From positions 1-64,000 of the forward strand of contig JAPLDF010000005.1 in assembly GCA_026391835.1 (NCBI GenBank): a stretch of 64,000 nt of DNA. Reading direction: 5' to 3'. The notes below the pieces were generated by a model. It was given only the letters and a program-made list of their open reading frames with translations. It did no database searches and was not told the origin of the DNA. The stretch's first letter is position 1. Each line of letters begins with the position of its first letter. Shown in pieces: positions 1 to 64,000 of this stretch. This stretch comes from Bacteroidota bacterium (GTDB lineage: Bacteria > Bacteroidota > Bacteroidia > Bacteroidales > FEN-979). A program made the translations under genes and the position numbers.

Positions 1-468
1 AACATCGGCATCGATTGCCGATTTCTTCAGTTTGGTGCATTCGTCGAAGATCATCCCGTCGTATGAACCGCTTCGTGCCATTTCCGGGCGGTCAAAGGAA
101 TTGAATTCGACCACGAAACCATTTACAAAATGCATACAGTTGGTATAATCCAAAGGCGGCTGGAACGGTTCTTCCCAGCCGAATTTCTTGGGCGCCTTAT
201 GCCCGATGAAATAATGCTGCCCCCGGAACAAGCCGCGGCGTTCCAGGTGATCAATGATCGGGGGAAGGGATTTTGTACGGATATGGAAATAAGTCAGACC
301 ACTGAGGGATATCTTGCCCCTGGGCATAGCAACAAAGTATTTGATGATCTCTTCGGCAATGATCGTCGTCTTTCCGACTCCCCTGCCACCGATAAAGACC
401 TTATGGGGCTTGGTTGACAGCAGAATCTTCAACTGAGGATCGTTGTAGTAGGGAGCAGGCTTAATCAT
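1..468 (-). CDS. terL: Phage terminase large subunit, N-terminal part (cut by window edge)
   Basis: This is the ATP-driven motor that packages phage DNA into the procapsid. The 156 visible residues, read from an ATG at 468, contain a Walker A loop GGRGVGKT at about residues 27-34 and a Walker B stretch GMIFDE at about 138-143, the layout of the terminase ATPase domain. The C-terminal nuclease domain would lie beyond base 1. The start overlaps the stop of the upstream gene by a few bases, as expected in a tightly packed phage late operon. Gene identity is inferred from the motifs plus the neighbouring capsid, protease and small-terminase-like genes. The reading frame is open to the window edge. 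Confidence 0.85.
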   Translation of the reverse strand, partial: MIKPAPYYNDPQLKILLSTKPHKVFIGGRGVGKTTIIAEEIIKYFVAMPRGKISLSGLTYFHIRTKSLPPIIDHLERRGLFRGQHYFIGHKAPKKFGWEEPFQPPLDYTNCMHFVNGFVVEFNSFDRPEMARSGSYDGMIFDECTKLKKSAIDADV

Positions 469-1081
469 CCAGGTCAACTGTTTGCGGAGCCGGATTCTCA
501 GAGAGAAGCATGTTGAGATAATCCTTTATATAAAGTTCGTCAGCCATAGCTTCTATTCTTCGATGCAATTCCAGGAGCTTTTCCTGGGCTTTGGCATCAA
601 TCATCTTGAAGGAAGGAGAATTGATAAAATTGTAATTGATGGTCAGAAGCTGGATAGGTGGCTGGAACCTTGCCGGATCAGGAAGATCCAGGTCTTCCTT
701 GTCCAGGTTATAGGCCTTGGTGATTCGTTCCAGGGCTTTTTCCATACCCCGGAGATCCTTTTTCATCTTGGCAAGCTTCAGCAACTCAATAGCCCACTGG
801 GTGACATGATATCGCATGGCCTCCTTTGTATAGGTCCTGACATCCCCGAAAAGTCTCCGGGAATTACGAATATCCCGGTAAGCTTGTCCGTCGGAGATTC
901 CGAATTGTTTCATGAGGAATATGACCACATCCCGGTCGGTATTCATTTCATCGTTAAGCTGCATGAAGCAGGTGCTCCAGCGGATTCGAATCGCTTCATC
1001 CTCCGGGGTGAGCTTTGTATTTTCAGACCGGTAAAAAAGACTGATGCGATCGAAGGTCGAATCGGAAATGATAGCATTCAT
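461..1081 (-). CDS. Phage protein of unknown function, between terminase subunits
   Basis: The 206-residue product is mostly helical and charged and has no signal peptide. Residues around 60-80 (QFGISDGQAYRDI) look like a helix-turn-helix, followed by a long amphipathic helical stretch rich in Lys, Arg and Glu. It starts with an ATGA overlap on the preceding gene and overlaps the start of the terminase large subunit, so it is translationally coupled to the packaging genes. A role in DNA recognition by the terminase is possible, but the 92-residue gene upstream looks more like the classical small subunit. I do not recognise the family with certainty. Confidence 0.7.
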   Translation of the reverse strand: MNAIISDSTFDRISLFYRSENTKLTPEDEAIRIRWSTCFMQLNDEMNTDRDVVIFLMKQFGISDGQAYRDIRNSRRLFGDVRTYTKEAMRYHVTQWAIELLKLAKMKKDLRGMEKALERITKAYNLDKEDLDLPDPARFQPPIQLLTINYNFINSPSFKMIDAKAQEKLLELHRRIEAMADELYIKDYLNMLLSENPAPQTVDLDD

Positions 1082-1356
1082 AAATCATCCAGTTTGGCGT
1101 TCTCAATGATCTTCATGGCAAAAGCCTGTGCCGGCGAAGATCCGTTCTGAGCCAGGTCAAATATTCCTTTACGTACCTCGGCCTCGCGTTTCAGTCTTCC
1201 TCGCTGAAACGCCTTGAAAGCAGGACTTTCCCTTTCCTGCAGCAAACCTTTAAGTTCGACGGGATCTACCTCCAGGATCACAGCGATCTCTTCTTTTGTG
1301 AACATCAGCGAAGCATAGGTCTCTATGTCGCTGATAAATGATTCATTCTGTTGCAT
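1078..1356 (-). CDS. Terminase small-subunit-like DNA-binding protein
   Basis: The 92-residue product begins at the ATG at 1356; an upstream in-frame extension would run deeper into the preceding gene. The N-terminal half (YASLMFTKEEIAVIL, then VELKGLL) has the spacing of a helix-turn-helix. The C-terminal half (SSPAQAFAMKIIENA) resembles the oligomerisation tail of small terminase proteins, in which 'NGSSPAQ'-type motifs are common. In that role it would bind the packaging site and deliver DNA to the large subunit. It overlaps the upstream gene by 14 bases and the downstream one by 4, so all are in one operon. Assignment rests on this pattern and on position. Confidence 0.6.
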   Translation of the reverse strand: MQQNESFISDIETYASLMFTKEEIAVILEVDPVELKGLLQERESPAFKAFQRGRLKREAEVRKGIFDLAQNGSSPAQAFAMKIIENAKLDDL

Positions 1357-1936
1357 TAAATACACTTTTATCAGATAGTTCTCTTTCAATCCAGTCCCTT
1401 TCAAAAGCCGCCACGTCCCTGCATGTGAACAACACCCCGGCTTCTATCCGGGGGTTGCGGGTAAAATTCGCAGACCCTACAATGCTAATCCCCCATTTGT
1501 CATTTTCGATGACAGTCACTTTCGCATGACATTTGGCCGGTTTGATTTCAGTTGTGATTTTCTGCAGGAATTGCAGTTCGGCAGGTTTGCGGATACCGTT
1601 GCGGTAATCGAAGATCCCCTTGAGTTGCAGGATCATTCCGTGTTCGACAAACTGGTACAACTGGCGGATCGCATATTCAGATATAGCCCAGGTCGTGAAC
1701 CAGACACGGGCCGGACCGGTCTGTTCCAGGATAAAGAATAAAAGGTCATGCGTGGACCAGTCACCCAGGGAGACATAAGGTATGACCTGATCCTGTGCAA
1801 TGGATCCGAAGACATCCGTAAGCTTTTGATTGGCCTTACCGATCTTAAAGATATGGGTACCGGAAGCTGTTACAGCTCCGGAAACAGTCTTGTCCGCTTT
1901 TTTCATTCCCAGATCATTCACGCTGAATAAGCTCAT
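1343..1936 (-). CDS. Phospholipase D-like domain protein of the prophage
   Basis: The 197-residue product carries one HxK-type motif, HAKVTV at about residue 140, followed by GSANFTRNPR. This is the second half of a PLD-superfamily active site (HxK...GSxNFT). Family members are phosphodiesterases or nucleases, and most need two such motifs, so a single motif implies a homodimer. There is no signal peptide, so the protein should act in the cytoplasm. It sits between the small-terminase-like gene and an unknown phage gene, overlapping both by a few bases, so it belongs to the packaging operon. It could be a DNA-processing nuclease in packaging or a nuclease acting on competing DNA; neither is shown by the sequence. 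Confidence 0.7.
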   Translation of the reverse strand: MSLFSVNDLGMKKADKTVSGAVTASGTHIFKIGKANQKLTDVFGSIAQDQVIPYVSLGDWSTHDLLFFILEQTGPARVWFTTWAISEYAIRQLYQFVEHGMILQLKGIFDYRNGIRKPAELQFLQKITTEIKPAKCHAKVTVIENDKWGISIVGSANFTRNPRIEAGVLFTCRDVAAFERDWIERELSDKSVFNATE

Positions 1937-2586
1937 TGGCCCAACTTTTTATTGATCTCTTCCATTTCCTGCTGGTACTCATCAAGTTTCTTCTGGTACC
2001 GGTCACGGTCAATGAGAGAAACTGATTCTTCCAAGAGCTTTTTATACCTTGTCAGGTAAGTGCGGACAGAATACTGGCGTTTGATCAGTTCTCCGGCATC
2101 CTTTCCTGAAATGTTCTTTTTTAAAGTTATTTCCGGTTTTGGCACCAGAATACCGGTCATTTCATAATGCTCAATCCGGGTATAAACTTCCCTGAGTCGA
2201 TCGTCCAGGTCAAGAATCTCAAAAGCGATTTTTCTTCTTTCCTCCTTATCCCTGAAAGGAAGGCAGGCATGAAGGCTGTCCAGCATTTTATAGATCATCT
2301 TTTGTTCCTTCCGGATATCTTCGATAAGAACAGCCGGTATCCTGACCGGCGGATCTTCTTTATCAGCCACCGGTTTATCCGGCGCTTTTTCCGGTGAATT
2401 ATTGGGAACCTGGTGACTGATGGCCTTGCCCAACTCATAAGCAAGGGTCAACCGGTTCTTGCCGGTTGCTCCCCCAATGCGCAGAATCCTGCCCAGGTTG
2501 GGGTTCTTGCAAAACCGATCATATAATAAAAGTCCCGAAGAATAATCCTGATCAGAATTCAGCCAGGTAAAGATTTCATGATCCAT
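1933..2586 (-). CDS. Phage protein of unknown function with charged coiled-coil C-terminus
   Basis: I chose the ATG at 2586 because the upstream extension begins with TTG. The 217-residue product begins MDHEIFTWLNSDQDYSSG, has a Pro/Lys-rich linker in the middle (around residues 65-85), and ends in long Glu/Lys-rich helices that probably form a coiled coil. It overlaps the start of the PLD-like gene by 4 bases. I do not recognise a catalytic motif. Position suggests a packaging or head-morphogenesis accessory protein. A region of about 150 bases without a gene separates it from the AT-rich gene pair upstream. Confidence 0.6.
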   Translation of the reverse strand: MDHEIFTWLNSDQDYSSGLLLYDRFCKNPNLGRILRIGGATGKNRLTLAYELGKAISHQVPNNSPEKAPDKPVADKEDPPVRIPAVLIEDIRKEQKMIYKMLDSLHACLPFRDKEERRKIAFEILDLDDRLREVYTRIEHYEMTGILVPKPEITLKKNISGKDAGELIKRQYSVRTYLTRYKKLLEESVSLIDRDRYQKKLDEYQQEMEEINKKLGQ

Positions 2587-2737
2587 GCAGCGAAAATATC
2601 GCTGCAATTGCAATGATTAAAGGACAAAAATGTTATTTGCTCATCATCATAAACTGCCGTTATAGGCGAGAATGATAATGCAAGTTGTGAGGTCAGTTTT
2701 TAGTATTTACTGGTCTGTCAGACATAGAAAAAAATCT

Positions 2738-3796
2738 TTATTTAAATTTAGCGATAAATAATGCACCGATTCCTTTATCATTTCCTCTGAAATCTTTATG
2801 CAACTTATATATCTCTGCTAATCTGTAATTTGGAATTTTTTCAATCTCCTCGATGACTTTCTTTATAAATTCTTTTTCAACTTCTGCACCTAGGATAAAT
2901 AAATGTTCAATGCCATCATTGTAACTCATCTGCGCTCTGTTTACATATATTTTGTGTTTATATTTATATGGGCTTTTTACCAACAGAAATCGATATGATG
3001 ATGTCGTACTTTTTCTAGTCCATAAATGGTTAGGAACTTCGGGTAGTGCTTCGATGAAACCTTTATTATGATTTATTACATATGTAATCTCATCTAAGAA
3101 GGTTTGTCTGTCGGGTAAAAACCTGATTTTGTGAGCAACCGTATCAACCTCTCGGAGAAATGAACCTGTAAAGAACCCCCTTTGATCCAATAGTTTGAAA
3201 TCTTCAAGGTATACCAATATTCTAGGATCAATTTTAATTTCTCTTTCTACTATCTCGTTTTCAAAAGATTTCAAAGCATAGGCTCTCTTTTCCTCTATAG
3301 TACGACGAGATATTTGAATTGCAACCGCTTTTTGGGTACATTCTGGTACAATTTCTTTTGTTTCAGGAAACAATGAACTTACGAAAAATGAATAAATCCC
3401 ATTAACTAAATTTGAATCTTGCTTTTCGTGTGGTCTTATTCTCAGAATTATTTCTCCTTCATTTAATTCAGATGCTTTCTGTTCCTTTACCCATTTAATA
3501 GACGCTTTACGCACCCAACCTGCGGGCAATTCACCTTGCAATTCTAGTACGGTTTCATTTATTGCTCCTTCAATATCTAAGGCTATTGCTTTTTTCTCCA
3601 AAATTTTGAATTTGAAGTGTTGCCGTAAAAACCCAAATAGGTTCTTCTTTAATCTTGTGATCTTTGGAAAAAGATTTGATAGTAATTCGATAAATATAAG
3701 AATTACAACAGATATTCCGAGAATCTGTAAAGCATTTCCCACGAATCCCGGAATTACCGGGTCAGTTTGAAGAAGAATTATGGCTATTGTTGACAT
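2738..3796 (-). CDS. AT-rich membrane-anchored protein of unknown function (prophage moron)
   Basis: The 352-residue product starts at the ATG at 3796 (the longer reading begins with TTG). Residues 1-45 form one or two hydrophobic segments (IAIILLQ, then ILGISVVILIFIELL), so it should be anchored in the inner membrane with a large soluble domain of about 300 residues. That domain is rich in Lys and Glu and has no motif I recognise. The codon composition is clearly more AT-rich than the neighbouring phage genes. It overlaps the end of the zinc-ribbon gene by 13 bases, so the two are co-expressed. Such lysogen-expressed cargo often alters the host or excludes other phages, but here that is inference. 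Confidence 0.65.
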   Translation of the reverse strand: MSTIAIILLQTDPVIPGFVGNALQILGISVVILIFIELLSNLFPKITRLKKNLFGFLRQHFKFKILEKKAIALDIEGAINETVLELQGELPAGWVRKASIKWVKEQKASELNEGEIILRIRPHEKQDSNLVNGIYSFFVSSLFPETKEIVPECTQKAVAIQISRRTIEEKRAYALKSFENEIVEREIKIDPRILVYLEDFKLLDQRGFFTGSFLREVDTVAHKIRFLPDRQTFLDEITYVINHNKGFIEALPEVPNHLWTRKSTTSSYRFLLVKSPYKYKHKIYVNRAQMSYNDGIEHLFILGAEVEKEFIKKVIEEIEKIPNYRLAEIYKLHKDFRGNDKGIGALFIAKFK

Positions 3797-4041
3797 ATAC
3801 AATTAGTATTTATGCAGTAAAGTTCCACCTTCCCGTTTACATATTTTAAATAGCCAAATTTTTCTCGTGTAATTATATTATTACAATTACTACAACGAAT
3901 TTCACCTCTGTCAACTTTATCAAGCAAATCAAGTGAAGAAAGAAGTGTTGGCACATCATCGTCATAAACAACTTTTAAATTTTTACTGATGAATCTTTCC
4001 TTAATGCAAGAAAGAAAATGTCTTAAATTCAGTCTTTTCAT
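3784..4041 (-). CDS. Small zinc-ribbon-like protein (prophage moron)
   Basis: The 85-residue product is read from the ATG at 4041, which lies about 40 bases below a good Bacteroidota promoter; a longer reading would need a TTG inside the promoter itself. The C-terminal half has CSNC and then CINTNC about 30 residues later, the four-cysteine arrangement of a zinc ribbon. The N-terminal half is basic and helical (LNLRHFLSCIKERF). It overlaps the membrane-protein gene by 13 bases and shares its AT-rich composition, suggesting the pair was acquired together. A regulatory or nucleic-acid-binding partner of the membrane protein is plausible but not shown. Confidence 0.6.
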   Translation of the reverse strand: MKRLNLRHFLSCIKERFISKNLKVVYDDDVPTLLSSLDLLDKVDRGEIRCSNCNNIITREKFGYLKYVNGKVELYCINTNCICQQ

Positions 4042-4080
4042 TGTTTCTTGTTTTTTCCTAATAAAATAAGCTTTCTCTAA

Positions 4081-4111
4081 CAAACGTAAAAAGCTCCCAT
4101 ATTTTTTGCAA
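4081..4111 (-). promoter_or_regulatory. Bacteroidota promoter for the two-gene moron
   Basis: On the minus strand, TACGTTTG (4088-4081) matches the -7 consensus TAnnTTTG and is preceded by TTG (4111-4109) with a 20-base spacer. The same spacing occurs before the tRNA-Glu gene. Transcription would start about 33 bases before the ATG at 4041. Confidence 0.6.
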
Positions 4112-4140
4112 TATGTAAAATTACAACAATATGCATACTT

Positions 4141-4176
4141 AAAACAAAAAAGCCTGCCGGATCACTCCGACAGGCT
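4141..4176 (-). terminator. Intrinsic terminator after the capsid genes
   Basis: A 10-bp stem (4151-4160 with 4167-4176, one mismatch) with a 6-base loop is followed on the minus strand by a T-rich run (4150-4141). It lies directly after the stop of the gene ending at 4215 and just upstream of the moron promoter, so it separates the two transcripts. Confidence 0.75.
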
Positions 4177-4214
4177 CAAACTAACACCTATGAAAACACT
4201 ACAGAAGCTACAAA

Positions 4215-4772
4215 TTAATTGACAGGAGGATTGGGATCCATCGCCAGGGCGCCTTCATAGAAGGCCATCGGTGATCCCTGCTTACACTGGAATCCGAACT
4301 TGTGCCCCTTGTCCTTGTCGATCTCTTCTCCCCAGGTTGTTTCGATGGTCTCCAGATGCACCAGGTTACAGGGTTCGCCGATCAGGTAACGCTTAGCCGA
4401 AGCACAGTTCTGGATGATGACGATCCCCTTGAAGTCAATTCCGAAATTGGCGATCCATTTTTGAACAGCTTTTTCAATGCCGGGATAAAAGCCTTCCACC
4501 CCGACCTCATAGCCGCCGCAATCCTGGTTGGAGCCTTTGAGCTTCTTCTGGGAGGGCTTGATCGTTCCCTGGGTCATATAAAAGCTGTGCATGAATTTTC
4601 CGGTAAGTAGCGGTATATCGCTGGAGATGGTCACCCCGTCCGCATCCCTGTCAGGGAATGTGGCCCAGTCGATATCGCTTTCCATGATCAGGATGATCTC
4701 GGATTTTATTCCGCCGCCCCCACCGGCGTTTTTTACGGTGGGCTTGAAAAGGTCAAAAAGAGGTATGGACAT
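4215..4772 (-). CDS. Phage structural protein, tail-tube-like candidate
   Basis: The 185-residue product has a Gly-rich segment near residue 20 (GGGGG), then alternating strands ending in a segment KFGFQCKQGSPMAFYEG. There is no signal peptide and no catalytic motif. It lies 12 bases after the capsid gene and its transcript ends at a clear terminator, so it is part of the virion gene block. Its size, beta-rich pattern and position fit a tail-tube or head-decoration protein; I cannot choose between them. All-minus orientation and moderate GC match the rest of the prophage. Confidence 0.55.
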   Translation of the reverse strand: MSIPLFDLFKPTVKNAGGGGGIKSEIILIMESDIDWATFPDRDADGVTISSDIPLLTGKFMHSFYMTQGTIKPSQKKLKGSNQDCGGYEVGVEGFYPGIEKAVQKWIANFGIDFKGIVIIQNCASAKRYLIGEPCNLVHLETIETTWGEEIDKDKGHKFGFQCKQGSPMAFYEGALAMDPNPPVN

Positions 4773-4784
4773 GATTTTTGGTTT

Positions 4785-5735
4785 TTATGTTGCAGGAACA
4801 AATGCGAAAACTGCTTCTTCGATGCCAAAGCCGACGGACTCATACCAGTCGGCAAAGACCTTTATCTGGCGATCGACGCTCTCCACCGAGATACTCGAAG
4901 CGCCATTGTTGCGGTTCATCAACCGAATGAAATTCTCCTTCGGCGTGGTGAAGATGACATTCTCTCCTGCCATAGAAGGAAGCGGGGTAAGCGTCAGGTT
5001 CGTACCTTCCAGCATGGTTTTCATGCCGTCATAATTCGAATCCGTGCCATGAAGGTCCCGGCGTTTGCGGTGATAGGCTGAGAACCATTTCCGGGAAAGG
5101 AAAATATTCATCGACATATCCTTGTACAGATCCCCGACCTGATCGCCGAAAGATTCAAGCTGATCAAAGATGTTGTCGACGGTAAGCGGCGCCAGCGGAA
5201 TGAAATTGATATTTGAATTACCAGCCGTATGTTTGTGTTTGAGGATGGTGACGAACCCATCCATCGACAGACCGAGCGCCTGTGCGGTTCCTTCGACGGG
5301 AGCAACGTAGGTTCCTTTGCCGATCAGGGCAAGTTCCCGGTTATCGGCAACCTTCGGAATGATGAGCTGCTCGATGATGTATTTGGAGATCGGCCATGCC
5401 TTGCGGTCGATCGACTCATCTCCCATGAAACCGAGCCAGGAGTCCATGATCTCATCCGGGTAAAAGGAAAGATCGATCTTGTGCCTGCGCTGCATGATCT
5501 CCACCGGGGTGAAGGCAGCTTTGCCCTTGGGCGTCCACCCTTCCTGGAAGCCTTGGACAAGATCCGAGATCACCGCTTTGGTGGCCCGGTAAACAAGGTC
5601 CTGGGACTGCTTGGTCGTCATGAACGTTTCGGAATAGGTTGGCTGCGTGAGGAGTCTGAGGATATCCCGCTGATTCGTTCCGACATATGTGCCGAACGCA
5701 GCTTTCAGTTGATCTAAAGAAATTGATTCAGCCAT
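4785..5735 (-). CDS. Major capsid protein candidate
   Basis: The 316-residue product follows the S49 protease-scaffold gene directly (about 27 bases), the usual order of protease, scaffold and capsid in HK97-type phages. It lacks a signal peptide and has an N-terminal helical segment that could be the part removed at maturation. It ends with a segment (residues 290-316, DWYESVGFGIEEAVFAFVPA) resembling the capsid P-domain tail, where many capsid proteins recite 'R.G.G....A....V'. Length is typical for an HK97-fold capsid. The assignment comes mostly from position and overall pattern. Confidence 0.65.
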   Translation of the reverse strand: MAESISLDQLKAAFGTYVGTNQRDILRLLTQPTYSETFMTTKQSQDLVYRATKAVISDLVQGFQEGWTPKGKAAFTPVEIMQRRHKIDLSFYPDEIMDSWLGFMGDESIDRKAWPISKYIIEQLIIPKVADNRELALIGKGTYVAPVEGTAQALGLSMDGFVTILKHKHTAGNSNINFIPLAPLTVDNIFDQLESFGDQVGDLYKDMSMNIFLSRKWFSAYHRKRRDLHGTDSNYDGMKTMLEGTNLTLTPLPSMAGENVIFTTPKENFIRLMNRNNGASSISVESVDRQIKVFADWYESVGFGIEEAVFAFVPAT

Positions 5736-5762
5736 TGTTCTTTGAATTATTGTGAATACTCA

Positions 5763-6998
5763 TTATTGTTTCGAGCAAAAATCATCAGCAATCTTGTCAT
5801 GGGCATAGATGGCCGTTTCTTCCCCTTCACCGGGAAACTTGTCTGCGGTCTTAGAAGCGACAGTTTCCTTGCCGGCATCTTCTCCACGGAGCTTTTCAAG
5901 TTCTGACAAGGATGCAGCATGAGCATCTTTCTCATCGGCAAGCAATGTTTCCAGTTCCTCATTTCGTGCTGAGATGCTGGCCAGCTGGTCATTGATCTGC
6001 TGCACCTGGTCTGATGTCAGTTCCTGAGCTTCCAGGTTGGAAGGATCCAGCTTGAAAAAGCCCTGGATCGCTTTCCATGTTTCTTTGATTTTCATAGGTT
6101 GAATATTTTTTGATTCATTCGATTCTGATTGTACAATTGTGGAATTTCCCATGGAGAAAGCCACTTCAAGCGCATTTTCAAAGGAGCCGATCTCATCGAT
6201 CAATCCAAGTTCTATGGCCTGGGGTGCGAAAAAGATCCTGCCCGTAAGCGTTGATTCGTCCACGGAAGGTCTGTTGCTCCGGATGGAAGCAAGAAATTTT
6301 TGGTTGATCACATCCAGAACATTCTCGCGATAACTATCATATTTGCCATCAAGAACCTGGTTGAAATCCCTGTTCTTGTCAACTGACAGGGTTGCATAGA
6401 CCTCGTGAAATTTGACACCCATTTGTTCAAGGGCAGGCTGGAGATCTTCGACCATCATCATAGTTCCGATAGAACCGATACGATCTAGGTCGGAACTGGA
6501 GATGATCTTGCTTGCCCCGGAAATGATCCAATAGGCGGCACTGGCAGCCAGTCCGTCGATGAACGCAACAACCGGTGTGGAAGAATTTTTGATAGCCTCT
6601 GCCAGCAGATCAGTCCCGGCAACTTGTCCACCCGGGCTGTCCACAACCAGAACCATGCTGCTGATGTTGGGATTTTGATCAGCAGCTTTGACGTCGTTCA
6701 ACAGCGACTGGGTTCCCCTAGGTCCGCAGGGTTGGTCGTATTTAAGGATTTCACTGCGGATCGGGATCACGGCAACAGAACCGCCAGGGATGTTGTTATC
6801 AGAAAATCCGAATCGTTGTTTCTGATCTCCTGACCCGGCCAGGATATACGGACGGTTCCTTTCCCTTGCAAGAGAAGAATCACCTTCAAAAATGTTTTCC
6901 CCCTTGATCAGCGATAGCAGAACGGAAGCGTAAGCTGCCGATCTTTCAGTGGAGATTAGCCAGGGGCCGGAAAGGATTTCTGCTAAGAGGGGATTCAT
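5763..6998 (-). CDS. S49-family prohead protease with scaffold-like C-terminal region
   Basis: The first 300 residues are a ClpP/SppA-fold serine protease: DSPGG at about 120-124 forms the oxyanion region and LAASAAYW places the nucleophile at Ser153. Phage members mature the procapsid by cleaving capsid and scaffold. From Met302 the sequence changes to a highly charged helical region with a long coiled-coil (residues 325-370), as expected of a scaffolding protein. Met302 (base 6095) could be an internal start producing free scaffold, as in the lambda C/Nu3 pair. It lies just upstream of the capsid gene in the same operon. The protease call is firm and the nested product is inference. Confidence 0.85.
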   Translation of the reverse strand: MNPLLAEILSGPWLISTERSAAYASVLLSLIKGENIFEGDSSLARERNRPYILAGSGDQKQRFGFSDNNIPGGSVAVIPIRSEILKYDQPCGPRGTQSLLNDVKAADQNPNISSMVLVVDSPGGQVAGTDLLAEAIKNSSTPVVAFIDGLAASAAYWIISGASKIISSSDLDRIGSIGTMMMVEDLQPALEQMGVKFHEVYATLSVDKNRDFNQVLDGKYDSYRENVLDVINQKFLASIRSNRPSVDESTLTGRIFFAPQAIELGLIDEIGSFENALEVAFSMGNSTIVQSESNESKNIQPMKIKETWKAIQGFFKLDPSNLEAQELTSDQVQQINDQLASISARNEELETLLADEKDAHAASLSELEKLRGEDAGKETVASKTADKFPGEGEETAIYAHDKIADDFCSKQ

Positions 6999-7067
6999 TG
7001 TATCCGATTTCGAGGATACAATATTATTATGGTATCACCGGCAAATAAAGGACTGAAAAAAATGAAA

Positions 7068-7574
7068 TCAATCGGTGAAATCTTCGTCTGGGATCGGGCC
7101 GGTTGGCGCAACATAATAAAGAGCCGGATGTGTGAACTCACCTGAAAACAGAAGTTCGTAACCGTTAAAACCCTCGATGGCTGCAGGCTTGAAAAGCTTT
7201 CCTGAAACTTTCATCGGGCATTCAAGAGTACCGAATATCCGGATAGTCCCGTTCTTATCACCAGATTTGAGAATCAGATGCCGGCCGGTCATGGCATATA
7301 GTTCCGTTTCAACCTGGGAACGATCCTTGGGTACAAGGATCTTCAGCTTGTAGATATACTTCATCCCTCCTGGTGTATCCTGCTGCTCAGATTCAATCTG
7401 GATCGTCTCCGGCGTGCCATACATGGCATTCCATGATTTGCCGAGCTTCGGTGTGACCTGGCAAAGAAGGTTGGTAAGGTTAAATCTGAACCCTGCAACA
7501 TCTTCTTTGAAAATCCAACTGATGGAATTCAGTCCGCCGATGTTGATGCCGGTATGTCGTAGAATATTTCCCAT
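7068..7574 (-). CDS. Phage structural protein of unknown type
   Basis: The 168-residue product is beta-rich with few charged helices and has no signal peptide or catalytic motif. The pattern GNILRHTGINIGGLNSISWIF at the N-terminus and FNGYELLFSGEFTHPA near the C-terminus resembles tail or connector proteins built of beta sandwiches. It begins one or two bases before the stop of the preceding gene and ends about 70 bases before the protease gene, so it belongs to the virion operon. It may be a tail tube, neck or head-completion protein. Confidence 0.55.
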   Translation of the reverse strand: MGNILRHTGINIGGLNSISWIFKEDVAGFRFNLTNLLCQVTPKLGKSWNAMYGTPETIQIESEQQDTPGGMKYIYKLKILVPKDRSQVETELYAMTGRHLILKSGDKNGTIRIFGTLECPMKVSGKLFKPAAIEGFNGYELLFSGEFTHPALYYVAPTGPIPDEDFTD

Positions 7575-7575
7575 G

Positions 7576-8118
7576 TCAGTTTAGTGAAACATAAATGCCA
7601 TAAAATCCAGGGGACAATCCAGGGACAGAAAGTGGGAAACTTTTTTCCTCCTTTTTTTTCTTCCTTTTGCGGTAATAATCCTTCTTGAGCATCTCGTAAT
7701 TGATGGCATTCATGGCGAACTCGTAATCGGCGCAGAACTGCAGGATCGCCTTCTTGAATGAGCCGCAATAGCGGACCTTGTCATTCATGTAATTGAAGAA
7801 AAGCTGCTTAAAATGCCATTCCAGATACTTTTCCAGCATCTCCTGGTTTGCCGGAGAAATCCAAACATCGCCCCGGATATCTATATTCCGGGTAAAGGGC
7901 AGGGTGAAGGTTATGAATTCAGCCCCCTTTGGCATGAAAGGAGGCATACCCGCTGGCAGCTTTTCAAGCAAAGGCATCAGGATTATCCCCAAGATATTTC
8001 TCTTGGAAGCATGGGATCTTCGGAGCTCGCTTCGGATATACTCCTGCAGGTATGGCTTGAGCTTCACTGTAATGGTAGGTCTAAAGTCTTTCATGGAGCA
8101 AATGTAATTTTCATCCAT
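7576..8118 (-). CDS. Phage protein of unknown function with basic tail
   Basis: I take the ATG at 8118; a longer reading starts with TTG inside the previous gene, and an ATG at 8094 (MKDFRPTITV) is an equally good alternative. The 180-residue product starts with a basic helical segment (KLKPYLQEYIRSELRRSH) and has a strongly basic run (YYRKRKKKKEEK) near residue 155. There is no membrane segment. It sits between the origin-like repeats and the structural genes, so a DNA-binding, replication or regulatory role is possible, but I do not recognise the family. Confidence 0.55.
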   Translation of the reverse strand: MDENYICSMKDFRPTITVKLKPYLQEYIRSELRRSHASKRNILGIILMPLLEKLPAGMPPFMPKGAEFITFTLPFTRNIDIRGDVWISPANQEMLEKYLEWHFKQLFFNYMNDKVRYCGSFKKAILQFCADYEFAMNAINYEMLKKDYYRKRKKKKEEKSFPLSVPGLSPGFYGIYVSLN

Positions 8119-8131
8119 AGGGAAATAAAGG

Positions 8132-8359
8132 TCACGTTGATTTAACAAAAACCATCTGATGATCAAGAAAGGGCTTGAGACTTTGCGACCGGGTGTGTTC
8201 CCTTACATGATGCACTTCATAATGATCCTGGGTTGCTCTTTTAATAAGGTATTGCATACCGATTTTCTTCTTTCCGCCAACATGAAAATCGTCCATGGTA
8301 GCAAGGCGAAAACCATCCGGCAATTTGTCATGATACTCCCATCCGTATTGATCAATCAT
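8132..8359 (-). CDS. Small phage protein of unknown function
   Basis: The 75-residue product begins MIDQYGWEYHDKLPDGFR and is basic in its second half, with several His and Lys residues. There is no signal peptide or known motif. It is the first gene after the repeat-rich spacer at 8360-8696 and is followed after 13 bases by the next phage gene, so it probably opens the late transcript. Its sequence is continuous and its codon use matches its neighbours, which supports it being real. Confidence 0.5.
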   Translation of the reverse strand: MIDQYGWEYHDKLPDGFRLATMDDFHVGGKKKIGMQYLIKRATQDHYEVHHVREHTRSQSLKPFLDHQMVFVKST

Positions 8360-8396
8360 AAAAAAATTTCTTCATTTACCCTGGGGGTCATTTTGT

Positions 8397-8663
8397 GTGT
8401 CAACGTGACAACGTGCCAACAAAAGTTTATTTTTTAGGTTTAACACACTGATATTCAAACATGATATGTCTTGTTGTCACATTTTAGAGGTCTGTTGCAC
8501 CGATTTAGTGTGACAACAAAAAACAGAATGGCTTACCCCGCATGTGCCAACATGTGACAACAGAAAAAAAGTGTGACAACAGAATTCTGAAAACATAATA
8601 AACTGATATATAAGATTATAATTATTCATTTTATTGTCTGTTGGCACGTTGGCACGTTGTCAC
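8397..8663. repeat. Iteron cluster, candidate prophage replication origin
   Basis: Eleven exact matches to GTGNCAAC lie in 267 bases. Three are tandem without spacer at 8397-8420. Three are tandem in the opposite orientation at 8640-8663. One inverted copy is at 8473, and direct copies start at 8510, 8544, 8554 and 8573. Between 8581 and 8637 the sequence is about four-fifths A/T, like a DNA-unwinding element. The cluster lies just downstream of the primase-helicase gene. Iterons plus an AT-rich stretch next to a replication gene are the usual signs of an initiator-bound origin. A regulatory operator array is the alternative. Confidence 0.65.
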
Positions 8664-8696
8664 CGACTTTGCCGGCAGGTTTTTCCATGTGAATTT

Positions 8697-11600
8697 TTAA
8701 AAAGGGAACTCATTTTGCTCTCCAGGCTGATCTGACAATTTTTCCGGATCATTCAAATCCAGGGATGTCTGTTCGGGTGTTTTGAAGCGCTCAAGATCGA
8801 TCCCCATTGCCTCGATGATTTTATAGTCAAGAACAATGCAACTGGTAACACGTTCGGCTTTCTGAATTACTTTCCGGTTGATGCCGGTTGCAGGATCAGT
8901 CTCCCATGACTCCACCTGGTAAATAAACCGGTGACCTTTAACGGCCCCGATGTAAGCAGGGTGATCCTTCAGGTACATCCGAAGGGAGTTTAGCTTCAAG
9001 CTTTCCGAACTGTGCATTTTCTGATAGATCTGAACAACATCGTTGATGATCAAGAACAACAATTTCTTTTCCTCTCCATCCCAGTGTTTTTCTTCTGTTT
9101 CAGTCCGGGAAATGCGCAGCGTCACCCGTTTTTCTGTGGAAATATCAAATTCTCTCCCCGAAATGATCTGTCCCTGGGCATACAGCATGGAGATCGTATC
9201 AAAGAATACGGATAATTTATTGCTGGTGCTGAGTTCTTCGCTCTGACGGATGATCTGCCTTTTGGCATCCTCATAGAACTCGTTAAACGAAAATGGAAGC
9301 GGCAGTTCTTTCACGTGGTCTTCCCACATTTTAGCCATTGCAATGAAAAGGCTTACCGTATTGATCATCCGGGTTTGGTAGGTTCCGCCTTCCTTTCGGA
9401 TGTCTTCCTTTACCTTTTTCTGGTACTGGCGCATATATCCTGCAAAATATTGCTGCACCAGGGGCCGCCGTTTGATGATCTCCATGGCGATATTTGAAAG
9501 TCCGTCGGCCTCGCGTTTCTTAAGATCGGTATACAGACTCACTTCTTCCTCCGTCCAGTTATCCTTTTTCGGCACGTGTTTCTGAACTACACGGTTGCCC
9601 AGGGCGCCATCGTCTCGTTCGGGGCCGTCCTGACCAAGCAGAAGCGGACAACCGTATATTTTTGAAACATCGATATCCTTACTGGTTGCATCTTTTCGCT
9701 TCTGCTTGCCTTCGTTGTCATAGACGGCGGCCTTCAGTCCCTGGAACTTAACATCCGATATCTGGTAATCGTTGTACTCTTCAAAGATCACCGGAATGTC
9801 CCGGAATCTCTCAAGTGATGTAAAGAAAGCTGCATCGGTGCCCGAGTTCAGGTTGAATAAAGGAGCGCCGTACATGAACGGGGCCCGAATGCTTTCGGCA
9901 ATTCTTGACTTGCCGCTTTCGGTTGGTCCGATGAAAAAAAGCGAAGTAAAAAAACGCTCGATTGGAAAGATGATCGACCTGTTGACACTAAGCAGGGTAA
10001 ACAGCAATGCCCACATACCATTGTTATTATAGGTGTACACCTTATACATCAGCTCTGCCCACTCTTGCCACGATGTGTGTTGATCATGCTTGTAAACCAG
10101 GAACCGGTCATACTCGTACTTGTCGTTGTCGGTGCGCTGATCCTTATAAATTTTCGAAAATGCAGGCAAATAATAGGTTTCCCGTTTGAATTTTACCAGG
10201 CCGAGTTCATCCACCGCATGGAATACGCCATCGGAAATGATCCCGTTGCTAAAAGCAAAAAAGCCTTCCGGCTGGGATCCGAATATTGAAAGCTCATGGC
10301 ACTTGGGAAACTGAAGAGAGATACTTTCCAATATTTTTTCATGGTGGAACTGCTTACCATTGGTAAATATATATGCGCCGGTGTTCCACAGAAATTTTTT
10401 GAACGGGGCCAGCTCGATCATGTCGCTGCTCTTGAACTCGACATATTCCTCTTTGCCCAGTTCACTGTGGAAGAGTTTGATAAACCGTTTGTTTTTTATT
10501 GGGTCAGGATCATGCACCTGGAACAAGGGTTCCATGTAAAAGTTACCGACCTTGATGAGCGTATTGTCCAGTGTCCGGAAAACATAAAAAATCTTATTCC
10601 CTGAGTTGTTCTGAGCAGGAAAGAACCCGTATCGCTGAAAGAAAGACTGATCGACGTAATCCGGCAAGTGAGCGATATCGAAAACATATTGCTCATCATT
10701 GATCACAACATGTTCCTGTTGCTGGACAGCAAGGTTCTTTCGCTTCTCGACAAAGGGGCGCAGAACCTTTGAGAACGCACCCTGCGTTAAACCGAACTTT
10801 TTAGCGATCTCGTTGGTCTTGATGTGGATGATGGTATTGTCGAGCTTGGATAGGAACTCGGCAGTCATCTCCACGAACTTTTTGGACCGTTTGGTATCCG
10901 GTTGCCGGATCAGCCTGTAAGTTAGTCCATGGACATAGAAATCCAAAAAGTCGATGTACACTGGTTCCTTTTCATCTTCCGTGGTTTCATCCACGCTTCC
11001 ATCTTCCCGGACTTCGACCCGAAGCCCCTGTTCAGTAAGCATCCTGCCGGCTTCGGTCAGCGGCAGTTCAGTATCATTATCATCAACGACCTTTGAAAGG
11101 CCTTCGATTTTGACATTCCTGGTCAGCTTTGATAATCTGAAAAGATCATCTTTTTTTAACGGACCTGCAGGCAGACTGATGGTGTTTTCTTTTCCTTCTG
11201 CATGATAGGAAACCACCCGGACAGGATCAGACAGCAGAATCGCAAAGCCGATTTCAGTGATCATATCAACGGAAGCATCAAGGCCAAAAAATCCTTTCTC
11301 GGTCTTATCGACCTTTGGTAACTGTTTTTTAACATTCCGTTGCATATCCTCAGGGTTGACTTCAAGTTTTTTTGCAATATCAGTGATAAGATACCCCCGG
11401 GTCTCTTCGTCGCTGATCAGAGATATCTGGGAAACAAGTTCTTTGACATGCCTGGCTTTCTGAAGCGGGTCCTTTTCGACCTGCTCCTTCACCATCTCGA
11501 TGCGGAAGGAAACAATGTCTTTGCGGTTATCCTCGATATAATGTTTAAGCTTTTCTGCTCCATACTTGATAACGTATGAATCGGGATCTTCTCCATCCGG

Positions 11601-12590
11601 AAGAACGACAAGATAAACATCAAGACCCATTTGAAGGGGTAGCCTGATGTTTGAAACACTTGCTTTTATGCCGGCTGGATCCCCGTCATAGACGATCGTA
11701 AGGCAACTGGTAAGCGATAAGATCATCTTTACCTGATCCTCGCTCAGGGCGGTGCCCGAACCGGCCACGACATTTTTGATCCCGGCCAGGTGCCAACTGA
11801 TAAGATCGGTTTGACCTTCCACAAGCAGGCATTCATTCTCTTTCATGATCTCCTTCTTGGACTGGTAAAGCCCGTAAAGGAACCTGCTCTTCTTGAAAAC
11901 TTCGGTTTCAGCACTGTTCAGGTACTTGGGTTTATCTTTCTCGGTAGTTATCAGCCGTCCGGTAAAACCGATTACCCTTCCTGTCCGGTCGAAAAACGGG
12001 AATATGATCCGCCGGCTAAAAGCGTCATACAAATGCCCCTGATCATTTTTTTTCAATAATCCGGCTGCAAGCAAAATTTCACTGGAGAAACCTGCCTGCT
12101 GTGCTTTATGGAAAAGATCGTTGCCGGTCTCGGCGTAACCGATCAAAAAGAGGTCAATGGCCTGCTCCAACTTTCTCTGTTGCAAATAAGAGAGAGCCGG
12201 TTTATTTTTCTGAAGGTTGGCTGAGAAAAGCTGCTGTGCCCATTTCAATGCGGCGAAAATGCCATCTCTTCTTTTCTCTGCTTCGGAGTATTGCTGATCA
12301 GAACCATTTAATTTAACCGGGATATTATAGTGACCTGCAATGTAGGTGAGGGCTTCCGTGTAGCTCATTGCTTCATGCTCACGAAGGAATTCGATGGCAT
12401 CACCGGATTTACCGCAGCCAAAGCATTTGAAGGAACCCCGTGCGGGGTTGACTATGAAACTGGGAGTTTTTTCGTTGTGGAAAGGGCAACAGGCGGTATA
12501 GTTGATCCCCTTTTTCTTCAGGGTGATGAAATCACCCAGGATATCGTTTATCTGTACTGCATTTTTTATTTCTTCTGTATTCGCTATCAT
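8697..12590 (-). CDS. Phage DNA primase-helicase fusion
   Basis: The 1297-residue protein should prime and unwind DNA for phage replication. A CHC2 zinc finger is at the N-terminus (CPFH at 35-38, then CFGC at 56-59), followed by a TOPRIM primase core with VEGQTD near 257-262 and DGD at 302-304. After a long middle region a Walker A loop GPTESGKS lies near residue 888 and FEEYND about 50 residues later is the likely Walker B acidic site, so the C-terminal part is an ATPase/helicase-like domain. The DnaG-type half is about 430 residues; the whole is much longer than DnaG. It lies next to the iteron cluster, with small early-type genes upstream. Confidence 0.85.
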   Translation of the reverse strand: MIANTEEIKNAVQINDILGDFITLKKKGINYTACCPFHNEKTPSFIVNPARGSFKCFGCGKSGDAIEFLREHEAMSYTEALTYIAGHYNIPVKLNGSDQQYSEAEKRRDGIFAALKWAQQLFSANLQKNKPALSYLQQRKLEQAIDLFLIGYAETGNDLFHKAQQAGFSSEILLAAGLLKKNDQGHLYDAFSRRIIFPFFDRTGRVIGFTGRLITTEKDKPKYLNSAETEVFKKSRFLYGLYQSKKEIMKENECLLVEGQTDLISWHLAGIKNVVAGSGTALSEDQVKMILSLTSCLTIVYDGDPAGIKASVSNIRLPLQMGLDVYLVVLPDGEDPDSYVIKYGAEKLKHYIEDNRKDIVSFRIEMVKEQVEKDPLQKARHVKELVSQISLISDEETRGYLITDIAKKLEVNPEDMQRNVKKQLPKVDKTEKGFFGLDASVDMITEIGFAILLSDPVRVVSYHAEGKENTISLPAGPLKKDDLFRLSKLTRNVKIEGLSKVVDDNDTELPLTEAGRMLTEQGLRVEVREDGSVDETTEDEKEPVYIDFLDFYVHGLTYRLIRQPDTKRSKKFVEMTAEFLSKLDNTIIHIKTNEIAKKFGLTQGAFSKVLRPFVEKRKNLAVQQQEHVVINDEQYVFDIAHLPDYVDQSFFQRYGFFPAQNNSGNKIFYVFRTLDNTLIKVGNFYMEPLFQVHDPDPIKNKRFIKLFHSELGKEEYVEFKSSDMIELAPFKKFLWNTGAYIFTNGKQFHHEKILESISLQFPKCHELSIFGSQPEGFFAFSNGIISDGVFHAVDELGLVKFKRETYYLPAFSKIYKDQRTDNDKYEYDRFLVYKHDQHTSWQEWAELMYKVYTYNNNGMWALLFTLLSVNRSIIFPIERFFTSLFFIGPTESGKSRIAESIRAPFMYGAPLFNLNSGTDAAFFTSLERFRDIPVIFEEYNDYQISDVKFQGLKAAVYDNEGKQKRKDATSKDIDVSKIYGCPLLLGQDGPERDDGALGNRVVQKHVPKKDNWTEEEVSLYTDLKKREADGLSNIAMEIIKRRPLVQQYFAGYMRQYQKKVKEDIRKEGGTYQTRMINTVSLFIAMAKMWEDHVKELPLPFSFNEFYEDAKRQIIRQSEELSTSNKLSVFFDTISMLYAQGQIISGREFDISTEKRVTLRISRTETEEKHWDGEEKKLLFLIINDVVQIYQKMHSSESLKLNSLRMYLKDHPAYIGAVKGHRFIYQVESWETDPATGINRKVIQKAERVTSCIVLDYKIIEAMGIDLERFKTPEQTSLDLNDPEKLSDQPGEQNEFPF

Positions 12591-12640
12591 TATGATGTCT
12601 CCAATATTTAAGAATGAAGTTCATGTTAGAGATGGAATTT

Positions 12641-12889
12641 CTATACTGAATCATCCTGCTGGAGAGCTTCATCAATTGCGACAAGCAATTCTCCTATCCT
12701 AGAGAATTTGCTTGCTACAATATGAAGGTAGTCAACCGACTTCTCAATATACTTCAGATGTTGCAGAGAACACATTGTACTGGTATCTTCAGTGAACAAC
12801 CTTACGTCTTTTTGATTTTTAATTGCTTCTTTCAAGGCATCCCTGATAATAATCAAGTCTCCCTGGCTCATGGCAGAAAATGTCTTCAT
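12641..12889 (-). CDS. Small prophage protein of unknown function
   Basis: The ATG at 12889 overlaps the stop of the upstream gene as ATGA, which fixes the start and implies coupled translation. The 82-residue product (MKTFSAMSQGDL...) is helical and charged, with no signal peptide, Cys cluster or catalytic motif. It ends about 50 bases before the primase-helicase gene, so it is likely an early replication-region accessory or regulator. I do not recognise the family. Confidence 0.6.
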   Translation of the reverse strand: MKTFSAMSQGDLIIIRDALKEAIKNQKDVRLFTEDTSTMCSLQHLKYIEKSVDYLHIVASKFSRIGELLVAIDEALQQDDSV

Positions 12890-13140
12890 TGCATTGCCCT
12901 CCTTAATTGAAGGACCCTTTCTTCCAATTCTTCGGTTCCTTTTGAGAGTTCTTCGCATAAAGAAACCGCTTCTTTGATTATGGTCTCATTGTAATCCGGC
13001 TGATCCGGATCCAGGCAGCGATAAATGTACTGAGCCGAAAAAATAATTTTATTATTCTTTAATCTCCGTCGTATTCTTGGCACACTTCCTCTAGGTAGTT
13101 CCCCCCTGAGGATAGTCAATGCCTCATTGCTTATTTTCAT
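12886..13140 (-). CDS. Small prophage protein of unknown function
   Basis: The 84-residue product begins MKISNEALTILRGELPRGS and contains a basic stretch RIRRRLKNNK followed by a C-terminal coiled-coil-like helix (residues 65-84). The N-terminal half resembles a small winged or helix-turn-helix DNA-binding domain, but no family is recognised. It is coupled by an ATGA overlap to the next gene toward the primase, so it belongs to the early operon. A role in replication control would fit the location. Confidence 0.6.
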   Translation of the reverse strand: MKISNEALTILRGELPRGSVPRIRRRLKNNKIIFSAQYIYRCLDPDQPDYNETIIKEAVSLCEELSKGTEELEERVLQLRRAMQ

Positions 13141-13255
13141 AGGTACATGATAGTTTGATTAGTTTTACGTCATTTTTTTGGTCACAATTTAATCATTTGT
13201 TAACATACGAGGCATCTGTCAAGTTGTATCATGGAATCAACGAATTGAAAATGAA

Positions 13256-13435
13256 TTAACATTTTTTCAAGTCCTCCATGACTTCACTTTCAAAATAAAA
13301 TAACTTGCCGCCGAGCTTATGTGCCCGAATAATTCCTTCTTTACTCCATTTATGGAGAGCAGGCCGGCTTACGCCTATCATCTTGCAGATATATTGTGCT
13401 GTAACCGGTTTTTCAATTATTGATTTTTCGCTCAT
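13256..13435 (-). CDS. Excisionase-like helix-turn-helix DNA-binding protein
   Basis: This 59-residue protein begins MSEKSIIEKPVTAQYICKM. The segment VTAQYICKMIGVSRPALHKW followed by EGIIRAHKLGGKLFYFESEV is the pattern of the MerR/excisionase-type HTH (often called HTH_17): an 'A..LGVS...V..W...G.I...K.G....F...' wing-helix. Such proteins act as prophage excision factors or local regulators. It is the outermost prophage gene visible at this end, close to the presumed attachment site, which supports an excision or early-regulator role. A -7 box-like sequence (TACTTTTG on the minus strand, 13467-13460) lies about 25 bases upstream. Confidence 0.75.
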   Translation of the reverse strand: MSEKSIIEKPVTAQYICKMIGVSRPALHKWSKEGIIRAHKLGGKLFYFESEVMEDLKKC

Positions 13436-13882
13436 GATTTATAACAAATTTTACGCTGGCAAAAGTAGGATTCTAAAGAGTAACCCCGAGGCCAACTTAT
13501 TAACAACTAACTGAAATATAACCTGTTAGTAAACTAATAATAACCTGAATGTAAACCCAATGTAACCTTGTAACTTGGGAATATTGTAGGTATAAGTTAA
13601 TTGCGAAATCAATTCAGAATCGAAATAAATTATTCAATGTTGAAAAAGTGGATGGATGTGAAACGAGGAGACAGGTAAATGTCGAAAAGACGAAATCAAT
13701 TAAGAAAAATGTTAGATTTGCACTTACAAAATTTACCAATGTTTACAGGTGAAAACAAAGAAAAAACCCAAACAACAAAATCGGATGATTTCATCGTTTG
13801 GGTTTCTTGAGTTGACAGAAAACTTGACAGTTTTCAGCGACCACCTTCCGAAACATCAGTAAATACTAATGCTTCAGAAGCG
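13436..13882. other. Gene-poor prophage edge
   Basis: This stretch holds no convincing gene. It contains repeated short words (TAACCT, TGTAACC) at 13510-13580, a small 43-codon reading frame starting at 13679 that I do not trust, and an inverted repeat at 13764-13805. The AT-rich repetitive character and the broken esterase next to it suggest the prophage right attachment site lies here. No tRNA gene is present. Confidence 0.4.
13764..13805. terminator. Stem-loop at prophage edge
   Basis: The arms AAACCCAAAC (13764-13773) and GTTTGGGTTT (13796-13805) are perfectly complementary with a 22-base loop. The A-rich flank on the left and T-rich arm on the right would let it end transcription in either direction. 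The loop contains its own small dyad. The long loop makes the terminator call moderate. Confidence 0.45.
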
Positions 13883-14035
13883 TTAAGTGACTCCGGAGGG
13901 AATATAGAGGTCGAGCATTTGTTTTGAGTTGCCGTTGCCTGCGTAATCGACATTGGAATAAGTAGGGACGAGGCTTTGACAGGATCCGGCCAGCGCTGCG
14001 AGCACCAGTGTGATCAGTGACATTGTTTTTTTCAT
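13883..14035 (-). pseudogene. Truncated carboxylesterase/lipase-type lipoprotein (N-terminal fragment)
   Basis: Fifty residues remain. MKKTMSLITLVLAALAGSC is a lipoprotein signal peptide with an LAGSC lipobox. It is followed by YSNVDYAGNGNSKQMLDLYIPSG, the segment that in alpha/beta-hydrolase esterases leads into the first strand and the HGGG oxyanion region. The reading frame then ends at TAA (13885-13883), so the catalytic domain is lost. The break faces the prophage, suggesting that the insertion or its excision scar cut the gene. I infer the family from the LDLYIP and 'Y.' pattern; the fragment is too short to be sure. Confidence 0.6.
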
Positions 14036-14183
14036 AATCCTAGATTATTTAGTGTTTCAAACTGATGCAAAATTGCAGCAAGTCCGGTGATTCAGGTGTA
14101 TGAAAATGGGTGAAACGGGAAAAACTGCAGATGAAATCGCCTGGAATGATTCTGAAACATCTGGACTGAAACTCCCTGAATAA

Positions 14184-14945
14184 TTAATGGAAGGCTTCAA
14201 ACCACCGTTTGAACGAAGAAACACGTTCTTTGCTGATATAAATGGTTTCGGGGGGGGTGACTTTAAGGTTGAGGAGGAGTCGTCCGTTGAAGTGTACCGC
14301 CATGTCATGGATCGACTTACGCGATACAATGAATTGCCGGTTTGCCCTGAAAAATTGTTGCGGATCGAGTTGCTGCTGCAGATCATCCAGATTCATATCA
14401 ACAGGATACTGTTTCCCGTTTTGAAGCAACAGGTAAACAATTCCATTGTCGATATAGCTTGCCATCACTTCGTCTGTTGAAACAGGGAGCAACCTGTCCT
14501 GGTATCTCACCAGAAAACTGAGGCGACAGTTTGGCTTATCCAACCTTACAGCATGCATAAGTTCAGTGATCCTTGTTCCGGTCAACAACTGCTGCTCGCT
14601 GAATTTTTTCAGGCTGAAACTGATCGATTCCAGGTCGATGGGTTTGAGCAGGTAATCAATGCTGTTCAACTTGAATGCTTTAATCGCATATTCATTGTAA
14701 GCCGTCGTAAAGATGATGGGCGACCGGGGCTTGACACTATCAAAAATTGAAAACGAGAGGCCGTCGGCAATCTGAATATCGGAAAAAATAAGATCGGGCT
14801 CCGGATGACCATTGAACCAAAGAATACCCTCTTTAATGCTTTCCACAATGGCCAGAATTTCCATATCCGGCTGTACCTTCTTCAGCAAAGCAGCCAGGTG
14901 GCTTGACGCGGCAAATTCATCTTCAATGATCAGGCATTTTGTCAT
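14184..14945 (-). CDS. LytTR-family response regulator
   Basis: The 253-residue protein is a transcription regulator. The receiver domain (1-120) has the acidic pair at residues 9-10 (IEDE), the phosphoacceptor Asp56 in DLIFSDIQ, the Thr in IIFTTAYNEYAIKAF and the conserved Lys in YLLKPID. The C-terminal LytTR domain (about 145-250) has FLVRYQDRLLPV and a C-terminal stretch RQFIVSRKSIHDM typical of that DNA-binding fold. It is coupled by ATGA overlap to the histidine kinase upstream, so the two act together. The target genes are not visible, but neighbouring envelope or redox genes are candidates. Confidence 0.9.
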   Translation of the reverse strand: MTKCLIIEDEFAASSHLAALLKKVQPDMEILAIVESIKEGILWFNGHPEPDLIFSDIQIADGLSFSIFDSVKPRSPIIFTTAYNEYAIKAFKLNSIDYLLKPIDLESISFSLKKFSEQQLLTGTRITELMHAVRLDKPNCRLSFLVRYQDRLLPVSTDEVMASYIDNGIVYLLLQNGKQYPVDMNLDDLQQQLDPQQFFRANRQFIVSRKSIHDMAVHFNGRLLLNLKVTPPETIYISKERVSSFKRWFEAFH

Positions 14946-16003
14946 CAGGCAGGAATTAACGGTATTGCAACAGTAAATTTACCATCCTTGCTGAAAATTT
15001 CCGGGCTTCGTCCGGCAAGCATCCTGAAACGTTCATCGAGGTTTTTCAGCCCGATCCCGGCCCCGCAGGCATCAACTTTTAGCTGAAGATTGTTGCTGGT
15101 GGTAAGTGACTTGTTTCCATTATCGAGTGCGATCTCTATTCGCAAAGGCTGACCGGTGGAAATGACATTGTGTTTGATGGCATTCTCGATCAGCATCTGG
15201 AGGGTCATTGGCGGCACCCTGTATTGTCCGGCATCATCGGCATGAATGACAAGCATCACGTTGCCGCCAAAGCGGATCGAAAGAAGGTGAAAATATGCCT
15301 CTGCCAGTTTGATCTCCTCAGTGAGCAGGATAAGATCGCTTTGTTGGAGTTCGATCGACGTTCTCAACACATAGGAAAGTTTATTCAGGTATAACTGGCT
15401 CTTTGCCTGGTCCTGACTGATCAGGTAACTGAGTGTATTCAGCGTATTGAAAAAGAAATGGGGGTTTAACTGGTTTCGCAGGACTTCGATCTGATTCTGC
15501 AGGTTCGATTCTTTCAGCGCCTCGTTTTCACGAAATATCTTTTCCCGATGCGACTGAATCTTCATATAATTGGTGAGGAAAATAGCAGAAATAAGTACCA
15601 GTAATCCACGTGTTGCCACCGAACTGATTATCCACGAAACCTCATGAATGGTGAAATGAATCAGTCCCGACATCAGAATAAAAAAAATAACAAAATGGCC
15701 GGAAACCTTCCATAATACAATCCATTGAAACTCCTTGTTTGTCCCTGAATTCCATTGGTGGTTCCGAAGATAGCGTATCAGTAAATAACCAAAAAGAAAG
15801 GTAATCAGCAATTGGGCCAAAAGGCCTGGAAAGGCAAACTCAGGCAAGTGGTGAACCTGCATATGGGGGTTTGGTTCCACCTCCTTTACCCGATGAAAAA
15901 CCATGTCGATGACCGGGAGGTTGGCCATGATGCTTATCAGCAGGGCTGCCCAGGCTGAATAACGCCAACCAGTCGAATCTTTAAGATTTAGTGATTCTAC
16001 CAT
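14945..16003 (-). CDS. LytS-type sensor histidine kinase
   Basis: The 352-residue protein has four membrane segments in its first 145 residues (around 18-35, 57-77, 92-115 and 122-145). A short coiled linker follows, then the His_kinase core NQLNPHFFFNTLNTLSYL with the phosphorylated His182, and an ATPase domain with MLIENAIKHN as N box. It should phosphorylate the LytTR regulator encoded downstream, with which it overlaps. The N-terminal sensor has no recognisable ligand-binding domain, so the signal is unknown; the architecture is common for membrane-stress or cell-surface sensors in Bacteroidota. Confidence 0.9.
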   Translation of the reverse strand: MVESLNLKDSTGWRYSAWAALLISIMANLPVIDMVFHRVKEVEPNPHMQVHHLPEFAFPGLLAQLLITFLFGYLLIRYLRNHQWNSGTNKEFQWIVLWKVSGHFVIFFILMSGLIHFTIHEVSWIISSVATRGLLVLISAIFLTNYMKIQSHREKIFRENEALKESNLQNQIEVLRNQLNPHFFFNTLNTLSYLISQDQAKSQLYLNKLSYVLRTSIELQQSDLILLTEEIKLAEAYFHLLSIRFGGNVMLVIHADDAGQYRVPPMTLQMLIENAIKHNVISTGQPLRIEIALDNGNKSLTTSNNLQLKVDACGAGIGLKNLDERFRMLAGRSPEIFSKDGKFTVAIPLIPA

Positions 16004-16272
16004 CTAATAGTACCTTGTTTTATTTGGTCGATTGCCATCTCATGAAAAGCAGCATGATTGAGCGAAATTAATCATTTCACTCAATCACATCTATATATCA
16101 TCGGTATTATTAACCTGATCGCTCCAGCAAAACTATGCTGTTCTTTTTTCCTATCCAAGGTATTTGGATTGAAGCAGAGAAATCCGGGGTTGAAACGGAG
16201 AAAATGCATGGTGAATTATTCCAACAAAAAGACATTTTATTACCATGAATTCCTATAATTCAATACCATCTA

Positions 16273-16659
16273 TTACTCCGGCACTACTGCCTGCATAGTG
16301 AAGATCAACCTTAATGCCATGACTAACAGGAAAATTCTAAAGAGTTTTTTCATGATATTTTGCGGGAAGTTAACAGCGATCTTCGATCCAAAGGATCCAC
16401 CTATCATGAAGGAAATGGCAATAATTACGGCATACCAAATATTAACTTGTCCTGCTTTGTAGTAATTATATGCCGCAAACAGTCCGATGGGTGGTAGCAT
16501 CACTGCCAGATTCGTTCCCTGGGCGGTATGCTGGTTGGCACCCAGAAAACAGACCATAGCAGGAACCATAACGATTGCCCCGCCAACACCAAAGATTCCA
16601 CCGAAAATCCCGGCCATCAGTCCAATGGCGATCAGGTAAATAACTGTTGTTGTTCCCAT
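16273..16659 (-). CDS. Short TauE/SafE-family membrane protein
   Basis: The 128-residue product contains the TauE motif GIFGGIFGVGGAIVMVPAMV near residues 18-37 and further hydrophobic segments at about 55-70, 75-95 and 103-120, so it should span the inner membrane. TauE/SafE proteins usually have about 250 residues in two related halves and export sulfite or organosulfonates; this is about half that length, so it may dimerise or be a fragment. No partner half is seen next to it. The redox/sulfur cluster that follows makes a sulfur-compound transporter a reasonable inference. Confidence 0.7.
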   Translation of the reverse strand: MGTTTVIYLIAIGLMAGIFGGIFGVGGAIVMVPAMVCFLGANQHTAQGTNLAVMLPPIGLFAAYNYYKAGQVNIWYAVIIAISFMIGGSFGSKIAVNFPQNIMKKLFRIFLLVMALRLIFTMQAVVPE

Positions 16660-16793
16660 AGCATGTTTGTTTTCAACTTAACAACACACAATAAATTAGC
16701 CTGTGGGAACATCCAATACTCAGGAAAAAACACTAAATTTAACGATCATATAAAATAGTAGTGATATTTATGCGATTTATCAAAGGTATTTTA

Positions 16794-16801
16794 TAATTTT
16801 G
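16794..16801 (+). promoter_or_regulatory. -7 promoter box for the thiol/metal redox operon
   Basis: TAATTTTG fits the Bacteroidota -7 consensus TAnnTTTG and lies about 45 bases before the small Cys/Lys gene at 16845. I see no clear TTG at the right distance upstream, so the call is moderate. Confidence 0.45.
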
Positions 16802-16844
16802 CCATTGAAATAATCACGCCATATTAACTCTTAAATTGATAACC

Positions 16845-16952
16845 ATGAAAAGTCTTGTTAAAAAAAAGATTGAAGTTAAGAAAACGAGTTCAAAGAAAGT
16901 AGCGCAATGTTGTGCAAAGACTTCGAAGACCATTGTAGGGTGTCACGATTAG
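16845..16952 (+). CDS. Small Lys/Cys-rich peptide
   Basis: This 35-residue reading frame (M...D, stop TAG at 16950-16952) has 10 lysines and three cysteines, including an adjacent pair (CC) and one near the C-terminus (GCHD). It opens the cluster of DUF1847, DUF302 and SQR-like genes and follows a -7 promoter box. The Cys and His content suggest metal or thiol chemistry, in line with the neighbours, but it is not a known family to me. It may also be a leader peptide. The main support is the in-frame ATG placed well after the promoter and its distinct composition. Confidence 0.5.
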   Translation: MKSLVKKKIEVKKTSSKKVAQCCAKTSKTIVGCHD

Positions 16953-17005
16953 ACCATGCATTTTATTGATCATAATATTGAAACTTATTAAAATATTATT
17001 ATACA

Positions 17006-17572
17006 ATGAATTGCATTAAGTGTAATACAAAAAGTTGCCGGACCACAGAACCGTGTCACGCTCAAAAGTTTGACGCTAAAGAGATCTTAAGAACCTATCA
17101 CCTGCCCGAAAACATGAAAATTGTTCAGGCGGCTGCCAGACTTGTTGACCAGGGGAGAGCCGGAACTTTATCCCGGCTTCAGGAGGTAATTGAATTTTCA
17201 AAAACCATGGACTTTCAGCGAATTGGCATCGCCTACTGCTTTGGGATGGAGAAAGAAGCTGCACTGGTTACCACAATACTTCGGGAGTCTGGTTTCAAAA
17301 CATTTCCCGTTTCCTGCACAACGGGAGGATTCAAACAATCTGAAATAAATTCTGGGAGTACGATAGAAAAAGTATCCTGTAATCCATTGGCCCAGGCAGG
17401 GCAATTGAATGCAGAATCAGTTGATTTTACGATCACTGTCGGATTGTGCCTGGGGCATGATATCTTATTCAGTAAGTACATCAAATCATACTCAACTACT
17501 TTGATTGTCAAGGACAGGGTCCATGATCATCATCCGGAAGCTGCCCTTTCCCTCATCAAAGAGTTAAATTAA
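17006..17572 (+). CDS. DUF1847-type Cys-rich protein
   Basis: The 188-residue product has a Cys-rich N-terminus: Cys at 3, 6, 11 and 17 (NCIKCNTKSC...EPCH) plus further Cys near 77 and 103, which fits a zinc- or metal-binding module. The pattern matches DUF1847 as I know it: a Cys-rich head followed by an alpha/beta domain with a C-terminal Cys/His segment. The enzymatic function of the family is not established to my knowledge. It sits second in a plus-strand cluster with DUF302, an SQR-like oxidoreductase and thioredoxin, so it probably takes part in metal or sulfur redox handling. Confidence 0.65.
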   Translation: MNCIKCNTKSCRTTEPCHAQKFDAKEILRTYHLPENMKIVQAAARLVDQGRAGTLSRLQEVIEFSKTMDFQRIGIAYCFGMEKEAALVTTILRESGFKTFPVSCTTGGFKQSEINSGSTIEKVSCNPLAQAGQLNAESVDFTITVGLCLGHDILFSKYIKSYSTTLIVKDRVHDHHPEAALSLIKELN

Positions 17573-17592
17573 CCAAAATAAAATTCAGAGCA

Positions 17593-18000
17593 ATGAACAC
17601 TAACCAGTTAATCATCGAGAAAGTAAGCCCTTTCAATGTCCCTGTTACAGTTGAAAAACTTATCGAAGCAGCAAATCAAAAAGGATGGCAGAATCCTGCG
17701 ATTCACAATCTACAGCAATCGCTCGCCAAATCAGGTAAAAAGGTATTACCCGTAGAGGTAATTGAGATCTGCAAACCGGAATATTCAGGTCGGATGCTTG
17801 ATCAGGACGATGGGCGGATTGTTTCAATCCTGATGCCATACCGGATTTCGGTCTATGAGGAATCGGATGGAAAAACCTACGTTGCCTTTTTGAACATGTC
17901 GGTCATGACAACCGGATTAGCTTCTGTTGCCGCTGAAGCCATCCATGGTGCTTATGATGAAGCATCAGGAATCGTTGAGTCGGTGATCGGTGCTTTATAA
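17593..18000 (+). CDS. DUF302-family protein
   Basis: The 135-residue product has the DUF302 layout: N-terminal VEKLIEAANQKGW (a 'di..a..GF' type helix) and later VLPVEVIEICKPEYSGRML and RISVYEESDGKTYVAFLNM, a pattern typical of this alpha-beta sandwich family. The family's molecular role is not firmly known; members often neighbour sulfide or heavy-metal genes. It begins 21 bases after the DUF1847 gene and ends 2 bases before the SQR-like gene, so the three are almost certainly one transcript. Confidence 0.8.
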   Translation: MNTNQLIIEKVSPFNVPVTVEKLIEAANQKGWQNPAIHNLQQSLAKSGKKVLPVEVIEICKPEYSGRMLDQDDGRIVSILMPYRISVYEESDGKTYVAFLNMSVMTTGLASVAAEAIHGAYDEASGIVESVIGAL

Positions 18001-18002
18001 AG

Positions 18003-19169
18003 ATGAAGAAAGTTCTTATTCTTGGCGGTGGTTTTGCCGGTGTGCAAACTGCAATCGCACTGCAGAAAAAAGGTGGCTTTGAGATCGCCCTGGTTTCTGA
18101 TCGCGATTATTTATACATGTACCCTATATCCATTTGGATTCCTGTTCATATGAAGGAGTTCAATGACGTCAAAGTTCCGCTATCAGATATTCAGAAAAAA
18201 TATCCTTTTCAGGTTATTATCGATAGGGTAAATGAAATTCATGCGAAAGAATACCGGGTGGTTTGTGAAAACCATGTTCTGGAATTTGATTACCTGGTCG
18301 TTGCTTTTGGTGCTGCAAAAATGCAGCATAAAGGGATGGAACACACCATGTCAATCTGTGCCAAACCGGAAATGGCCCTGGAAATTCGGAATAAGATCGA
18401 TGACCTGGTTAAAAAGGGCAGCGGTAAAATAGCCATAGGCTTTGGAGGTAATCCAAAGGACAAATCGGCTGTTCGTGGTGGACCTGCCTTCGAGCTGATG
18501 TTTAATATTCACAATTATTTGAAGGCCAGAAAACTCAGGGAGAATTTCGAACTGACCTTCTTTGCTCCCATGGATGAACCCGGAGCCAGGATGGGTAAAG
18601 GGGCTTTGGCCATGATGGACAAAATGTTCACCAGCTACAACATCGGCAAACGTTTTGGTAAAAAAATCAAAGAGTTCGTAAGCGACGGCGTTGTCTTTGA
18701 AGATGATTCAAAATTGGGCGCAGACTTTACCATGTTCATTGCTGCAGGAAACGGCCCTGCAATGTTGAAGAATTCAGATTTACCACTTTCGGAAGCGGGG
18801 TTTATTAAAATTCATGATTCCGGACAAGTCCCTAATTTTCCCTCTGTATTTGCCATAGGGGATGTGGCCGCCCTCGAAGGGCCCGAATGGATCGCCAAAC
18901 AAGGGCATATTGCAGAATTAATGGGGCGTAACGCCGCCTATAATATTCTGGAAATTGAAAAAGGCAGCACTAAACGGAAAGGGTACCAGGAACATCTTAA
19001 CATTCTTTGCGTGATGGATACCGGCAACGGAGCTGCCTTTGTATTCAGGAACGGCACCAAAGCATTTATGATTCCGATGCCCATTGTCGGTCATTGGATG
19101 AAAAAAGGCTGGGGTGTTTATTCCAGGCTGTCGAAAACAGGCCGGTTCCCACGATTACCAGGATTATAA
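18003..19169 (+). CDS. FAD-dependent oxidoreductase, sulfide:quinone oxidoreductase-like
   Basis: The 388-residue flavoprotein starts with a Rossmann dinucleotide-binding motif GGGFAGVQTAIAL (8-20). It has a second site AIGFGGN around residue 140 and the FAD-binding C-terminal pattern FPSVFAIGDVAALEG near 280. This is the layout of type II NADH dehydrogenases and sulfide:quinone oxidoreductases. It would pass electrons from sulfide or NADH to quinone at the membrane. I do not see the full set of SQR redox cysteines, so substrate is uncertain. The neighbouring DUF302 and thioredoxin genes favour a sulfide or persulfide role. It lies 2 bases after the DUF302 gene. Confidence 0.75.
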   Translation: MKKVLILGGGFAGVQTAIALQKKGGFEIALVSDRDYLYMYPISIWIPVHMKEFNDVKVPLSDIQKKYPFQVIIDRVNEIHAKEYRVVCENHVLEFDYLVVAFGAAKMQHKGMEHTMSICAKPEMALEIRNKIDDLVKKGSGKIAIGFGGNPKDKSAVRGGPAFELMFNIHNYLKARKLRENFELTFFAPMDEPGARMGKGALAMMDKMFTSYNIGKRFGKKIKEFVSDGVVFEDDSKLGADFTMFIAAGNGPAMLKNSDLPLSEAGFIKIHDSGQVPNFPSVFAIGDVAALEGPEWIAKQGHIAELMGRNAAYNILEIEKGSTKRKGYQEHLNILCVMDTGNGAAFVFRNGTKAFMIPMPIVGHWMKKGWGVYSRLSKTGRFPRLPGL

Positions 19170-19192
19170 ACACATGTGTTGATACAACCAAA

Positions 19193-19324
19193 ATGCGGAT
19201 AGAACCCGCCAAATTCAGCCTCTACAAACCTGCCCTGGAGAAACCAGGCATAAGTTACACCCGCTCGAAGTGTTTGGAATGTGTGGCTGCCTGTCCAAAT
19301 GGCAGTTTAACCTATAAAATTTAA
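19193..19324 (+). CDS. Small Fe-S-like protein with three cysteines
   Basis: The 43-residue product from the ATG at 19193 ends with the segment KCLECVAACPNGSL. This is the CxxCxxxCP tail of a ferredoxin motif, but the first cysteine of the usual CxxCxxCxxxCP is missing. It lies between the SQR-like gene and thioredoxin and stops 4 bases before the latter. It may be a partner electron carrier or the remnant of a ferredoxin; the short length and the missing cysteine make this uncertain. Confidence 0.5.
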   Translation: MRIEPAKFSLYKPALEKPGISYTRSKCLECVAACPNGSLTYKI

Positions 19325-19328
19325 CACA

Positions 19329-19628
19329 ATGAAAGGCAACTTTGATTCAATTATAAACGATACCCGCCCCGTCATTGTCGATTTTCATGCTTTATGGTGC
19401 AGCCCTTGTAAAGTCCAGTCACCTATTTTATCGGAAATTGCATCCGAATTCGGGGAGCGTGTCAGAGTGATCAAAATTGATGTGGACCAAAACACCGGTT
19501 TGGCAAGTAAATACCATATCCAGGGCGTTCCAACTGTGATACTATTCAAAACCGGCGAAGTGATGTGGCGGCAATCGGGAGTTGTGAGTAAAGACATGTT
19601 GCGAAATGTTATCCTGAAACACATCTAA
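19329..19628 (+). CDS. trxA: Thioredoxin
   Basis: The 99-residue protein is a thioredoxin: the active site WCSPC is at residues 23-27, and the cis-proline segment GVPTVILF follows at the usual distance. Classical thioredoxins have CGPC; here the two residues between the cysteines are Ser-Pro, which can change redox potential. It would reduce protein disulfides in the cytoplasm using thioredoxin reductase, encoded at 22418. It starts 4 bases after the small Fe-S-like gene. Confidence 0.9.
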   Translation: MKGNFDSIINDTRPVIVDFHALWCSPCKVQSPILSEIASEFGERVRVIKIDVDQNTGLASKYHIQGVPTVILFKTGEVMWRQSGVVSKDMLRNVILKHI

Positions 19629-19641
19629 GGTTGTTTAATTC

Positions 19642-20703
19642 ATGGCCGTAGAACTGGAAGTCCAAAAATCCCGCAATGGAACTGCCGATTTATTAAAAGG
19701 AATAGCTGTCCTGTTAATGATCCAGGTTCACATCATGGAACAATTTGCCGATCCTGGCCTTTACAACAGCACCCTTGGTAAAATCTCCCTTTTCCTGGGA
19801 GGTCCGGCATGTGCACCCGTGTTTATGGCAGTAATGGGCTACTTCCTGGCCTCCTCCCATAAATCAATGAAAGGATTTATGGTGCGGGGATTAATGCTCT
19901 TTGCAGGTGGAATCATGCTGAACACCGGACGATCGGCAAACCTTCTGATTCAGGTTTTCCAGGGTGAATCAGAACTCAATCCCTGGCATTTTATTTTTGG
20001 GGCCGACATCCTGACCCTTGCCGGGCTTAGTATCCTGGTTATCGGGCTGCTCCGGCTCCTTTTTAAAACCCATTATCTGCCATATATCCTGACAGGATCC
20101 GCGATAGTTGCTATGTCACAATACGTGACACTGTTCTCAACTTCAACCGGATTTCTTAAATATCCCGGTGCTTTCTTATGGGGAGGTGCTGAATGGTCGT
20201 ATTTCCCATTGCTTCCATGGATGGCCTATATACTGACTGGTTATGCATTCCGCCTGTTCATTGGGAGTGTGCAATGGGTAAAAAAAAAAGATATTAAGGA
20301 ACACTATTATCTTGCGATTCCCTTGTGGCTGTTCATTCTGACAACCATTTCATGGGCCTCACGGATTACAGCTGACCTTTCAGGTTCAGGCGGATACTAT
20401 CATCATGGCATTCTGTTTTTCTTATGGACACTGCTTTTCATGATCGCATACCTTGTTATTGTTTCATTGGTTGAATCAGAATACAGTGAACATAAACTTG
20501 CGTTGGCCATCAAATGGATGGGCGCCCGGGTAACCACCATTTATGTCATTCAATGGCTCATTATAGGAAACATCGCCACCGTTCTTTACCGTTCACAGCA
20601 CCTTTTCCAGGTAGCAGCCTGGTTCCCGGCAATCACGGGAATGTCCTTTCTAATTGGTTTCGTGTATCTTAGGATAAAACACACCTTGCCCAGGAAACCC
20701 TGA
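19642..20703 (+). CDS. Multi-pass membrane acyltransferase-like protein
   Basis: The 353-residue protein has about nine hydrophobic segments. The N-terminus DLLKGIAVLLMIQVHIMEQF contains the 'D...G......I..H' pattern of the heparan-alpha-glucosaminide N-acetyltransferase/DUF1624-type and acyltransferase-3-type membrane families. Such proteins transfer acyl groups from acyl-CoA across the membrane to sugars or lipids. There is no nearby substrate gene that fixes its target. It lies 13 bases after thioredoxin, on the same strand. Confidence 0.6.
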   Translation: MAVELEVQKSRNGTADLLKGIAVLLMIQVHIMEQFADPGLYNSTLGKISLFLGGPACAPVFMAVMGYFLASSHKSMKGFMVRGLMLFAGGIMLNTGRSANLLIQVFQGESELNPWHFIFGADILTLAGLSILVIGLLRLLFKTHYLPYILTGSAIVAMSQYVTLFSTSTGFLKYPGAFLWGGAEWSYFPLLPWMAYILTGYAFRLFIGSVQWVKKKDIKEHYYLAIPLWLFILTTISWASRITADLSGSGGYYHHGILFFLWTLLFMIAYLVIVSLVESEYSEHKLALAIKWMGARVTTIYVIQWLIIGNIATVLYRSQHLFQVAAWFPAITGMSFLIGFVYLRIKHTLPRKP

Positions 20704-20831
20704 TTCCCGGTTTTATCACCATAAGATCTTATACAAGAAACATAAAATATCGTAACAGATATATATGTATAAGTATATACTTTTGTTTTCGAAGAATGCA
20801 TTCTCATCTAACCCTTCTAAAACCAACTGTT

Positions 20832-21575
20832 ATGAAAACAAGACAAAATTTAGCCATCGGAATGTTCCTGGTGATGGGTGTATCATTTATGGTACTGTCC
20901 CTGAACGGATGCACAAAAGAAACCACTGCTGTACCAGCATCAGCAGACTCCCAGTATAAGGAAGACATCCTTAACTACACGATTGCCGATACCTCTCTGA
21001 CAGGATGCCTTTCCTGTGTCGATTCATTGCCATTTGAATCGTTAAATGCCTCTGAATCAGAAGCCCTTATTGTTATGCGCGAAGAAGAATTCCTCGCACA
21101 TGATGTTTATCTTACCCTCAGCCAGCTATACACCAAGCCAATATTCAGGAACATCACACTCAGTGAGCAGCGGCATACGGATGCAGTCAAAGCGCTGATC
21201 AATAAATATTCACTGGTTGATCCTGCAGCGAACCATGTAACAGGTGTTTTTACGAACCAGGATCTTCAGACTCTATTCAACTCACTGGTAACCCTTGGTT
21301 CTGGTTCCTTACTTAATGGGCTTGTAGCAGGCGCCACGATCGAAGATCTGGATATAAAAGATCTGAAGGATCATTTGCTGACCATTGACAACCAGGATAT
21401 CACATGTGTATTCAACAACCTCATGCGCGGATCACGCAATCACCTGCGTTCATTTTATGCCAATATTAAATTCACAGGTGGCACCTATACACCTCAATAC
21501 CTGACACAGGAAGATTTTGACGCGATCGTGAATTCGAAACATGAAACCGGCACAGGAAATTGCCACTGTAACTAA
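20832..21575 (+). CDS. DUF2202-type lipoprotein
   Basis: The 247-residue protein starts MKTRQNLAIGMFLVMG with a lipobox SLNGC near residue 27, so it should be anchored in an envelope membrane. An upstream in-frame ATG at 20796 exists, but this one gives the clean signal peptide. The rest carries E...FLAHDVYLTLS and a helical EQRHTDAVKAL segment, the ferritin-like four-helix pattern of DUF2202. Members bind metal, but their biochemistry is not well established. It follows the acyltransferase-like gene with about 130 bases between and ends before a convergent fragment. Confidence 0.75.
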   Translation: MKTRQNLAIGMFLVMGVSFMVLSLNGCTKETTAVPASADSQYKEDILNYTIADTSLTGCLSCVDSLPFESLNASESEALIVMREEEFLAHDVYLTLSQLYTKPIFRNITLSEQRHTDAVKALINKYSLVDPAANHVTGVFTNQDLQTLFNSLVTLGSGSLLNGLVAGATIEDLDIKDLKDHLLTIDNQDITCVFNNLMRGSRNHLRSFYANIKFTGGTYTPQYLTQEDFDAIVNSKHETGTGNCHCN

Positions 21576-21672
21576 CTCGTAATGCCAGGAGTACTTTTGT
21601 GCCGGGGAGCAATGAACTCTCCGGCATATTTCTTATAATCGAATGGATATGACTGGTTTGATTGCTTGGCCT

Positions 21673-21945
21673 CTATTTGATTGCAACCATTTGGATTACT
21701 GATGCTTTCCCCTGATGAAAATCTCCTTCCTCAACCTCCTTTTCTAAAAGTTCGATTGAACGGAAATCCAAGTCTGAAAAATCTTCTTTCAATTCCTCCT
21801 GTGAAAAAAGCATGGATTCTTCTCTGGTTGGAGAATAAATAGTTCCATAACATATTTCATTTGCAATGTAACGAATAAAACAAGAATTGGTGATATTTAT
21901 GCGCTTTATTCTGGCATGATCTTTGACATATGCAGAACATGACAT
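21673..21945 (-). pseudogene. C-terminal remnant of a class I SAM-dependent methyltransferase
   Basis: The 90-residue frame contains SPTREESMLFSQEELKEDF and GDFHQGKASVIQMVAIK. These are the ending of many class I SAM-dependent methyltransferases in Bacteroidota ('KEREMLYSKEEL..DF...', then '..G.FHQGKASVI....'). The nucleotide-binding GxGxG part is absent: about 150 N-terminal residues have been lost and a plus-strand gene begins 16 bases beyond the fragment's start. It is therefore most likely a gene relic left by a rearrangement. Confidence 0.6.
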
Positions 21946-21961
21946 CTAAAAACTTAAACTT

Positions 21962-22315
21962 ATGCTGCAAACAAATTTAACACACATTCTGACAGCTTCA
22001 GGGCATCAGAAACTTATTGAAGAGAATGAGAACGTTATGATCTGCTGTGGAAGGATGGGCCCCATGTGCATCCCGGTATATGGCATCATGGAAGATCTGG
22101 AACCGGAATATCCTCATGTTAAATTCGCCGATATGGAATTTGACAACCCGGAATCGCACCCGATTCGAAATGCACCCGAGTGCAAAGGTTTTATGGGAAT
22201 TCCATTTACAGTCTATTACAGGAATGGAAAACTCGTAAAAGCTACTTCCAGCATCCAGTCGATGCCGCAGGTAAAATCAATCCTCGATGCACAATTCGAT
22301 AAAAAACAGCAATAA
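21962..22315 (+). CDS. Thioredoxin-fold protein with CCGRMGPMC active-site region
   Basis: The 117-residue product has no signal peptide. Its active-site region reads ICCGRMGPMCIPVYGIMEDL: in thioredoxin numbering, the usual WCGPC is replaced by a MGPMC-like loop plus an upstream CC pair (Cys28, Cys29, Cys36). A cis-proline segment GIPFTVYYRNGKLV near residues 81-94 completes the thioredoxin fold. It is followed after about 100 bases by thioredoxin reductase, so it may be a special thioredoxin reduced by it. The substrate is unknown. Confidence 0.7.
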   Translation: MLQTNLTHILTASGHQKLIEENENVMICCGRMGPMCIPVYGIMEDLEPEYPHVKFADMEFDNPESHPIRNAPECKGFMGIPFTVYYRNGKLVKATSSIQSMPQVKSILDAQFDKKQQ

Positions 22316-22417
22316 AGTCAGGTTCCTCAGATCCTCTGCGGGCAGGGAGAAAGTTTTCATGGGTTTGGTGATTGACTCTTTCCTGCAGGGATCTGTTGCG
22401 GCCTGTTAAAAGAAAAA

Positions 22418-23344
22418 ATGATGCCAGAGATATTCGATATCATTATTATTGGTGGAGGTCCTGCCGGCCTGACCGCCGGTATTTATGCTTCCCGCGCCCG
22501 TATGAAGACGTTGATTTTGAATGAGGGAACAGTCGGTGGTCAGCTCGTGTTAACCCACGAGATTGCAAACTACCCGGGAGTTGAGTCAACCAGCGGCTTT
22601 CAGTTGGGTAACATCATGAAAAAGCAGGCCCTGGCATTTGGCTGTAAAATCAAATCAAATATTCAGGTCACTGCTTTTGAATATTCCGCAAATCCGAAAA
22701 TGGTTGAGATCAATGGCAACGAACAATTCTTTGGAAGGTCTGTCATTCTGGCACCGGGAGGAGAGCCAAGAATGATCCATGTACCAGGTGAGGCTGAATT
22801 CAAAGGTCGCGGTGTATCCTATTGTGCTACCTGTGACGGGGATTTTTTCACGGGTAAAGACATCGTGGTGGTAGGTGGCGGTAATTCGGCCCTTGAAGAG
22901 GCCGTTTCCCTGACAAAATATGCCCGCAATGTTGCTATAGTGCACCAGTTCGATCAGTTCCAGGCTTTTCCATATGCAGTTGAAGAGGCCAAAGCGAATC
23001 CCAGGATTAAATTTTACATGGAATCGCAAGTCAGAAATATCTTTGGTGACGATTCTGTAAAACAAGTTGAGATTGAACATCTTCCAACCGGGGATAAAAC
23101 GATGCTGGCTGTTGACGGAATCTTTATTTTCATTGGATATGTGGCAAAAACCCAGGGATTTGAAAAATGTGTCCATTTGAATGACCGGGGTGAAATTATC
23201 GTAGGAACGGAAATGCAAACGAATGTCCCTGGTGTTTTTGCCGCCGGAGACAGTATTGCAAAGCGATACCGCCAGGTAACCACTGCAGTTGCCGACGGTA
23301 CAATTGCCGCATTAAGCGCCATAGAGTACTTGCGGACAAACTAA
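22418..23344 (+). CDS. trxB: Thioredoxin reductase
   Basis: The 308-residue flavoenzyme reduces thioredoxin with NADPH. The FAD-binding motif IIGGGPAGLTAGIYASR is at about residues 10-26, the redox-active CATCD at 136-140, the NADPH-binding VVGGGNSALEEA near 152-163, and the C-terminal FAD segment GVFAAGDSIAKRYRQV near 275-290. Length is typical of the low-molecular-weight family. Either of two adjacent ATG codons (22418 or 22421) may be used. It sits next to one thioredoxin-fold gene and 3 kb from a classical thioredoxin, so it probably serves both. Confidence 0.93.
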   Translation: MMPEIFDIIIIGGGPAGLTAGIYASRARMKTLILNEGTVGGQLVLTHEIANYPGVESTSGFQLGNIMKKQALAFGCKIKSNIQVTAFEYSANPKMVEINGNEQFFGRSVILAPGGEPRMIHVPGEAEFKGRGVSYCATCDGDFFTGKDIVVVGGGNSALEEAVSLTKYARNVAIVHQFDQFQAFPYAVEEAKANPRIKFYMESQVRNIFGDDSVKQVEIEHLPTGDKTMLAVDGIFIFIGYVAKTQGFEKCVHLNDRGEIIVGTEMQTNVPGVFAAGDSIAKRYRQVTTAVADGTIAALSAIEYLRTN

Positions 23345-24063
23345 TGAAAATACGACTTACACTTTATTACTTGCTCTTCATAAACTTGCTGGCCTCTGCC
23401 CAGTTTCCGGCACCAAAGGAAACATTTGATATCACCACTCATACCATGCAATTCCCGCATCATTATAAAAAGTGGGGTTTTCAGGTGTCTGCCGGACTCT
23501 CGATGGTCAAACCTCCTGAAGATCTGCTGGAAAGTTCCATTCAGGCACCGTTGGCGAATGTTCACATGACATTCGGATTACCGTGGAACCTATCGCTTGA
23601 ATCGGACCTGACTACAATCATTGTTTCCAATCAACTGAGGGCGGGGCCAAGACTAAGCTTTTTATTCAGGAATTTTGGAATAAAGGGAGGCTGGGACATT
23701 GCCTGTGTTTATGGCCGGTTAAACCAATCCGGTTTTAACAACAGCACCCAGGCATGGATGCAATATCCGAATATTTCGCTTGGGTATAAGCTTAAAAAAA
23801 TGGCTTTTACCCTTAAGGGAGAATTGGTAATTGTGGGCAAAGTTTCAACAAACTCAGGTGAAATTGAAGTAAGCCGTTCCAAAACGTTCCTGAACGGCGG
23901 AACACTTTCTTTTTATATGGAACAAAGAATTCATCATAATAAGGTTCTCATCGTAGGGCTGAAGGATAATTATGTGAAATTTTACTGGCCCACCTGGATG
24001 TTGTTTTCCACATTTAACCGGTTTTACCACATTCCCGAACTTTATATCAGCTGGATATTATGA
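23344..24063 (+). CDS. Exported beta-barrel-like protein of unknown function
   Basis: The 239-residue protein begins with a Sec signal peptide (about residues 1-19, cleaved after LLASAQ). The mature part alternates polar and hydrophobic residues in strands, with aromatic residues near strand ends, ending in ELYISWIL, like a small outer-membrane beta-barrel. It overlaps the thioredoxin reductase stop by 1 base and the GDPD gene by 4, so it is co-transcribed with both. A porin-like or surface role is inferred. Confidence 0.6.
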   Translation: MKIRLTLYYLLFINLLASAQFPAPKETFDITTHTMQFPHHYKKWGFQVSAGLSMVKPPEDLLESSIQAPLANVHMTFGLPWNLSLESDLTTIIVSNQLRAGPRLSFLFRNFGIKGGWDIACVYGRLNQSGFNNSTQAWMQYPNISLGYKLKKMAFTLKGELVIVGKVSTNSGEIEVSRSKTFLNGGTLSFYMEQRIHHNKVLIVGLKDNYVKFYWPTWMLFSTFNRFYHIPELYISWIL

Positions 24064-25304
24064 AAATCAGGAATTTACATGTGATTGTTTTGCTGATGCT
24101 CATCATTGGCTGCAACAAAGAGTCCCTGGTGCCTGTCCCCTCTTCCGGTATCAACTCATTTCCTGAGGGTACGCTGCCTGTGCCTTCCATATCAAAACCG
24201 CCAATGGAAGGTATTTACCTGGCAACTACCGACGCAACAATTTTCGGGGATACAATGATTTTAAAATGGAACCATTCCGGTATCCTTTTTACGTGTAAAA
24301 ACGGTAAGCATTTCATAATGAATGCCGGTTACCTTGATTCGGTCATACTAATCCAGGGATACTGGAGGGATGGATACAGTGATGCAACCGGGTTATGCAA
24401 CATGTCCATTTCAGGACCAGAGGGTGGTAATGATATTCTGACGGGTAAGCCTTCAGCGAACATTATCCTGAGAGGTGCCTACGGAGCAAATAGTGAAGCC
24501 CCCGACCAATCAATCATGCTGCAGTATATACGACCGTTTTCGCAAAAAGTAAAAAGCAATAATTTTTATATTCTTGGACACCGGGCCGGAGGACGGAATT
24601 CTGACCGGCTCCCCGTGTCGGAGAACAGCATTGCCATGGTTAAATTTACTGAAAGACTGGGTACTACAGGTATAGAAGTAGACCCCAGGATAAGCAGCGA
24701 TGGTGTTGCTTTCATTTATCATGATCCGGATATTAACACCCGGCTCACGCAAAAAGGACTACTGGCCGGAGATGTAAGCGCCTATACGTGGCTCCAGTTG
24801 TCGTCGTTTGTAAAGCTTATCCATGGAGAGAGAATACCGTCGCTGGAGGAGGTGCTGACATTTGCCATTGACAGCACTGAATTACGCTTTGTCTACATGG
24901 ATATGAAAAGCGCTGAGGCAGTGCCGGTGGTTATCCCCATACAACAGCGTGCAATCCAGCATGCAAAGGACAAAGGCAGAGATATTATCATCCTGATGGG
25001 AATTCCCGGTACTGATGTCCTGAATGCATTAATGTCCTCTCTGGACTACAGGAATGTTCCTTCCTTATGTGAACTTACGGTGGATGATGTCAGGATGGTG
25101 AATTCCAAAGTATGGGCACCCAGATGGACATTGGGTATTCAAAACGACCTTGTTCAACAGATGCACAATGAAGGACGATTGGCGGTATGCTGGACCATCG
25201 ACAGTCCGAACTGGATTCGCAATTACCTGGACCAGGGAATTTTTGACGGGCTGGTTACCAATTTCCCGTATGTTGTCGCTTATCATCATTATATACAGGA
25301 GTAG
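24060..25304 (+). CDS. Glycerophosphodiester phosphodiesterase lipoprotein
   Basis: The 414-residue protein has a lipoprotein signal with the IIGC lipobox at about residues 15-18. After an approximately 150-residue N-terminal region of unknown fold comes the GDPD TIM-barrel: LGHRAGGRNSDRLPVSENS (the HRG.. and 'EN' motif), VDPRISSDGVAFIYHDP (E/D.D...DG...V.HD, here VDPRISSDG), and a C-terminal RLAVCWTIDS. Such enzymes cleave glycerophosphodiesters to glycerol 3-phosphate and an alcohol. It should be active on the envelope. The additional N-terminal domain is uncommon. ATGA coupling with the gene before it. Confidence 0.8.
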   Translation: MKIRNLHVIVLLMLIIGCNKESLVPVPSSGINSFPEGTLPVPSISKPPMEGIYLATTDATIFGDTMILKWNHSGILFTCKNGKHFIMNAGYLDSVILIQGYWRDGYSDATGLCNMSISGPEGGNDILTGKPSANIILRGAYGANSEAPDQSIMLQYIRPFSQKVKSNNFYILGHRAGGRNSDRLPVSENSIAMVKFTERLGTTGIEVDPRISSDGVAFIYHDPDINTRLTQKGLLAGDVSAYTWLQLSSFVKLIHGERIPSLEEVLTFAIDSTELRFVYMDMKSAEAVPVVIPIQQRAIQHAKDKGRDIIILMGIPGTDVLNALMSSLDYRNVPSLCELTVDDVRMVNSKVWAPRWTLGIQNDLVQQMHNEGRLAVCWTIDSPNWIRNYLDQGIFDGLVTNFPYVVAYHHYIQE

Positions 25305-25308
25305 TCAT

Positions 25309-25896
25309 ATGGGGCATATAAGAGCTATTATAACCATGGTGATGGTTTTCCTTTCCGTGTTGGTATATTCACAGGAAGGTGATAGTGCGAAGGTTCGCCT
25401 TAATCACTATACATTGACGATTGGTGCTGGTTGGACCCATTACATCAACAACCTGGAGATGGGTGGTCAGAATCTTCAAAAAGATTATGCAGGAGTTTCC
25501 CTGAAATTTTTCTGGGAACCGGAACATCGGCTAAGTTTGGGACTGGAAACCGGGTATTATAAACTTTTCATGGCGAAAGGGCAGTTGACAGATAATACCA
25601 CCGGTCAGGTCGACCGCTCAGTTATCCCTTTACTCTTTTTGTTAAGGATGAGAATCATTGAAAATGTGCATCTTGGGATTGGGACCGGCGTTGCTTTCAT
25701 CACGAACAAAACTGTAGGGGGAAAACAAAAAGTTTCAACAGAAACAATCTCGCTTTCCAATTTTGAACTTTCCGGTGCTTATATCTATCCATTAAGTAAG
25801 CATTGGCTAGTTGGAGGCGAGGTTAAATTGTTTCATTTCGGAAATACTGAAGATAATATGTATTCCATACAGGCAACCTGTGCTGTGAGGTTATAA
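25309..25896 (+). CDS. Exported beta-barrel-like protein
   Basis: The 195-residue product starts at the ATG at 25309, 4 bases after the GDPD gene. The signal peptide is MGHIRAIITMVMVFLSVLVYSQ. The mature protein is rich in alternating strands and ends in a strand NMYSIQATCAVRL, with GLETGYYKL and GIGTGVAF in the middle, typical of small outer-membrane beta-barrels in Bacteroidota. Ligand and role are unknown; membership of this operon suggests envelope function. Confidence 0.6.
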   Translation: MGHIRAIITMVMVFLSVLVYSQEGDSAKVRLNHYTLTIGAGWTHYINNLEMGGQNLQKDYAGVSLKFFWEPEHRLSLGLETGYYKLFMAKGQLTDNTTGQVDRSVIPLLFLLRMRIIENVHLGIGTGVAFITNKTVGGKQKVSTETISLSNFELSGAYIYPLSKHWLVGGEVKLFHFGNTEDNMYSIQATCAVRL

Positions 25897-25985
25897 AATT
25901 ATAATTTTCTTTTTTGCGCAAGTTTTCACTTTCTGGCACGTCTAATTTATAAATCCAGATGTCTAACCAAATAATAACCAAGAAA

Positions 25986-26321
25986 ATGAAAGCACTGAGA
26001 AGCATTACTGTATTATTTGCTATTATGTCATTTATGACATATCAGGGACTTGCCCAAAACGGACCGACCAATACGACCCGGACGAACTCCCAGGTCACAC
26101 AAACTTCAACGAACGCTGCTCCCGGAAATTTTGTTGATAACAATAAAGACGGAGTTTGCGACAATTACCAGTCACGAATTAAAAATGGACATGGCGCAAA
26201 TTCCGTAGATAAAACGGGGATGGCATTTGTGATAACCGTCCGAATGCAGGCCAGGGAAGAGGCAATCCCAATGGATGCAGGATGGCCAATCAGCATAAAG
26301 AAGCAATTCTATATCTCGTAA
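25986..26321 (+). CDS. Secreted protein with FVDxNxDGxCD-type repeats, frameshifted
   Basis: From the ATG at 25986 the product has a signal peptide (MKALRSITVLFAIMSFMTYQGLAQ) and then NFVDNNKDGVCDNYQS, a calcium-binding-like repeat. A second copy (FVDKNGDGICDNRP) is visible only in the +1 frame from about 26213. One missing A in the run at 26210-26213 would restore it. As the sequence stands the frame runs to 26321, past the start of the sigma factor gene. A further ATG at 25959 lies 9 codons upstream. A sequencing error, a real mutation or programmed frameshifting could explain this; I cannot decide. Confidence 0.5.
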   Translation: MKALRSITVLFAIMSFMTYQGLAQNGPTNTTRTNSQVTQTSTNAAPGNFVDNNKDGVCDNYQSRIKNGHGANSVDKTGMAFVITVRMQAREEAIPMDAGWPISIKKQFYIS

Positions 26322-26842
26322 ATAACCATCATAAAAATATCATTAAAACAGCCTATTATTTTGTTTCCAACATGCAAGATGCTGAAGATCTTTCACAGGA
26401 TGTGCTGCTTGAAATCCTAAGGTCCATCGGACACTATAAAAAAGATTCTTCTCTCAATACCTGGATCTACAGAATTACAGTGAATAAATCATTGGATCAT
26501 CTGAGAAAGCAAAAAAGAAGAAATATTTTTCAGACGTTGGGATCATTCTTTATAGACGATACAAAGGGAAAGATCAAAAGCAACAATGAACCCTCAATGA
26601 CAGATAGCACGAATGATGACAGAGAGAAAAGAAAAATCCTGGACGCGGCTGTCAATTCATTGCCTCAAAATCAAAGAATCGCATTTATACTGAGCAAATA
26701 TGATGACCTGGCCTATAAAGAAATATCTGAGATCATGAACCTGTCGATTCCATCCGTTGAATCTCTTATCCACAGGGCAAAAATGAACCTTCAAAAAAAG
26801 TTAGCAAACTACTTTTCAGAATATGCAAAAGACATTAAATAA
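26282..26842 (+). CDS. ECF-type RNA polymerase sigma factor
   Basis: The 186-residue protein has sigma region 2 (ILYLVNNHHKNIIKTAYYFV, then DAEDLSQDVLLEILRSI) and region 4 (LPQNQRIAFILSKYDDLAYKEISEIMNLSIPSVESLIHRAK), which is the extracytoplasmic-function family pattern. It should direct RNA polymerase to stress-responsive genes under control of the anti-sigma factor encoded immediately downstream (20-base overlap). Its start overlaps the preceding frameshifted gene, suggesting translational coupling. Confidence 0.9.
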   Translation: MANQHKEAILYLVNNHHKNIIKTAYYFVSNMQDAEDLSQDVLLEILRSIGHYKKDSSLNTWIYRITVNKSLDHLRKQKRRNIFQTLGSFFIDDTKGKIKSNNEPSMTDSTNDDREKRKILDAAVNSLPQNQRIAFILSKYDDLAYKEISEIMNLSIPSVESLIHRAKMNLQKKLANYFSEYAKDIK

Positions 26843-27293
26843 CCCAGGTTGCGTTTTCGTTCGCGACAATCTTTTCTCCTACCAGGAGAAAAAACTTTCA
26901 GGGGAAAAGAATCAAAAATTCGAAGATCATCTCAACACATGTAAAAGATGTAGAGAACTTGTACTCAATTTTCAATCAGTCTCATCTTCTATCGATGCAA
27001 GAAGAGCCGATGAACCAAATCCATTCATTCAGACCCGAACGATCCAGAAAATTGAATCCGAACTTGAACGGGGGAACATGCCCCATTTTACTTTTTCCAA
27101 AAGAATTCTTCAGCCATTAATGCTGTCAACCATTATTTTAACTGCCGTGGTTATCGGTTTAGCTTTAGGGAAGCAGGTTGATTCAGAATTTTCCTCGAAT
27201 CTGTCCCGTCAGAATGGCATACAGGTCATGAAATCAGATCTGTATATCACTGACTTCACAGATGAGGATAATGCCTTTTTTGACAATCATTAA
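26823..27293 (+). CDS. Zinc-binding anti-sigma factor
   Basis: The 156-residue protein has a zinc-binding anti-sigma domain (residues 1-60): FVRDNLFSYQEKKL and then HLNTCKRCRELV, the HxxxCxxC motif. A transmembrane segment is at about 95-113 (LQPLMLSTIILTAVVIGLAL). It would sequester the ECF sigma factor at the membrane and release it on a periplasmic signal. The periplasmic part is short (about 40 residues). It overlaps the sigma gene by 20 bases, as usual for such pairs. Confidence 0.85.
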   Translation: MQKTLNNPGCVFVRDNLFSYQEKKLSGEKNQKFEDHLNTCKRCRELVLNFQSVSSSIDARRADEPNPFIQTRTIQKIESELERGNMPHFTFSKRILQPLMLSTIILTAVVIGLALGKQVDSEFSSNLSRQNGIQVMKSDLYITDFTDEDNAFFDNH

Positions 27294-27303
27294 AACAAAT
27301 ACC

Positions 27304-27828
27304 ATGAACTACTTTTCGAAAAATAAGGTTATTCTATGGGTACTGGTCTTTTTGGTAATTGTGTTGCTTACCGCATTAATCAGCCTGATAATTTTCTTTA
27401 CCGGCAAATCCGATTCTTTGAATCAGCAAACTTCTGAAAACACCGGAAGAAGGTTTAACCAGGAATTATCTTTAACTCCAGCGCAATCGGGAAAGGTTGA
27501 TGCCATTCTCCGAGAATATAGAACTTCAACAGAGCCAATCAGACTCAATATCCAGAGCAATCGTGCCCAACTTCTGGAAGAGCTTGCGACCAGCAATCCT
27601 GATACGAGTTTGATAAATAAGCGCATGGAAGATATTTGTGATCTTCAGAAGCAAATGCAAAAAGCTTCTGTTAAACAGTACATGACTCTCAAACAAATCT
27701 GTACGCCAATGCAATGCGAAAGGTTGTCATCACTCTACTTTGAGCTGTACGGTTTCCAGGGACAGGGGAAGGGAATGGGCAAAGGCAAGGGGATGATGCA
27801 TCGGAATCGGAGAGGGCAGGGACATTAA
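27304..27828 (+). CDS. Spy/CpxP-like periplasmic stress protein
   Basis: The 174-residue protein has an N-terminal membrane anchor (residues 7-32, VILWVLVFLVIVLLTALISLII). It is followed by a helical domain with LTPAQSGKVDAILREY and a second ICTPMQCERLSSLYFELY, the two LTPxQ-type motifs of the Spy/CpxP chaperone and metal-stress family. The tail is Gly/Lys/Met/His-rich (GQGKGMGKGKGMMHR) and may bind metal. It begins 10 bases after the anti-sigma gene, so it is probably a regulated effector of the sigma factor. Confidence 0.8.
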   Translation: MNYFSKNKVILWVLVFLVIVLLTALISLIIFFTGKSDSLNQQTSENTGRRFNQELSLTPAQSGKVDAILREYRTSTEPIRLNIQSNRAQLLEELATSNPDTSLINKRMEDICDLQKQMQKASVKQYMTLKQICTPMQCERLSSLYFELYGFQGQGKGMGKGKGMMHRNRRGQGH

Positions 27829-27918
27829 ATAAATAAAATCTTTAATGGCAGCAAAGAATGCAGCAATGTGTGTCCATTATTGTTAAAAAAATGTTTTGGG
27901 TACTTTTTGGGGTACTCT

Positions 27919-27950
27919 AAAAAGCAAAACCCGCGTCAATTGCGGGTTTT
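27919..27950 (-). terminator. Terminator of the tRNA-Gly/tRNA-Leu transcript
   Basis: AAAACCCGC (27926-27934) and GCGGGTTTT (27942-27950) form a perfect 9-bp stem with a 7-base loop. On the minus strand it is followed by a T run (AAAAAG at 27919-27923 read in reverse), downstream of tRNA-Leu. Confidence 0.8.
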
Positions 27951-27963
27951 GATGTGGTATTTG

Positions 27964-28047
27964 TACCCCGGGCGGGACTTGAACCCGCACGACCGTGAAG
28001 TCACAGGATTTTAAGTCCTGCGTGTCTACCAGTTCCACCACCAGGGC
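27964..28047 (-). tRNA. tRNA-Leu (anticodon TAA)
   Basis: The 84-nt minus-strand gene folds as a type II tRNA with a long variable arm. The acceptor starts GCCCTGG and pairs with CCGGGGT, the T arm is GCGGG-TTCAAGT-CCCGC, and the anticodon loop is C-T-TAA-A-A. The D arm has GGTGG...GGTAGA as expected for leucine. The G-T first pair matches the E. coli counterpart. The 3' CCA is not encoded. Confidence 0.95.
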
Positions 28048-28055
28048 GAATTTTC

Positions 28056-28091
28056 AACTGCAGAGGCGCACCATGGCGCGCCTCTGCAGTT
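28056..28091. repeat. 14-bp perfect inverted repeat between two tRNA genes
   Basis: AACTGCAGAGGCGC (28056-28069) and GCGCCTCTGCAGTT (28078-28091) are perfect complements around an 8-base loop. The stem lies in the spacer of the two tRNA genes and would form a strong RNA hairpin in the joint transcript. It could mark processing or be a REP-like element. Confidence 0.8.
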
Positions 28092-28105
28092 AAAAATTGG
28101 TTTTG

Positions 28106-28178
<73 letters not shown>

Positions 28179-28195
28179 ATGGTAATTTGAGGCTG

Positions 28196-28203
28196 CAAAT
28201 GTA
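28196..28203 (-). promoter_or_regulatory. -7 promoter box of the tRNA-Gly/tRNA-Leu operon
   Basis: On the minus strand the sequence is TACATTTG, a match to TAnnTTTG, ending 18 bases before the tRNA-Gly gene. A transcript would begin some 10 bases before the tRNA. No clear -33 TTG is seen. Confidence 0.5.
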
Positions 28204-28221
28204 TAAAAAAAATCATTGCTC

Positions 28222-30852
28222 CTAATTTTTTTTCAGCAATTTTTTAATCTCGTTCAATTTCATCAGCGCTTCAACCGGTGTGAGGGTGTTTATTTCAGTA
28301 TTCAGGATGTCCTCCTTGATCTGCTGCAGCAGCGGATCGTCAAGCTGGATAAAGCTCAGCTGGTAGCCTGTTCCGGCTTGTGCAGCCCTGGCACCTTTTG
28401 TCCGGAGTTGCTTCCCGAGGCCTTCGGCCGTATGGCTCTCCTCAAGCTGGTGCAGCATCTCCCCTGCCCTTTCAAGGACAGACTGGGGCATTCCCGCCAT
28501 TTTCGCCACATGGATTCCGAAACTGTGTTCGCTCCCGCCCGGCAGCAGCTTCCGCAGGAAGATGACCTTGTTCTGTATCTCCTTTACGGCAACATGATAA
28601 TTTTTGATGCGCGGCATAAGCCCTGCCATCTCGTTCAGTTCGTGGTAATGGGTGGCAAAGAGCACTTTGGGTTTGAACAGCGGGTGCTGGTGCAGGAATT
28701 CGGCAATGGCCCAGGCAATGCTGATGCCGTCGTAGGTGCTGGTGCCCCTGCCTATCTCATCAAGCAGGATCAGGCTCCGGTTTGAAATGTTGTTGAGAAT
28801 GCTGGCCGTCTCATTCATCTCCACCATGAAGGTCGATTCTCCGGAGGAGATGTTGTCGGAGGCCCCTACCCGTGTAAACACCTTGTCGACCAGGCCAAGT
28901 ACGGCACGGTCGGCAGGTACAAAACTCCCCATCTGCGCCATCAGGACGATGAGCGCGGTTTGGCGGAGCAGGGCCGATTTCCCGGACATGTTCGGCCCGG
29001 TGAGTATGATGATCTGCTGCGAGCGGTCGTCAAGATATACATCATTGGCAATGTAATCCTCGCCTGGTTTCATCTGCCGCTCAATGACCGGGTGACGGCC
29101 ATTTTTAATATTGAGGATAAAGGTATCGTTGAGCTCAGGACGCACATACCGGTATTTCACCGCACTGGAAGCAAATGAAACGAGCACATCAAGCCTTGCC
29201 ACCAGCGAAGCGTTGAGCTGAACAGGCTGGATGTAATCGGCCAGGAACAGGATCAGGTCGCTGTATAGTTTCAATTCGATCTCGAGCATCTTCTCCTCCG
29301 CATGAAGGATCTTCTCCTCGTATACTTTCAGCTCCTCGGTGATATATCTTTCGGCATTCACCAGGGTTTGCTTGCGCTGCCAGCCGGCCGGCACCTTTTC
29401 CTTGTGCAGGTTTGTCACCTCCAGGTAATAGCCGAACACGTTGGTAAAGCCGATTTTCAGGGAGGTGATGCCGGTGCGTTCGATCTCCCGCTGCTGGATC
29501 TGCAACAGGAAATCCTTCCCCGAGTAGGCCATCGCCCGGAGTTCATCCAGTTCGGGATTCAGCCCGCTGCGGATGATGTTCCCCTTGATTGCAAGGGCAG
29601 GGGGATCGGGGTTAATTTCGCGTTCGATGCGTTCGCGCACCAGGTTGCAGATGTTCAGCTGGTCGCCGATTTTCTGCAGCCCGTCATTGCCGGAGGTTTC
29701 ACACAGTCCCTTTACGGCTTCGATGGAATCGAGGGCCCTTTTCAGGTAGACCATCTCCCTCGGGTTTACGCGTGCAACGGCCACCTTTGAGATGAGCCTT
29801 TCCAGGTCGCCGATCTGCTGGAAATGGTGCCTGAACTGGTCGGAAGTCTCCGTATTTGTTGTAAAATATTCCACGGCATCGAGCCGTTCCTCTATGGGCT
29901 GGCGGTTCTTCAGCGGCAGGATGATCCATCTGCGCAACTGGCGCGAACCCATCGGGGATACTGTTTGATCGAGTACATCCAGCAATGTTTTCGCATTTTC
30001 GTTGACCGAACTCAGCAACTCCAGGTTGCGGATGGTAAAACGGTCGAGCCACAGGTAATGGTCCTCTTCGATCCGGCTCAGCTTGCAGATGTGCTGCACC
30101 TTGTCGTGCTGCGTTTCGGCAAGGTAGTGCAGGGCCGCACCGGCTGCGATCACGCCCATGTCAAGGTTTTCGACGCCAAATCCCTTCAGCGATGCCGTTC
30201 CGAATTGTTTGAGGAGCAGATCGTGTGAGAAGTCGGTTGTAAAAACCCAGTCATCAAATGTTGAGATGTAAAATTTGCTGCCAAATAATTCGGTAAACTC
30301 CTGTCGCTTGTTCTTCTGGATGATCACTTCACTGGGCCTGAAACTCTGGATCAGTTTGTCGATATACTCAAAACTCCCCTGCGCCAGGTAAAACTCGCCG
30401 GTTGAAATATCCAGGAAGGAGATCCCCGAAGTTTTTAATTCAAGGTGCACCCCTGCGAGGAAGTTGTTCTCTTTCTGTTCAAGAATTTTATCATGGTACG
30501 AAACACCCGGGGTTACCAGTTCGGTAACACCCCGTTTGACGATCGTTTTGGTAAGTTTAGGATCTTCAAGCTGGTCACAGATGGCTACCCGCAAACCTGC
30601 CTTCACCAGTTTCGGCAGGTACAGGTCGAGCGAATGGTGCGGGAAACCTGCAAGTTCCATGTACGTCCCGGAACCATTGGCCCGGCGGGTAAGCACAATA
30701 CCCAGGATGTTCGATGCCCGGATGGCATCCTCGCCGAAGGTCTCGTAAAAATCACCTACCCTGAAAAGCAGCAGCGCATCGGGATACTTCGCCTTGATGG
30801 CGTTGTACTGCTTCATCAGGGGAGTTTCGGCAGATTCTTTGGGTTTGGCCAT
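28222..30852 (-). CDS. mutS: DNA mismatch repair ATPase MutS
   Basis: MutS recognises mismatched bases and recruits MutL. The 876-residue protein read from the ATG at 30852 (preceded by AAGGAA; an upstream ATG at 30903 gives a less natural start) has the mismatch-binding FYETF motif near residue 35 ([12 protein letters not shown]). It also has the ATPase domain with GPNMSGKS near residue 615, then [31 protein letters not shown] and [11 protein letters not shown], the full set of signature motifs. Length is typical. The gene lies just after the tRNAs on the same strand and is opposite to the methyltransferase gene. Confidence 0.97.
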
Positions 30853-30907
30853 TCTTTCCTTGATTTTTTTTTTCAAAGGTATGGAGGGTGGATTAGACTG
30901 CATTCGT

Positions 30908-30939
30908 TTTGTTGATAAAATTCGATAAAACTATCTTTG
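30908..30939 (+). promoter_or_regulatory. Bacteroidota promoter for the SpoU-family methyltransferase
   Basis: TTTG (30908-30911) and TATCTTTG (30932-30939) are separated by 20 bases, the spacing seen at the other promoters here. Transcription would start near 30946, about 17 bases before the ATG at 30963. Confidence 0.7.
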
Positions 30940-30962
30940 CAGAAAAATGAAACCTGTAACGC

Positions 30963-31505
30963 ATGAGAAAACTTACCATGCCGGAATTGCAACGGCTCAC
31001 CATCGAAGAATTCAAGGCGTCGGAAAAGCTGCCGGTTGTGGCCGTACTTGACAATATCCGCAGCCAGAACAACATCGGGAGTGTCTTCCGCACTGCCGAC
31101 GCCTTCCGCCTGCAGAGCGTTTACCTATGCGGGATCACGGCAACCCCGCCCCATCGCGAAATCCATAAAACCGCGCTTGGCGCCACCGAATCCGTGAACT
31201 GGGTGTACAAGGCTACCACCCTCGAAGCAGTTAGCGAACTTATTGCAGCAGGATTCACAATCCTGGCGGTTGAGCAGGCCGAGGGAAGCATCTCACTTCC
31301 GGATTACCACCCTGCCGCAGGCGAGAAACTGGCCATTATCTTTGGAAATGAGGTAAATGGCATAGATGACGAGGTGCTTCCGTTTGTGAACGGCTGCATC
31401 GAAATTCCCCAATTCGGAACAAAGCATTCCATCAATGTTTCGGTAGCTGTTGGGATTGTGATATGGGATTTATTTGGCAAGATAAATAGTTTTCAAAACA
31501 AATGA
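30963..31505 (+). CDS. SpoU/TrmH-family RNA methyltransferase
   Basis: The 180-residue protein is a knotted SPOUT methyltransferase. The motif NIRSQNNIGSVFRTADAF is at about residues 32-49, then IIFGNEVNGIDDEVL near 128-142, and NVSVAVGIVIWDLF near 158-171, the three SpoU motifs. It would methylate ribose in rRNA or tRNA using SAM; the target cannot be read from the sequence. The family's N-terminal RNA-binding domain is absent, consistent with the short form. A well-placed promoter lies just upstream. Confidence 0.9.
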   Translation: MRKLTMPELQRLTIEEFKASEKLPVVAVLDNIRSQNNIGSVFRTADAFRLQSVYLCGITATPPHREIHKTALGATESVNWVYKATTLEAVSELIAAGFTILAVEQAEGSISLPDYHPAAGEKLAIIFGNEVNGIDDEVLPFVNGCIEIPQFGTKHSINVSVAVGIVIWDLFGKINSFQNK

Positions 31506-31696
31506 AACCTTGATTGCTTTTGGCCGTACAAGAAAAAAAAGAAAATATTTTTCCATTTTCAGTTCAAATTATTTAATTTTACACCCTGAAATAAACCAAC
31601 AGTTGCAACTTGCTTAAATTCAACTTATTACCAGTATCAACCGAATATTGTTCATTTTCAAACTAAAAATTCAGCCGAATAACTCATTATATATAT

Positions 31697-31704
31697 TATA
31701 TTTG
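31697..31704 (+). promoter_or_regulatory. -7 promoter box for the OmpA-TPR gene
   Basis: TATATTTG matches TAnnTTTG 45 bases before the ATG at 31750. No clear TTG occurs at the usual distance upstream. Confidence 0.45.
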
Positions 31705-31749
31705 CTCAATCAGTAAACAAAATCAATTTATAATTAAAATTTCTACCGT

Positions 31750-34338
31750 ATGAAAAATTTTTATCAAACCCTGTCGACCGCACTGATCGTCTTTCTTATG
31801 ATGATCGTGCCCATGGTTACGATGGCCCAGGCTCAGACGAAAGAGTCTCCCAAGAAAGAGGCAGCAAAAACTGAAACGCCAAAAGCTTCGAAGTGTGAGA
31901 AAGCACCTTCACACAGTTATTGGTCAGTTACTGCCTACGGAGCCCTGGACCAGTTCAACGGCGACTTGTCGAAAAACATCCTGTTCAATGATAAATGGAT
32001 GTTTGGTGCAGGCGGAAGCATAACAAAACAATTCACCAGGGTAATAGGAGTCCGGCTGAGAGGCGGATGGGTTCCATTGTCCGGTTCAGTTACCGATAAA
32101 CTGGTTTACCAAAAGGGCCAGCCATCTGCCATCATTTCCCAGAATTTCAAATCATGGGTTATTGAAGGTACTGTTGAAGGTACTGTGAACTGGGTAAACT
32201 GGATCATGGGTTACAAACCTGAAAGGTTCTTTTCTTCGTACCTTATCTTCGGCGTTGGTGCCGACCATACCCAGGGTGCAAAATTTAACAATTCCGATCC
32301 CCTTACCCCTATTGGTTATGTTGGTTACCCTTCGCACAAAGGCGCCGACAAATTCGGATATGGCAACAACAGCGGTATTGGCAGCTGGAACCTCGAGTTC
32401 AAAGCAGATGCAGGTATCGGGTTCGATTTCAACCTGAGCAAACACTGGTCCATCAATCCCGAATTCATCTGGAGATGGAGGGATGGCGATGTGCTTGACA
32501 TGACCATGGGCGGTGCCAAACAGGTGATCAACGACATGTACAGCGGTGTCAACCTTGGCATCACTTACAAATTTGCATACAGTGGCTGCAACCTGAAGGA
32601 GATGGCCAAGAATTACGAACTGATCAAATATGAAACATCACCTGCCGTTCTTGCCGAAAAGGGTGATTCAATCGTCGTAACCATAAAAGGAACCGTTCCC
32701 CCGAAATATTTCTGCCCGACAGCAGCCATGTATTTCCAGCCGGTTCTTACCTATGATGGTGGCAAATATGAACTCCCGTGCGGCACCCACCTTTATGGTG
32801 AGAAGTTAAGCGGCGAAGGAACGATGATCAAATACAAAGAAGGTGGTTCATTCACATACACCTGCAAATTCCCGTACAAACCCGAGATGAACACTTCACA
32901 GCTGGTGGTTGCGCCTGTCATTTACGAAGCCAAGGAAAAAGTCCTGATGAAAAAAGACGAGATCAAGGTTAAGGCCAAATTCATGGAATTACCTTCCCGC
33001 AACCTTGCCCCTGGCGTAATCTACACCTCAAAACGTGTTCAGCATGACGAGTTGACGCTCATCGCCGATCACGGGTACCAGAAAGAAGTGTTCCAGTCAA
33101 AATCAGGTGTCATCTATTTCAAAAAGAACAAATTTGACCTCGACCTGAAATACGGCATCAACAAGACTGATCCTGCCAAAAACGCACTTACCGACCTGAA
33201 TACCTTTATCAAACAGGGATGGAAAATCAAGGACATTGCCATGAATGGTTATGCATCACCTGAAGGCGAAGAAACCTTCAACGCAAACCTGTCTGAAAAC
33301 CGTTCAAAAACCGGCAACAAGTGGATGCTTGACCAGTTCCAGGGCTGGGCAAAGGATGCCAACAAGGACAACAAGGACAAGAAAGCTGTGAAAGCCGCTG
33401 TTGAAGCCGCCGGGAAAGATGTGAACATGACCCTGCAGCATCACGGTCCGGATTGGAACGGATTCCTCAAAGCTGTTCAGAACAGCAACCTGAAAGACAA
33501 AGACAAAGTGCTCAACGTGATCAATTCAAATGTTGATGCCAACAAAAAGGAACAGGAAATCCGCAACATGATCCTGATCTATCCTGAAATCGAAAAAGAT
33601 CTTCTTCCCGGCCTGCGTCGCAGCGAAATTACCGCTACCCTGTATGAACCGAGAATGACCGATGCTGAACTTCTCCAGTTTGGTGCTTCAAATCCCGAAA
33701 AACTGAAAGTTGAAGAACTTCTCTACGCTGCAACACTTACCAAGGACAACAAAGTAAAGGCAACCATCCTCGAGAATGCTGCAAAGCAATTCCCGGGCAG
33801 CTGGAAAGCGTTGAACAACGCTGCTGTTGCTGAAGTTGAAAATGGCAACCTTGCACGTGCCAGTGAACTGCTGACCAAAGCACAGACTGTACAGCCGAAC
33901 AACGGCATCATCGAAAACAACATCGGTGTTGTTGCTGCAAAACAGAAAGATCTGAAAAAAGCTGATGCACAGTTTAAGAAAGCAGCTACGCTTGGTGAGA
34001 ATACCAATTACAACCAGGGCGTCCTCATGATCCCGAAAGGTGATTATCCAAAAGCACTCAACATGCTTGCCAACGCAAAATGCACCTACAACCTGGGACT
34101 TGCCCAGCTGTTAAACGGCAACAATGCGGCTGCTGAAACTACATTGAAATGCGCTCCTGAAACTCCCGAAACTTTCTATTTGCTTGCTGTAACCTCAGCC
34201 CGTGCAAATAACAGCAAGGGACTTTTTGAGAACCTGATGAAAGCCTGCAAGGATGCCAGCCTGAAAGCCCAGGCCAAGGGCGACCGCGAATTCATCAATT
34301 TCGCAAGTACTCCTGAATTCCAGAATATTGTAAAATAG
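31750..34338 (+). CDS. Large OmpA-like outer-membrane protein with TPR C-terminus
   Basis: The 862-residue protein has a signal peptide (residues 1-29). A beta-barrel-like region comes next (about 55-290, strands such as WSVTAYGALDQFNG), then a domain of unknown fold to about residue 430. An OmpA-type peptidoglycan-binding stretch (about 460-560; YFKKNKFDLDL, NGYASPEGE..N..LSENRSKT) is followed by TPR repeats at the C-terminus (about 670-850, ending in ANNSKGLFENLMKAC). Such proteins tie the outer membrane to the cell wall. It is highly Lys/Asn-rich and monocistronic, with its own promoter and terminator. Confidence 0.8.
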   Translation: MKNFYQTLSTALIVFLMMIVPMVTMAQAQTKESPKKEAAKTETPKASKCEKAPSHSYWSVTAYGALDQFNGDLSKNILFNDKWMFGAGGSITKQFTRVIGVRLRGGWVPLSGSVTDKLVYQKGQPSAIISQNFKSWVIEGTVEGTVNWVNWIMGYKPERFFSSYLIFGVGADHTQGAKFNNSDPLTPIGYVGYPSHKGADKFGYGNNSGIGSWNLEFKADAGIGFDFNLSKHWSINPEFIWRWRDGDVLDMTMGGAKQVINDMYSGVNLGITYKFAYSGCNLKEMAKNYELIKYETSPAVLAEKGDSIVVTIKGTVPPKYFCPTAAMYFQPVLTYDGGKYELPCGTHLYGEKLSGEGTMIKYKEGGSFTYTCKFPYKPEMNTSQLVVAPVIYEAKEKVLMKKDEIKVKAKFMELPSRNLAPGVIYTSKRVQHDELTLIADHGYQKEVFQSKSGVIYFKKNKFDLDLKYGINKTDPAKNALTDLNTFIKQGWKIKDIAMNGYASPEGEETFNANLSENRSKTGNKWMLDQFQGWAKDANKDNKDKKAVKAAVEAAGKDVNMTLQHHGPDWNGFLKAVQNSNLKDKDKVLNVINSNVDANKKEQEIRNMILIYPEIEKDLLPGLRRSEITATLYEPRMTDAELLQFGASNPEKLKVEELLYAATLTKDNKVKATILENAAKQFPGSWKALNNAAVAEVENGNLARASELLTKAQTVQPNNGIIENNIGVVAAKQKDLKKADAQFKKAATLGENTNYNQGVLMIPKGDYPKALNMLANAKCTYNLGLAQLLNGNNAAAETTLKCAPETPETFYLLAVTSARANNSKGLFENLMKACKDASLKAQAKGDREFINFASTPEFQNIVK

Positions 34339-34356
34339 TTTTGTTTGCTGATTTTG

Positions 34357-34391
34357 AAAAGAGAGGGCGTCCTTAAAGGTCGTCCTCTTTT
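34357..34391. terminator. Bidirectional intrinsic terminator
   Basis: A stem pairing AAAAGAGAGGGCG (from 34357) with CGTCCTCTTTT (34381-34391, one G-T pair) is followed by a T run on the plus strand. It is 18 bases after the OmpA-TPR stop and faces the convergent deoxynucleoside kinase gene, so it can serve both. Confidence 0.8.
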
Positions 34392-34401
34392 TTTTTCCTG
34401 T

Positions 34402-35046
34402 TTACTCCCCGAAAACAGGATCCTGGATGTGATGCATGCCCAGCGGATACTCCTGCATGATCAGCTCCTTCAGCCATAGATAGTCGCTGCGCCGGGCTAC
34501 AAAATCCAACCCGTTGGTGTCAATGACAAGCACCCTTAGATCACTCTGCTGGCGCAGGAATTCAAGGTAACCTGTCTGGATTTTTTCGAGGTATTCAAAC
34601 TGGATGTTCTGTTCGTAGGGACGGCCGCGCTTCTCAATATTTTTCTTGAGGTTTTCGAGGTTGAGGTACAGGTAAACGATCATGTCGGGCTTTGGGACGA
34701 CCGAACTGACAATGGAGAACAGTTTGCTGTACAATCCGAATTCAAGTGGCTCCAGGTTCTTGCTGGCGAAAATCAACGACTTGAATATAAAGTAATCGGC
34801 CACCGTAAATGTCTTGAACATGTCGGAAGCATTGAACTGTGCTTTTAGCTGCTGGTAACGGTCGGCCAGGAACGACAACTCCAGCGGAAATGCATACCGG
34901 GCTGGATCATCGTAAAATTTGGGAAGGAATGAATTTTCCTCGAACTGCTCAAGGATCAGCCTGGCATTGCACTCCTCCGCCAGCAGTGAGGCAAACGACG
35001 TTTTGCCCGCACCAATATTTCCCTCTATGACAACGTAATTATACAT
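34402..35046 (-). CDS. Deoxynucleoside kinase
   Basis: The 214-residue enzyme phosphorylates deoxynucleosides for the salvage pathway. The P-loop GNIGAGKTS is at about residues 9-17, and the DR[YF] region (FLADRYQQL, about 70-78) and the KRGRPYE lid (about 155) are present. The start at 35046 is chosen because the longer reading (to 35079) runs into a repeat tract. It lies next to folK and sppA on the opposite strand, a pairing frequent in Bacteroidota. Substrate (deoxyadenosine, deoxyguanosine or deoxycytidine) is not determined. Confidence 0.88.
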   Translation of the reverse strand: MYNYVVIEGNIGAGKTSFASLLAEECNARLILEQFEENSFLPKFYDDPARYAFPLELSFLADRYQQLKAQFNASDMFKTFTVADYFIFKSLIFASKNLEPLEFGLYSKLFSIVSSVVPKPDMIVYLYLNLENLKKNIEKRGRPYEQNIQFEYLEKIQTGYLEFLRQQSDLRVLVIDTNGLDFVARRSDYLWLKELIMQEYPLGMHHIQDPVFGE

Positions 35047-35102
35047 CCTAAATCGTAAATCTAAAATCGTAAATCGCAAATCGTAAATCGTAAATCTAAA
35101 AT
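35047..35102. repeat. Tandem AAATCGTAAATC word tract
   Basis: The words AAATCG and TAAATC alternate about seven times between the deoxynucleoside kinase start and the folK stop codon, which lies at the edge of the tract. Similar low-complexity words occur elsewhere in the spacers of this window (35047, 42741, 44773). No function can be assigned. Confidence 0.75.
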
Positions 35103-35644
35103 CTTACCGCTTTTGCCTGGTCCCCGCAATCCCGCAACAGCACCGAAATGGTCTTCTTCAGCAGGGGATGCACAAACTCCGGCGCAACTTCATGCATCGG
35201 GACAAGGGTGAACCTCCGCTCGTGCAGCCGCGGATGCGGGATCATCAGGCTGTCGGTAAATACAAGGCGCTGGCCATAGAAGAGAATGTCGAGATCGATC
35301 GTCCTTCCTGCATAGGCGGGAGCCTCCCCGGTTCCTGAACCATTACCAGCCCCGGGTGCCGCGGGAATGCCGCAGCCACAACCGTCAAACGGCCTGATCC
35401 TGCCAAGTTTCACTTCGATGGTCAATAATTTCTCAAGGAGGTCCTCCGGATCCAGGCCGGTATCGATTTCAACAACCTGGTTAAGGAATGGAGTCGGATC
35501 TTCAAATCCCCATGGGGCCGTTTCGTACAGGGCCGATTTTTTAATGACCGTGCATGCCTCCGTGCCAAGCATTTCCACGGCCCGCGAAAGATATCCCTCC
35601 CGGTCGCCGCGGTTGCTGCCCAACAAAATATAAATTTCTTTCAT
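35096..35644 (-). CDS. folK: 2-amino-4-hydroxy-6-hydroxymethyldihydropteridine diphosphokinase
   Basis: This folate-biosynthesis enzyme transfers pyrophosphate from ATP to the pterin alcohol. The 182-residue protein has LLGSNRGDREGYL at about 7-19, SALYETAPWGFEDPTPFLN at 37-55 and GRTIDLDILFYG at 113-124, the family signature. An unusual insertion of about 22 residues (about 88-110, Gly/Ala/Pro-rich, GCGIPAAPGAGNGSGTG) sits in the loop before the signature; most FolK proteins go straight from the RPxx segment to the signature. It is the first gene on this strand, with deoxynucleoside kinase next. Confidence 0.9.
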   Translation of the reverse strand: MKEIYILLGSNRGDREGYLSRAVEMLGTEACTVIKKSALYETAPWGFEDPTPFLNQVVEIDTGLDPEDLLEKLLTIEVKLGRIRPFDGCGCGIPAAPGAGNGSGTGEAPAYAGRTIDLDILFYGQRLVFTDSLMIPHPRLHERRFTLVPMHEVAPEFVHPLLKKTISVLLRDCGDQAKAVRF

Positions 35645-35881
35645 CTGATAATGATTAAGTTACCGTATGTCACAAACCCGGTAAACCACAAAGCAATGAT
35701 ACAGGATTTAAGACCTTTTTTATACACCGGTTGCATATTGTTATTCACAAAATGCTGTTACCACCAGCCAGGAACTCCATCGGGTTATCAAAGAAGTGAA
35801 CTGCATTGTTTTTCATTTTCAGGAAAAGCTAAATTGATGGTACAAATAACCAATTTGTTTTAGATGGTCATTGCCCGGGGT

Positions 35882-35985
35882 TAGCCTCTCTGTGGTTCTC
35901 CGTGGCTTCTCCGTGTATCTCTGTGCAACAATTAATTACACTGAGAGCCATGGAGAAGACACAGAGGGTCACAGAGAAAAATAAT
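35882..35985. repeat. Long imperfect inverted repeat with CTCTGTG words
   Basis: The left arm (about 35885-35925, CTCTGTGGTTCTCCGTGGCTT...) and the right arm (about 35941-35980, GAGAGCCATGGAGAAGACACAGAG...) are imperfectly complementary, giving a hairpin of roughly 40-bp arms with mismatches. It lies in the spacer of folK and sppA, which otherwise holds no gene. This repeat type is common in Bacteroidota intergenic sequence, but its origin is not known to me. Confidence 0.65.
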
Positions 35986-36137
35986 TGTCACAGGACTTAG
36001 CAACACTGTTGGGAAAATTATCGGTTACGAGAACGTTGACAGCGCAACAGAAGCCCGGATTGTAACCTGCAAACAATTCGAGCGTCTAGCCGGATGGCAA
36101 TTGAGTTTACAGGCTCAAATAGTCGAAGTATATTTAT

Positions 36138-36145
36138 TACATTTG
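36138..36145 (+). promoter_or_regulatory. -7 promoter box of sppA
   Basis: TACATTTG matches TAnnTTTG and lies 24 bases before the ATG at 36170. No TTG is seen at the usual upstream distance. Confidence 0.45.
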
Positions 36146-36169
36146 TGAAGTATCAAAATTGAAACCATT

Positions 36170-37930
36170 ATGAAACAGTTTTTCAAGTTCATGTTCGCCA
36201 GCATGCTGGGAACATTTTTACTCATCATCCTCGCAACCCTGGTCACTTTTGGCATCATTGCAGCCATTGTCGCCGCTGCTTCCAGTGAAGAAACGGTGAT
36301 CTCAAAAAACACCCTGCTCCATGTGAAGCTCAACAAAGAGATTGCCGACCGCGGTTCAAAATCGAAATTCGTGATGGGCTATGCAGGCCCCGAAAAGAAT
36401 ACCGGCCTCAATGATATCCTCGACAATCTCCAGAAAGCAAAAAAAGATGACAACATAGCCGGGATTTATCTCGACCTGGGAGAGATTCCTGCGGGCATCT
36501 CCACCCTCGACGAAATCCGCGATGCCCTGATCGACTTCAAAACTTCCGGCAAATTTATCTGGGCCTACAGCGAAGGGTACTCGCAGAAATCATACTACCT
36601 GGCGACCGCCGCCGATAAAATCTACCTGAATCCCCAGGGCGCGGTTGATTTCAAGGGGCTGGCATCGGAAATGGTGTTTCTCAAAGGCATGCTTGAAAAG
36701 CTGGACATTAAAATGCAGATCATCCGGCATGGGAAATTCAAGGCGGCCACCGAGCCCCTGTTCCTTGATAAGATGAGTCCTGAGAACCGCAAACAGATTA
36801 CCGAACTGATCGGCGACATCTGGAACAAAATGCTCACAGGCATCGTTGAAACACGGAAAATCAGCAAGGCAGAACTCAACAACATCGCCGACAGCCTTAA
36901 AATCCAGACGGCCCAGGATGCCCTGAAATACAAATTCGTCGACCAGCTGGTGTATAAAGACGAGCTGCTCTCCTTGTTTAAACAGAAAATGGCCATCGCC
37001 GAAAAGAAAAAGATCACCCTGGTCACCATGGACAACTACACATCCGTGGCTGATTCCAGGAAGCTATACACAGGCACCGATAAAATTGCCGTGATTTATG
37101 CCAGCGGTTCCATTGCAGGCGGCGAAGGCGACGACCAGAGCATCGGTTCCGAGCGTATTTCGAAGGCCATCAGGAAAGCCCGCGAAGATGAAAAGGTAAA
37201 GGCCATCGTGTTTCGCATCAACTCGGGGGGCGGCAGCGCCCTTGCCAGCGATGTGATCTGGCGTGAAGTCGATCTTGCCCGGAAGGTGAAACCGGTTGTG
37301 GCATCGTTCGGGGATGTGGCTGCAAGCGGCGGGTACTATATTGCATGTGCCGCAACAAAGATCATGGCCGATCCCACCTCCATCACCGGGTCTATCGGGG
37401 TTTTCGGCGTGATCCCCAACATGGAGGGGCTGTTCAGCAAGAAACTCGGCATCACCTTCGACTGGGCCATGACCAACAGGAACGGGGATTATATCCCGGT
37501 AATGAAACCGCTCTCCTCCTACCAGACCTTGCTGATCCAGCGCGACGTTGACCATATTTACGATGTGTTTACCGGAAAGGTGGCCGAGGGCCGCAACCTG
37601 AAAAAGGCCCAGGTCGACAGCATCGGCCAGGGGCGTGTATGGAGCGGCAGCGATGCGAAGACCATCGGGCTGATCGATGACTTCGGCGGCTTGACAAAAG
37701 CCGTTGAACTGGCCGCCACCCTTGCCAAAACCAAGAATTACAGGATCCTCGCGCTTCCCGAACAAAAAGAGTGGTTCGAGGAACTGATCGACCAGATCAC
37801 CGGCAATGACCCTTCTGCCAAGCTTAAAGAAGCACTGGGCACCGATTACCGCTACTATGAATATTATAAGGAAATTCGTGAAATGAAGGGCGTACAGGCC
37901 CGGATGATGATGAACCTTGACATCAATTAA
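36170..37930 (+). CDS. sppA: Signal peptide peptidase SppA, long form
   Basis: The 586-residue protease clears cleaved signal peptides in the membrane. It has one N-terminal membrane segment (about 5-35) and two S49 domains. The catalytic dyad is the Lys in RHGKFKAATEP (about residue 190) in the first domain and the Ser in GDVAASGGYYIA (about residue 388) in the second, as in the E. coli 67-kDa enzyme. The GSIG segment follows. It has no relation to the phage S49 protease apart from family. It is divergent from folK, and a -7 box lies directly upstream. Confidence 0.95.
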   Translation: MKQFFKFMFASMLGTFLLIILATLVTFGIIAAIVAAASSEETVISKNTLLHVKLNKEIADRGSKSKFVMGYAGPEKNTGLNDILDNLQKAKKDDNIAGIYLDLGEIPAGISTLDEIRDALIDFKTSGKFIWAYSEGYSQKSYYLATAADKIYLNPQGAVDFKGLASEMVFLKGMLEKLDIKMQIIRHGKFKAATEPLFLDKMSPENRKQITELIGDIWNKMLTGIVETRKISKAELNNIADSLKIQTAQDALKYKFVDQLVYKDELLSLFKQKMAIAEKKKITLVTMDNYTSVADSRKLYTGTDKIAVIYASGSIAGGEGDDQSIGSERISKAIRKAREDEKVKAIVFRINSGGGSALASDVIWREVDLARKVKPVVASFGDVAASGGYYIACAATKIMADPTSITGSIGVFGVIPNMEGLFSKKLGITFDWAMTNRNGDYIPVMKPLSSYQTLLIQRDVDHIYDVFTGKVAEGRNLKKAQVDSIGQGRVWSGSDAKTIGLIDDFGGLTKAVELAATLAKTKNYRILALPEQKEWFEELIDQITGNDPSAKLKEALGTDYRYYEYYKEIREMKGVQARMMMNLDIN

Positions 37931-38022
37931 AAGTGTAAAGTGCAAAGTCAAAAGGCAAAATTATCGGGGTACTCCCGTAATTTTGCCTTTTAATTTTGCA
38001 TTTTGATCTTTGAGTTTATCGG

Positions 38023-39036
38023 TTACCTCATCGGATACTTCTTAAAGATCTCCTCACTCTTCATGAGAATATCAATGTACTGTGCTCTTCTGTAAGCAAA
38101 GGGATCTTTCTGGTTCTTGCGCGAAAGCTTGCCGCGGAAAGCGTCGATGTTGTCGTATTTCTTATGATCCATCCAGCCGTCAAGTTCCTCAATAATCTTT
38201 GTGATCTGGCCGATGCCGTTTTTGTAAACAGCACTTACCACCTGCACGCAGTCGGCACCGGTGAGGATCATCTTGGCAACATCCTTGCCGGTAAAAATCC
38301 CGGTATTGGCACACAATGATCCGCGTATCTCTCCGAACAGCAACCCGATAAAACGCATGGGGAGGCGGTTATCCTCCTCATGGCTCAGGTTGTATGGAAA
38401 ATGGTGCTGCTCGGTTTCCATGTCGATGTCGGGCTGGAACATGCGGTTGAACAATACAAACCCGTCCACGCCGGCATAATACATATTCTGAACCAGCATC
38501 AGGGTGTTCGTGTAGAACGGGCTCAGCTTCACGCTTACCGGGATCTTCACGCTTTTCTTCACTTCGCTTACGATATCGAGCTGTTCATTCAGAATTGCTT
38601 TCCCTTCGCGTTTGAAATCGCCGGGTACCGAGTAAAAATTGAGTTCAAGTGCATTGATCCCTGTATTCTCGAGCTGCCTGGCATATTCCACCCACGTTTC
38701 ATCAAACGTGCAGTTCAAACTGGCAATCACCGGGATATTCACCGAGTTGACCACCTTTTTCAGGTGACTTAAATGTTCACGCGGACCGGCATGGTCGATG
38801 TCGGGAAACAGGCTGATCATCTCAGCGTGACGGTCGTTGTACTGGTTCAGTTCTTCGCTCATCTGAAGCCGTTCCAGTTCGATCTGTTCCTCAAAAAGTG
38901 TTTTATAAACGATCGCTGCAGCACCGGCCTCTTCCATCCTTTTGCAATTGTCCACATCCTTCACCAGGTTGCTTGCGCCTACAATGACGGGATTCTTCAG
39001 CTGAAGCCCCATATAACGTGTTGATAAATTTGCCAT
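38023..39036 (-). CDS. Dihydroorotate dehydrogenase-like flavoprotein
   Basis: The 337-residue TIM-barrel protein begins LSTRYMGLQLKNPVIVGAS (the DHOD opening). It has SVKLSPFYTN near residue 165 and a C-terminal GADCVQVVSAVYKNG, the FMN-phosphate-binding segment. It resembles class 1 DHOD but is a known side branch ("DHOD-like") whose substrate is not proven. It follows the pyruvate:ferredoxin oxidoreductase gene by 43 bases on the same strand, a pairing that occurs in many anaerobic Bacteroidota, so an electron-transfer link is possible. Confidence 0.8.
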   Translation of the reverse strand: MANLSTRYMGLQLKNPVIVGASNLVKDVDNCKRMEEAGAAAIVYKTLFEEQIELERLQMSEELNQYNDRHAEMISLFPDIDHAGPREHLSHLKKVVNSVNIPVIASLNCTFDETWVEYARQLENTGINALELNFYSVPGDFKREGKAILNEQLDIVSEVKKSVKIPVSVKLSPFYTNTLMLVQNMYYAGVDGFVLFNRMFQPDIDMETEQHHFPYNLSHEEDNRLPMRFIGLLFGEIRGSLCANTGIFTGKDVAKMILTGADCVQVVSAVYKNGIGQITKIIEELDGWMDHKKYDNIDAFRGKLSRKNQKDPFAYRRAQYIDILMKSEEIFKKYPMR

Positions 39037-39079
39037 GACAGTTTTTTTAGTAATAAAATGGTACTACAAATATATGTTT

Positions 39080-42000
39080 TTATTGTTCGTAACTCATGCC
39101 GGCCAGCCGTTTGTAATTGCTGTATCTCCATTTGGCATTCTCTTCAGCAGCCTTGAACAATTCCGCGGCCTCTTCAGGGAACATCTTCTGGAGAGAGGAA
39201 TAACGCACTTCGCTGAGCAGGAAGTCCTGGAAGGCACTCCATTCCGGTTCTTTCGAATCGAGTGTGAACGGGTTCTTCCCCGCATTGCCGTTGACCGGGT
39301 TGTACCGATACAATTGCCAGTAGCCGGAGGTCACCGCGCGGTCCATCTCCTCCTCCACTTTGCCCATGCCGAGTTTCAGGCCATGGTTGATACAGGGAGA
39401 ATAGGCGATGATGAGCGATGGTCCGTCGTATGCCTCAGCTTCCTTGATGGCGCGGAAGAGCTGGCTGTTGTTGGCACCCATCGAAACCTGTGAAACATAT
39501 ACATAGCCGTATGTCATGGCCATGGCGCCGAGATCTTTCTTGCGGACTTTCTTGCCGGAAGCGGCAAACTTGGCGATGGCGCCAACCGGTGTCGACTTGG
39601 AAGCCTGTCCGCCGGTGTTCGAATACACTTCGGTATCCAGTACAAGGATGTTGATATCTTCGCCGGATGCGATCACGTGGTCGAGGCCGCCGTAACCGAT
39701 ATCATAGGCCCAGCCGTCGCCGCCGATGATCCAGATGGATTTCTTGACCAGGTACTGGCGCAGGTTGAGCAGTTCCTTTGAAAGCACGTTGTTTTCCTTC
39801 GTGAGCAACGGGATCAGCACCGCAGCTGCGGCTTTGGAAGCTTCAGCGTTGTACATGCCGTCGATCCATGCCCGCATGGCATCCAGTGTGGCTGCATTCA
39901 TCATGTTTTCCTTGATGGCTGCACGCATCCTGTCGGCCATGCGCTTGCGGAGCTGGGTAATGGCAACCGCCATTCCGTAACCATATTCGGCATTGTCCTC
40001 AAACAGGGAGTTGGCCCATGCAGGACCCTGTCCGTCCACATTCGGGCGGTAAGGTGTAAACGGGGCGGTACCACCATAGATGGAGGAGCAGCCTGTTGCG
40101 TTGGAGATCATCATCCGGTCGCCGTACAGCTGGGTAAGCAGTTTCACGTAAGGTGTTTCACCACAGCCGGCACAGGCACCCGAGAACTCAAAGAGGGGTT
40201 GTGCAAACTGGCTGTTTTTAAAGGTCTTGAACCGGTCGATCACGTTGGTTTTATAAGTTACCTTGCTGATGTTGTAATCCCAGTTGGTGGTTTCCGGCAT
40301 CTGGCTTTCGAGTGCCTGGAATTCGAGCGCCTTGGTTTTGGCGGGGCACACATCCACACAGTTTCCGCAACCGGTGCAGTCGAGCGGGGATACCTGGATA
40401 CGGAATTCAAAACCGGCAAGTTCCTTGCCCACGGCTTTCAGCGTCGTCATCTCCGAAGGTGCTGCCTGTTTTTCGGCTTCGTTCAGCAGGAACGGGCGGA
40501 TGGCTGCGTGGGGACATACATAAGCGCACTGGTTGCACTGGATGCAGTTTTCGGCGATCCATTCGGGCACATTCACGGCAATACCGCGTTTTTCAAGTTG
40601 GGTCGTTCCATTGGGGAAGGTCCCATCCTCGCGTCCCAGGAATGCGCTGACGGGGATGTCGTCGCCGTTCATGGCACTTACCGGGTCAAAGATCTGGCGG
40701 ATGAAGGCATCCTTGTTTTCGGCACCGGCCGGTTTGATGACAATTTTCGACCATTCGGCCGGAATGTCAAGTTTGGTGAGTTCACCACCGCGGTCGATGG
40801 CTGCATAGTTCATGTTCACAATATCCTCGCCCTTGCGGCCGTATGTCTTGTAAATGGCTTTTTTCATGTCGGCAACCGTTTGCTCGAACGGGATCACGTT
40901 CGACACCTTGAAGAAGGCGCTCTGCATGATGGAGTTGGTGCGGTTTCCCAGGCCGATCTCTTCGGCAATCTTGGTGGCGTCGATGATATAGACGTTGATC
41001 TTATGATCGGCGATATATTTCTTCATGTGATCGGGCAGGCGGCGTTTGGTCTCTTCGGCATCCCAGATGGAGTTGAGAAGGAAGGTACCACCGTCTTTCA
41101 GCCCTTTGAGCATGTCGTATTTCTCAAGGTAGGCGGGTACGTGACAGGCAACGAAATCGGGGGTGATCACCAGGTAGGGCGAACGGATCGGCTTGTCGCC
41201 GAAACGGAGATGCGAAACGGTGATCCCGCCTGACTTTTTGGAGTCATAGGCAAAATAGGCCTGTGCATATTTGTCGGTGCTGTCGCCGATGATCTTGATG
41301 GAGTTCTTGTTGGCGCCAACGGTACCGTCGGAACCGATGCCATAAAATTTGGCCGAATAGGTGCCCTTCGGCGCGATGTCCATCTCGGGGATCAAAGGCA
41401 GGGAGTGGAAGGTGACATCATCCACGATGCCGAGGGTGAAGTGGTTCTTGGGTTCCTTTGCCTTGAGGTTGTCGTAAACCGTAATGATCTGCGACGGCGT
41501 GGTATCCTTTGAACTGAGGCCATAGCGTCCGGCGATGATCATCGGGCGGTTATCGCGTTCGTAGAACATGTCGCGGATATCGAGGTACAGCGGATCGCCA
41601 TTGGCGCCGGGCTCCTTGGTGCGGTCGAGCACGCAGATGCGTTTTACGCTCGCCGGCAATACATTGAAGAAATATTTTGCCGAGAACGGGCGATAAAGGT
41701 GAACCGAGATCAGTCCGACCTTCTCCCCTTTTGCCACCAGGTAATCGATCACCTCCTTGGTGGTATCGGTAATCGAGCCCATGGCTACGAGAATGTTTTC
41801 AGCTTCGGGGTGACCGTAGTACATAAACGGGTGGTACACGCGTCCGGTCATTTTGGTGATTTCCTGCATGTAGCCGTCAACCACGTCGGGGATCGGCTCA
41901 TAAAAACGGTTGATGGCCTCCTTGGCCTGGAAGAAAATATCGGGGTTCTGGGCGGTGCCGCGGGTAACCGGGTGTTCGGGGTTCAAAGCGCGGTCGCGGA

Positions 42001-42613
42001 AAGCCTGCACGGCATCCATGTCGAGCAGCTTCATCATATCTTCATTCTCGAACATCTCGATCTTCTGGATCTCATGGGATGTGCGGAATCCGTCGAAGAA
42101 ATGGAGGAACGGGATGCGTGTTTTGATGGCGGCAAGGTGGGCGATGCCCGCCAGGTCCATCACTTCCTGTACCGAACCGGAAGCCAGCATGGCGAAACCG
42201 GTCTGGCGCGTGGCATACACGTCGCCGTGGTCGCCAAAAATTGAGAGGGCGTGGGCGGCAACCGTACGCGCACTTACATGGAATACGGCCGGGAGCAACT
42301 CACCGGCCAGCTTGTACATGTTGGGGATCATCAGCAGCAAACCCTGTGAAGCGGTAAACGTAGTGGTAAGGGCACCTGCCTGGAGGGAACCGTGCAGGGT
42401 ACCTGCAGCGCCGGCTTCAGATTGCATTTCTACAACCTTTACCTCTTCGCCAAAAAGATTTTTGCGACCGTGGGCAGCCCATTCATCGACGTTTTCGGCC
42501 ATGTTTGAGGAGGGAGTGATGGGATAGATGGCGGCAACCTCGCTGAACATGTAGGCCATATGTGCCGCGGCCTGGTTTCCGTCACAGGATAAAAATTTCT
42601 TTGCTTTATTCAT
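39080..42613 (-). CDS. nifJ: Pyruvate:ferredoxin (flavodoxin) oxidoreductase
   Basis: The 1177-residue enzyme oxidises pyruvate to acetyl-CoA and CO2, giving electrons to ferredoxin in anaerobic metabolism. The fused order is N-terminal pyrimidine domain (TPSSNMAENVDEWA), transketolase C-like domain, gamma domain with GDGTVGANKNSI-like segment, ferredoxin domain with CIQCNQCAYVCP and CTGCGNCVDVCP (two 4Fe-4S motifs, near residues 700 and 755) and a C-terminal TPP domain with GDGWAYDIGYGGLDHV. Length matches the single-chain form. It is followed by the DHOD-like gene. Confidence 0.96.
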   Translation of the reverse strand: MNKAKKFLSCDGNQAAAHMAYMFSEVAAIYPITPSSNMAENVDEWAAHGRKNLFGEEVKVVEMQSEAGAAGTLHGSLQAGALTTTFTASQGLLLMIPNMYKLAGELLPAVFHVSARTVAAHALSIFGDHGDVYATRQTGFAMLASGSVQEVMDLAGIAHLAAIKTRIPFLHFFDGFRTSHEIQKIEMFENEDMMKLLDMDAVQAFRDRALNPEHPVTRGTAQNPDIFFQAKEAINRFYEPIPDVVDGYMQEITKMTGRVYHPFMYYGHPEAENILVAMGSITDTTKEVIDYLVAKGEKVGLISVHLYRPFSAKYFFNVLPASVKRICVLDRTKEPGANGDPLYLDIRDMFYERDNRPMIIAGRYGLSSKDTTPSQIITVYDNLKAKEPKNHFTLGIVDDVTFHSLPLIPEMDIAPKGTYSAKFYGIGSDGTVGANKNSIKIIGDSTDKYAQAYFAYDSKKSGGITVSHLRFGDKPIRSPYLVITPDFVACHVPAYLEKYDMLKGLKDGGTFLLNSIWDAEETKRRLPDHMKKYIADHKINVYIIDATKIAEEIGLGNRTNSIMQSAFFKVSNVIPFEQTVADMKKAIYKTYGRKGEDIVNMNYAAIDRGGELTKLDIPAEWSKIVIKPAGAENKDAFIRQIFDPVSAMNGDDIPVSAFLGREDGTFPNGTTQLEKRGIAVNVPEWIAENCIQCNQCAYVCPHAAIRPFLLNEAEKQAAPSEMTTLKAVGKELAGFEFRIQVSPLDCTGCGNCVDVCPAKTKALEFQALESQMPETTNWDYNISKVTYKTNVIDRFKTFKNSQFAQPLFEFSGACAGCGETPYVKLLTQLYGDRMMISNATGCSSIYGGTAPFTPYRPNVDGQGPAWANSLFEDNAEYGYGMAVAITQLRKRMADRMRAAIKENMMNAATLDAMRAWIDGMYNAEASKAAAAVLIPLLTKENNVLSKELLNLRQYLVKKSIWIIGGDGWAYDIGYGGLDHVIASGEDINILVLDTEVYSNTGGQASKSTPVGAIAKFAASGKKVRKKDLGAMAMTYGYVYVSQVSMGANNSQLFRAIKEAEAYDGPSLIIAYSPCINHGLKLGMGKVEEEMDRAVTSGYWQLYRYNPVNGNAGKNPFTLDSKEPEWSAFQDFLLSEVRYSSLQKMFPEEAAELFKAAEENAKWRYSNYKRLAGMSYEQ

Positions 42614-42668
42614 AATATATTGATTTTTAATTACTTAATTTCAGTATTGTGAAATCGCTAACAAGCGG

Positions 42669-42676
42669 CAAAATTA
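42669..42676 (-). promoter_or_regulatory. -7 promoter box of nifJ
   Basis: On the minus strand this reads TAATTTTG, a match to TAnnTTTG, 55 bases upstream of the ATG. No clear TTG occurs at the standard distance. Confidence 0.4.
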
Positions 42677-42852
42677 CAAATTAAATTTGAGATAAGGATT
42701 GTTATGGAAGGGAAATTTCTTTTGGGTTAATACAGGGACGAATGACAAGTGACAAGGGACAAGTGACTAGTGGGGACTTTGCAGGAAACGGGATGGATGA
42801 TCTCAGTTAATTCTTTACATGTCATAGGAAAATCATATTAAGGGTTCATTGT

Positions 42853-44643
42853 TCAGGAGGGTTTGGTTTTATAAAAGATCCCGCAGATTATCATCGTGAT
42901 AATAATAATGACAGAAAACGCGACATTTACAATCAGATTATAGAAAACCGCAAATTGTAATCCATCGGTATACATTTTATCGTTTTCATAATATTTGACG
43001 GTGGTTTTCCATGTGTCTGCAAAAGATTCACTGATACATCCTGCCCGGCGGATTAACGAGTCATTGAAATTGTACAGCATATAGGGGAAGCCTGTTTTAT
43101 TTACAAACTGTTCCAATGGCTTATAAAAAACAAAGCCGGTAAACACATCCTCATATTTTAATTCGTTGGTTGGAAACCCGATTGCGCCATCAAAATTATC
43201 CGATCCGAACGGGCTGTTTGCAAAGTTAAACCCTTCATCCGGATTTCCCGCCAGGGAGAACGCTTTATCCCATTTGCCGTTTTGAACCTGTCCCCAGAAA
43301 ATCCCCAAACCAAACGGCACGGTGTTGATCATAACATTGCAGACTTTGCCGGGGAGCGCCTCCATCAATAGTTCAGTTGTATTGATTTTACTGTAATAGT
43401 GCCCCTTCCTGTTTCCATGAGCATCCCTGATCAGCCCATACCCGTGCCGGGCGTTCATGATAACCAGGCCTTTTACGCTTTTTTCATGTTTCCCGGGTTT
43501 GGTTTTGTAGCTGTCAATTATATGCTCTGCCATTATTTGATCCCTTTTATCCTTTGGCGCGTTCTGCCATTTTTCCGGGGTCATGGTCTCCCAATCAACG
43601 GGCATATCTGTAAAATACCAGTTAATTTTTAAACTGTCAGCAGTATGCATATTTATCTTATTCACATGCTTCAGCAAATCAAACATATTCGTAAGTGGCC
43701 ATAATGGCCATATCGGGTTACAGCTTCTTTGCAAAAGTGCAGTTGCTTTATTCAATGAATCTTCTGCCGGGAAGGCGGTATTCAGATAGGTGTGTAACGT
43801 GTCCTGATAACTTATGGAACCCAATTCCGTATAAATATTTCCAACTTTATCAGCAAACCGTTTATCGCTGACGATTCTGGTTATCAGTTCATATTGCGTG
43901 TACTCTGAGTGGGGAACTCTTTCATTCAGTACCACCAGGTCATATTTGTCAAATAAACCAAAAACATAATCAACCGGGTTTTGAGCGTGGGTTTTAACAA
44001 ATTCCGCATATTCCCTTGTTTCAGAATTTACAGGGTATTCAGGATAAAATGTGGTTGAAAAACGTGCGTTCTCTTTAAAAAACGGGCTAGTCTTAACAAA
44101 GACAGTCAGTGCAGCGATACAAAGAATTGTTAAAAATGAACCCAAACGCAATCCTTTGTTGCTCACCGGATTTTTAATTGTTTTTGTTAAGGAAACCATC
44201 TCCCACCAGGGTTTTTTAAAAACAAAAAACAATACCAGCATGGTAATCGTGAAAGCAATCATCAAAACCGAGGGAATGAGCAACTGGGATGGTTTATATA
44301 TATGAAGACCATTTATCAGGGATACCGGCAACATTAATAAAAAGAAAAACTTGCAAACCACCTCCCTGACCAGGAGATCCCTTGCCCCGGGATCCGGGTT
44401 TGTCATTCCGGTTACCTGCAGACCTGTGATCATCTTTACCAGGGTTCTTCCCCTTAAAAGAAAATAACAACCAGGGTAGTATAAAATCCAGGTGATCCAA
44501 AATACGGTAAATGAATCAATAAAGAAAAACCGGATGACCAGCTGTTGAACTATAAATGAAATACAATAGATCAGTACAACATCAATCAGGGCTGAGAATG
44601 CCCTGCGCCAGAACAGCACTTTTAACCTGTTTTGATTTTCCAT
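42853..44643 (-). CDS. RDD-domain membrane protein with ChaN/erythromycin-esterase-like C-terminus
   Basis: The 596-residue protein starts with an RDD-type membrane domain: WRRAFSALIDVVLIYCIS (the R..D..I signature) and RTLVKMITGLQV at about residue 68, with about five membrane segments up to residue 190. The remaining 400 residues include YDLVVLNERVPHSEYTQYELITRI (about 235-258) and KVGNIYTELGS, which resemble the 'L.E..H....' motif of the ChaN/EreA hydrolase-like folds. A further membrane segment ends the protein. Function is unknown. It is divergent from nearby genes, with a spacer that carries word repeats. Confidence 0.6.
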   Translation of the reverse strand: MENQNRLKVLFWRRAFSALIDVVLIYCISFIVQQLVIRFFFIDSFTVFWITWILYYPGCYFLLRGRTLVKMITGLQVTGMTNPDPGARDLLVREVVCKFFFLLMLPVSLINGLHIYKPSQLLIPSVLMIAFTITMLVLFFVFKKPWWEMVSLTKTIKNPVSNKGLRLGSFLTILCIAALTVFVKTSPFFKENARFSTTFYPEYPVNSETREYAEFVKTHAQNPVDYVFGLFDKYDLVVLNERVPHSEYTQYELITRIVSDKRFADKVGNIYTELGSISYQDTLHTYLNTAFPAEDSLNKATALLQRSCNPIWPLWPLTNMFDLLKHVNKINMHTADSLKINWYFTDMPVDWETMTPEKWQNAPKDKRDQIMAEHIIDSYKTKPGKHEKSVKGLVIMNARHGYGLIRDAHGNRKGHYYSKINTTELLMEALPGKVCNVMINTVPFGLGIFWGQVQNGKWDKAFSLAGNPDEGFNFANSPFGSDNFDGAIGFPTNELKYEDVFTGFVFYKPLEQFVNKTGFPYMLYNFNDSLIRRAGCISESFADTWKTTVKYYENDKMYTDGLQFAVFYNLIVNVAFSVIIIITMIICGIFYKTKPS

Positions 44644-44772
44644 ATCCTGTTTTCCCTGGTTAACTCCTTATAACTCCCTGTGAAAGTCGTTGAGGTAGTT
44701 TCAATGAAAAATGCTGAAAATCATTCGATCAGTAAAACGATGAATGTCGTTGATTTGTTGTTGAGGCTACGG

Positions 44773-44830
44773 CAAGTGACATGACAAATGACAAGTGACA
44801 AATGACAAGTGACAAGTGACAAGTGACAGG
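44773..44830. repeat. 7-bp tandem TGACAAR repeat
   Basis: About eight copies of TGACAAG or TGACAAA follow each other at a 7-bp period. Related words occur at 42741-42769. The spacer from 44644 to 45320 holds no gene apart from the tRNA that follows. Confidence 0.75.
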
Positions 44831-45034
44831 ATAAATGGCGTAGAAAACCAGCTGCATGTCTGTCTCGTTTTTTAAAACGGCTAAGTTGGATACCGGGGTA
44901 AAAGTACGAAGTACAACGTACTTCGCGGTGTATCGCACTAAATGTCAGAAGTCAGGACCGATCATATCATGTATAGTCAATTCAGTACAAACACATTTAC
45001 CTGTATAGTTTTTTCAGTATAGGACACATATACC

Positions 45035-45145
45035 GACCATAGACTGACCATAGACTGACCATAGACCTAACTCGAACCTTGACCGGTGACAGGTTACAGG
45101 AAGGTTAGAGAAAGGTTAGAGGAAGGTTAGAGAAAGGTTAGAGGA
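45035..45145. repeat. Two 11-bp-period tandem arrays
   Basis: The first array has three copies of GACCATAGACT (45035-45067), the last with one change. The second has five copies of AGGTTAGAGAA/GGA-type 11-mers (45091-45145). Both arrays have the same 11-bp period, and both lie in the spacer upstream of the tRNA-Glu promoter. Confidence 0.8.
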
Positions 45146-45270
45146 ATGGACCAAAAAGCAAGGGGAAATTTTGTATAAAACGAGTGGCTCGTTGAATTGG
45201 TGTGCATGCGGACGGAACAGTTTTTTCCATGAAACAAATATATGAAATTTTCAGAGATTTTATTTTTTTC

Positions 45271-45301
45271 TTGCATAGAAAAAAGGAATATTGTATTTTT
45301 G
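45271..45301 (+). promoter_or_regulatory. Bacteroidota promoter of tRNA-Glu
   Basis: TTG (45271-45273) and TATTTTTG (45294-45301) are separated by 20 bases, and the tRNA begins 20 bases downstream. The spacing is identical to the prophage moron promoter, which supports both. Confidence 0.7.
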
Positions 45302-45320
45302 CAGCATCAAAATAACCAAT

Positions 45321-45392
45321 GGCCGGTTCGTCTAGGGGTTAGGACGCCAGGTTTTCATCCTGGTAACAGGGGTTCGATTCCCCTACAGGCTA
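45321..45392 (+). tRNA. tRNA-Glu (anticodon TTC)
   Basis: The 72-nt gene folds with anticodon stem CCAGG/CCTGG around TTTTCAT (anticodon TTC) and T arm AGGGG-TTCGATT-CCCCT. The acceptor GGCCGGT pairs with ACAGGCT except for a G5-A68 mismatch. A G-T pair closes position 1-72. The CCA end is not encoded, and a terminator hairpin follows. Confidence 0.9.
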
Positions 45393-45406
45393 CAGAAATT
45401 AAATAT

Positions 45407-45439
45407 AAACCGCTGCAAAACAAACACTTGCAGCGGTTT
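45407..45439 (+). terminator. Terminator after tRNA-Glu
   Basis: AAACCGCTGCAA (45407-45418) and TTGCAGCGGTTT (45428-45439) form a perfect 12-bp stem with a 9-base loop, followed by TTCTTTTT. Confidence 0.9.
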
Positions 45440-45631
45440 TCTTTTTCCAGGGGGCGAATGCGGGGGTGAATGGAAAATCTAAAATGGCATATCTGAAATG
45501 CAAAATGCGGAACGTGATATCACATTTCACATTTCAGATTTTGCCGTTTGGATTTGTAGCGGGGACAATTCAATTATCTAACCTCGACCTGATCAGAGAT
45601 ATCGCTGAAATAGTTGCTTTTATTGAGTCTT

Positions 45632-47767
45632 CTATTGTTTGATGAATTTTCCAACCTGTACATTCTTCACGCTGACCAGCTTCACCAGATAGACCCCGCC
45701 GGGAAATGTGTTGACAGCAATGGTGGCTATTGGTTCCGTTAGTTCCAGATGCAGAAGAAGCACGCCGTTGAGGTCATAGACAGAGAGGATGCCCTTTTCG
45801 GGAGCTTCAACGGTTAGATTCCCGGAAGTTGGATTGGGATAAAGTTTAACGGCACCTGCAACCGCTTTAATTTCGTTCACACTAACAGGAAAGCCACCTG
45901 CATTATCTGTTTTTAAAATGGTTCCGTAATTCCCTACTGCATATCCGGTATTTGCATTTGGAAAGAAAATTCCCCCGACCCCTTCCCCCGACTGTAACTT
46001 GCAGATTTCCCATGTTATTCCCCCGTCGTTCGTCTTCAGAATTGATGAATTCAACTGGTAATTGGCTTGACCGACATAGCCTGTTTGGGGATCCGTAAAA
46101 AACAAGCATCTCAGATACCCTCCTGTCGGGATCGATAGATTCGCCCATGTGGCACCCCCGTCTGTTGTCTTTATAAGCGTACCATAATCCCCAACCGCAT
46201 ATCCGGTATTGGAATCAACAAAAAAAACCGAATACAAATTATATTCTGTCCAGGTTAAATTGGTCCAGGTTGTCCCTGCGTCAGTCGTTTTCAGGATTAC
46301 ACCCCACCCGTCGGGCAAATAGCCACCAGCTACATAACCGGTATTGGAGTCGGTAAAACAGACCGAAAACAACATGTTCATCGTCCCGCTGTTCAATGCA
46401 GACCAACTGGCGCCTCCGTTGATTGTTTTCAGGATGGTTCCATAACCGCTGTTATTCAGGTAACCCACCGCATATCCGGTATTCACATCGGTAAAATAGA
46501 TGGAATTTAGTCCTGAAGTGGCTCCGGTTGACAAAACGTTCCAGGTCGAGCCACCATCTGTCGTTTTAATTACATTGTTTGCACATGATGCATATCCTGT
46601 ATTTGCATCGGGAAAGACAACCGAGCCGATGGAATATGTCATGCCACTGGATAAGGCAGTCCAATTCGTGCCGCCATTGGTTGTTTTTAAAATCATGCCG
46701 CTTTGACCCACGGTATAGCCAGTAATGGAATCTGTAAAACAGACAGACCTGAAAGAGTTTATAGGTCCTTGAAGCATAGAAGTCCATCCGGCGCCTCCAG
46801 TGGTTGTTCGCAGGATGGTTCCGTGCATGCCTGTGATAATTCCTGTATTTGCACTGGTAAAAAAAATGGAGGAGAGATCATTGGTTGTTCCGGTTGACAA
46901 GACAGACCAGGTTGAGCCTCCGTCAGTTGTTTTCAGCGCCAATCCAGCCCATCCTAAAATATATCCCGTAAATGAATTGGTAAAGTAAACCGAAGATAAG
47001 AGGCTCGTTGTGCCTGACGACACTGTATCCCAGGTGGTTCCCCCGTTTGTTGTTTTCAGGATCAGCCCCCACCGTCCCACGGCATATCCGGTATTTGGAC
47101 TGGTAAAGAACAGGGAGTTTATAAAAAGACTTTGCGCACTTAACAGCGTTGACCAGGTGGCACCACCATTGGTTGTCTTTAGGATTGCCCCATTTCCAGA
47201 CAATGTGCAGCCACCTGCTGCATATCCCGTATCCGGATCAGTAAAGAAAACAGACGACAAATCAGGGGTCATTCCGATTGGCAATGGAGTCCAGGTGAGA
47301 CCACCGTTGGTTGTTTTCAGGACAATTCCATAATGGGGGTTTGATTTAACATACCCTGCTGCATATCCTGTATCGGTACCGGTAAAAAAAACTGATGTAA
47401 ACCAATATGTCGTTCCGGATGGATATGAATTTTTCAAGGTAACAGATATCTTAACCCAGTTTGTACCACCATCGGTTGTTTTTAACATAATTCCATGGTC
47501 GCCTGCGGCATAACCTGTATTGATGCTGGTAAAACAGACGGATGTTAAATGTTCTGTGGTTCCACTGTTTAAAACTGTCCAGTTAACACCTCCATTGATT
47601 GTCTTGATTATAGTTCCTGCTCCCCCAACAGAATATCCATTCAGCGAATCTGCAAAGAAAACAGAAGACAATGTGTTAGCCTGTGGTGTTGGATTCTGCC
47701 AGAACCATTGAGCCATTGTGGCGTTTGCGAGGACAAGTGCCAGGATAAATATGGAGATCCTTTTCAT
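45632..47767 (-). CDS. T9SS-secreted protein with Ycf48-like repeats
   Basis: The 711-residue protein has a signal peptide (1-20) and about 14 repeats of 40-50 residues of the form LxSVFFxDxNTGYAVGxxGTILKTTNGGxTW. This is the pattern of Ycf48/BNR-type propeller proteins, and two or more propellers are likely. The C-terminus (about 635-711, KLYPNPTSGNLTVEAP, then GGVYLVKL and a final KFIKQ) is a type IX secretion sorting domain. It should be exported to the surface or medium. Role is unknown; such proteins are often found in adhesion or polymer binding. The CAAATATA -7 box (47804-47811, minus strand) lies upstream. Confidence 0.85.
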   Translation of the reverse strand: MKRISIFILALVLANATMAQWFWQNPTPQANTLSSVFFADSLNGYSVGGAGTIIKTINGGVNWTVLNSGTTEHLTSVCFTSINTGYAAGDHGIMLKTTDGGTNWVKISVTLKNSYPSGTTYWFTSVFFTGTDTGYAAGYVKSNPHYGIVLKTTNGGLTWTPLPIGMTPDLSSVFFTDPDTGYAAGGCTLSGNGAILKTTNGGATWSTLLSAQSLFINSLFFTSPNTGYAVGRWGLILKTTNGGTTWDTVSSGTTSLLSSVYFTNSFTGYILGWAGLALKTTDGGSTWSVLSTGTTNDLSSIFFTSANTGIITGMHGTILRTTTGGAGWTSMLQGPINSFRSVCFTDSITGYTVGQSGMILKTTNGGTNWTALSSGMTYSIGSVVFPDANTGYASCANNVIKTTDGGSTWNVLSTGATSGLNSIYFTDVNTGYAVGYLNNSGYGTILKTINGGASWSALNSGTMNMLFSVCFTDSNTGYVAGGYLPDGWGVILKTTDAGTTWTNLTWTEYNLYSVFFVDSNTGYAVGDYGTLIKTTDGGATWANLSIPTGGYLRCLFFTDPQTGYVGQANYQLNSSILKTNDGGITWEICKLQSGEGVGGIFFPNANTGYAVGNYGTILKTDNAGGFPVSVNEIKAVAGAVKLYPNPTSGNLTVEAPEKGILSVYDLNGVLLLHLELTEPIATIAVNTFPGGVYLVKLVSVKNVQVGKFIKQ

Positions 47768-48234
47768 GTGGTTAGAAATTAATCAACGAAACGTAATTGT
47801 ATTCAAATATACGAAACAAATGTTGAGAATAAGGATCATCCTGGAATCTAATCCAAAGATGGACTGTGTATTAACTTACAAAAGAACCCTTGAGAATATA
47901 TTTAAGGTTCTACATGGCCAGCTATAATGCCCCAAAATGTTTTGATCGTGCTGGCCAGACATAGGAGATAACAATATCCAAGAGGTTCAATACTCATTAG
48001 ATATAGCGACATCCAGCCATTACTCACAGGATAATCCTCGTTTGGTTTGAAATTCGACATTATGCTCCCCCGTGGGTCCAAGGGAACCCTTTTCATTTAT
48101 AATTGTACCGGGGCATACCTATACTATTAAATTCATCCTTAATGACAAGCACTATGAATCTCCTATATGGGCTGAGGTATATTCTTGTATTTAATTAGAG
48201 AAAACAACTTACCCATTTATTGTTTTTCAAGTTA
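47768..48234. other. Spacer with no convincing gene
   Basis: This region holds a promoter-like box near 47804-47811 (minus strand, TATATTTG). A 64-residue frame on the minus strand (47902-48096) has no recognisable motif, and I do not count it as a gene. I see nothing else. Confidence 0.3.
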
Positions 48235-48864
48235 TTATCCTTGTAAAGTTAGTAACAAAATTGTTTCTTTCAATTGTAAAACCAATGAGTATAATTGTCC
48301 AGGTTCATGTAGTTTCCTTTGTATTATTCCATATAACTCAGGTTCCTTAATAACCTCACCACTATCATCAAGGACATTTAACTCTCCGTCATTAAAAAAA
48401 TAGGGCTTGTCGTATTTTTCAATCCGATCAATGTGCTCCTTAAGCAATCCCTTGCAGGGCAACTTGTTGTCAATCCTTGCTAATTCACCTAATAACTTAC
48501 TTTTAAGTTCAGCGAATTTCATTCGGAAATCATCAAATTTTGCAACTCGAATATTATAAATATTTTCATTAAAATACCCTGTTTTATCTTTGACTAATCG
48601 CTGAAATTCAGACATTGTTTGATAATCTGCGATATAACTATAAATTAATCTGTATTCATCAATCGTCTGACAGATTTGTTGCTTACGATTCTCGAAATCC
48701 TCCTCCAGCTTGTGTTTATTTCTTTTAATCTCTAACCGAATATTGAAAAAATAAACAATGCATCCACCAAGCGAAACACTTACAATCATCTTGAGTAAAC
48801 TCCAAAAAACAGATTCACCCCCTATAATATTAAAAAGTGCATAAATAACTCTGCTCTCCTCCAT
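48235..48864 (-). CDS. Membrane-anchored coiled-coil protein of unknown function
   Basis: The 209-residue protein has a hydrophobic segment at about residues 21-40 (SLLKMIVSVSLGGCIVYFFN). It is followed by a Lys/Glu-rich coiled coil (about 42-75) and a helical domain (CQTIDEYRLIYSYIADY, KFAELKSKLLGEL). There is no signal peptide other than the anchor. The sequence is AT-rich and lies 90 bases from the BRCT protein on the same strand. I do not recognise it. A membrane sensor or effector tethering role is possible. Confidence 0.5.
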   Translation of the reverse strand: MEESRVIYALFNIIGGESVFWSLLKMIVSVSLGGCIVYFFNIRLEIKRNKHKLEEDFENRKQQICQTIDEYRLIYSYIADYQTMSEFQRLVKDKTGYFNENIYNIRVAKFDDFRMKFAELKSKLLGELARIDNKLPCKGLLKEHIDRIEKYDKPYFFNDGELNVLDDSGEVIKEPELYGIIQRKLHEPGQLYSLVLQLKETILLLTLQG

Positions 48865-48957
48865 AGGTCAAGTTATTAGTTCGTAAAATCAACAAAATTC
48901 ACTTTGATAAATTGGACATTCACTTGAAATTTTCAAGAACAATTTTTATTGCTGAAT

Positions 48958-49653
48958 TTACGTGATTTGAGGCGGTGTTATAATGTCCAGGAATTCATTC
49001 TCGCTTAACATCCTGATATTTGACCCTTTAGAATTGAACTCCTGGATTTTCATTAATTTCGTGGGTCCCGCACCATGACCAACGATCACAAAATGTGTAT
49101 TCTTTGTAATACCTGTATCAATATCTGCTCCCTTTTCCTTAACAATTTTCGCTGCCTCTCCTCTTGATATTCTATCAAGAACTCCAGTAAAAACAACCTT
49201 TTTATTATAGAATAGATGACTTTTATCTCCTAATTCAAGATCTGGTTTCAACAGACCACCCGTAATTTTTTCATGTCCGACAAAAATGTTTTCAGCTCCT
49301 TTACTGTGACGCCAATTTAGTATTTTTCTGCTTTGTTTGGCTGGGATGGATTCTTTGTCGGTTAACTCCCAGGTACCATTATCCCTTATAAGGCTTCTTA
49401 ATTGTTGAATAGTGCCCAAAAAGGGAACACCACAATAGTCCCAACGGGCAACGCCACGCTTGTTAATGTAGATTCTAAAGAACCCCAGTTCCGTACCTTT
49501 CTGGTATTTTATCTGGAAGCCATAATCTATGAAGCAAGAATCCCGCATAGTGAACCCTGCCCGTAGCATCGCCACATGGCATTTACCGGCCTTCTTTACA
49601 CACCTACTATGGTTAGAGGATGTTAGCTTTGAAGTTTCTTTGATCTGATCCAT
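48958..49653 (-). CDS. BRCT-domain protein
   Basis: The 231-residue protein has an N-terminal domain of about 130 residues of unknown fold with a Trp-rich segment (RGVARWDYCGVPFLG). A C-terminal BRCT domain follows (about 145-231), containing NKKVVFTGVLDRISRGEAAKI and THFVIVGHG; the GT-like turn and the Trp-position-like hydrophobics are present. BRCT domains bind phosphopeptides or DNA breaks and normally occur in ligases and repair proteins. Here it stands alone with a unique N-terminal domain. It sits in an AT-rich islet. Confidence 0.65.
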   Translation of the reverse strand: MDQIKETSKLTSSNHSRCVKKAGKCHVAMLRAGFTMRDSCFIDYGFQIKYQKGTELGFFRIYINKRGVARWDYCGVPFLGTIQQLRSLIRDNGTWELTDKESIPAKQSRKILNWRHSKGAENIFVGHEKITGGLLKPDLELGDKSHLFYNKKVVFTGVLDRISRGEAAKIVKEKGADIDTGITKNTHFVIVGHGAGPTKLMKIQEFNSKGSNIRMLSENEFLDIITPPQIT

Positions 49654-49699
49654 TTCTTTGAATTTTTTAAGTACTGAATGTGTATTGTTCTTTTTGAAA

Positions 49700-49722
49700 C
49701 AGGGGGCGGCGTCCGCCCCCTG
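49700..49722. repeat. GC-rich perfect palindrome
   Basis: CAGGGGGCGG (49700-49709) and CCGCCCCCTG (49713-49722) are perfect complements around a 3-base loop. Such G/C hairpins are unusual in this AT-rich stretch. It lies upstream (minus-strand sense) of the BRCT gene and could be part of an operator or an insertion scar. The rest of 49654-49862 has no gene. Confidence 0.6.
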
Positions 49723-49862
49723 ACCCCCACTTTTATTGAAGTACCAATGATACCATTGGTACCACCAGCATTTTTTTGAATGAGCAACCGATTTATACTG
49801 TTTTTTAAACTTTTGGCCCCTTTATCCTAATTGACCGCAAGCTCGATTTTACCAAATGATTG

Positions 49863-50135
49863 CTATGCGTCCTCTAAAAGCAGATGCCATTCTTCATCTA
49901 CTTTTCGCGTAATTACTGGATTAAGATTATCAACAAATCCCACTAAAAATCGAAATTTTCTCCATTCATATTGCATTTTTTTGTCCTTTTCTTTTGACAT
50001 TCCCATATTGGAAATGTCGAAGTTCTTGACCGCCCTCTGCCGATTTTTATTGACCCCCATATCTTCCTGGCAGTCAACAAGAAAAGTGATCAGATTGCTC
50101 CGGCGAATAGTGATCAGGGCCAGCGTTTTTTTCAC
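49863..50135 (-). CDS. Small protein of unknown function
   Basis: The 90-residue frame begins with GTG at 50135, overlapping the stop of the ATPase gene as GTGA, so it would be translated by coupling. The C-terminal half (QYEWRKFRFLVGFVDNLNPV) looks structured, with no known motif. Weak start codon and lack of homology that I can recognise leave the gene status uncertain. Confidence 0.35.
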   Translation of the reverse strand: MKKTLALITIRRSNLITFLVDCQEDMGVNKNRQRAVKNFDISNMGMSKEKDKKMQYEWRKFRFLVGFVDNLNPVITRKVDEEWHLLLEDA

Positions 50136-50881
50136 CGTGGCAACAGATCACAATACCAGAATCCATTGTTGAACGGGCTATCTGCAATATTGGTGGTACC
50201 AGGATCAACCGTTGATTGGTCGCCTGGTTCAGATGCGGTATATTTTCTATAAACTATTTCACCTTTTTCAAATCCGATTGGTTTAGAAAAGAAAGGAGCA
50301 TCATACACAAAGCTGTGGTACTCGCCATTTTCCCCGCAGGGATCAACCCCATCAGGAAGGTCATTCAAAAAATCATCATCAATTATTCTTCCTGCAAAGC
50401 TTTTATCCAGGTATTTGTCGTTAACACATGTTGTAATAGCCTTAAACCCAATATCGATGAATTCCCGTATAAGTTTCTTGGTTGGGATTTTCCACAAGGG
50501 GAAAACACCTTTTAAATTCAATTCTGCCAATTTATCTTCCCGGTATTTCCGCAGGTCTTCCAGGAAGATATCTCCGAACACAGATGCAGTCACGCCTTGA
50601 TTTTTCAAATTCATTAAAGCAGCTGCCATGGTATTATCGTAGACTTCCATGGTTGGCATTTCGGGGATTTGTATTTTTACCAGCGGTAACCCGATTCGCT
50701 CTGCTTGTATGTCCAGCAATTCAACCCGCACTCCATGCATCGAGATTCTCTGGTATGGCTGACTTATGGTGGTCAGTAAACACATTATCCCAAATCGTTG
50801 CTCCTGCAGGATTTTATGCAGGCACAGAGCGGAATCCTTTCCGCCACTCCAGTTAAATATGACTGTTTCTTTTAAACACAT
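50132..50881 (-). CDS. Dph6-like ATP pyrophosphatase (diphthine-ammonia ligase-related)
   Basis: The 249-residue protein is a PP-loop ATP pyrophosphatase. The P-loop FNWSGGKDSALCLHKIL is at about residues 8-24, followed by RISMHGVRVELLDIQAERIGLP and YREDKLAELN. The C-terminal region has DPCGENGEYHSFVYDAP, the conserved Dph6-family segment. Bacterial homologues lack the diphthamide substrate (elongation factor 2), so the real substrate is unknown. It lies next to a NUDIX gene on the same strand. Confidence 0.8.
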   Translation of the reverse strand: MCLKETVIFNWSGGKDSALCLHKILQEQRFGIMCLLTTISQPYQRISMHGVRVELLDIQAERIGLPLVKIQIPEMPTMEVYDNTMAAALMNLKNQGVTASVFGDIFLEDLRKYREDKLAELNLKGVFPLWKIPTKKLIREFIDIGFKAITTCVNDKYLDKSFAGRIIDDDFLNDLPDGVDPCGENGEYHSFVYDAPFFSKPIGFEKGEIVYRKYTASEPGDQSTVDPGTTNIADSPFNNGFWYCDLLPR

Positions 50882-50939
50882 TACGGTGTTATCTTACTGA
50901 GGATCAAGTTTATTTGGGCAATCACAGTTCGCCAAAAAT

Positions 50940-51374
50940 TCATTTCTGCACCACCTCCAATATTTTTTTAAGAATTTCAGAATGATCAAAGGCAAGTTCT
51001 GGCAGCTTATTAACGGGGAACCATTTTGCATCTTTAGCATCATCCCCTGCTTTTATGGGCACAATTGAACCGTCAATGAATCCATAATAAACAACTGAAA
51101 CGGTTCTTTCTCTTGGGTCCCGGTCAAGCGCATCAAAAATATCAAACCTTTTCAATAAGACATTTGAGATGTTGGTCTCTTCCTCTAATTCCCTGTAGAC
51201 AGCAACATCAATTACTTCGTCAATATTGACATAACCACCTGCGAATGCCCAGCGATCTTTAAACGGTTCGTGGGCTCTGCGAATTAGCAAAACGTTTAAA
51301 CCGGTATCGGATTTATAAAATATGACTGCATCTGCGGTCAGTGCGAAGTGCGGATAATTGTAAGTATAGCCCAT
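50940..51374 (-). CDS. NUDIX hydrolase
   Basis: The 144-residue protein has the NUDIX box at about residues 39-61 (GGYVNIDEVIDVAVYRELEEET, matching Gx5Ex7REUxEE). It hydrolyses a nucleoside diphosphate linked to another moiety. The N-terminal FALTADAVIFYKSDTGLNVLL and the C-terminal DAKWFPVNKLPELAFDHSEIL resemble the family that uses ADP-ribose or NADH, but specificity is not fixed by sequence alone. It follows a Cdd1 relic. Confidence 0.88.
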   Translation of the reverse strand: MGYTYNYPHFALTADAVIFYKSDTGLNVLLIRRAHEPFKDRWAFAGGYVNIDEVIDVAVYRELEEETNISNVLLKRFDIFDALDRDPRERTVSVVYYGFIDGSIVPIKAGDDAKDAKWFPVNKLPELAFDHSEILKKILEVVQK

Positions 51375-51398
51375 TTCTTATAAAGTTAATAGTTTTCC

Positions 51399-51585
51399 TC
51401 ATGAATGTTGAGCCATGGAGTGAAGACTGAAGGTGCCCCACTCCCAATGGCCAGGAAAATGTACATCACGGAGTAACCGATCACCAGGTTCTTTCTGAAC
51501 ATAATAGACGGCACAGCGGAATGAGAGGAGCAAACACCGATGCCGGGAATCGTCATTAGTTCCCTGATGGACTGTTCTTTTGTCA
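51399..51585 (-). pseudogene. Decayed Cdd1-family gene
   Basis: From the ATG at 51585 the frame reads MTKEQSIRELMTIPGIG, the helix-hairpin-helix opening of the Cdd1 ('pathogenicity locus') family. In the next frame, a few bases on, comes RCLLLSFRCAVYYV, the family's conserved second block (usually DRCVLYVFRCAVYFA). The middle of the protein (about 30 residues) is missing, and the two blocks are in different frames. The relic has a promoter-like box TATCTTTG (minus strand, 51621-51614). I infer a deletion and frameshift. Confidence 0.6.
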
Positions 51586-51781
51586 TGGTGAAGGAGCTTC
51601 CTGAAGCGAAGGTCAAAGATAGAAAAACAAAGTTCATGAGGCGTGCTGCTTTTAATTCAGGTCTTTCAATTTGACTCATTTTAAACACCTGCAACAAACG
51701 ATAAATCCCAATTGACCTCATTCTGCCACCGGACTGTGAAACGAGGGGGGCTGAATCCGGCCTGTCTGAGCGGGTAATTTG

Positions 51782-52519
51782 TTAAAAAGCCCTGACAGCA
51801 CGCACATGGGCGGGGTTGGCCTTACCGTAGTAGGCCTGGGTGCCATCGCCGAAGGACTGGTCCCACGCATAGTCGGAACTATACTCGGAGGAACTCCAAT
51901 AGATGGCATTGGCAAAGCCACCAACGACAGCTTTTTGCAGGTACAATAAATTCAGTTCATGTTTTGATGGCATATACCAATCGCCATAGGTAACACCGCC
52001 AGCCGCTGTTGAATACTGATTGCACAGGGTGGCTGCAAATGCATTCCCGTCAACCGGGCCTTGGTTGGCGACAATTATCGGGGTGTTTTTTAATCCGGCA
52101 CCAACTCCATCCGCCCGGGCACGTGTATTTGTGAAAGACCCCCCGTGCCACCTCATTGAAGTACCCTGATCGGCAATGGTCGCTATCAATCCGTGCTGTC
52201 CGCTGTCGTACACATAAAACACAATGCCCCCGCAGTAGCTTTCGCCAATATAGTGGGTATTACTGACCCAGGAGGTACCATTGTACGTTTCATTGCAGTT
52301 TCTGGAGGCATTGTAAATTGTAAGACCGGCAACTGGTGCAGAAATAGCGTCCCGCTGGCTGGTGGACATCCGGGGCGGCAGGAATCCTTTCGAGGTTGAT
52401 TTTACATCGAGCATTGCCGAAGGATCGGGTGCGCTGTTTTCGGTATTGATGCCGACCTGGGCATGGGTCTCGACCATAGCAAAAGCAATAATCGCTAAAA
52501 AGAGGACTAACTTTTTCAT
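51782..52519 (-). CDS. Secreted protein with AMLDVKST motif and Lcl-like C-terminus
   Basis: The 245-residue protein has a signal peptide (1-20, ending ETHAQ) and the N-terminal motif VGINTENSAPDPSAMLDVKS followed by KGFLPPRM. This motif is widespread in Bacteroidota secreted proteins and phage tail fibres. The C-terminal part (YCGGIVFYVYDSGQHGLIAT, then DWYMPSKHELNLLY and WSSSEY) is a DUF1566/Lcl-like surface domain. It may be a surface adhesin. A paralogue with the same N-terminal block follows at 52683. Confidence 0.75.
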   Translation of the reverse strand: MKKLVLFLAIIAFAMVETHAQVGINTENSAPDPSAMLDVKSTSKGFLPPRMSTSQRDAISAPVAGLTIYNASRNCNETYNGTSWVSNTHYIGESYCGGIVFYVYDSGQHGLIATIADQGTSMRWHGGSFTNTRARADGVGAGLKNTPIIVANQGPVDGNAFAATLCNQYSTAAGGVTYGDWYMPSKHELNLLYLQKAVVGGFANAIYWSSSEYSSDYAWDQSFGDGTQAYYGKANPAHVRAVRAF

Positions 52520-52682
52520 GAAGGAAGGGATTTGTGATTGGGTGCCGAAAGTTAATGTTAAACTGGCCTAAAAGCAAGTGTTTTGTGAACTATTTAACAC
52601 GAATATGTGTTACCCCACTTACGGCGGTTTTTTCTTTTTAAGGGAAGAATGCGGGTAAAATCGGGTACCCTTTGTTTTCCGC

Positions 52683-53585
52683 TTAACCCCTTACGCACCT
52701 TATTGTAAAGCCGCATGTCTTCGGGAGGTAGCCTACAACGCTGCTGATATTTCCAAAATACAGGTAATACGCGTTGGTGACATTGTTCTGCACGCTACTC
52801 ACTGTAAAACCGGAAGAGCCCCGGCTGAGCAGCGAGCCATTCCCATTGTTAAGGTACCCGGCAGCGTGCAATTTAAGATTCGAATTCCAGGGATCATTCC
52901 AGGTTGTCCATCCTCCTGAAGCATCTATATTGATCAATTCGGTGTGTGTCGGGATGCGCCAGCCGGCAGAAAGCTCAAGTGTGCACGGGTCATTCTCCGC
53001 CAACCAGTCAAGGCTTTCATTAATGACAGTAGTCCATGCACTTGCAGGAGTTCTTGTGGTACCATCATGCTTGTAGCCTTGCTTACGGTTAAACTGCCAG
53101 TACCATCCCGCGGAGGGTTCAGAAGCATCATCGACTGCGATTGCCTGGCGGGTTGCCCCCAGGTTGCTGGTAATCCAGCATTTCAATGGTTCACCCGCGA
53201 TATTGGTTATGGTTCCATAGGTGGTGGTTTTCGGTTCTGGTGCAACCTCCCCTGCCAGATGGTTTATTGTAAAAGTACTCCCGCAAACCACCTGGGGTTG
53301 AATGGATGAAGTTCCAACAGAAATTTCTTTCCACTGGGCGAAATTTGCAAGGTAAATATACAGTTTATTATCAGTTGTACAGAACACGATCAAACCATTG
53401 GCGGGATTGGAAATTAACGACACCTGTTCCAATGTCATGCGGGGAGGTAACAGCCCCTTGGTGGTTGATTTAACATCCAGCATCGCCGTAGGATCGGGTG
53501 AACTGTTGTCACCATTGATGCTGACCTGTGCTGCTGCCTGGAAACAGCATGCTAATATAAAAAGCAGGAGTACAAATTTTTTCAT
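52683..53585 (-). CDS. Secreted protein with AMLDVKST motif and paralogous C-terminal domain
   Basis: The 300-residue protein has a signal peptide (1-20) and the block SSPDPTAMLDVKST followed by KGLLPPRM, shared with the gene at 51782. The C-terminus (about 180-300) has GWRIPTHTELINID and ends FTIRCVRG, the pattern of the Fibrobacter-type major paralogous domain. The two genes have related N-termini but different C-terminal domains, which suggests domain swapping. Surface location is inferred from the signal peptide. It stands in tandem with its paralogue, about 160 bases apart. Confidence 0.75.
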   Translation of the reverse strand: MKKFVLLLFILACCFQAAAQVSINGDNSSPDPTAMLDVKSTTKGLLPPRMTLEQVSLISNPANGLIVFCTTDNKLYIYLANFAQWKEISVGTSSIQPQVVCGSTFTINHLAGEVAPEPKTTTYGTITNIAGEPLKCWITSNLGATRQAIAVDDASEPSAGWYWQFNRKQGYKHDGTTRTPASAWTTVINESLDWLAENDPCTLELSAGWRIPTHTELINIDASGGWTTWNDPWNSNLKLHAAGYLNNGNGSLLSRGSSGFTVSSVQNNVTNAYYLYFGNISSVVGYLPKTCGFTIRCVRG

Positions 53586-53800
53586 GGGATCGGGTTAGGT
53601 GTCAGAATGCTGGTTTTTCATTGAACTGCCAAATTAATCAATGTTAAACTGTTACGCAAGAAAATTTTAGCCACTACCTAATATCTCTACCTCTAGATAC
53701 TTGTTGATGAGGCAGAAAACCAGTGAGCCCGGGATTGTGTTTTGTGCCGGACAAAACGACGAACATTGTTATCTTTACCGGAACAATTGAATCAATATCA

Positions 53801-54841
53801 ATGATCCCTGCGATCGGTGTTTGCATTGTAGCCTATAACCAGCAATCCTTTATTGGAGAATGCATCGAAAGTGTGCTGAACCAGCAATCGGATTACAGGA
53901 TTGTCATGTTTATTGGAGATGACTGCAGTACTGACGGGACCTATTCAGTGTGCCAGCGATATCGCGATTTGAATCCCGACCTCATTCAACTGATGCGCAA
54001 TGAGCGGAATCTTGGACTGGTTGCCAATACGATGAATGTGTTGCAACGAATACAACGTGCGGGTTGCGATTATGTGGCGTTCCTTGACGGGGATGATTAC
54101 TGGACCGACCCGTTAAAAATAAGGAAACAGGTCTCATTCCTTGAAAACAACCCTGGTTACGGCCTGGTGCATACACGGATAAAAAACGAGAAGGCACGCC
54201 GGGATGTTCCTGACGGTGATGTAGCCGGTATCATCCTTGATTACCTCGAAAAATACATGCGGAACTGCACGGTCCTTTTTCGGTCGGAATTGTTGAATTA
54301 TATTAATTTCCAAGAGATAAGCTCGCGGGGATTCCTGGTTTGCGACTGGATCATATACACCATCTTCAGCAAACACAAAGCCTGGTTTAAATATTTTGAT
54401 GATGAGACCGCCTGCTGGCGTTCGGGACACGAATCGGTCTCAAACCCGGCCTCGTTCGCAAAAGCAGTTCAGTACCAGGAAAACGGGCTCCTGCAATGGC
54501 GTTACCTTGCTGAACTGTTTCCCGAAGATTTTCGGGATGTTGAGCGAAATGCCGCGGCATACATGTACTTCAAAATGTTCGATCTTGCCTTTCAATTCAA
54601 TCAATTCAGCATCGCTCACCAGCTGGCGGAAAACTTCCATGCATATGAAGAACATAATAAATCACTGACTTTCCGGATGAAACGGAATGCAGCGCAAACA
54701 AAACCGGCATTTTATATTTTTCGTGCCATGAAAAAAATCATAAAGTCGTCTGAGTCAGCATATTTTAAATGCTCCGTTTTCGTTTTGCAAACATTCGGGT
54801 CAGCATACCAATATTGGCAAAATATTTCTCGTCAGTCTTAA
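53801..54841 (+). CDS. Family 2 glycosyltransferase
   Basis: The 346-residue enzyme transfers a sugar from a nucleotide donor to a growing glycan. The GT-A fold starts IGVCIVAYNQQSFIGECIESVL (about 5-26), then FIGDDCSTDGT (about 43-53) and FLDGDDYWTD (about 98-107, the DxD site). There is no membrane segment. I use the ATG at 53801; an upstream reading starts with GTG. The C-terminal region is helical, and its last 77 bases overlap the convergent Fic gene. Confidence 0.85.
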   Translation: MIPAIGVCIVAYNQQSFIGECIESVLNQQSDYRIVMFIGDDCSTDGTYSVCQRYRDLNPDLIQLMRNERNLGLVANTMNVLQRIQRAGCDYVAFLDGDDYWTDPLKIRKQVSFLENNPGYGLVHTRIKNEKARRDVPDGDVAGIILDYLEKYMRNCTVLFRSELLNYINFQEISSRGFLVCDWIIYTIFSKHKAWFKYFDDETACWRSGHESVSNPASFAKAVQYQENGLLQWRYLAELFPEDFRDVERNAAAYMYFKMFDLAFQFNQFSIAHQLAENFHAYEEHNKSLTFRMKRNAAQTKPAFYIFRAMKKIIKSSESAYFKCSVFVLQTFGSAYQYWQNISRQS

Positions 54842-55937
54842 CCACCAATTCAAGCCCAATAAGTTTTTCAATATCCCGCTGGATGGTTTTCTCGCTAACC
54901 TGCGCATAAATTCTTGCAAGCTGAACAGTCAGCAGTGACACTTCTGAAAGTGAAAGACCTCTGTCTACCGGGAATTCCAGGGCTAATGTTCGCTGTCTTT
55001 TAAACACTTCATCTCTTTTGATGGATTTAATTGCATCGAATTTGTCGTAAATTAATTTTTGCCATGTGTTTTCAAGCTGGCTTTTCTGAATAATCAGGAG
55101 TGTTTGTTCTAACCCATCCCGAAACCCCAGGAGTGCATAATCGATGAAACATGTTAAATCCCTGTTTTCTCTTGCTTTTTCAATTTGCCTGTAATATTCT
55201 GTACGCGTCAGATTGTAAAAATTGGATAAGATGTGGGATGAGATGTCAGGGTTTCCGCCACGAAGCAACAGGTAGAATTCCAAAAGCCTGCCGGTACGGC
55301 CATTCCCATCACCAAACGGATGTATCCATTCAACATATATGTGTGATACGATCGCCTGAACCAGTACTTCTCCAAAAGATTGAACTTTTTGCCCAAATTT
55401 GAATTCGGCACGAATCCAATTGCAAAATTTATCGAGTAAAATCGTGACATCCCGATAATCCGGACACCGGTATGAACCAACAATAACGTCATTATTTCTC
55501 AACCTGCCGGGAATTGCAGCTAAATGCTCACCAAGGTTTTTCCCAACCATTTTATGAAATCTTTTGATGAGCTCAACAGAGATTATATGATCGACCTTCC
55601 CATCCACAACCTCTGTGAGCAATTCATTCAATGCATCAAGAATATTTTGCACCTCAATTTCCTGATATTCCTTGCTTGGTGGTAACTTTTGACCCGCCAT
55701 CATTTTCTGAATTTCTTCATCAGAAAGGGTGTTACCTTCAATGGCAGTTGTTGCCTGAGCTCCTTTCAATAAGGCAACATTCATTAGTTCGGTATAATGA
55801 TGTGGAAGGATCGGAGTGTTGTTGATCGCATTGATATAAGCCTCACACTGTCCTAATAAAAGCCAGGTAGCCTCTGATAGTTCCCAATTCTTTTTAAACA
55901 GCAAGTGAGGATATTCCCTATGAAGTTTTGCTTCCAT
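54765..55937 (-). CDS. Fic-domain protein with C-terminal winged helix
   Basis: The 390-residue protein has the Fic active site HPFGDGNGRTGR at about residues 205-216. It would transfer AMP (or another group) to Ser, Thr or Tyr in target proteins. An N-terminal inhibitory helix TTAIEGN (the [S/T]xxxE[G/N] motif, about residue 60) is present, so it should be self-inhibited. The C-terminal 70 residues resemble a winged helix-turn-helix (LSEVSLLTVQLARIYAQVSEKTIQRDI), which may bind its own promoter. The promoter region has three ACATAAT repeats at 55971-56002. It overlaps the glycosyltransferase gene by 77 bases (tail to tail). Confidence 0.9.
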   Translation of the reverse strand: MEAKLHREYPHLLFKKNWELSEATWLLLGQCEAYINAINNTPILPHHYTELMNVALLKGAQATTAIEGNTLSDEEIQKMMAGQKLPPSKEYQEIEVQNILDALNELLTEVVDGKVDHIISVELIKRFHKMVGKNLGEHLAAIPGRLRNNDVIVGSYRCPDYRDVTILLDKFCNWIRAEFKFGQKVQSFGEVLVQAIVSHIYVEWIHPFGDGNGRTGRLLEFYLLLRGGNPDISSHILSNFYNLTRTEYYRQIEKARENRDLTCFIDYALLGFRDGLEQTLLIIQKSQLENTWQKLIYDKFDAIKSIKRDEVFKRQRTLALEFPVDRGLSLSEVSLLTVQLARIYAQVSEKTIQRDIEKLIGLELVVKTDEKYFANIGMLTRMFAKRKRSI

Positions 55938-55970
55938 ATTTAATTATATTCAAACAAGACATTTACGCTG

Positions 55971-56015
55971 ACATAATTCTATACATAATCGCAGACATAA
56001 TTATGGACAAAGATA
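55971..56015 (-). promoter_or_regulatory. Fic promoter with three ACATAAT direct repeats
   Basis: A -7 box (minus strand TATCTTTG, 56015-56008) is followed by three copies of ACATAAT(T) starting at 55971, 55983 and 55995, at 12-base spacing, covering the predicted start of transcription. This looks like an operator for a dimeric or oligomeric repressor, possibly the Fic winged helix itself. Confidence 0.55.
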
Positions 56016-56350
56016 ACGACATCGAACAGAATACGCAAGACTTTTGTTATAACTAAAGTTAAAACTTGTATTAACAAAACGCTGATGCTGGAAAGCATTG
56101 CCGGTGGCTTCGGGTTTTATCGCACTCTGATTTTTGCCGCAATGGTAAATAGGGGCCAGTTGCAGGTCAGAATGGGTTGATTTGGCGGAGACGTTACGCC
56201 TGAAGGCTTGTACAAAACCTCCACCTGCGACTTGCCTGACGTCAATAAGGAAACTTGTTCAAGAAAGGTTTTAAAGTTTGGTTATTAATATCCTGCTTCT
56301 GATTTCTAAGTAAAAGATCATATCCGGGTAAAACAACGACTTAACGAATT
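56016..56350. other. Spacer with no convincing gene
   Basis: I see no gene or RNA in this stretch. A 31-codon frame on the plus strand near 56082 has no motif. AT-rich dyads lie at 56041-56080, upstream of the Fic promoter. The rest is unremarkable. Confidence 0.3.
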
Positions 56351-56515
56351 CTACCTGATAAAATTTGTAACAACTTTCTTTTCGGGTACCGGAGGTTGAA
56401 TAGTACCTGGTGCAACCTCTTTCATTTTCATCAGCCAGGCCATGGTTTTTCCCAAAACACGCATAATTCGTATCCCCTCTTTTTTCGGACTTCCGTTTAT
56501 TGCGATTACTTTCAT
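56351..56515 (-). pseudogene. Internally deleted flavodoxin-family reductase
   Basis: The 54-residue frame starts MKVIAINGSPKKEGIR, the FMN-binding opening of NADPH-dependent FMN reductase/flavodoxin-family proteins (NGSPxKxGNT). It jumps within a few residues to MRVLGKTMAWLMKMKE... and ends KKVVTNFIR, the family's usual C-terminus. About 140 middle residues are gone. It is therefore likely a nonfunctional relic with an intact start and stop. The deletion is in frame, so a small product could still be made. Confidence 0.6.
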
Positions 56516-56554
56516 GGGTTATATTTTTACAGCACTTGTTTGTCAGCCAACAAC

Positions 56555-56989
56555 TTAAATAACAACGTTGTAAATATCGCTCCTGTTCCTTTTGATATTC
56601 CGGATGAAAAATCCACCAGCCTGGGGAATATCTTCCAGCAAATCAAAGAACGCACATGATCCGGGCAGGGGCGCAAAGATCAGGGTGAACCGGTAAGATT
56701 TCCCTGCGGGAACATGGGTCCATTCAGGAGCAAGGGTGATATTTTCGGCATGGTGCATATGGCTTCGCTCTCCCGAGGCTTTGTCAATCAGGAATGTAGA
56801 GCTCCATATCCTGATGCTTCCGTCAATTTCAGCATGGTAGATACAATGCACGATGACAGCTTTTTCTTCATGGATCTGGCCCAGGATTTCTTCCTTCAGT
56901 TTGTCATCGAACCTGACGGCCGGGACTTCAATGATCGTTTCCGTGTGCTCTTCGGGTTCAGTATTGGATCTGGGGTTTTGGTCGGACAT
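56555..56989 (-). CDS. Hypothetical protein
   Basis: The 144-residue protein has a charged N-terminus (SNTEPEEHTETIIEV) and a beta-rich domain with several His and aromatic residues (AEIDGSIRIWSSTFL, SHMHHAENITL, RFTLIFAPLPGSCAFFDLLED). It has no signal peptide or catalytic motif I recognise. The region has no other gene on either side in this strand. It ends 40 bases after the flavodoxin relic begins upstream. Confidence 0.6.
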   Translation of the reverse strand: MSDQNPRSNTEPEEHTETIIEVPAVRFDDKLKEEILGQIHEEKAVIVHCIYHAEIDGSIRIWSSTFLIDKASGERSHMHHAENITLAPEWTHVPAGKSYRFTLIFAPLPGSCAFFDLLEDIPQAGGFFIRNIKRNRSDIYNVVI

Positions 56990-57127
56990 ATGACAAATTT
57001 AAGAAATTTGCCGTGATCCCTGTCGAGGTCCGCTGTTTTTCACTCAAAAATATCGCGCTGGAATTCTTCATGAATTAAGCCTGGGGCTAATCCGAATACA
57101 AGAAAATGCCACAAAGGCACCAGGGCA

Positions 57128-57781
57128 CTAAGGTAACGCTTTAAAAAACGCCTCCAGCTTCCGCTCGTCTAGTTTACCATCAGTACGGACGCCGGAACAT
57201 ACATCCACTCCAAAGGGCTGAACGATATCAATGGCTTCCCTGATGTTCGCGGCATTCAACCCGCCGGCCAGAAACACCGGCACCCCCGACTGCTCAACGA
57301 TCTTACGGCTGATCGCCCAATTGTGCGTGCGCCCGGTGCCTCCCAGTTCCTTCACTGCCAGGTTGGGATTCCCGCTGTCAAGCAACAGAAGGTCAACCTT
57401 TTCAGATATTTTAAGCGCTTCCTCGATTGATTTCTCACCAAGGACATGAATGACCTGGACAATTTTAACATTGGGCAGTTTGTCCCTGACATCCCGGTAT
57501 GAGCCGAGTTTCAACGCGTCGACAATCTGGATCGTATTGGTATTAACCCTTTTGTGGTGCGAGATGATCCCGCCGCTGGAGGTTTCTGAGGTCAGTAAAA
57601 AAGTCGCCACCGGCGGCGGGACAGATCTGGCAATTGCGCAGATAATTTCATCGCTGATTACCCCCTGGCCGGAGGGCATCCTGCCCACAAGTCCGATCGC
57701 ATCCGCCCCGGATGTTATGGCTGTTTGCGCTTCAGTTACCGAACTGATGCAGCATATTTTAATTCGAATCATTGAGTTCAT
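57128..57781 (-). CDS. Phosphoribosylanthranilate isomerase-like protein
   Basis: The 217-residue TIM-barrel has the catalytic Cys in IRIKICCISSV (about residue 11) and the acidic residue in VDLLLLDSG (about 130). It also has FLAGGLNAANIREAI (about 175) and VDVCSGVRTDGKLD (about 195), the TrpF set (KICG, DG, GGL, SGVE). It isomerises phosphoribosylanthranilate in tryptophan synthesis. No other trp genes are next to it, so it may be a stand-alone homologue with another substrate. The sequence has KICC instead of KICG and SGVR instead of SGVE. Confidence 0.8.
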   Translation of the reverse strand: MNSMIRIKICCISSVTEAQTAITSGADAIGLVGRMPSGQGVISDEIICAIARSVPPPVATFLLTSETSSGGIISHHKRVNTNTIQIVDALKLGSYRDVRDKLPNVKIVQVIHVLGEKSIEEALKISEKVDLLLLDSGNPNLAVKELGGTGRTHNWAISRKIVEQSGVPVFLAGGLNAANIREAIDIVQPFGVDVCSGVRTDGKLDERKLEAFFKALP

Positions 57782-58035
57782 GCATTAATTGATCAACGGT
57801 AGCGTTGGTTCCTTACACGGCAACCGATAACTGCGGTGCCGAAAAACCTGGTGACGCCATTTGCAGGCAGGAGTAAACGAAAATAACGGTTATATATTTT
57901 TCAACATTACCAACTATTTTCAACTTTGCACAAGGGCCGGACTGCTGTTAACTGTCAATCTGGTGAGGTGGCCAGATTGATTCGGTGAAAACTGGTGAAA
58001 GCGGGTGTTTTTTCCAGGTGACACTTTTCAGGAAT

Positions 58036-58608
58036 TTACTGGCTGAGTGAAAATGACCCCGGCCCTCCAGACAGGGTCAGAATCGTAAACAATATTATTG
58101 GGAAGCTGAGCGGAAGAACTACCGGCAAAACCCACGAGGCCGTAGTCATACCTCTGGCTTTATAGTATATTTCAATTTTTTTTATGGTTGAACAATCAAA
58201 TCCAATCTTATTGCCGGTACCAAAAACAGGGATAAGTGTATCGTTTGAGAGGTAAATATGCGCCTCATTCAATACATACGTTTCGTTATGCTTGTTGGTA
58301 TACCGGTATCTGTTTGCTTTTTCCGGGTTTGTATTCCGGAATTTAAAGTGGTTGGCCGGGAGAACGGATAAAATTCCGGAAACCTGGCTATTGCTGATCC
58401 CCATGTTTTCGATGTGCCATGCCGAATCTCCCTGGTGTAAAATTAAATATTTAAACAGGGAATCCAAATTTTTTATCTCCCGCGGGGTGATGTTTTTAAC
58501 CGTATGTACTTTATAGTAATACATGCAACCATGCATGGACGAAAGCATTAAACCCGCAATCAAAATGACACAAATCTTTTTCATCTGCCTGATCCTCGTT
58601 GTTGTCAT
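58036..58608 (-). CDS. Small lipoprotein of unknown function
   Basis: A lipoprotein signal with a lipobox SMHGC follows MKKICVILIAGLM (start at 58584); the first ATG at 58608 overlaps the stop of the preceding gene (ATGA) and would add eight residues. The mature part has a region FKYLILHQGDSAWHI and a C-terminal hydrophobic segment (about 160-180). No family is recognised. The operon link with the T9SS protein suggests an envelope function. Confidence 0.55.
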   Translation of the reverse strand: MTTTRIRQMKKICVILIAGLMLSSMHGCMYYYKVHTVKNITPREIKNLDSLFKYLILHQGDSAWHIENMGISNSQVSGILSVLPANHFKFRNTNPEKANRYRYTNKHNETYVLNEAHIYLSNDTLIPVFGTGNKIGFDCSTIKKIEIYYKARGMTTASWVLPVVLPLSFPIILFTILTLSGGPGSFSLSQ

Positions 58609-60743
58609 TGTTTTATGATTTTTCCGACGGCAATGCCCGTTTCTCCCGTCAAACGCACAACATAAACCCCGCGGGGCAGGGTGCTGAGGTCAACCGGTGT
58701 TTTGGGACCGGCGATCGGGCGGGTGATGCGTTGCCGGCCGCAGAGGTCCAGGATGGTCACGGAACCTTTCTGGTTTGTTTCGATGGTAATGCCGGAGGAT
58801 GCGGGGTTCGGATACACTTTTAAAACATTCCCTTTCACGGCTTCGGTCTTGGCAGATGTCGGGATGCCATTTTCGTTGAAAGCAGCAAGCCCCGACCCGG
58901 AGGTTCCGATCCATTTCGTCCCGTTCAGGTCGACGGCCGTTGAATTGACCCAGTCCACGGGCAGGTCCGAATTGGCCCTGTTGTAGATTGTCCAGCTTGT
59001 CCCGTCAAATTTCGCCAGTCCGCCACCAAAGGTTCCAATCCATTTCGTCCCGTTTCCGTCGATGGATATTGCATGTATATCATTTACAGGTATGGCTGAA
59101 TTCACCATGTTGTAAGTTTTCCAGGTCGTCCCGTCAAACGTTGTCAATCCGCCATACTTTGTTCCAATCCACTTCATCCCGCTTCCGTCGATGGTAATGG
59201 TTTGGACAATGTTATCCGGCATGCCCGAGTTGGAAGTGTTGTAAGTTTTCCAGGTAGCACCGTCAAATTCCACAAGACCATTGTTCGTAGCGATCCACAC
59301 CGTGCCGTTTATGCCAATGGCGATGGAATTGATAAAATTGTCGGGCAATCCCGAATTTGATGTGTTGAATTTCGTCCAGGTTGTTCCGTCAAATTTCGCC
59401 ATTCCGTACCGGGTCCCAATCCACTTTATACCGCTTTCGTCTATGGCTGTAGAATTGACGTAATAACTTGGCAAACCTGAGTTGGACGGTTTGTAGATAG
59501 TCCAGGTTGTCCCTTCAAACCTGGCCAGTCCGCTGCCATCGGTTCCAATCCACCTGATCCCGGTGCCTTCAATGGCAATTGAATTGATGTCGTTATTGGG
59601 GAGTCCGGAATTAGCGGTACTGTATGCAACCCAGCTTGTTCCGTCGAAACCCGCCAGCCCGTCACCGGAATAAGTGCCAATCCATTTCATCCCGCTTCCG
59701 TCAACAGCTGTTGAAGTTACCTGGTTACCTGGCAATCCTGAACTGGAGGTATTGAAGGTTGTCCAATTGACCCCGTCAAATTCAGCCAGTCCGCCACCAT
59801 ATGTCCCGATCCACTTTGTCCCGTTGCCGTCGATGGTTACCGGCTGGACATCATTGTCAGGCAGTCCTGAATTTGCAGTGGTATAGGTCGTCCAGGTCGT
59901 CCCGCCAAACTTTGCCAGTCCTCCGCCCAGGGTCGCAATCCACTTCGTCCCGCTGCCGTCGATGGCGACCGAATAAATCCAGTTATAAGGCAATCCTGAG
60001 TTGGAGCTGTTGAATGTTGTCCAGTTTGTTCCTTCAAATTTTGCCAGCCCGCCGCCATAGGTGCCGATCCATTTCGTCCCGTTCCCGTCAATGGCAATTG
60101 AAAAGACATTGTTGTCGGGCAGGCCCGAATTGGACGAATTGTAAGTTGTCCAGGTTGTCCCGTCAAATTTAGTCATTCCGCCACCAAAGGTTCCGATCCA
60201 TTTCGTTCCTCCTGCGTCAATGGCTGTTGATACTACATAGTTGTCTGGCAATCCTGAATTGGAAGTGTTGTAGGTTGTCCAGTTTGTCCCGTCAAATTTG
60301 CTTAATCCGCCATATTTAGTGCCGATCCACTTCGTTCCGCTCCCGTCGATGACGATTGAATGAACAAGGTTGTCGGGCAGTCCCGAATTTGACGAATTGT
60401 AGGTTGTCCATGTTGTCCCGTCAAATTTCACCAATCCTCCGCCTGCTGTTCCAATCCACTTTGTCCCACTCCCGTCAATGGCTATTGAATAAACCTCATT
60501 AACCGGCAAGCCTGAATTGGATGTACTGTAAAATACACTGGCACCGGTGGCCTTGTCAAATTTTACGAGGTTGCTTATCGTGCCAAGCCACAACACATTA
60601 TCCTCTTCGGCACATGCATTTACCGCATTTCCATAGGTATAAACCAGCCATTGCGGATTTTCGGCTTTTAAATTGGCCCACAGGCATATTGACATGCACA
60701 GGGTGAAAATCATCATTTTCATAATAGGTTTTTTTGAAATCAT
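58605..60743 (-). CDS. T9SS-secreted protein with 42-residue propeller repeats
   Basis: I use the ATG at 60743 (a longer reading starts with GTG; an ATG at 60722 is equally possible). The protein has a signal peptide, about 13 repeats of 42-43 residues with the pattern GLPDNxVxSIAIDGxGTKWIGT then GGLAKFDGTTW, and a C-terminal sorting domain (KVYPNPASSGITIE..., GVYVVRL, final GKIIKQ). The repeats resemble two-component-regulator propellers (Reg_prop/'DUF'-type) and would fold into two or more beta-propellers. It should be exported by type IX secretion. The repeat units are near-identical, which suggests recent expansion by duplication. Confidence 0.85.
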   Translation of the reverse strand: MISKKPIMKMMIFTLCMSICLWANLKAENPQWLVYTYGNAVNACAEEDNVLWLGTISNLVKFDKATGASVFYSTSNSGLPVNEVYSIAIDGSGTKWIGTAGGGLVKFDGTTWTTYNSSNSGLPDNLVHSIVIDGSGTKWIGTKYGGLSKFDGTNWTTYNTSNSGLPDNYVVSTAIDAGGTKWIGTFGGGMTKFDGTTWTTYNSSNSGLPDNNVFSIAIDGNGTKWIGTYGGGLAKFEGTNWTTFNSSNSGLPYNWIYSVAIDGSGTKWIATLGGGLAKFGGTTWTTYTTANSGLPDNDVQPVTIDGNGTKWIGTYGGGLAEFDGVNWTTFNTSSSGLPGNQVTSTAVDGSGMKWIGTYSGDGLAGFDGTSWVAYSTANSGLPNNDINSIAIEGTGIRWIGTDGSGLARFEGTTWTIYKPSNSGLPSYYVNSTAIDESGIKWIGTRYGMAKFDGTTWTKFNTSNSGLPDNFINSIAIGINGTVWIATNNGLVEFDGATWKTYNTSNSGMPDNIVQTITIDGSGMKWIGTKYGGLTTFDGTTWKTYNMVNSAIPVNDIHAISIDGNGTKWIGTFGGGLAKFDGTSWTIYNRANSDLPVDWVNSTAVDLNGTKWIGTSGSGLAAFNENGIPTSAKTEAVKGNVLKVYPNPASSGITIETNQKGSVTILDLCGRQRITRPIAGPKTPVDLSTLPRGVYVVRLTGETGIAVGKIIKQ

Positions 60744-60959
60744 ATACGTGTTTTTGCCAGTATAACAAGGCTTTTCGGGGGGGGTCACTGCGTGTGCGGG
60801 TAGCGGGTGGCAGCAGCGGAGCGGTAATCAAAGATAAAAAATCAGGGACATCAACCCCCTATCATTTCCCAAATATACACAAAATGCCGATATAAGTCAA
60901 GGGGTTGGGGGCGTATGCACCGGTGATTGCTTCGGCTGAGAGTGGTCAGCAACGACTAA

Positions 60960-61660
60960 TTTAAAACAAAGGTCACCAACAACGGATTTAATGTTACCGG
61001 CGTTTGTGAAACCGACAACCTTGGCCAGAAGTCCCCCTGCGTTCTGCTCTCACCATGGATCACGAAGTATGGCAGCGATAAAATCTCCTTTGACCATGCC
61101 GTGAAAAAATACGACGGGACAAGAACCTTAAAAATTTCCCTGGTGAGTTTTCCGTCCCTGGCCGAACAATTGATATGGACCTATACCTGTATTGACGGTG
61201 AAACCCATTCATCTTCGCTTGTCCATACCATGAACGGTGTATATAAAGTCAAAATGGAATGGACCGGAACCGGTGGGAGTTCAACGGCGCAGCTGGACAA
61301 CCTTGTGATTGGCGGAACCTGCGATTCCAGCTGCCCAAGGTAAACCCGGCATCAATTATCAGTACAACCTGGTACAATGTATTGCCTTCCCAGGAATTTG
61401 ACCTTGCAGCCAACGGAACAGAAAACGGGCAAACTAATGCCACTTTTATTGTGTTCGATAAGGCAAGACGGTTCATTGTTCATGGGAACACAACCCCGGG
61501 AAGCCCGGTGGACTCTTATAAACAATTCCCGGTTTATATTAAATTCATGGAGAATGGCGCACCCGGTGAAGGGCGTACCAATAGGGCGCCCTTTTGTTCC
61601 CGGGAGTCGTTTTTAACTTTTAATTCACATGAAATATATGTATATTTGAATATTTGTTAA
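60960..61660 (+). pseudogene. Decayed secreted protein
   Basis: A coding-like frame opens after a stop at 60957-60959 without an ATG. It reads KVTNNGFNVTGVCETDNL and later AQLDNLVIGGTCDSSCPR before a stop at 61343. The next part (NPASIISTTWYNVLPSQEF and onward to about 61660) is coding-like in a shifted frame. The two parts look like one protein broken by an indel and lacking its N-terminus. Secreted nature is inferred from Cys and Asn/Gly content. The region ends before the adhesin promoter. Confidence 0.45.
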
Positions 61661-61726
61661 CAGATATACAGTTGCAGGACTACGCCCAACCGCTTTGCCT
61701 TGTTAATTAATGTTAATCAGAAGGTT

Positions 61727-64000
61727 ATGAAACGACTACTTTTACTGGCAATTTTATTGACCTGGGGATCTCTGCAAAAGGCATATACCCAGGTAACCGT
61801 CAGCGGTTCAACAGGCGCCAATGGCACTTACACCTCCCTTACCAACGCTACTGGCGCATTCCTGGCCATCAACAGCACGGCACAGACAGGGAACACAATC
61901 ATCATAACCATCACAGGAAGTTCATTATCCGAAACTGGTACCAACAGCCTGAATGCCGGCACCTGGACAACAGTTACCATTTACCCCACCGGCACGAACC
62001 TCACCATCAGCGGCAGTGTGGCCGGTCCGCTCATTAACCTGAATGGCGCCGATCATGTAACCATTGATGGCAGGGTGAATGCGACAGGTGCTGCCAAAGA
62101 TTTAACAATAATCAATACAAGTACAGGCACGACTGCTTCAACCATCCGGTTTATCAACTCCGCCGAATCAAATACCGTAAAGTACTGCACCATCAAAGGT
62201 TCTGAAACAAGTTCATCTTCCGGCAATAAATCAGGGATCGTCTTTTTCTCCACCTCCACTTCGGGCAACGGAAACGACGGCAATACCATCGACAACAACG
62301 ATATCACGAGCGATGCCGCCGGCAGGGCGACACACGCAATTTTCTCACTGGGGGCGCCGGGCTTTGAAAACAGCGAGAACACTGTCAGCAACAACAATAT
62401 TTACAATTTCCTGAATGTCTCTTATCCGTCCTGTGGAATACATCTCTATTCATACACTACGGCCTGGGCCATTTCGGGAAACAGTTTTTATGAAACCTCC
62501 GCCGGATTTGCACCCGATGCTGATGTCGTTTACAACGCGATTCAAATTGACAACTCCTCAGGAACCGGTTTTATCCTATCAGGGAACTATATCGGCGGAA
62601 GGTCACCGGCATGCGGCGGACTTGCCTGGACAAAAACCAATGCGAAGAATAACATATTTTTCGCCATCAACCTGAATGTTGGAGTAAGCACGGTAACGGG
62701 CATCCAGGATAACTTTATCAGGAACATCGCCTGGAGCAACTCAGGTGCGGCCACCTGGACAGGCATACAGGTTACGGTGGGCTCCGTGAATATCGGAACC
62801 ACCGCGGGCAACACGATTGGCGCGGAAACCGGAACCGGTTCCATTTCAGTAACCGGAGGCGCGACCGGGACCAATGTTTATGGAATCAATATAGCAGGTT
62901 CTGGCCTGGTGAATATCCGGAACAACAAGATAGGCTCCATACTTGCAGAGAACGACGGAGCTCTTGCAAGCAACATATACGCGATTAACAAAACCAACAC
63001 GGGCACCGGGTCCATCAGCGACAACACGATTGGCAGCACCGTCACGGCCAACAGCATCCGGTCCGGTTCAACCAGTTCTGCCAACAAACAAAGTGTTATC
63101 GGCATCAACAACACGAACGGAGCCAACCTGCTTACCATCAGCAACAACACGATAGCCAACCTTACCAACAGCACCACCAACTCAGCCACCGGTACCCCCG
63201 GAATGATCATCGGGATCAAATCCTCATCAGGGAACAATACCATTGCGAACAATTCGATCCATGATCTCACCATTGCCAATGCCAGCACCTATGCATCCGA
63301 TACGGCATCCATCTGCGGCATCGCCCTCACGGGGACCAATCAACTCAAAACCATCACCGGCAACCAGATCTTTAATTTATCCAACACAAACACCTCCTTT
63401 ACCGGCAGTGTAATCGGAATATATTTTGGTGCAACGGGCATGTACACAGCGAATTCGCATACCGTTACCGGCAACTTCATTCACGGTCTGTCGGTATCGG
63501 GCTCTTCATCAGGCGCCTCTGTCTATGGTATCAAGATCAATACCGGGCAGACCACCTATGCCAACAACATCATCAGTTTAGGAGGAAATACCGGGACAAC
63601 TTTGTACGGGGTTTACGAAACGGGGACAGCAAGCAACAACAACAATCTCTATTTCAACACGGTATACATCGGCGGCTCCCCTGCTGCAGGTTCATCAAAC
63701 AGCTATGCATTGTTCAGCGCCGTATCGACCAATACCAGGAATTTCAGAAACAACATTTTTGAAAATTACCGTTCAAACAACGGAGCCACCGGGAAACACT
63801 TCGCCGCATTTTTCGACTATTCTGATAACGCCCTGCTGACGCTGGACTATAACGACTATTATGCCCCCGGAACGGGCGGCTTCCTGGGACACTACAACAC
63901 CCTTGATCTCAACACACTCCCCCTTGTCCCCGGACTTGACGCCAAGAGCTTGGCCATCAACCCTCTGCTTGCAAGCGCGGGGGGCACTGCTGCCATCAAC
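61727..64000 (+). CDS. Giant secreted beta-helix adhesin, N-terminal part (cut by window edge)
   Basis: The gene starts at the ATG at 61727 with a signal peptide (MKRLLLLAILLTWGSLQK) and stays open to the window end, 758 codons. The product is a long, low-complexity chain of Thr, Asn, Ser, Gly and Ile with frequent 'NTI', 'NNI', 'SGN' and 'TGNxI' words, the signature of parallel beta-helix surface proteins. Such Bacteroidota proteins usually end with a type IX sorting domain, which would lie beyond the window. They are thought to take part in adhesion, gliding or polysaccharide binding. The exact function is not seen. Confidence 0.75.
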   Translation, partial: MKRLLLLAILLTWGSLQKAYTQVTVSGSTGANGTYTSLTNATGAFLAINSTAQTGNTIIITITGSSLSETGTNSLNAGTWTTVTIYPTGTNLTISGSVAGPLINLNGADHVTIDGRVNATGAAKDLTIINTSTGTTASTIRFINSAESNTVKYCTIKGSETSSSSGNKSGIVFFSTSTSGNGNDGNTIDNNDITSDAAGRATHAIFSLGAPGFENSENTVSNNNIYNFLNVSYPSCGIHLYSYTTAWAISGNSFYETSAGFAPDADVVYNAIQIDNSSGTGFILSGNYIGGRSPACGGLAWTKTNAKNNIFFAINLNVGVSTVTGIQDNFIRNIAWSNSGAATWTGIQVTVGSVNIGTTAGNTIGAETGTGSISVTGGATGTNVYGINIAGSGLVNIRNNKIGSILAENDGALASNIYAINKTNTGTGSISDNTIGSTVTANSIRSGSTSSANKQSVIGINNTNGANLLTISNNTIANLTNSTTNSATGTPGMIIGIKSSSGNNTIANNSIHDLTIANASTYASDTASICGIALTGTNQLKTITGNQIFNLSNTNTSFTGSVIGIYFGATGMYTANSHTVTGNFIHGLSVSGSSSGASVYGIKINTGQTTYANNIISLGGNTGTTLYGVYETGTASNNNNLYFNTVYIGGSPAAGSSNSYALFSAVSTNTRNFRNNIFENYRSNNGATGKHFAAFFDYSDNALLTLDYNDYYAPGTGGFLGHYNTLDLNTLPLVPGLDAKSLAINPLLASAGGTAAIN

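What the first reader, a model, noticed from the sequence alone, without database searches (positions are those of the whole stretch)
8397..8663. Iteron-type candidate origin beside the prophage primase-helicase
Eleven copies of GTGNCAAC lie in 267 bp, with a direct triplet at one end (8397-8420) and an inverted triplet at the other (8640-8663), plus an AT-rich stretch between (8581-8637). The next gene is the primase-helicase. The sequence shows the repeats; that they are initiator sites is inference from the usual layout of iteron origins.
Basis: partly seen in the sequence, partly recalled or inferred. Interest (0 to 1): 0.7.

Follow-up and report, generated by a model that had tools for sequence, protein, structure and literature searches.

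The report
Prophage replication origin with swappable address word
The repeats are very probably the start site for copying a prophage, read by the tail end of the neighbouring primase-helicase; relatives keep the same layout near this gene but spell the repeated eight-letter word differently.

Summary
In detail: 11 copies of GTGNCAAC at 8397-8663, 9 in the rest of the window. The array lies 33 bp 3' of the primase-helicase gene (8697-12590, minus strand).

Searching relatives for GTGNCAAC alone would mislead. Of 58 loci (window included) with the long primase-helicase ORF, 50 have an array of one 8-mer within 2.6 kb 3' of the gene (score 11 or more; 0 of 174 shuffles). The word differs between lineages (GTTGTCAC, TGTAGGGC, GTTGGAAC, TGCGGAAC, CGAAGTAA and others), while the layout is largely kept: opposed outer tandems, AT-rich spacers, an inner cluster at about 10/20/30-bp steps.

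The C-terminal half is predicted to fold like the self-loading helicases SCCmec Cch and SaPIbov1 Rep. Word differences track residues 1211-1260 best (partial r 0.57), in a predicted helix-helix-beta-hairpin module. The small early proteins were found in few array-bearing relatives.

Best reading: a SaPI-like replicon, DnaG-type primase fused to a Cch-like helicase with its iteron origin downstream, in tailed phages. Function is inferred; nothing was assayed.

The parts
8397..8420 (+). outer triplet of GTGNCAAC, 8-bp steps (distal from the primase-helicase gene)
8421..8472 (.). AT-rich spacer, 76.9% AT
8473..8580 (.). inner cluster: copies at 8473 (-), 8510, 8544, 8554, 8573 (+); start-to-start steps 37, 34, 10, 19
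   Evidence: steps
8581..8639 (.). AT-rich spacer next to the helicase gene, 83.1% AT; candidate unwinding region (inferred)
8640..8663 (-). outer triplet, inverted relative to 8397-8420, 33 bp from the gene's stop codon
8697..12590 (-). primase-helicase gene, 1297 aa, proposed initiator
   Evidence: DnaG zinc ribbon, DNAG_N and Toprim by Pfam; C-half model and fold search
11301..12590 (-). DnaG-type primase part, about residues 1-430
8700..10808 (-). Cch/SaPIbov1-Rep-like helicase half, residues 595-1297 (modelled)
   Evidence: AlphaFold2 mean pLDDT 83.9; Foldseek top hits 5dgk and 8tch
9906..9929 (-). Walker A-like GPTESGKS, residues 888-895 (motif name recalled)
   Evidence: G, G and K invariant in A1
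8826..9047 (-). C-terminal helix-helix-beta-hairpin module, residues 1182-1255; proposed reader of the octamer
   Evidence: models; covariation peak; sequence
8132..8359 (-). next ORF (75 aa) on the far side of the array, conserved in near relatives; function unknown

Best explanation
8397-8663 is the replication origin of the prophage. The 1297-aa protein encoded next to it is its initiator: a DnaG-type primase fused to a self-loading helicase of the SCCmec Cch / SaPIbov1 Rep fold. Its C-terminal helix-helix-beta-hairpin module binds the octamers. Two oppositely oriented outer triplets and a phased inner cluster seat the helicase oligomers, an AT-rich spacer melts, and the fused primase lays the first primers. 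Shown by computation: repeats, layout, conserved place, predicted fold similarity of the helicase half, covariation. Inferred: binding, melting, loading and priming. In different phage lineages the word is replaced in concert at the sites together with the reading module.
For: Array score of 11 or more within 2.6 kb 3' of the gene in 50 of 58 long-ORF loci, 0 of 174 shuffles. Recurrent layout in proteins down to 21-35% identity to the window's C-half. Spacers of 30 bp or more are on average 21.9 points richer in AT than the gene, 79 of 80 positive, in 37 non-redundant loci. Fold: 5dgk (Cch) E 3.7e-14, 8tch (SaPIbov1 Rep) E 3.2e-12; 6 of 37 family members weakly hit DUF927 (best E 0.0025; the window protein itself has no hit), the domain named for Cch in PMC7581432 (passages). 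Word distance against protein-window distance in 37 non-redundant loci peaks at residues 1211-1260: rho 0.64, partial 0.57; 0 of 200 permutations reach it; 273 of 300 bootstraps peak at window midpoints 1200-1249. In the few close pairs the word goes with the primase, not the head module: L084 is 96% in the primase, 78% in a 316-aa head-module protein, same word; L194 and L006 are 81% in the primase, 97-98% in the 316-aa protein, different word; L005 is 86% and 97%, same word. The nine P. gingivalis phages examined repeat their own word as a tandem beside the integrase, word class matching in 9 of 9 (they are related to one another, so not nine independent cases).
Against: No binding or replication data. 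Cumulative GC skew shows no turn at the array in two whole P. gingivalis phages. The C-terminal module alone has no PDB fold match (best E 0.12). Covariation may keep some shared ancestry despite the partial correlation; secondary peaks exist at 891-940 (0.45) and 71-120 (0.38), and 27 of 300 bootstraps peak elsewhere. Eight of 58 score under 11: L039 and L207 have under 200 bp downstream, L008 has 740 bp, L013 has a candidate array further out, L012, L048, L016 and L043 score 7-10. Among whole-genome hits G478 and G395 show none within 2.6 kb. Controls are not empty: 3 of 46 upstream regions and 9 of 91 dnaG-sized loci reach 11.
Confidence: 0.8

Rival explanations
1. The array is an operator: a phage regulator binds the octamers to control transcription of the genes past the helicase (75-aa ORF and the head module).
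For: It lies upstream of ORF 8132-8359 and between early and structural genes. Promoter-like matches overlap both outer triplets.
Against: Promoter-like matches are at chance level (3 found, shuffles mean 2.1; sigma-70 consensus only, other promoter types not covered). In P. gingivalis phages the array sits 1.1-3.4 kb past the primase among different genes. The word tracks the helicase C-terminus. An origin could also act as an operator.
Confidence: 0.08
2. The array is a packaging (pac/cos-like) site read by terminase.
For: It lies just before the head module.
Against: The word differs between phages whose 316-aa head-module protein is 97-98% identical and is the same in one with 78%. No terminase is on the window's stretch, so terminase itself was not compared.
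Confidence: 0.04
3. The array is a partition (parS-like) or incompatibility site.
For: Repeat clusters are typical of such sites (recalled); one P. gingivalis phage gene is labelled ParB-like.
Against: No partition family was hit by the window genes tested, but the rest of the prophage is not on this contig.
Confidence: 0.03
4. It is an origin, but the word is read by a host or other phage protein, not by the primase-helicase.
For: The C-terminal module has no known fold match; covariation is indirect.
Against: The covariation peak falls on one predicted module. Of seven neighbouring window genes compared, the two early ones are rarely found in relatives; early genes of the relatives themselves were not compared.
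Confidence: 0.12

Closest known systems
SaPI/PICI replicon (SaPIbov1 Rep, pri-rep-ori)
   Same: Helicase initiator with C-terminal origin recognition and ori directly downstream made of short repeats (PMC7581432 passages); two sets of iterons around an AT-rich region, primase sometimes fused (PMC6092414 passages); fold match 8tch.
   Different: Here the primase is DnaG-type (SaPIbov1 and SaPI5 primases are AEP); the origin has outer triplets plus an inner cluster with two AT-rich spacers; two complete relatives are tailed phages with capsid, portal, terminase and tail genes, not satellites. [quoted passage not shown]
SCCmec Cch helicase
   Same: Best fold match of the C-half (5dgk).
   Different: PMC7581432 says no origin had been identified before for SCC elements and proposes one for Cch2, not Cch (passages); no DnaG fusion is described in the passages seen.
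Phage P4 alpha protein and ori
   Same: Toprim-type primase and origin-binding winged helix in one multifunctional protein that binds repeats, unwinds and primes (PMC4234260 passage). P4 octamer iterons and a second site crr are recalled.
   Different: P4 alpha is not among the 50 PDB rows shown and was not compared directly; a second word-matched site was seen only in P. gingivalis phages.
PLE RepA and ori
   Same: DNA-binding domain covaries with the origin, and replicon modules are exchanged (PMC8263062 passages).
   Different: RepA_N protein, three ~30-bp semi-palindromic iterons (same passages).
Lambdoid O protein and iterons (recalled)
   Same: Origin specificities differ between relatives.
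   Different: Unrelated initiator; iterons lie inside the gene; not tested here.

Membership tests
SaPI/PICI-type replicon | initiator is a self-loading helicase of the Rep/Cch fold | tested here: met
   5dgk E 3.7e-14 (TMq 0.49, TMt 0.64), 8tch E 3.2e-12 (TMq 0.50, TMt 0.69); a predicted model, 10-14% identity; self-loading itself not tested
SaPI/PICI-type replicon | origin directly 3' of the initiator gene | tested here: met
   window: 33 bp; array within 2.6 kb in 50 of 58 loci, though 1-3.4 kb away in the P. gingivalis phages, in part of the CTTACTTC group and in L019, L023, L054
SaPI/PICI-type replicon | iteron sets flanking an AT-rich region | tested here: met
   in the window three clusters and two AT-rich spacers rather than two sets around one
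SaPI/PICI-type replicon | C-terminal domain of the initiator binds the iterons | tested here: inconclusive
   covariation peak and predicted module; no fold match for the module alone
SaPI/PICI-type replicon | pri-rep-ori drives autonomous replication | not testable with these tools
   needs an experiment
PICI (phage satellite element) | satellite that lacks a full set of phage structural genes and depends on a helper (definition partly recalled) | tested here: not met
   window element has a head-maturation protease; the two complete relatives fetched whole have terminase, portal, capsid and tail genes; the window's own element is cut by the contig start
P4 alpha/ori | primase, helicase and origin binding in one polypeptide | tested here: inconclusive
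   primase and helicase fold met; binding not shown
P4 alpha/ori | second cis site (crr, recalled) | tested here: not met
   no second tandem with up to one mismatch in G000 or in the genome of L084, both draft assemblies; present in 9 of 9 P. gingivalis phages examined

The most novel reading that the evidence does not exclude
A widespread tailed-phage replicon in which the origin address is exchangeable: one initiator fold and one origin layout, but an octamer rewritten in concert across the array (in P. gingivalis phages also at a distal tandem beside the integrase, 31-38 kb away on the linear map), with the matching change in a ~60-residue C-terminal module. The set of natural word-module pairs would amount to a readable recognition code, and the switching would reflect escape from origin hijackers, origin-directed nucleases or replicon cross-talk.
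Probability: 0.35. Interest if true: 0.78.

Novelty: new variant of a known kind. Interest (0 to 1): 0.6.

Why it matters
It proposes an origin and an initiator for a large group of phages, among them P. gingivalis prophages, whose genome paper has no hit for origin of replication, iteron or primase in its main text (find only). [quoted passage not shown] Because word and reading module vary together over dozens of natural pairs, how origin specificity evolves becomes directly testable.

Tried and rejected
Small early proteins 12641-13140 as initiator: judged unlikely. GTGNCAAC as a family-wide marker: rejected; the word changes. GC-skew support for an origin: none. Hypothesis that prophages sharing a host must carry different words: the host has two with different words (C54 GTTGTCAC, C47 TGTAGGGC), but G609 has three with the same word TACTTTAA, so it is not a rule. 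Distal tandem as a general feature: in 12 CTTACTTC-group records and in L007 and L009 the matches fall within or beside the main array; L008 has none; the host genome of L086 has its main array plus 19 scattered 3-mismatch matches (reversed-pattern control 13), taken as chance. In 14 further records a loose TGTNG pattern at 9-bp steps matched 7; five lie at the main array, two (L019's and L052's records) elsewhere do not spell the record's own word (this pattern misses other steps and words). Fold search for the C-terminal module alone: nothing. PDB sequence searches: no hit at E<=10 for the single protein, best E 0.13 for the profile. Second viral-contig scan with the C-half: 4 loci, all from records already found.

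The words were oriented and typed by hand from earlier outputs; one search repeats the covariation test with automatic profiles and no hand orientation. Rows dropped: loci with array score under 11 or under 700 bp downstream (58 to 50) and near-duplicates at 90% identity or more (50 to 37). Relatives come from capped lists: best 80 of 142 confirmed, best 80 of 586 or more (mostly host dnaG), and 13 phage-collection records fetched of 266 matching. Upstream control, 3 of 46 at 11 or more: L194 (a TTTACCCG tandem repeat), L086 and L084 (not examined). dnaG-sized control, 9 of 91 at 11 or more: L014, L042, L046 and L047 are phage loci with a helicase ORF at the array; L111, L116, L118, L129 and L138 were not examined. 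In one search the script took a wrong ORF for L241, so the C38 prophage of G609 rests alone.

Full report
Observation. GTGNCAAC occurs 20 times in the window (shuffle mean 7.26, largest 13 of 100), and 11 of these lie in 267 bp at 8397-8663. The two outer triplets are exact 8-bp tandems facing opposite ways (25-nt arms, 92% complementary). Between them are an inner cluster and two AT-rich spacers (83% and 77% AT). The tandem dimer is found only here in the 5.35-Mb assembly. The gene next door, 8697-12590, is on the minus strand, so the array follows its stop codon by 33 bp.

The neighbour. The 1297-aa protein has a DnaG-type zinc ribbon, DNAG_N and Toprim in its N-terminal third; its residues 595-1297 have no Pfam hit at E<=1. 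An AlphaFold2 model of residues 595-1297, built on an alignment of 37 sequences with the window's included (mean pLDDT 83.9, pTM 0.67), matches SCCmec Cch (5dgk, E 3.7e-14) and SaPIbov1 Rep (8tch, E 3.2e-12) in alignments of about 645 columns (TM-score 0.49-0.50 by query length), and then, more weakly, RavA, MCM, D5 and SaPI5 Rep among others. PMC7581432 (passages) describes Cch as DUF927-containing and related to SaPIbov1 Rep, and SaPI Rep as using its C-terminal domain to recognise iterons directly downstream of its gene; 6 of 37 family members weakly hit DUF927, best E 0.0025.

Relatives. brought relatives from phage records, IMG/VR, GTDB genomes and the own genome; the lists are capped. 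Of the loci scanned only L005 and L084 share the GTGNCAAC array. Reading the same place in the others shows other words in a similar layout: TGTAGGGC in L006, L194 and L085; GTTGGAAC in L007, L009 and L086; TGCGGAAC in L010. A word-free scan scores arrays by copies with at most one mismatch plus exact copies. In 58 loci with an ORF of 900 aa or more (window included), 50 score 11 or more between 60 bp inside the gene end and 2.6 kb past it; 174 dinucleotide shuffles reach at most 10 (one of them). Controls: 3 of 46 upstream regions and 9 of 91 loci with dnaG-sized ORFs (590-760 aa) reach 11. Of the 8 misses, two have under 200 bp downstream and one 740 bp. The 58 include near-duplicates; 37 of the 50 are distinct at 90% identity.

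Layout. Typical: a tandem (two or three copies) at 8-9-bp steps, an AT-rich spacer, a few copies at 10, 19-21 or 29-31-bp steps, often inverted copies, another spacer, and an opposed tandem (step counts). Spacers of 30 bp or more exceed the gene's AT content in 79 of 80 cases, mean 21.9 points. The distance from the gene varies: about 40-130 bp in many, 0.5-3.4 kb in the P. gingivalis phages and several others.

Which protein reads the word. In 37 non-redundant loci, automatic word profiles were compared with protein distances in sliding 50-residue windows, controlling for whole-protein distance. The peak is residues 1211-1260 (partial 0.57, rho 0.64); 273 of 300 bootstraps peak at window midpoints 1200-1249, 27 elsewhere, and 0 of 200 label permutations reach the value. 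Residues about 440-570 were not testable for lack of aligned sequence. Both models put two helices (1182-1193, 1200-1208) and a long beta hairpin (1213-1231, 1238-1255) there. This looks winged-helix-like, but the module alone has no PDB match, so that name is not claimed. Between the GTTGTCAC group (window, L005, L084) and the TGTAGGGC group (L006, L194, L085; the first two nearly identical), 50 of 903 positions fixed in both groups differ: 4 of 373 in residues 1-600 and 46 of 530 in 601-1297.

Linkage. The window and L194, two prophages of one host genome, are 98% identical in a 316-aa head-module protein, yet 81% in the primase-helicase and different in word; L084 is 78% in the former, 96% in the latter, same word. 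In these few pairs the word goes with the primase-helicase. The small proteins 12641-13140 are found in few array-bearing relatives (tblastn at E<=1e-3).

A second, matching site in P. gingivalis phages. The nine phages examined (of 18 Porphyromonas records) all carry a tandem of their own word (eight triplets, one pair) 9-31 bp past the 3' end of the terminal integrase; seven have the GTTGGAC type and two the GTAGGAC type, matching the main array in nine of nine. The phages are related, so these are not nine independent events. None was found in the own genome or in the genome of L084, and in the IMG/VR records searched with their own word the matches were in or beside the main array. Word-matched change at two distant places is what a trans-acting reader would require.

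Wider pattern. Among 34 other IMG/VR loci with a shorter primase ORF and at least 1.5 kb downstream, 13 have an array of score 9 or more (11 of them 11 or more) starting 5-98 bp after a second ORF of 507 aa or more; 21 do not. Eight of these ORFs were scanned and all hit D5_N or DUF5906; L051's belongs to the present family. So a different helicase family shows the same arrangement in part of the sample.

Further check in whole genomes. A profile search of 395 genomes gave 8 with matches, the own genome among them. Of the other seven, arrays follow the gene in G609 (three prophages, one word, the third weaker), G190 and G715 (at about +2.2 kb), but not within 2.6 kb in G478 or G395; G522 has 223 bp downstream and G415 is a short fragment match.

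Literature. Searches listed nothing that, by title and abstract start, describes this origin or this DnaG-Cch-like fusion as a phage initiator; the held library lacks most subscription papers, so this is not proof of novelty. [quoted passage not shown] PMC8263062 (passages) is the closest precedent seen for covariation of an initiator's DNA-binding domain with its origin. PMC4234260 (passages) describes P4 alpha. PMC10367356 (find only) has no hit for origin of replication, iteron or primase in its main text.

Limits. No assay exists. GC skew does not support or locate an origin in two whole phages. Covariation is correlational. The prophage in the window is cut by the contig start.

Noticed in passing
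BK068107, 097, 100, 101, 103, 105, 108, 109, 110 (L212, L213, L244-L250), beside the terminal integrase: All nine P. gingivalis phages examined carry a distal tandem of their own origin word 3' of the integrase; in the two read (L212, L213) it follows a terminator-like hairpin by eye. Possible crr-like or integrase-coupled site.
   Followed up: partly
L030, L036, L041, L042, L046, L047, L050, L053, L056, L058, L059, L063: Octamer arrays start 5-98 bp after a second long ORF downstream of the primase; eight of these ORFs were scanned and hit D5_N or DUF5906.
   Followed up: partly
G000:C47:13482-17405 and G000:C30:4-1359: The host genome carries a second prophage of the same type with another word, and a third fragment of the gene cut by a contig end. 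Near-identical head modules may be why contigs break there (inference).
   Followed up: partly
G609:C38, C40, C51: Three prophages of this family in one genome share one word; the array in C38 looks weaker (8 copies, 2 exact).
   Followed up: partly
L194 13151-13310: TTTACCCG tandem repeat about 1.7 kb upstream of the C47 primase gene; a simple tandem repeat that does not spell the origin word.
   Followed up: yes
L086 around 5353: Dense AGCAGCAT repeat upstream of the primase (18 copies with at most one mismatch); not examined.
   Followed up: no
G000:C32:12106-12196: 21-bp tandem repeat containing TGTAGGGC on another contig of the host.
   Followed up: no
L057 around 10622: Array of 19 TGCCCGTG-like copies not next to a long ORF.
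   Followed up: no
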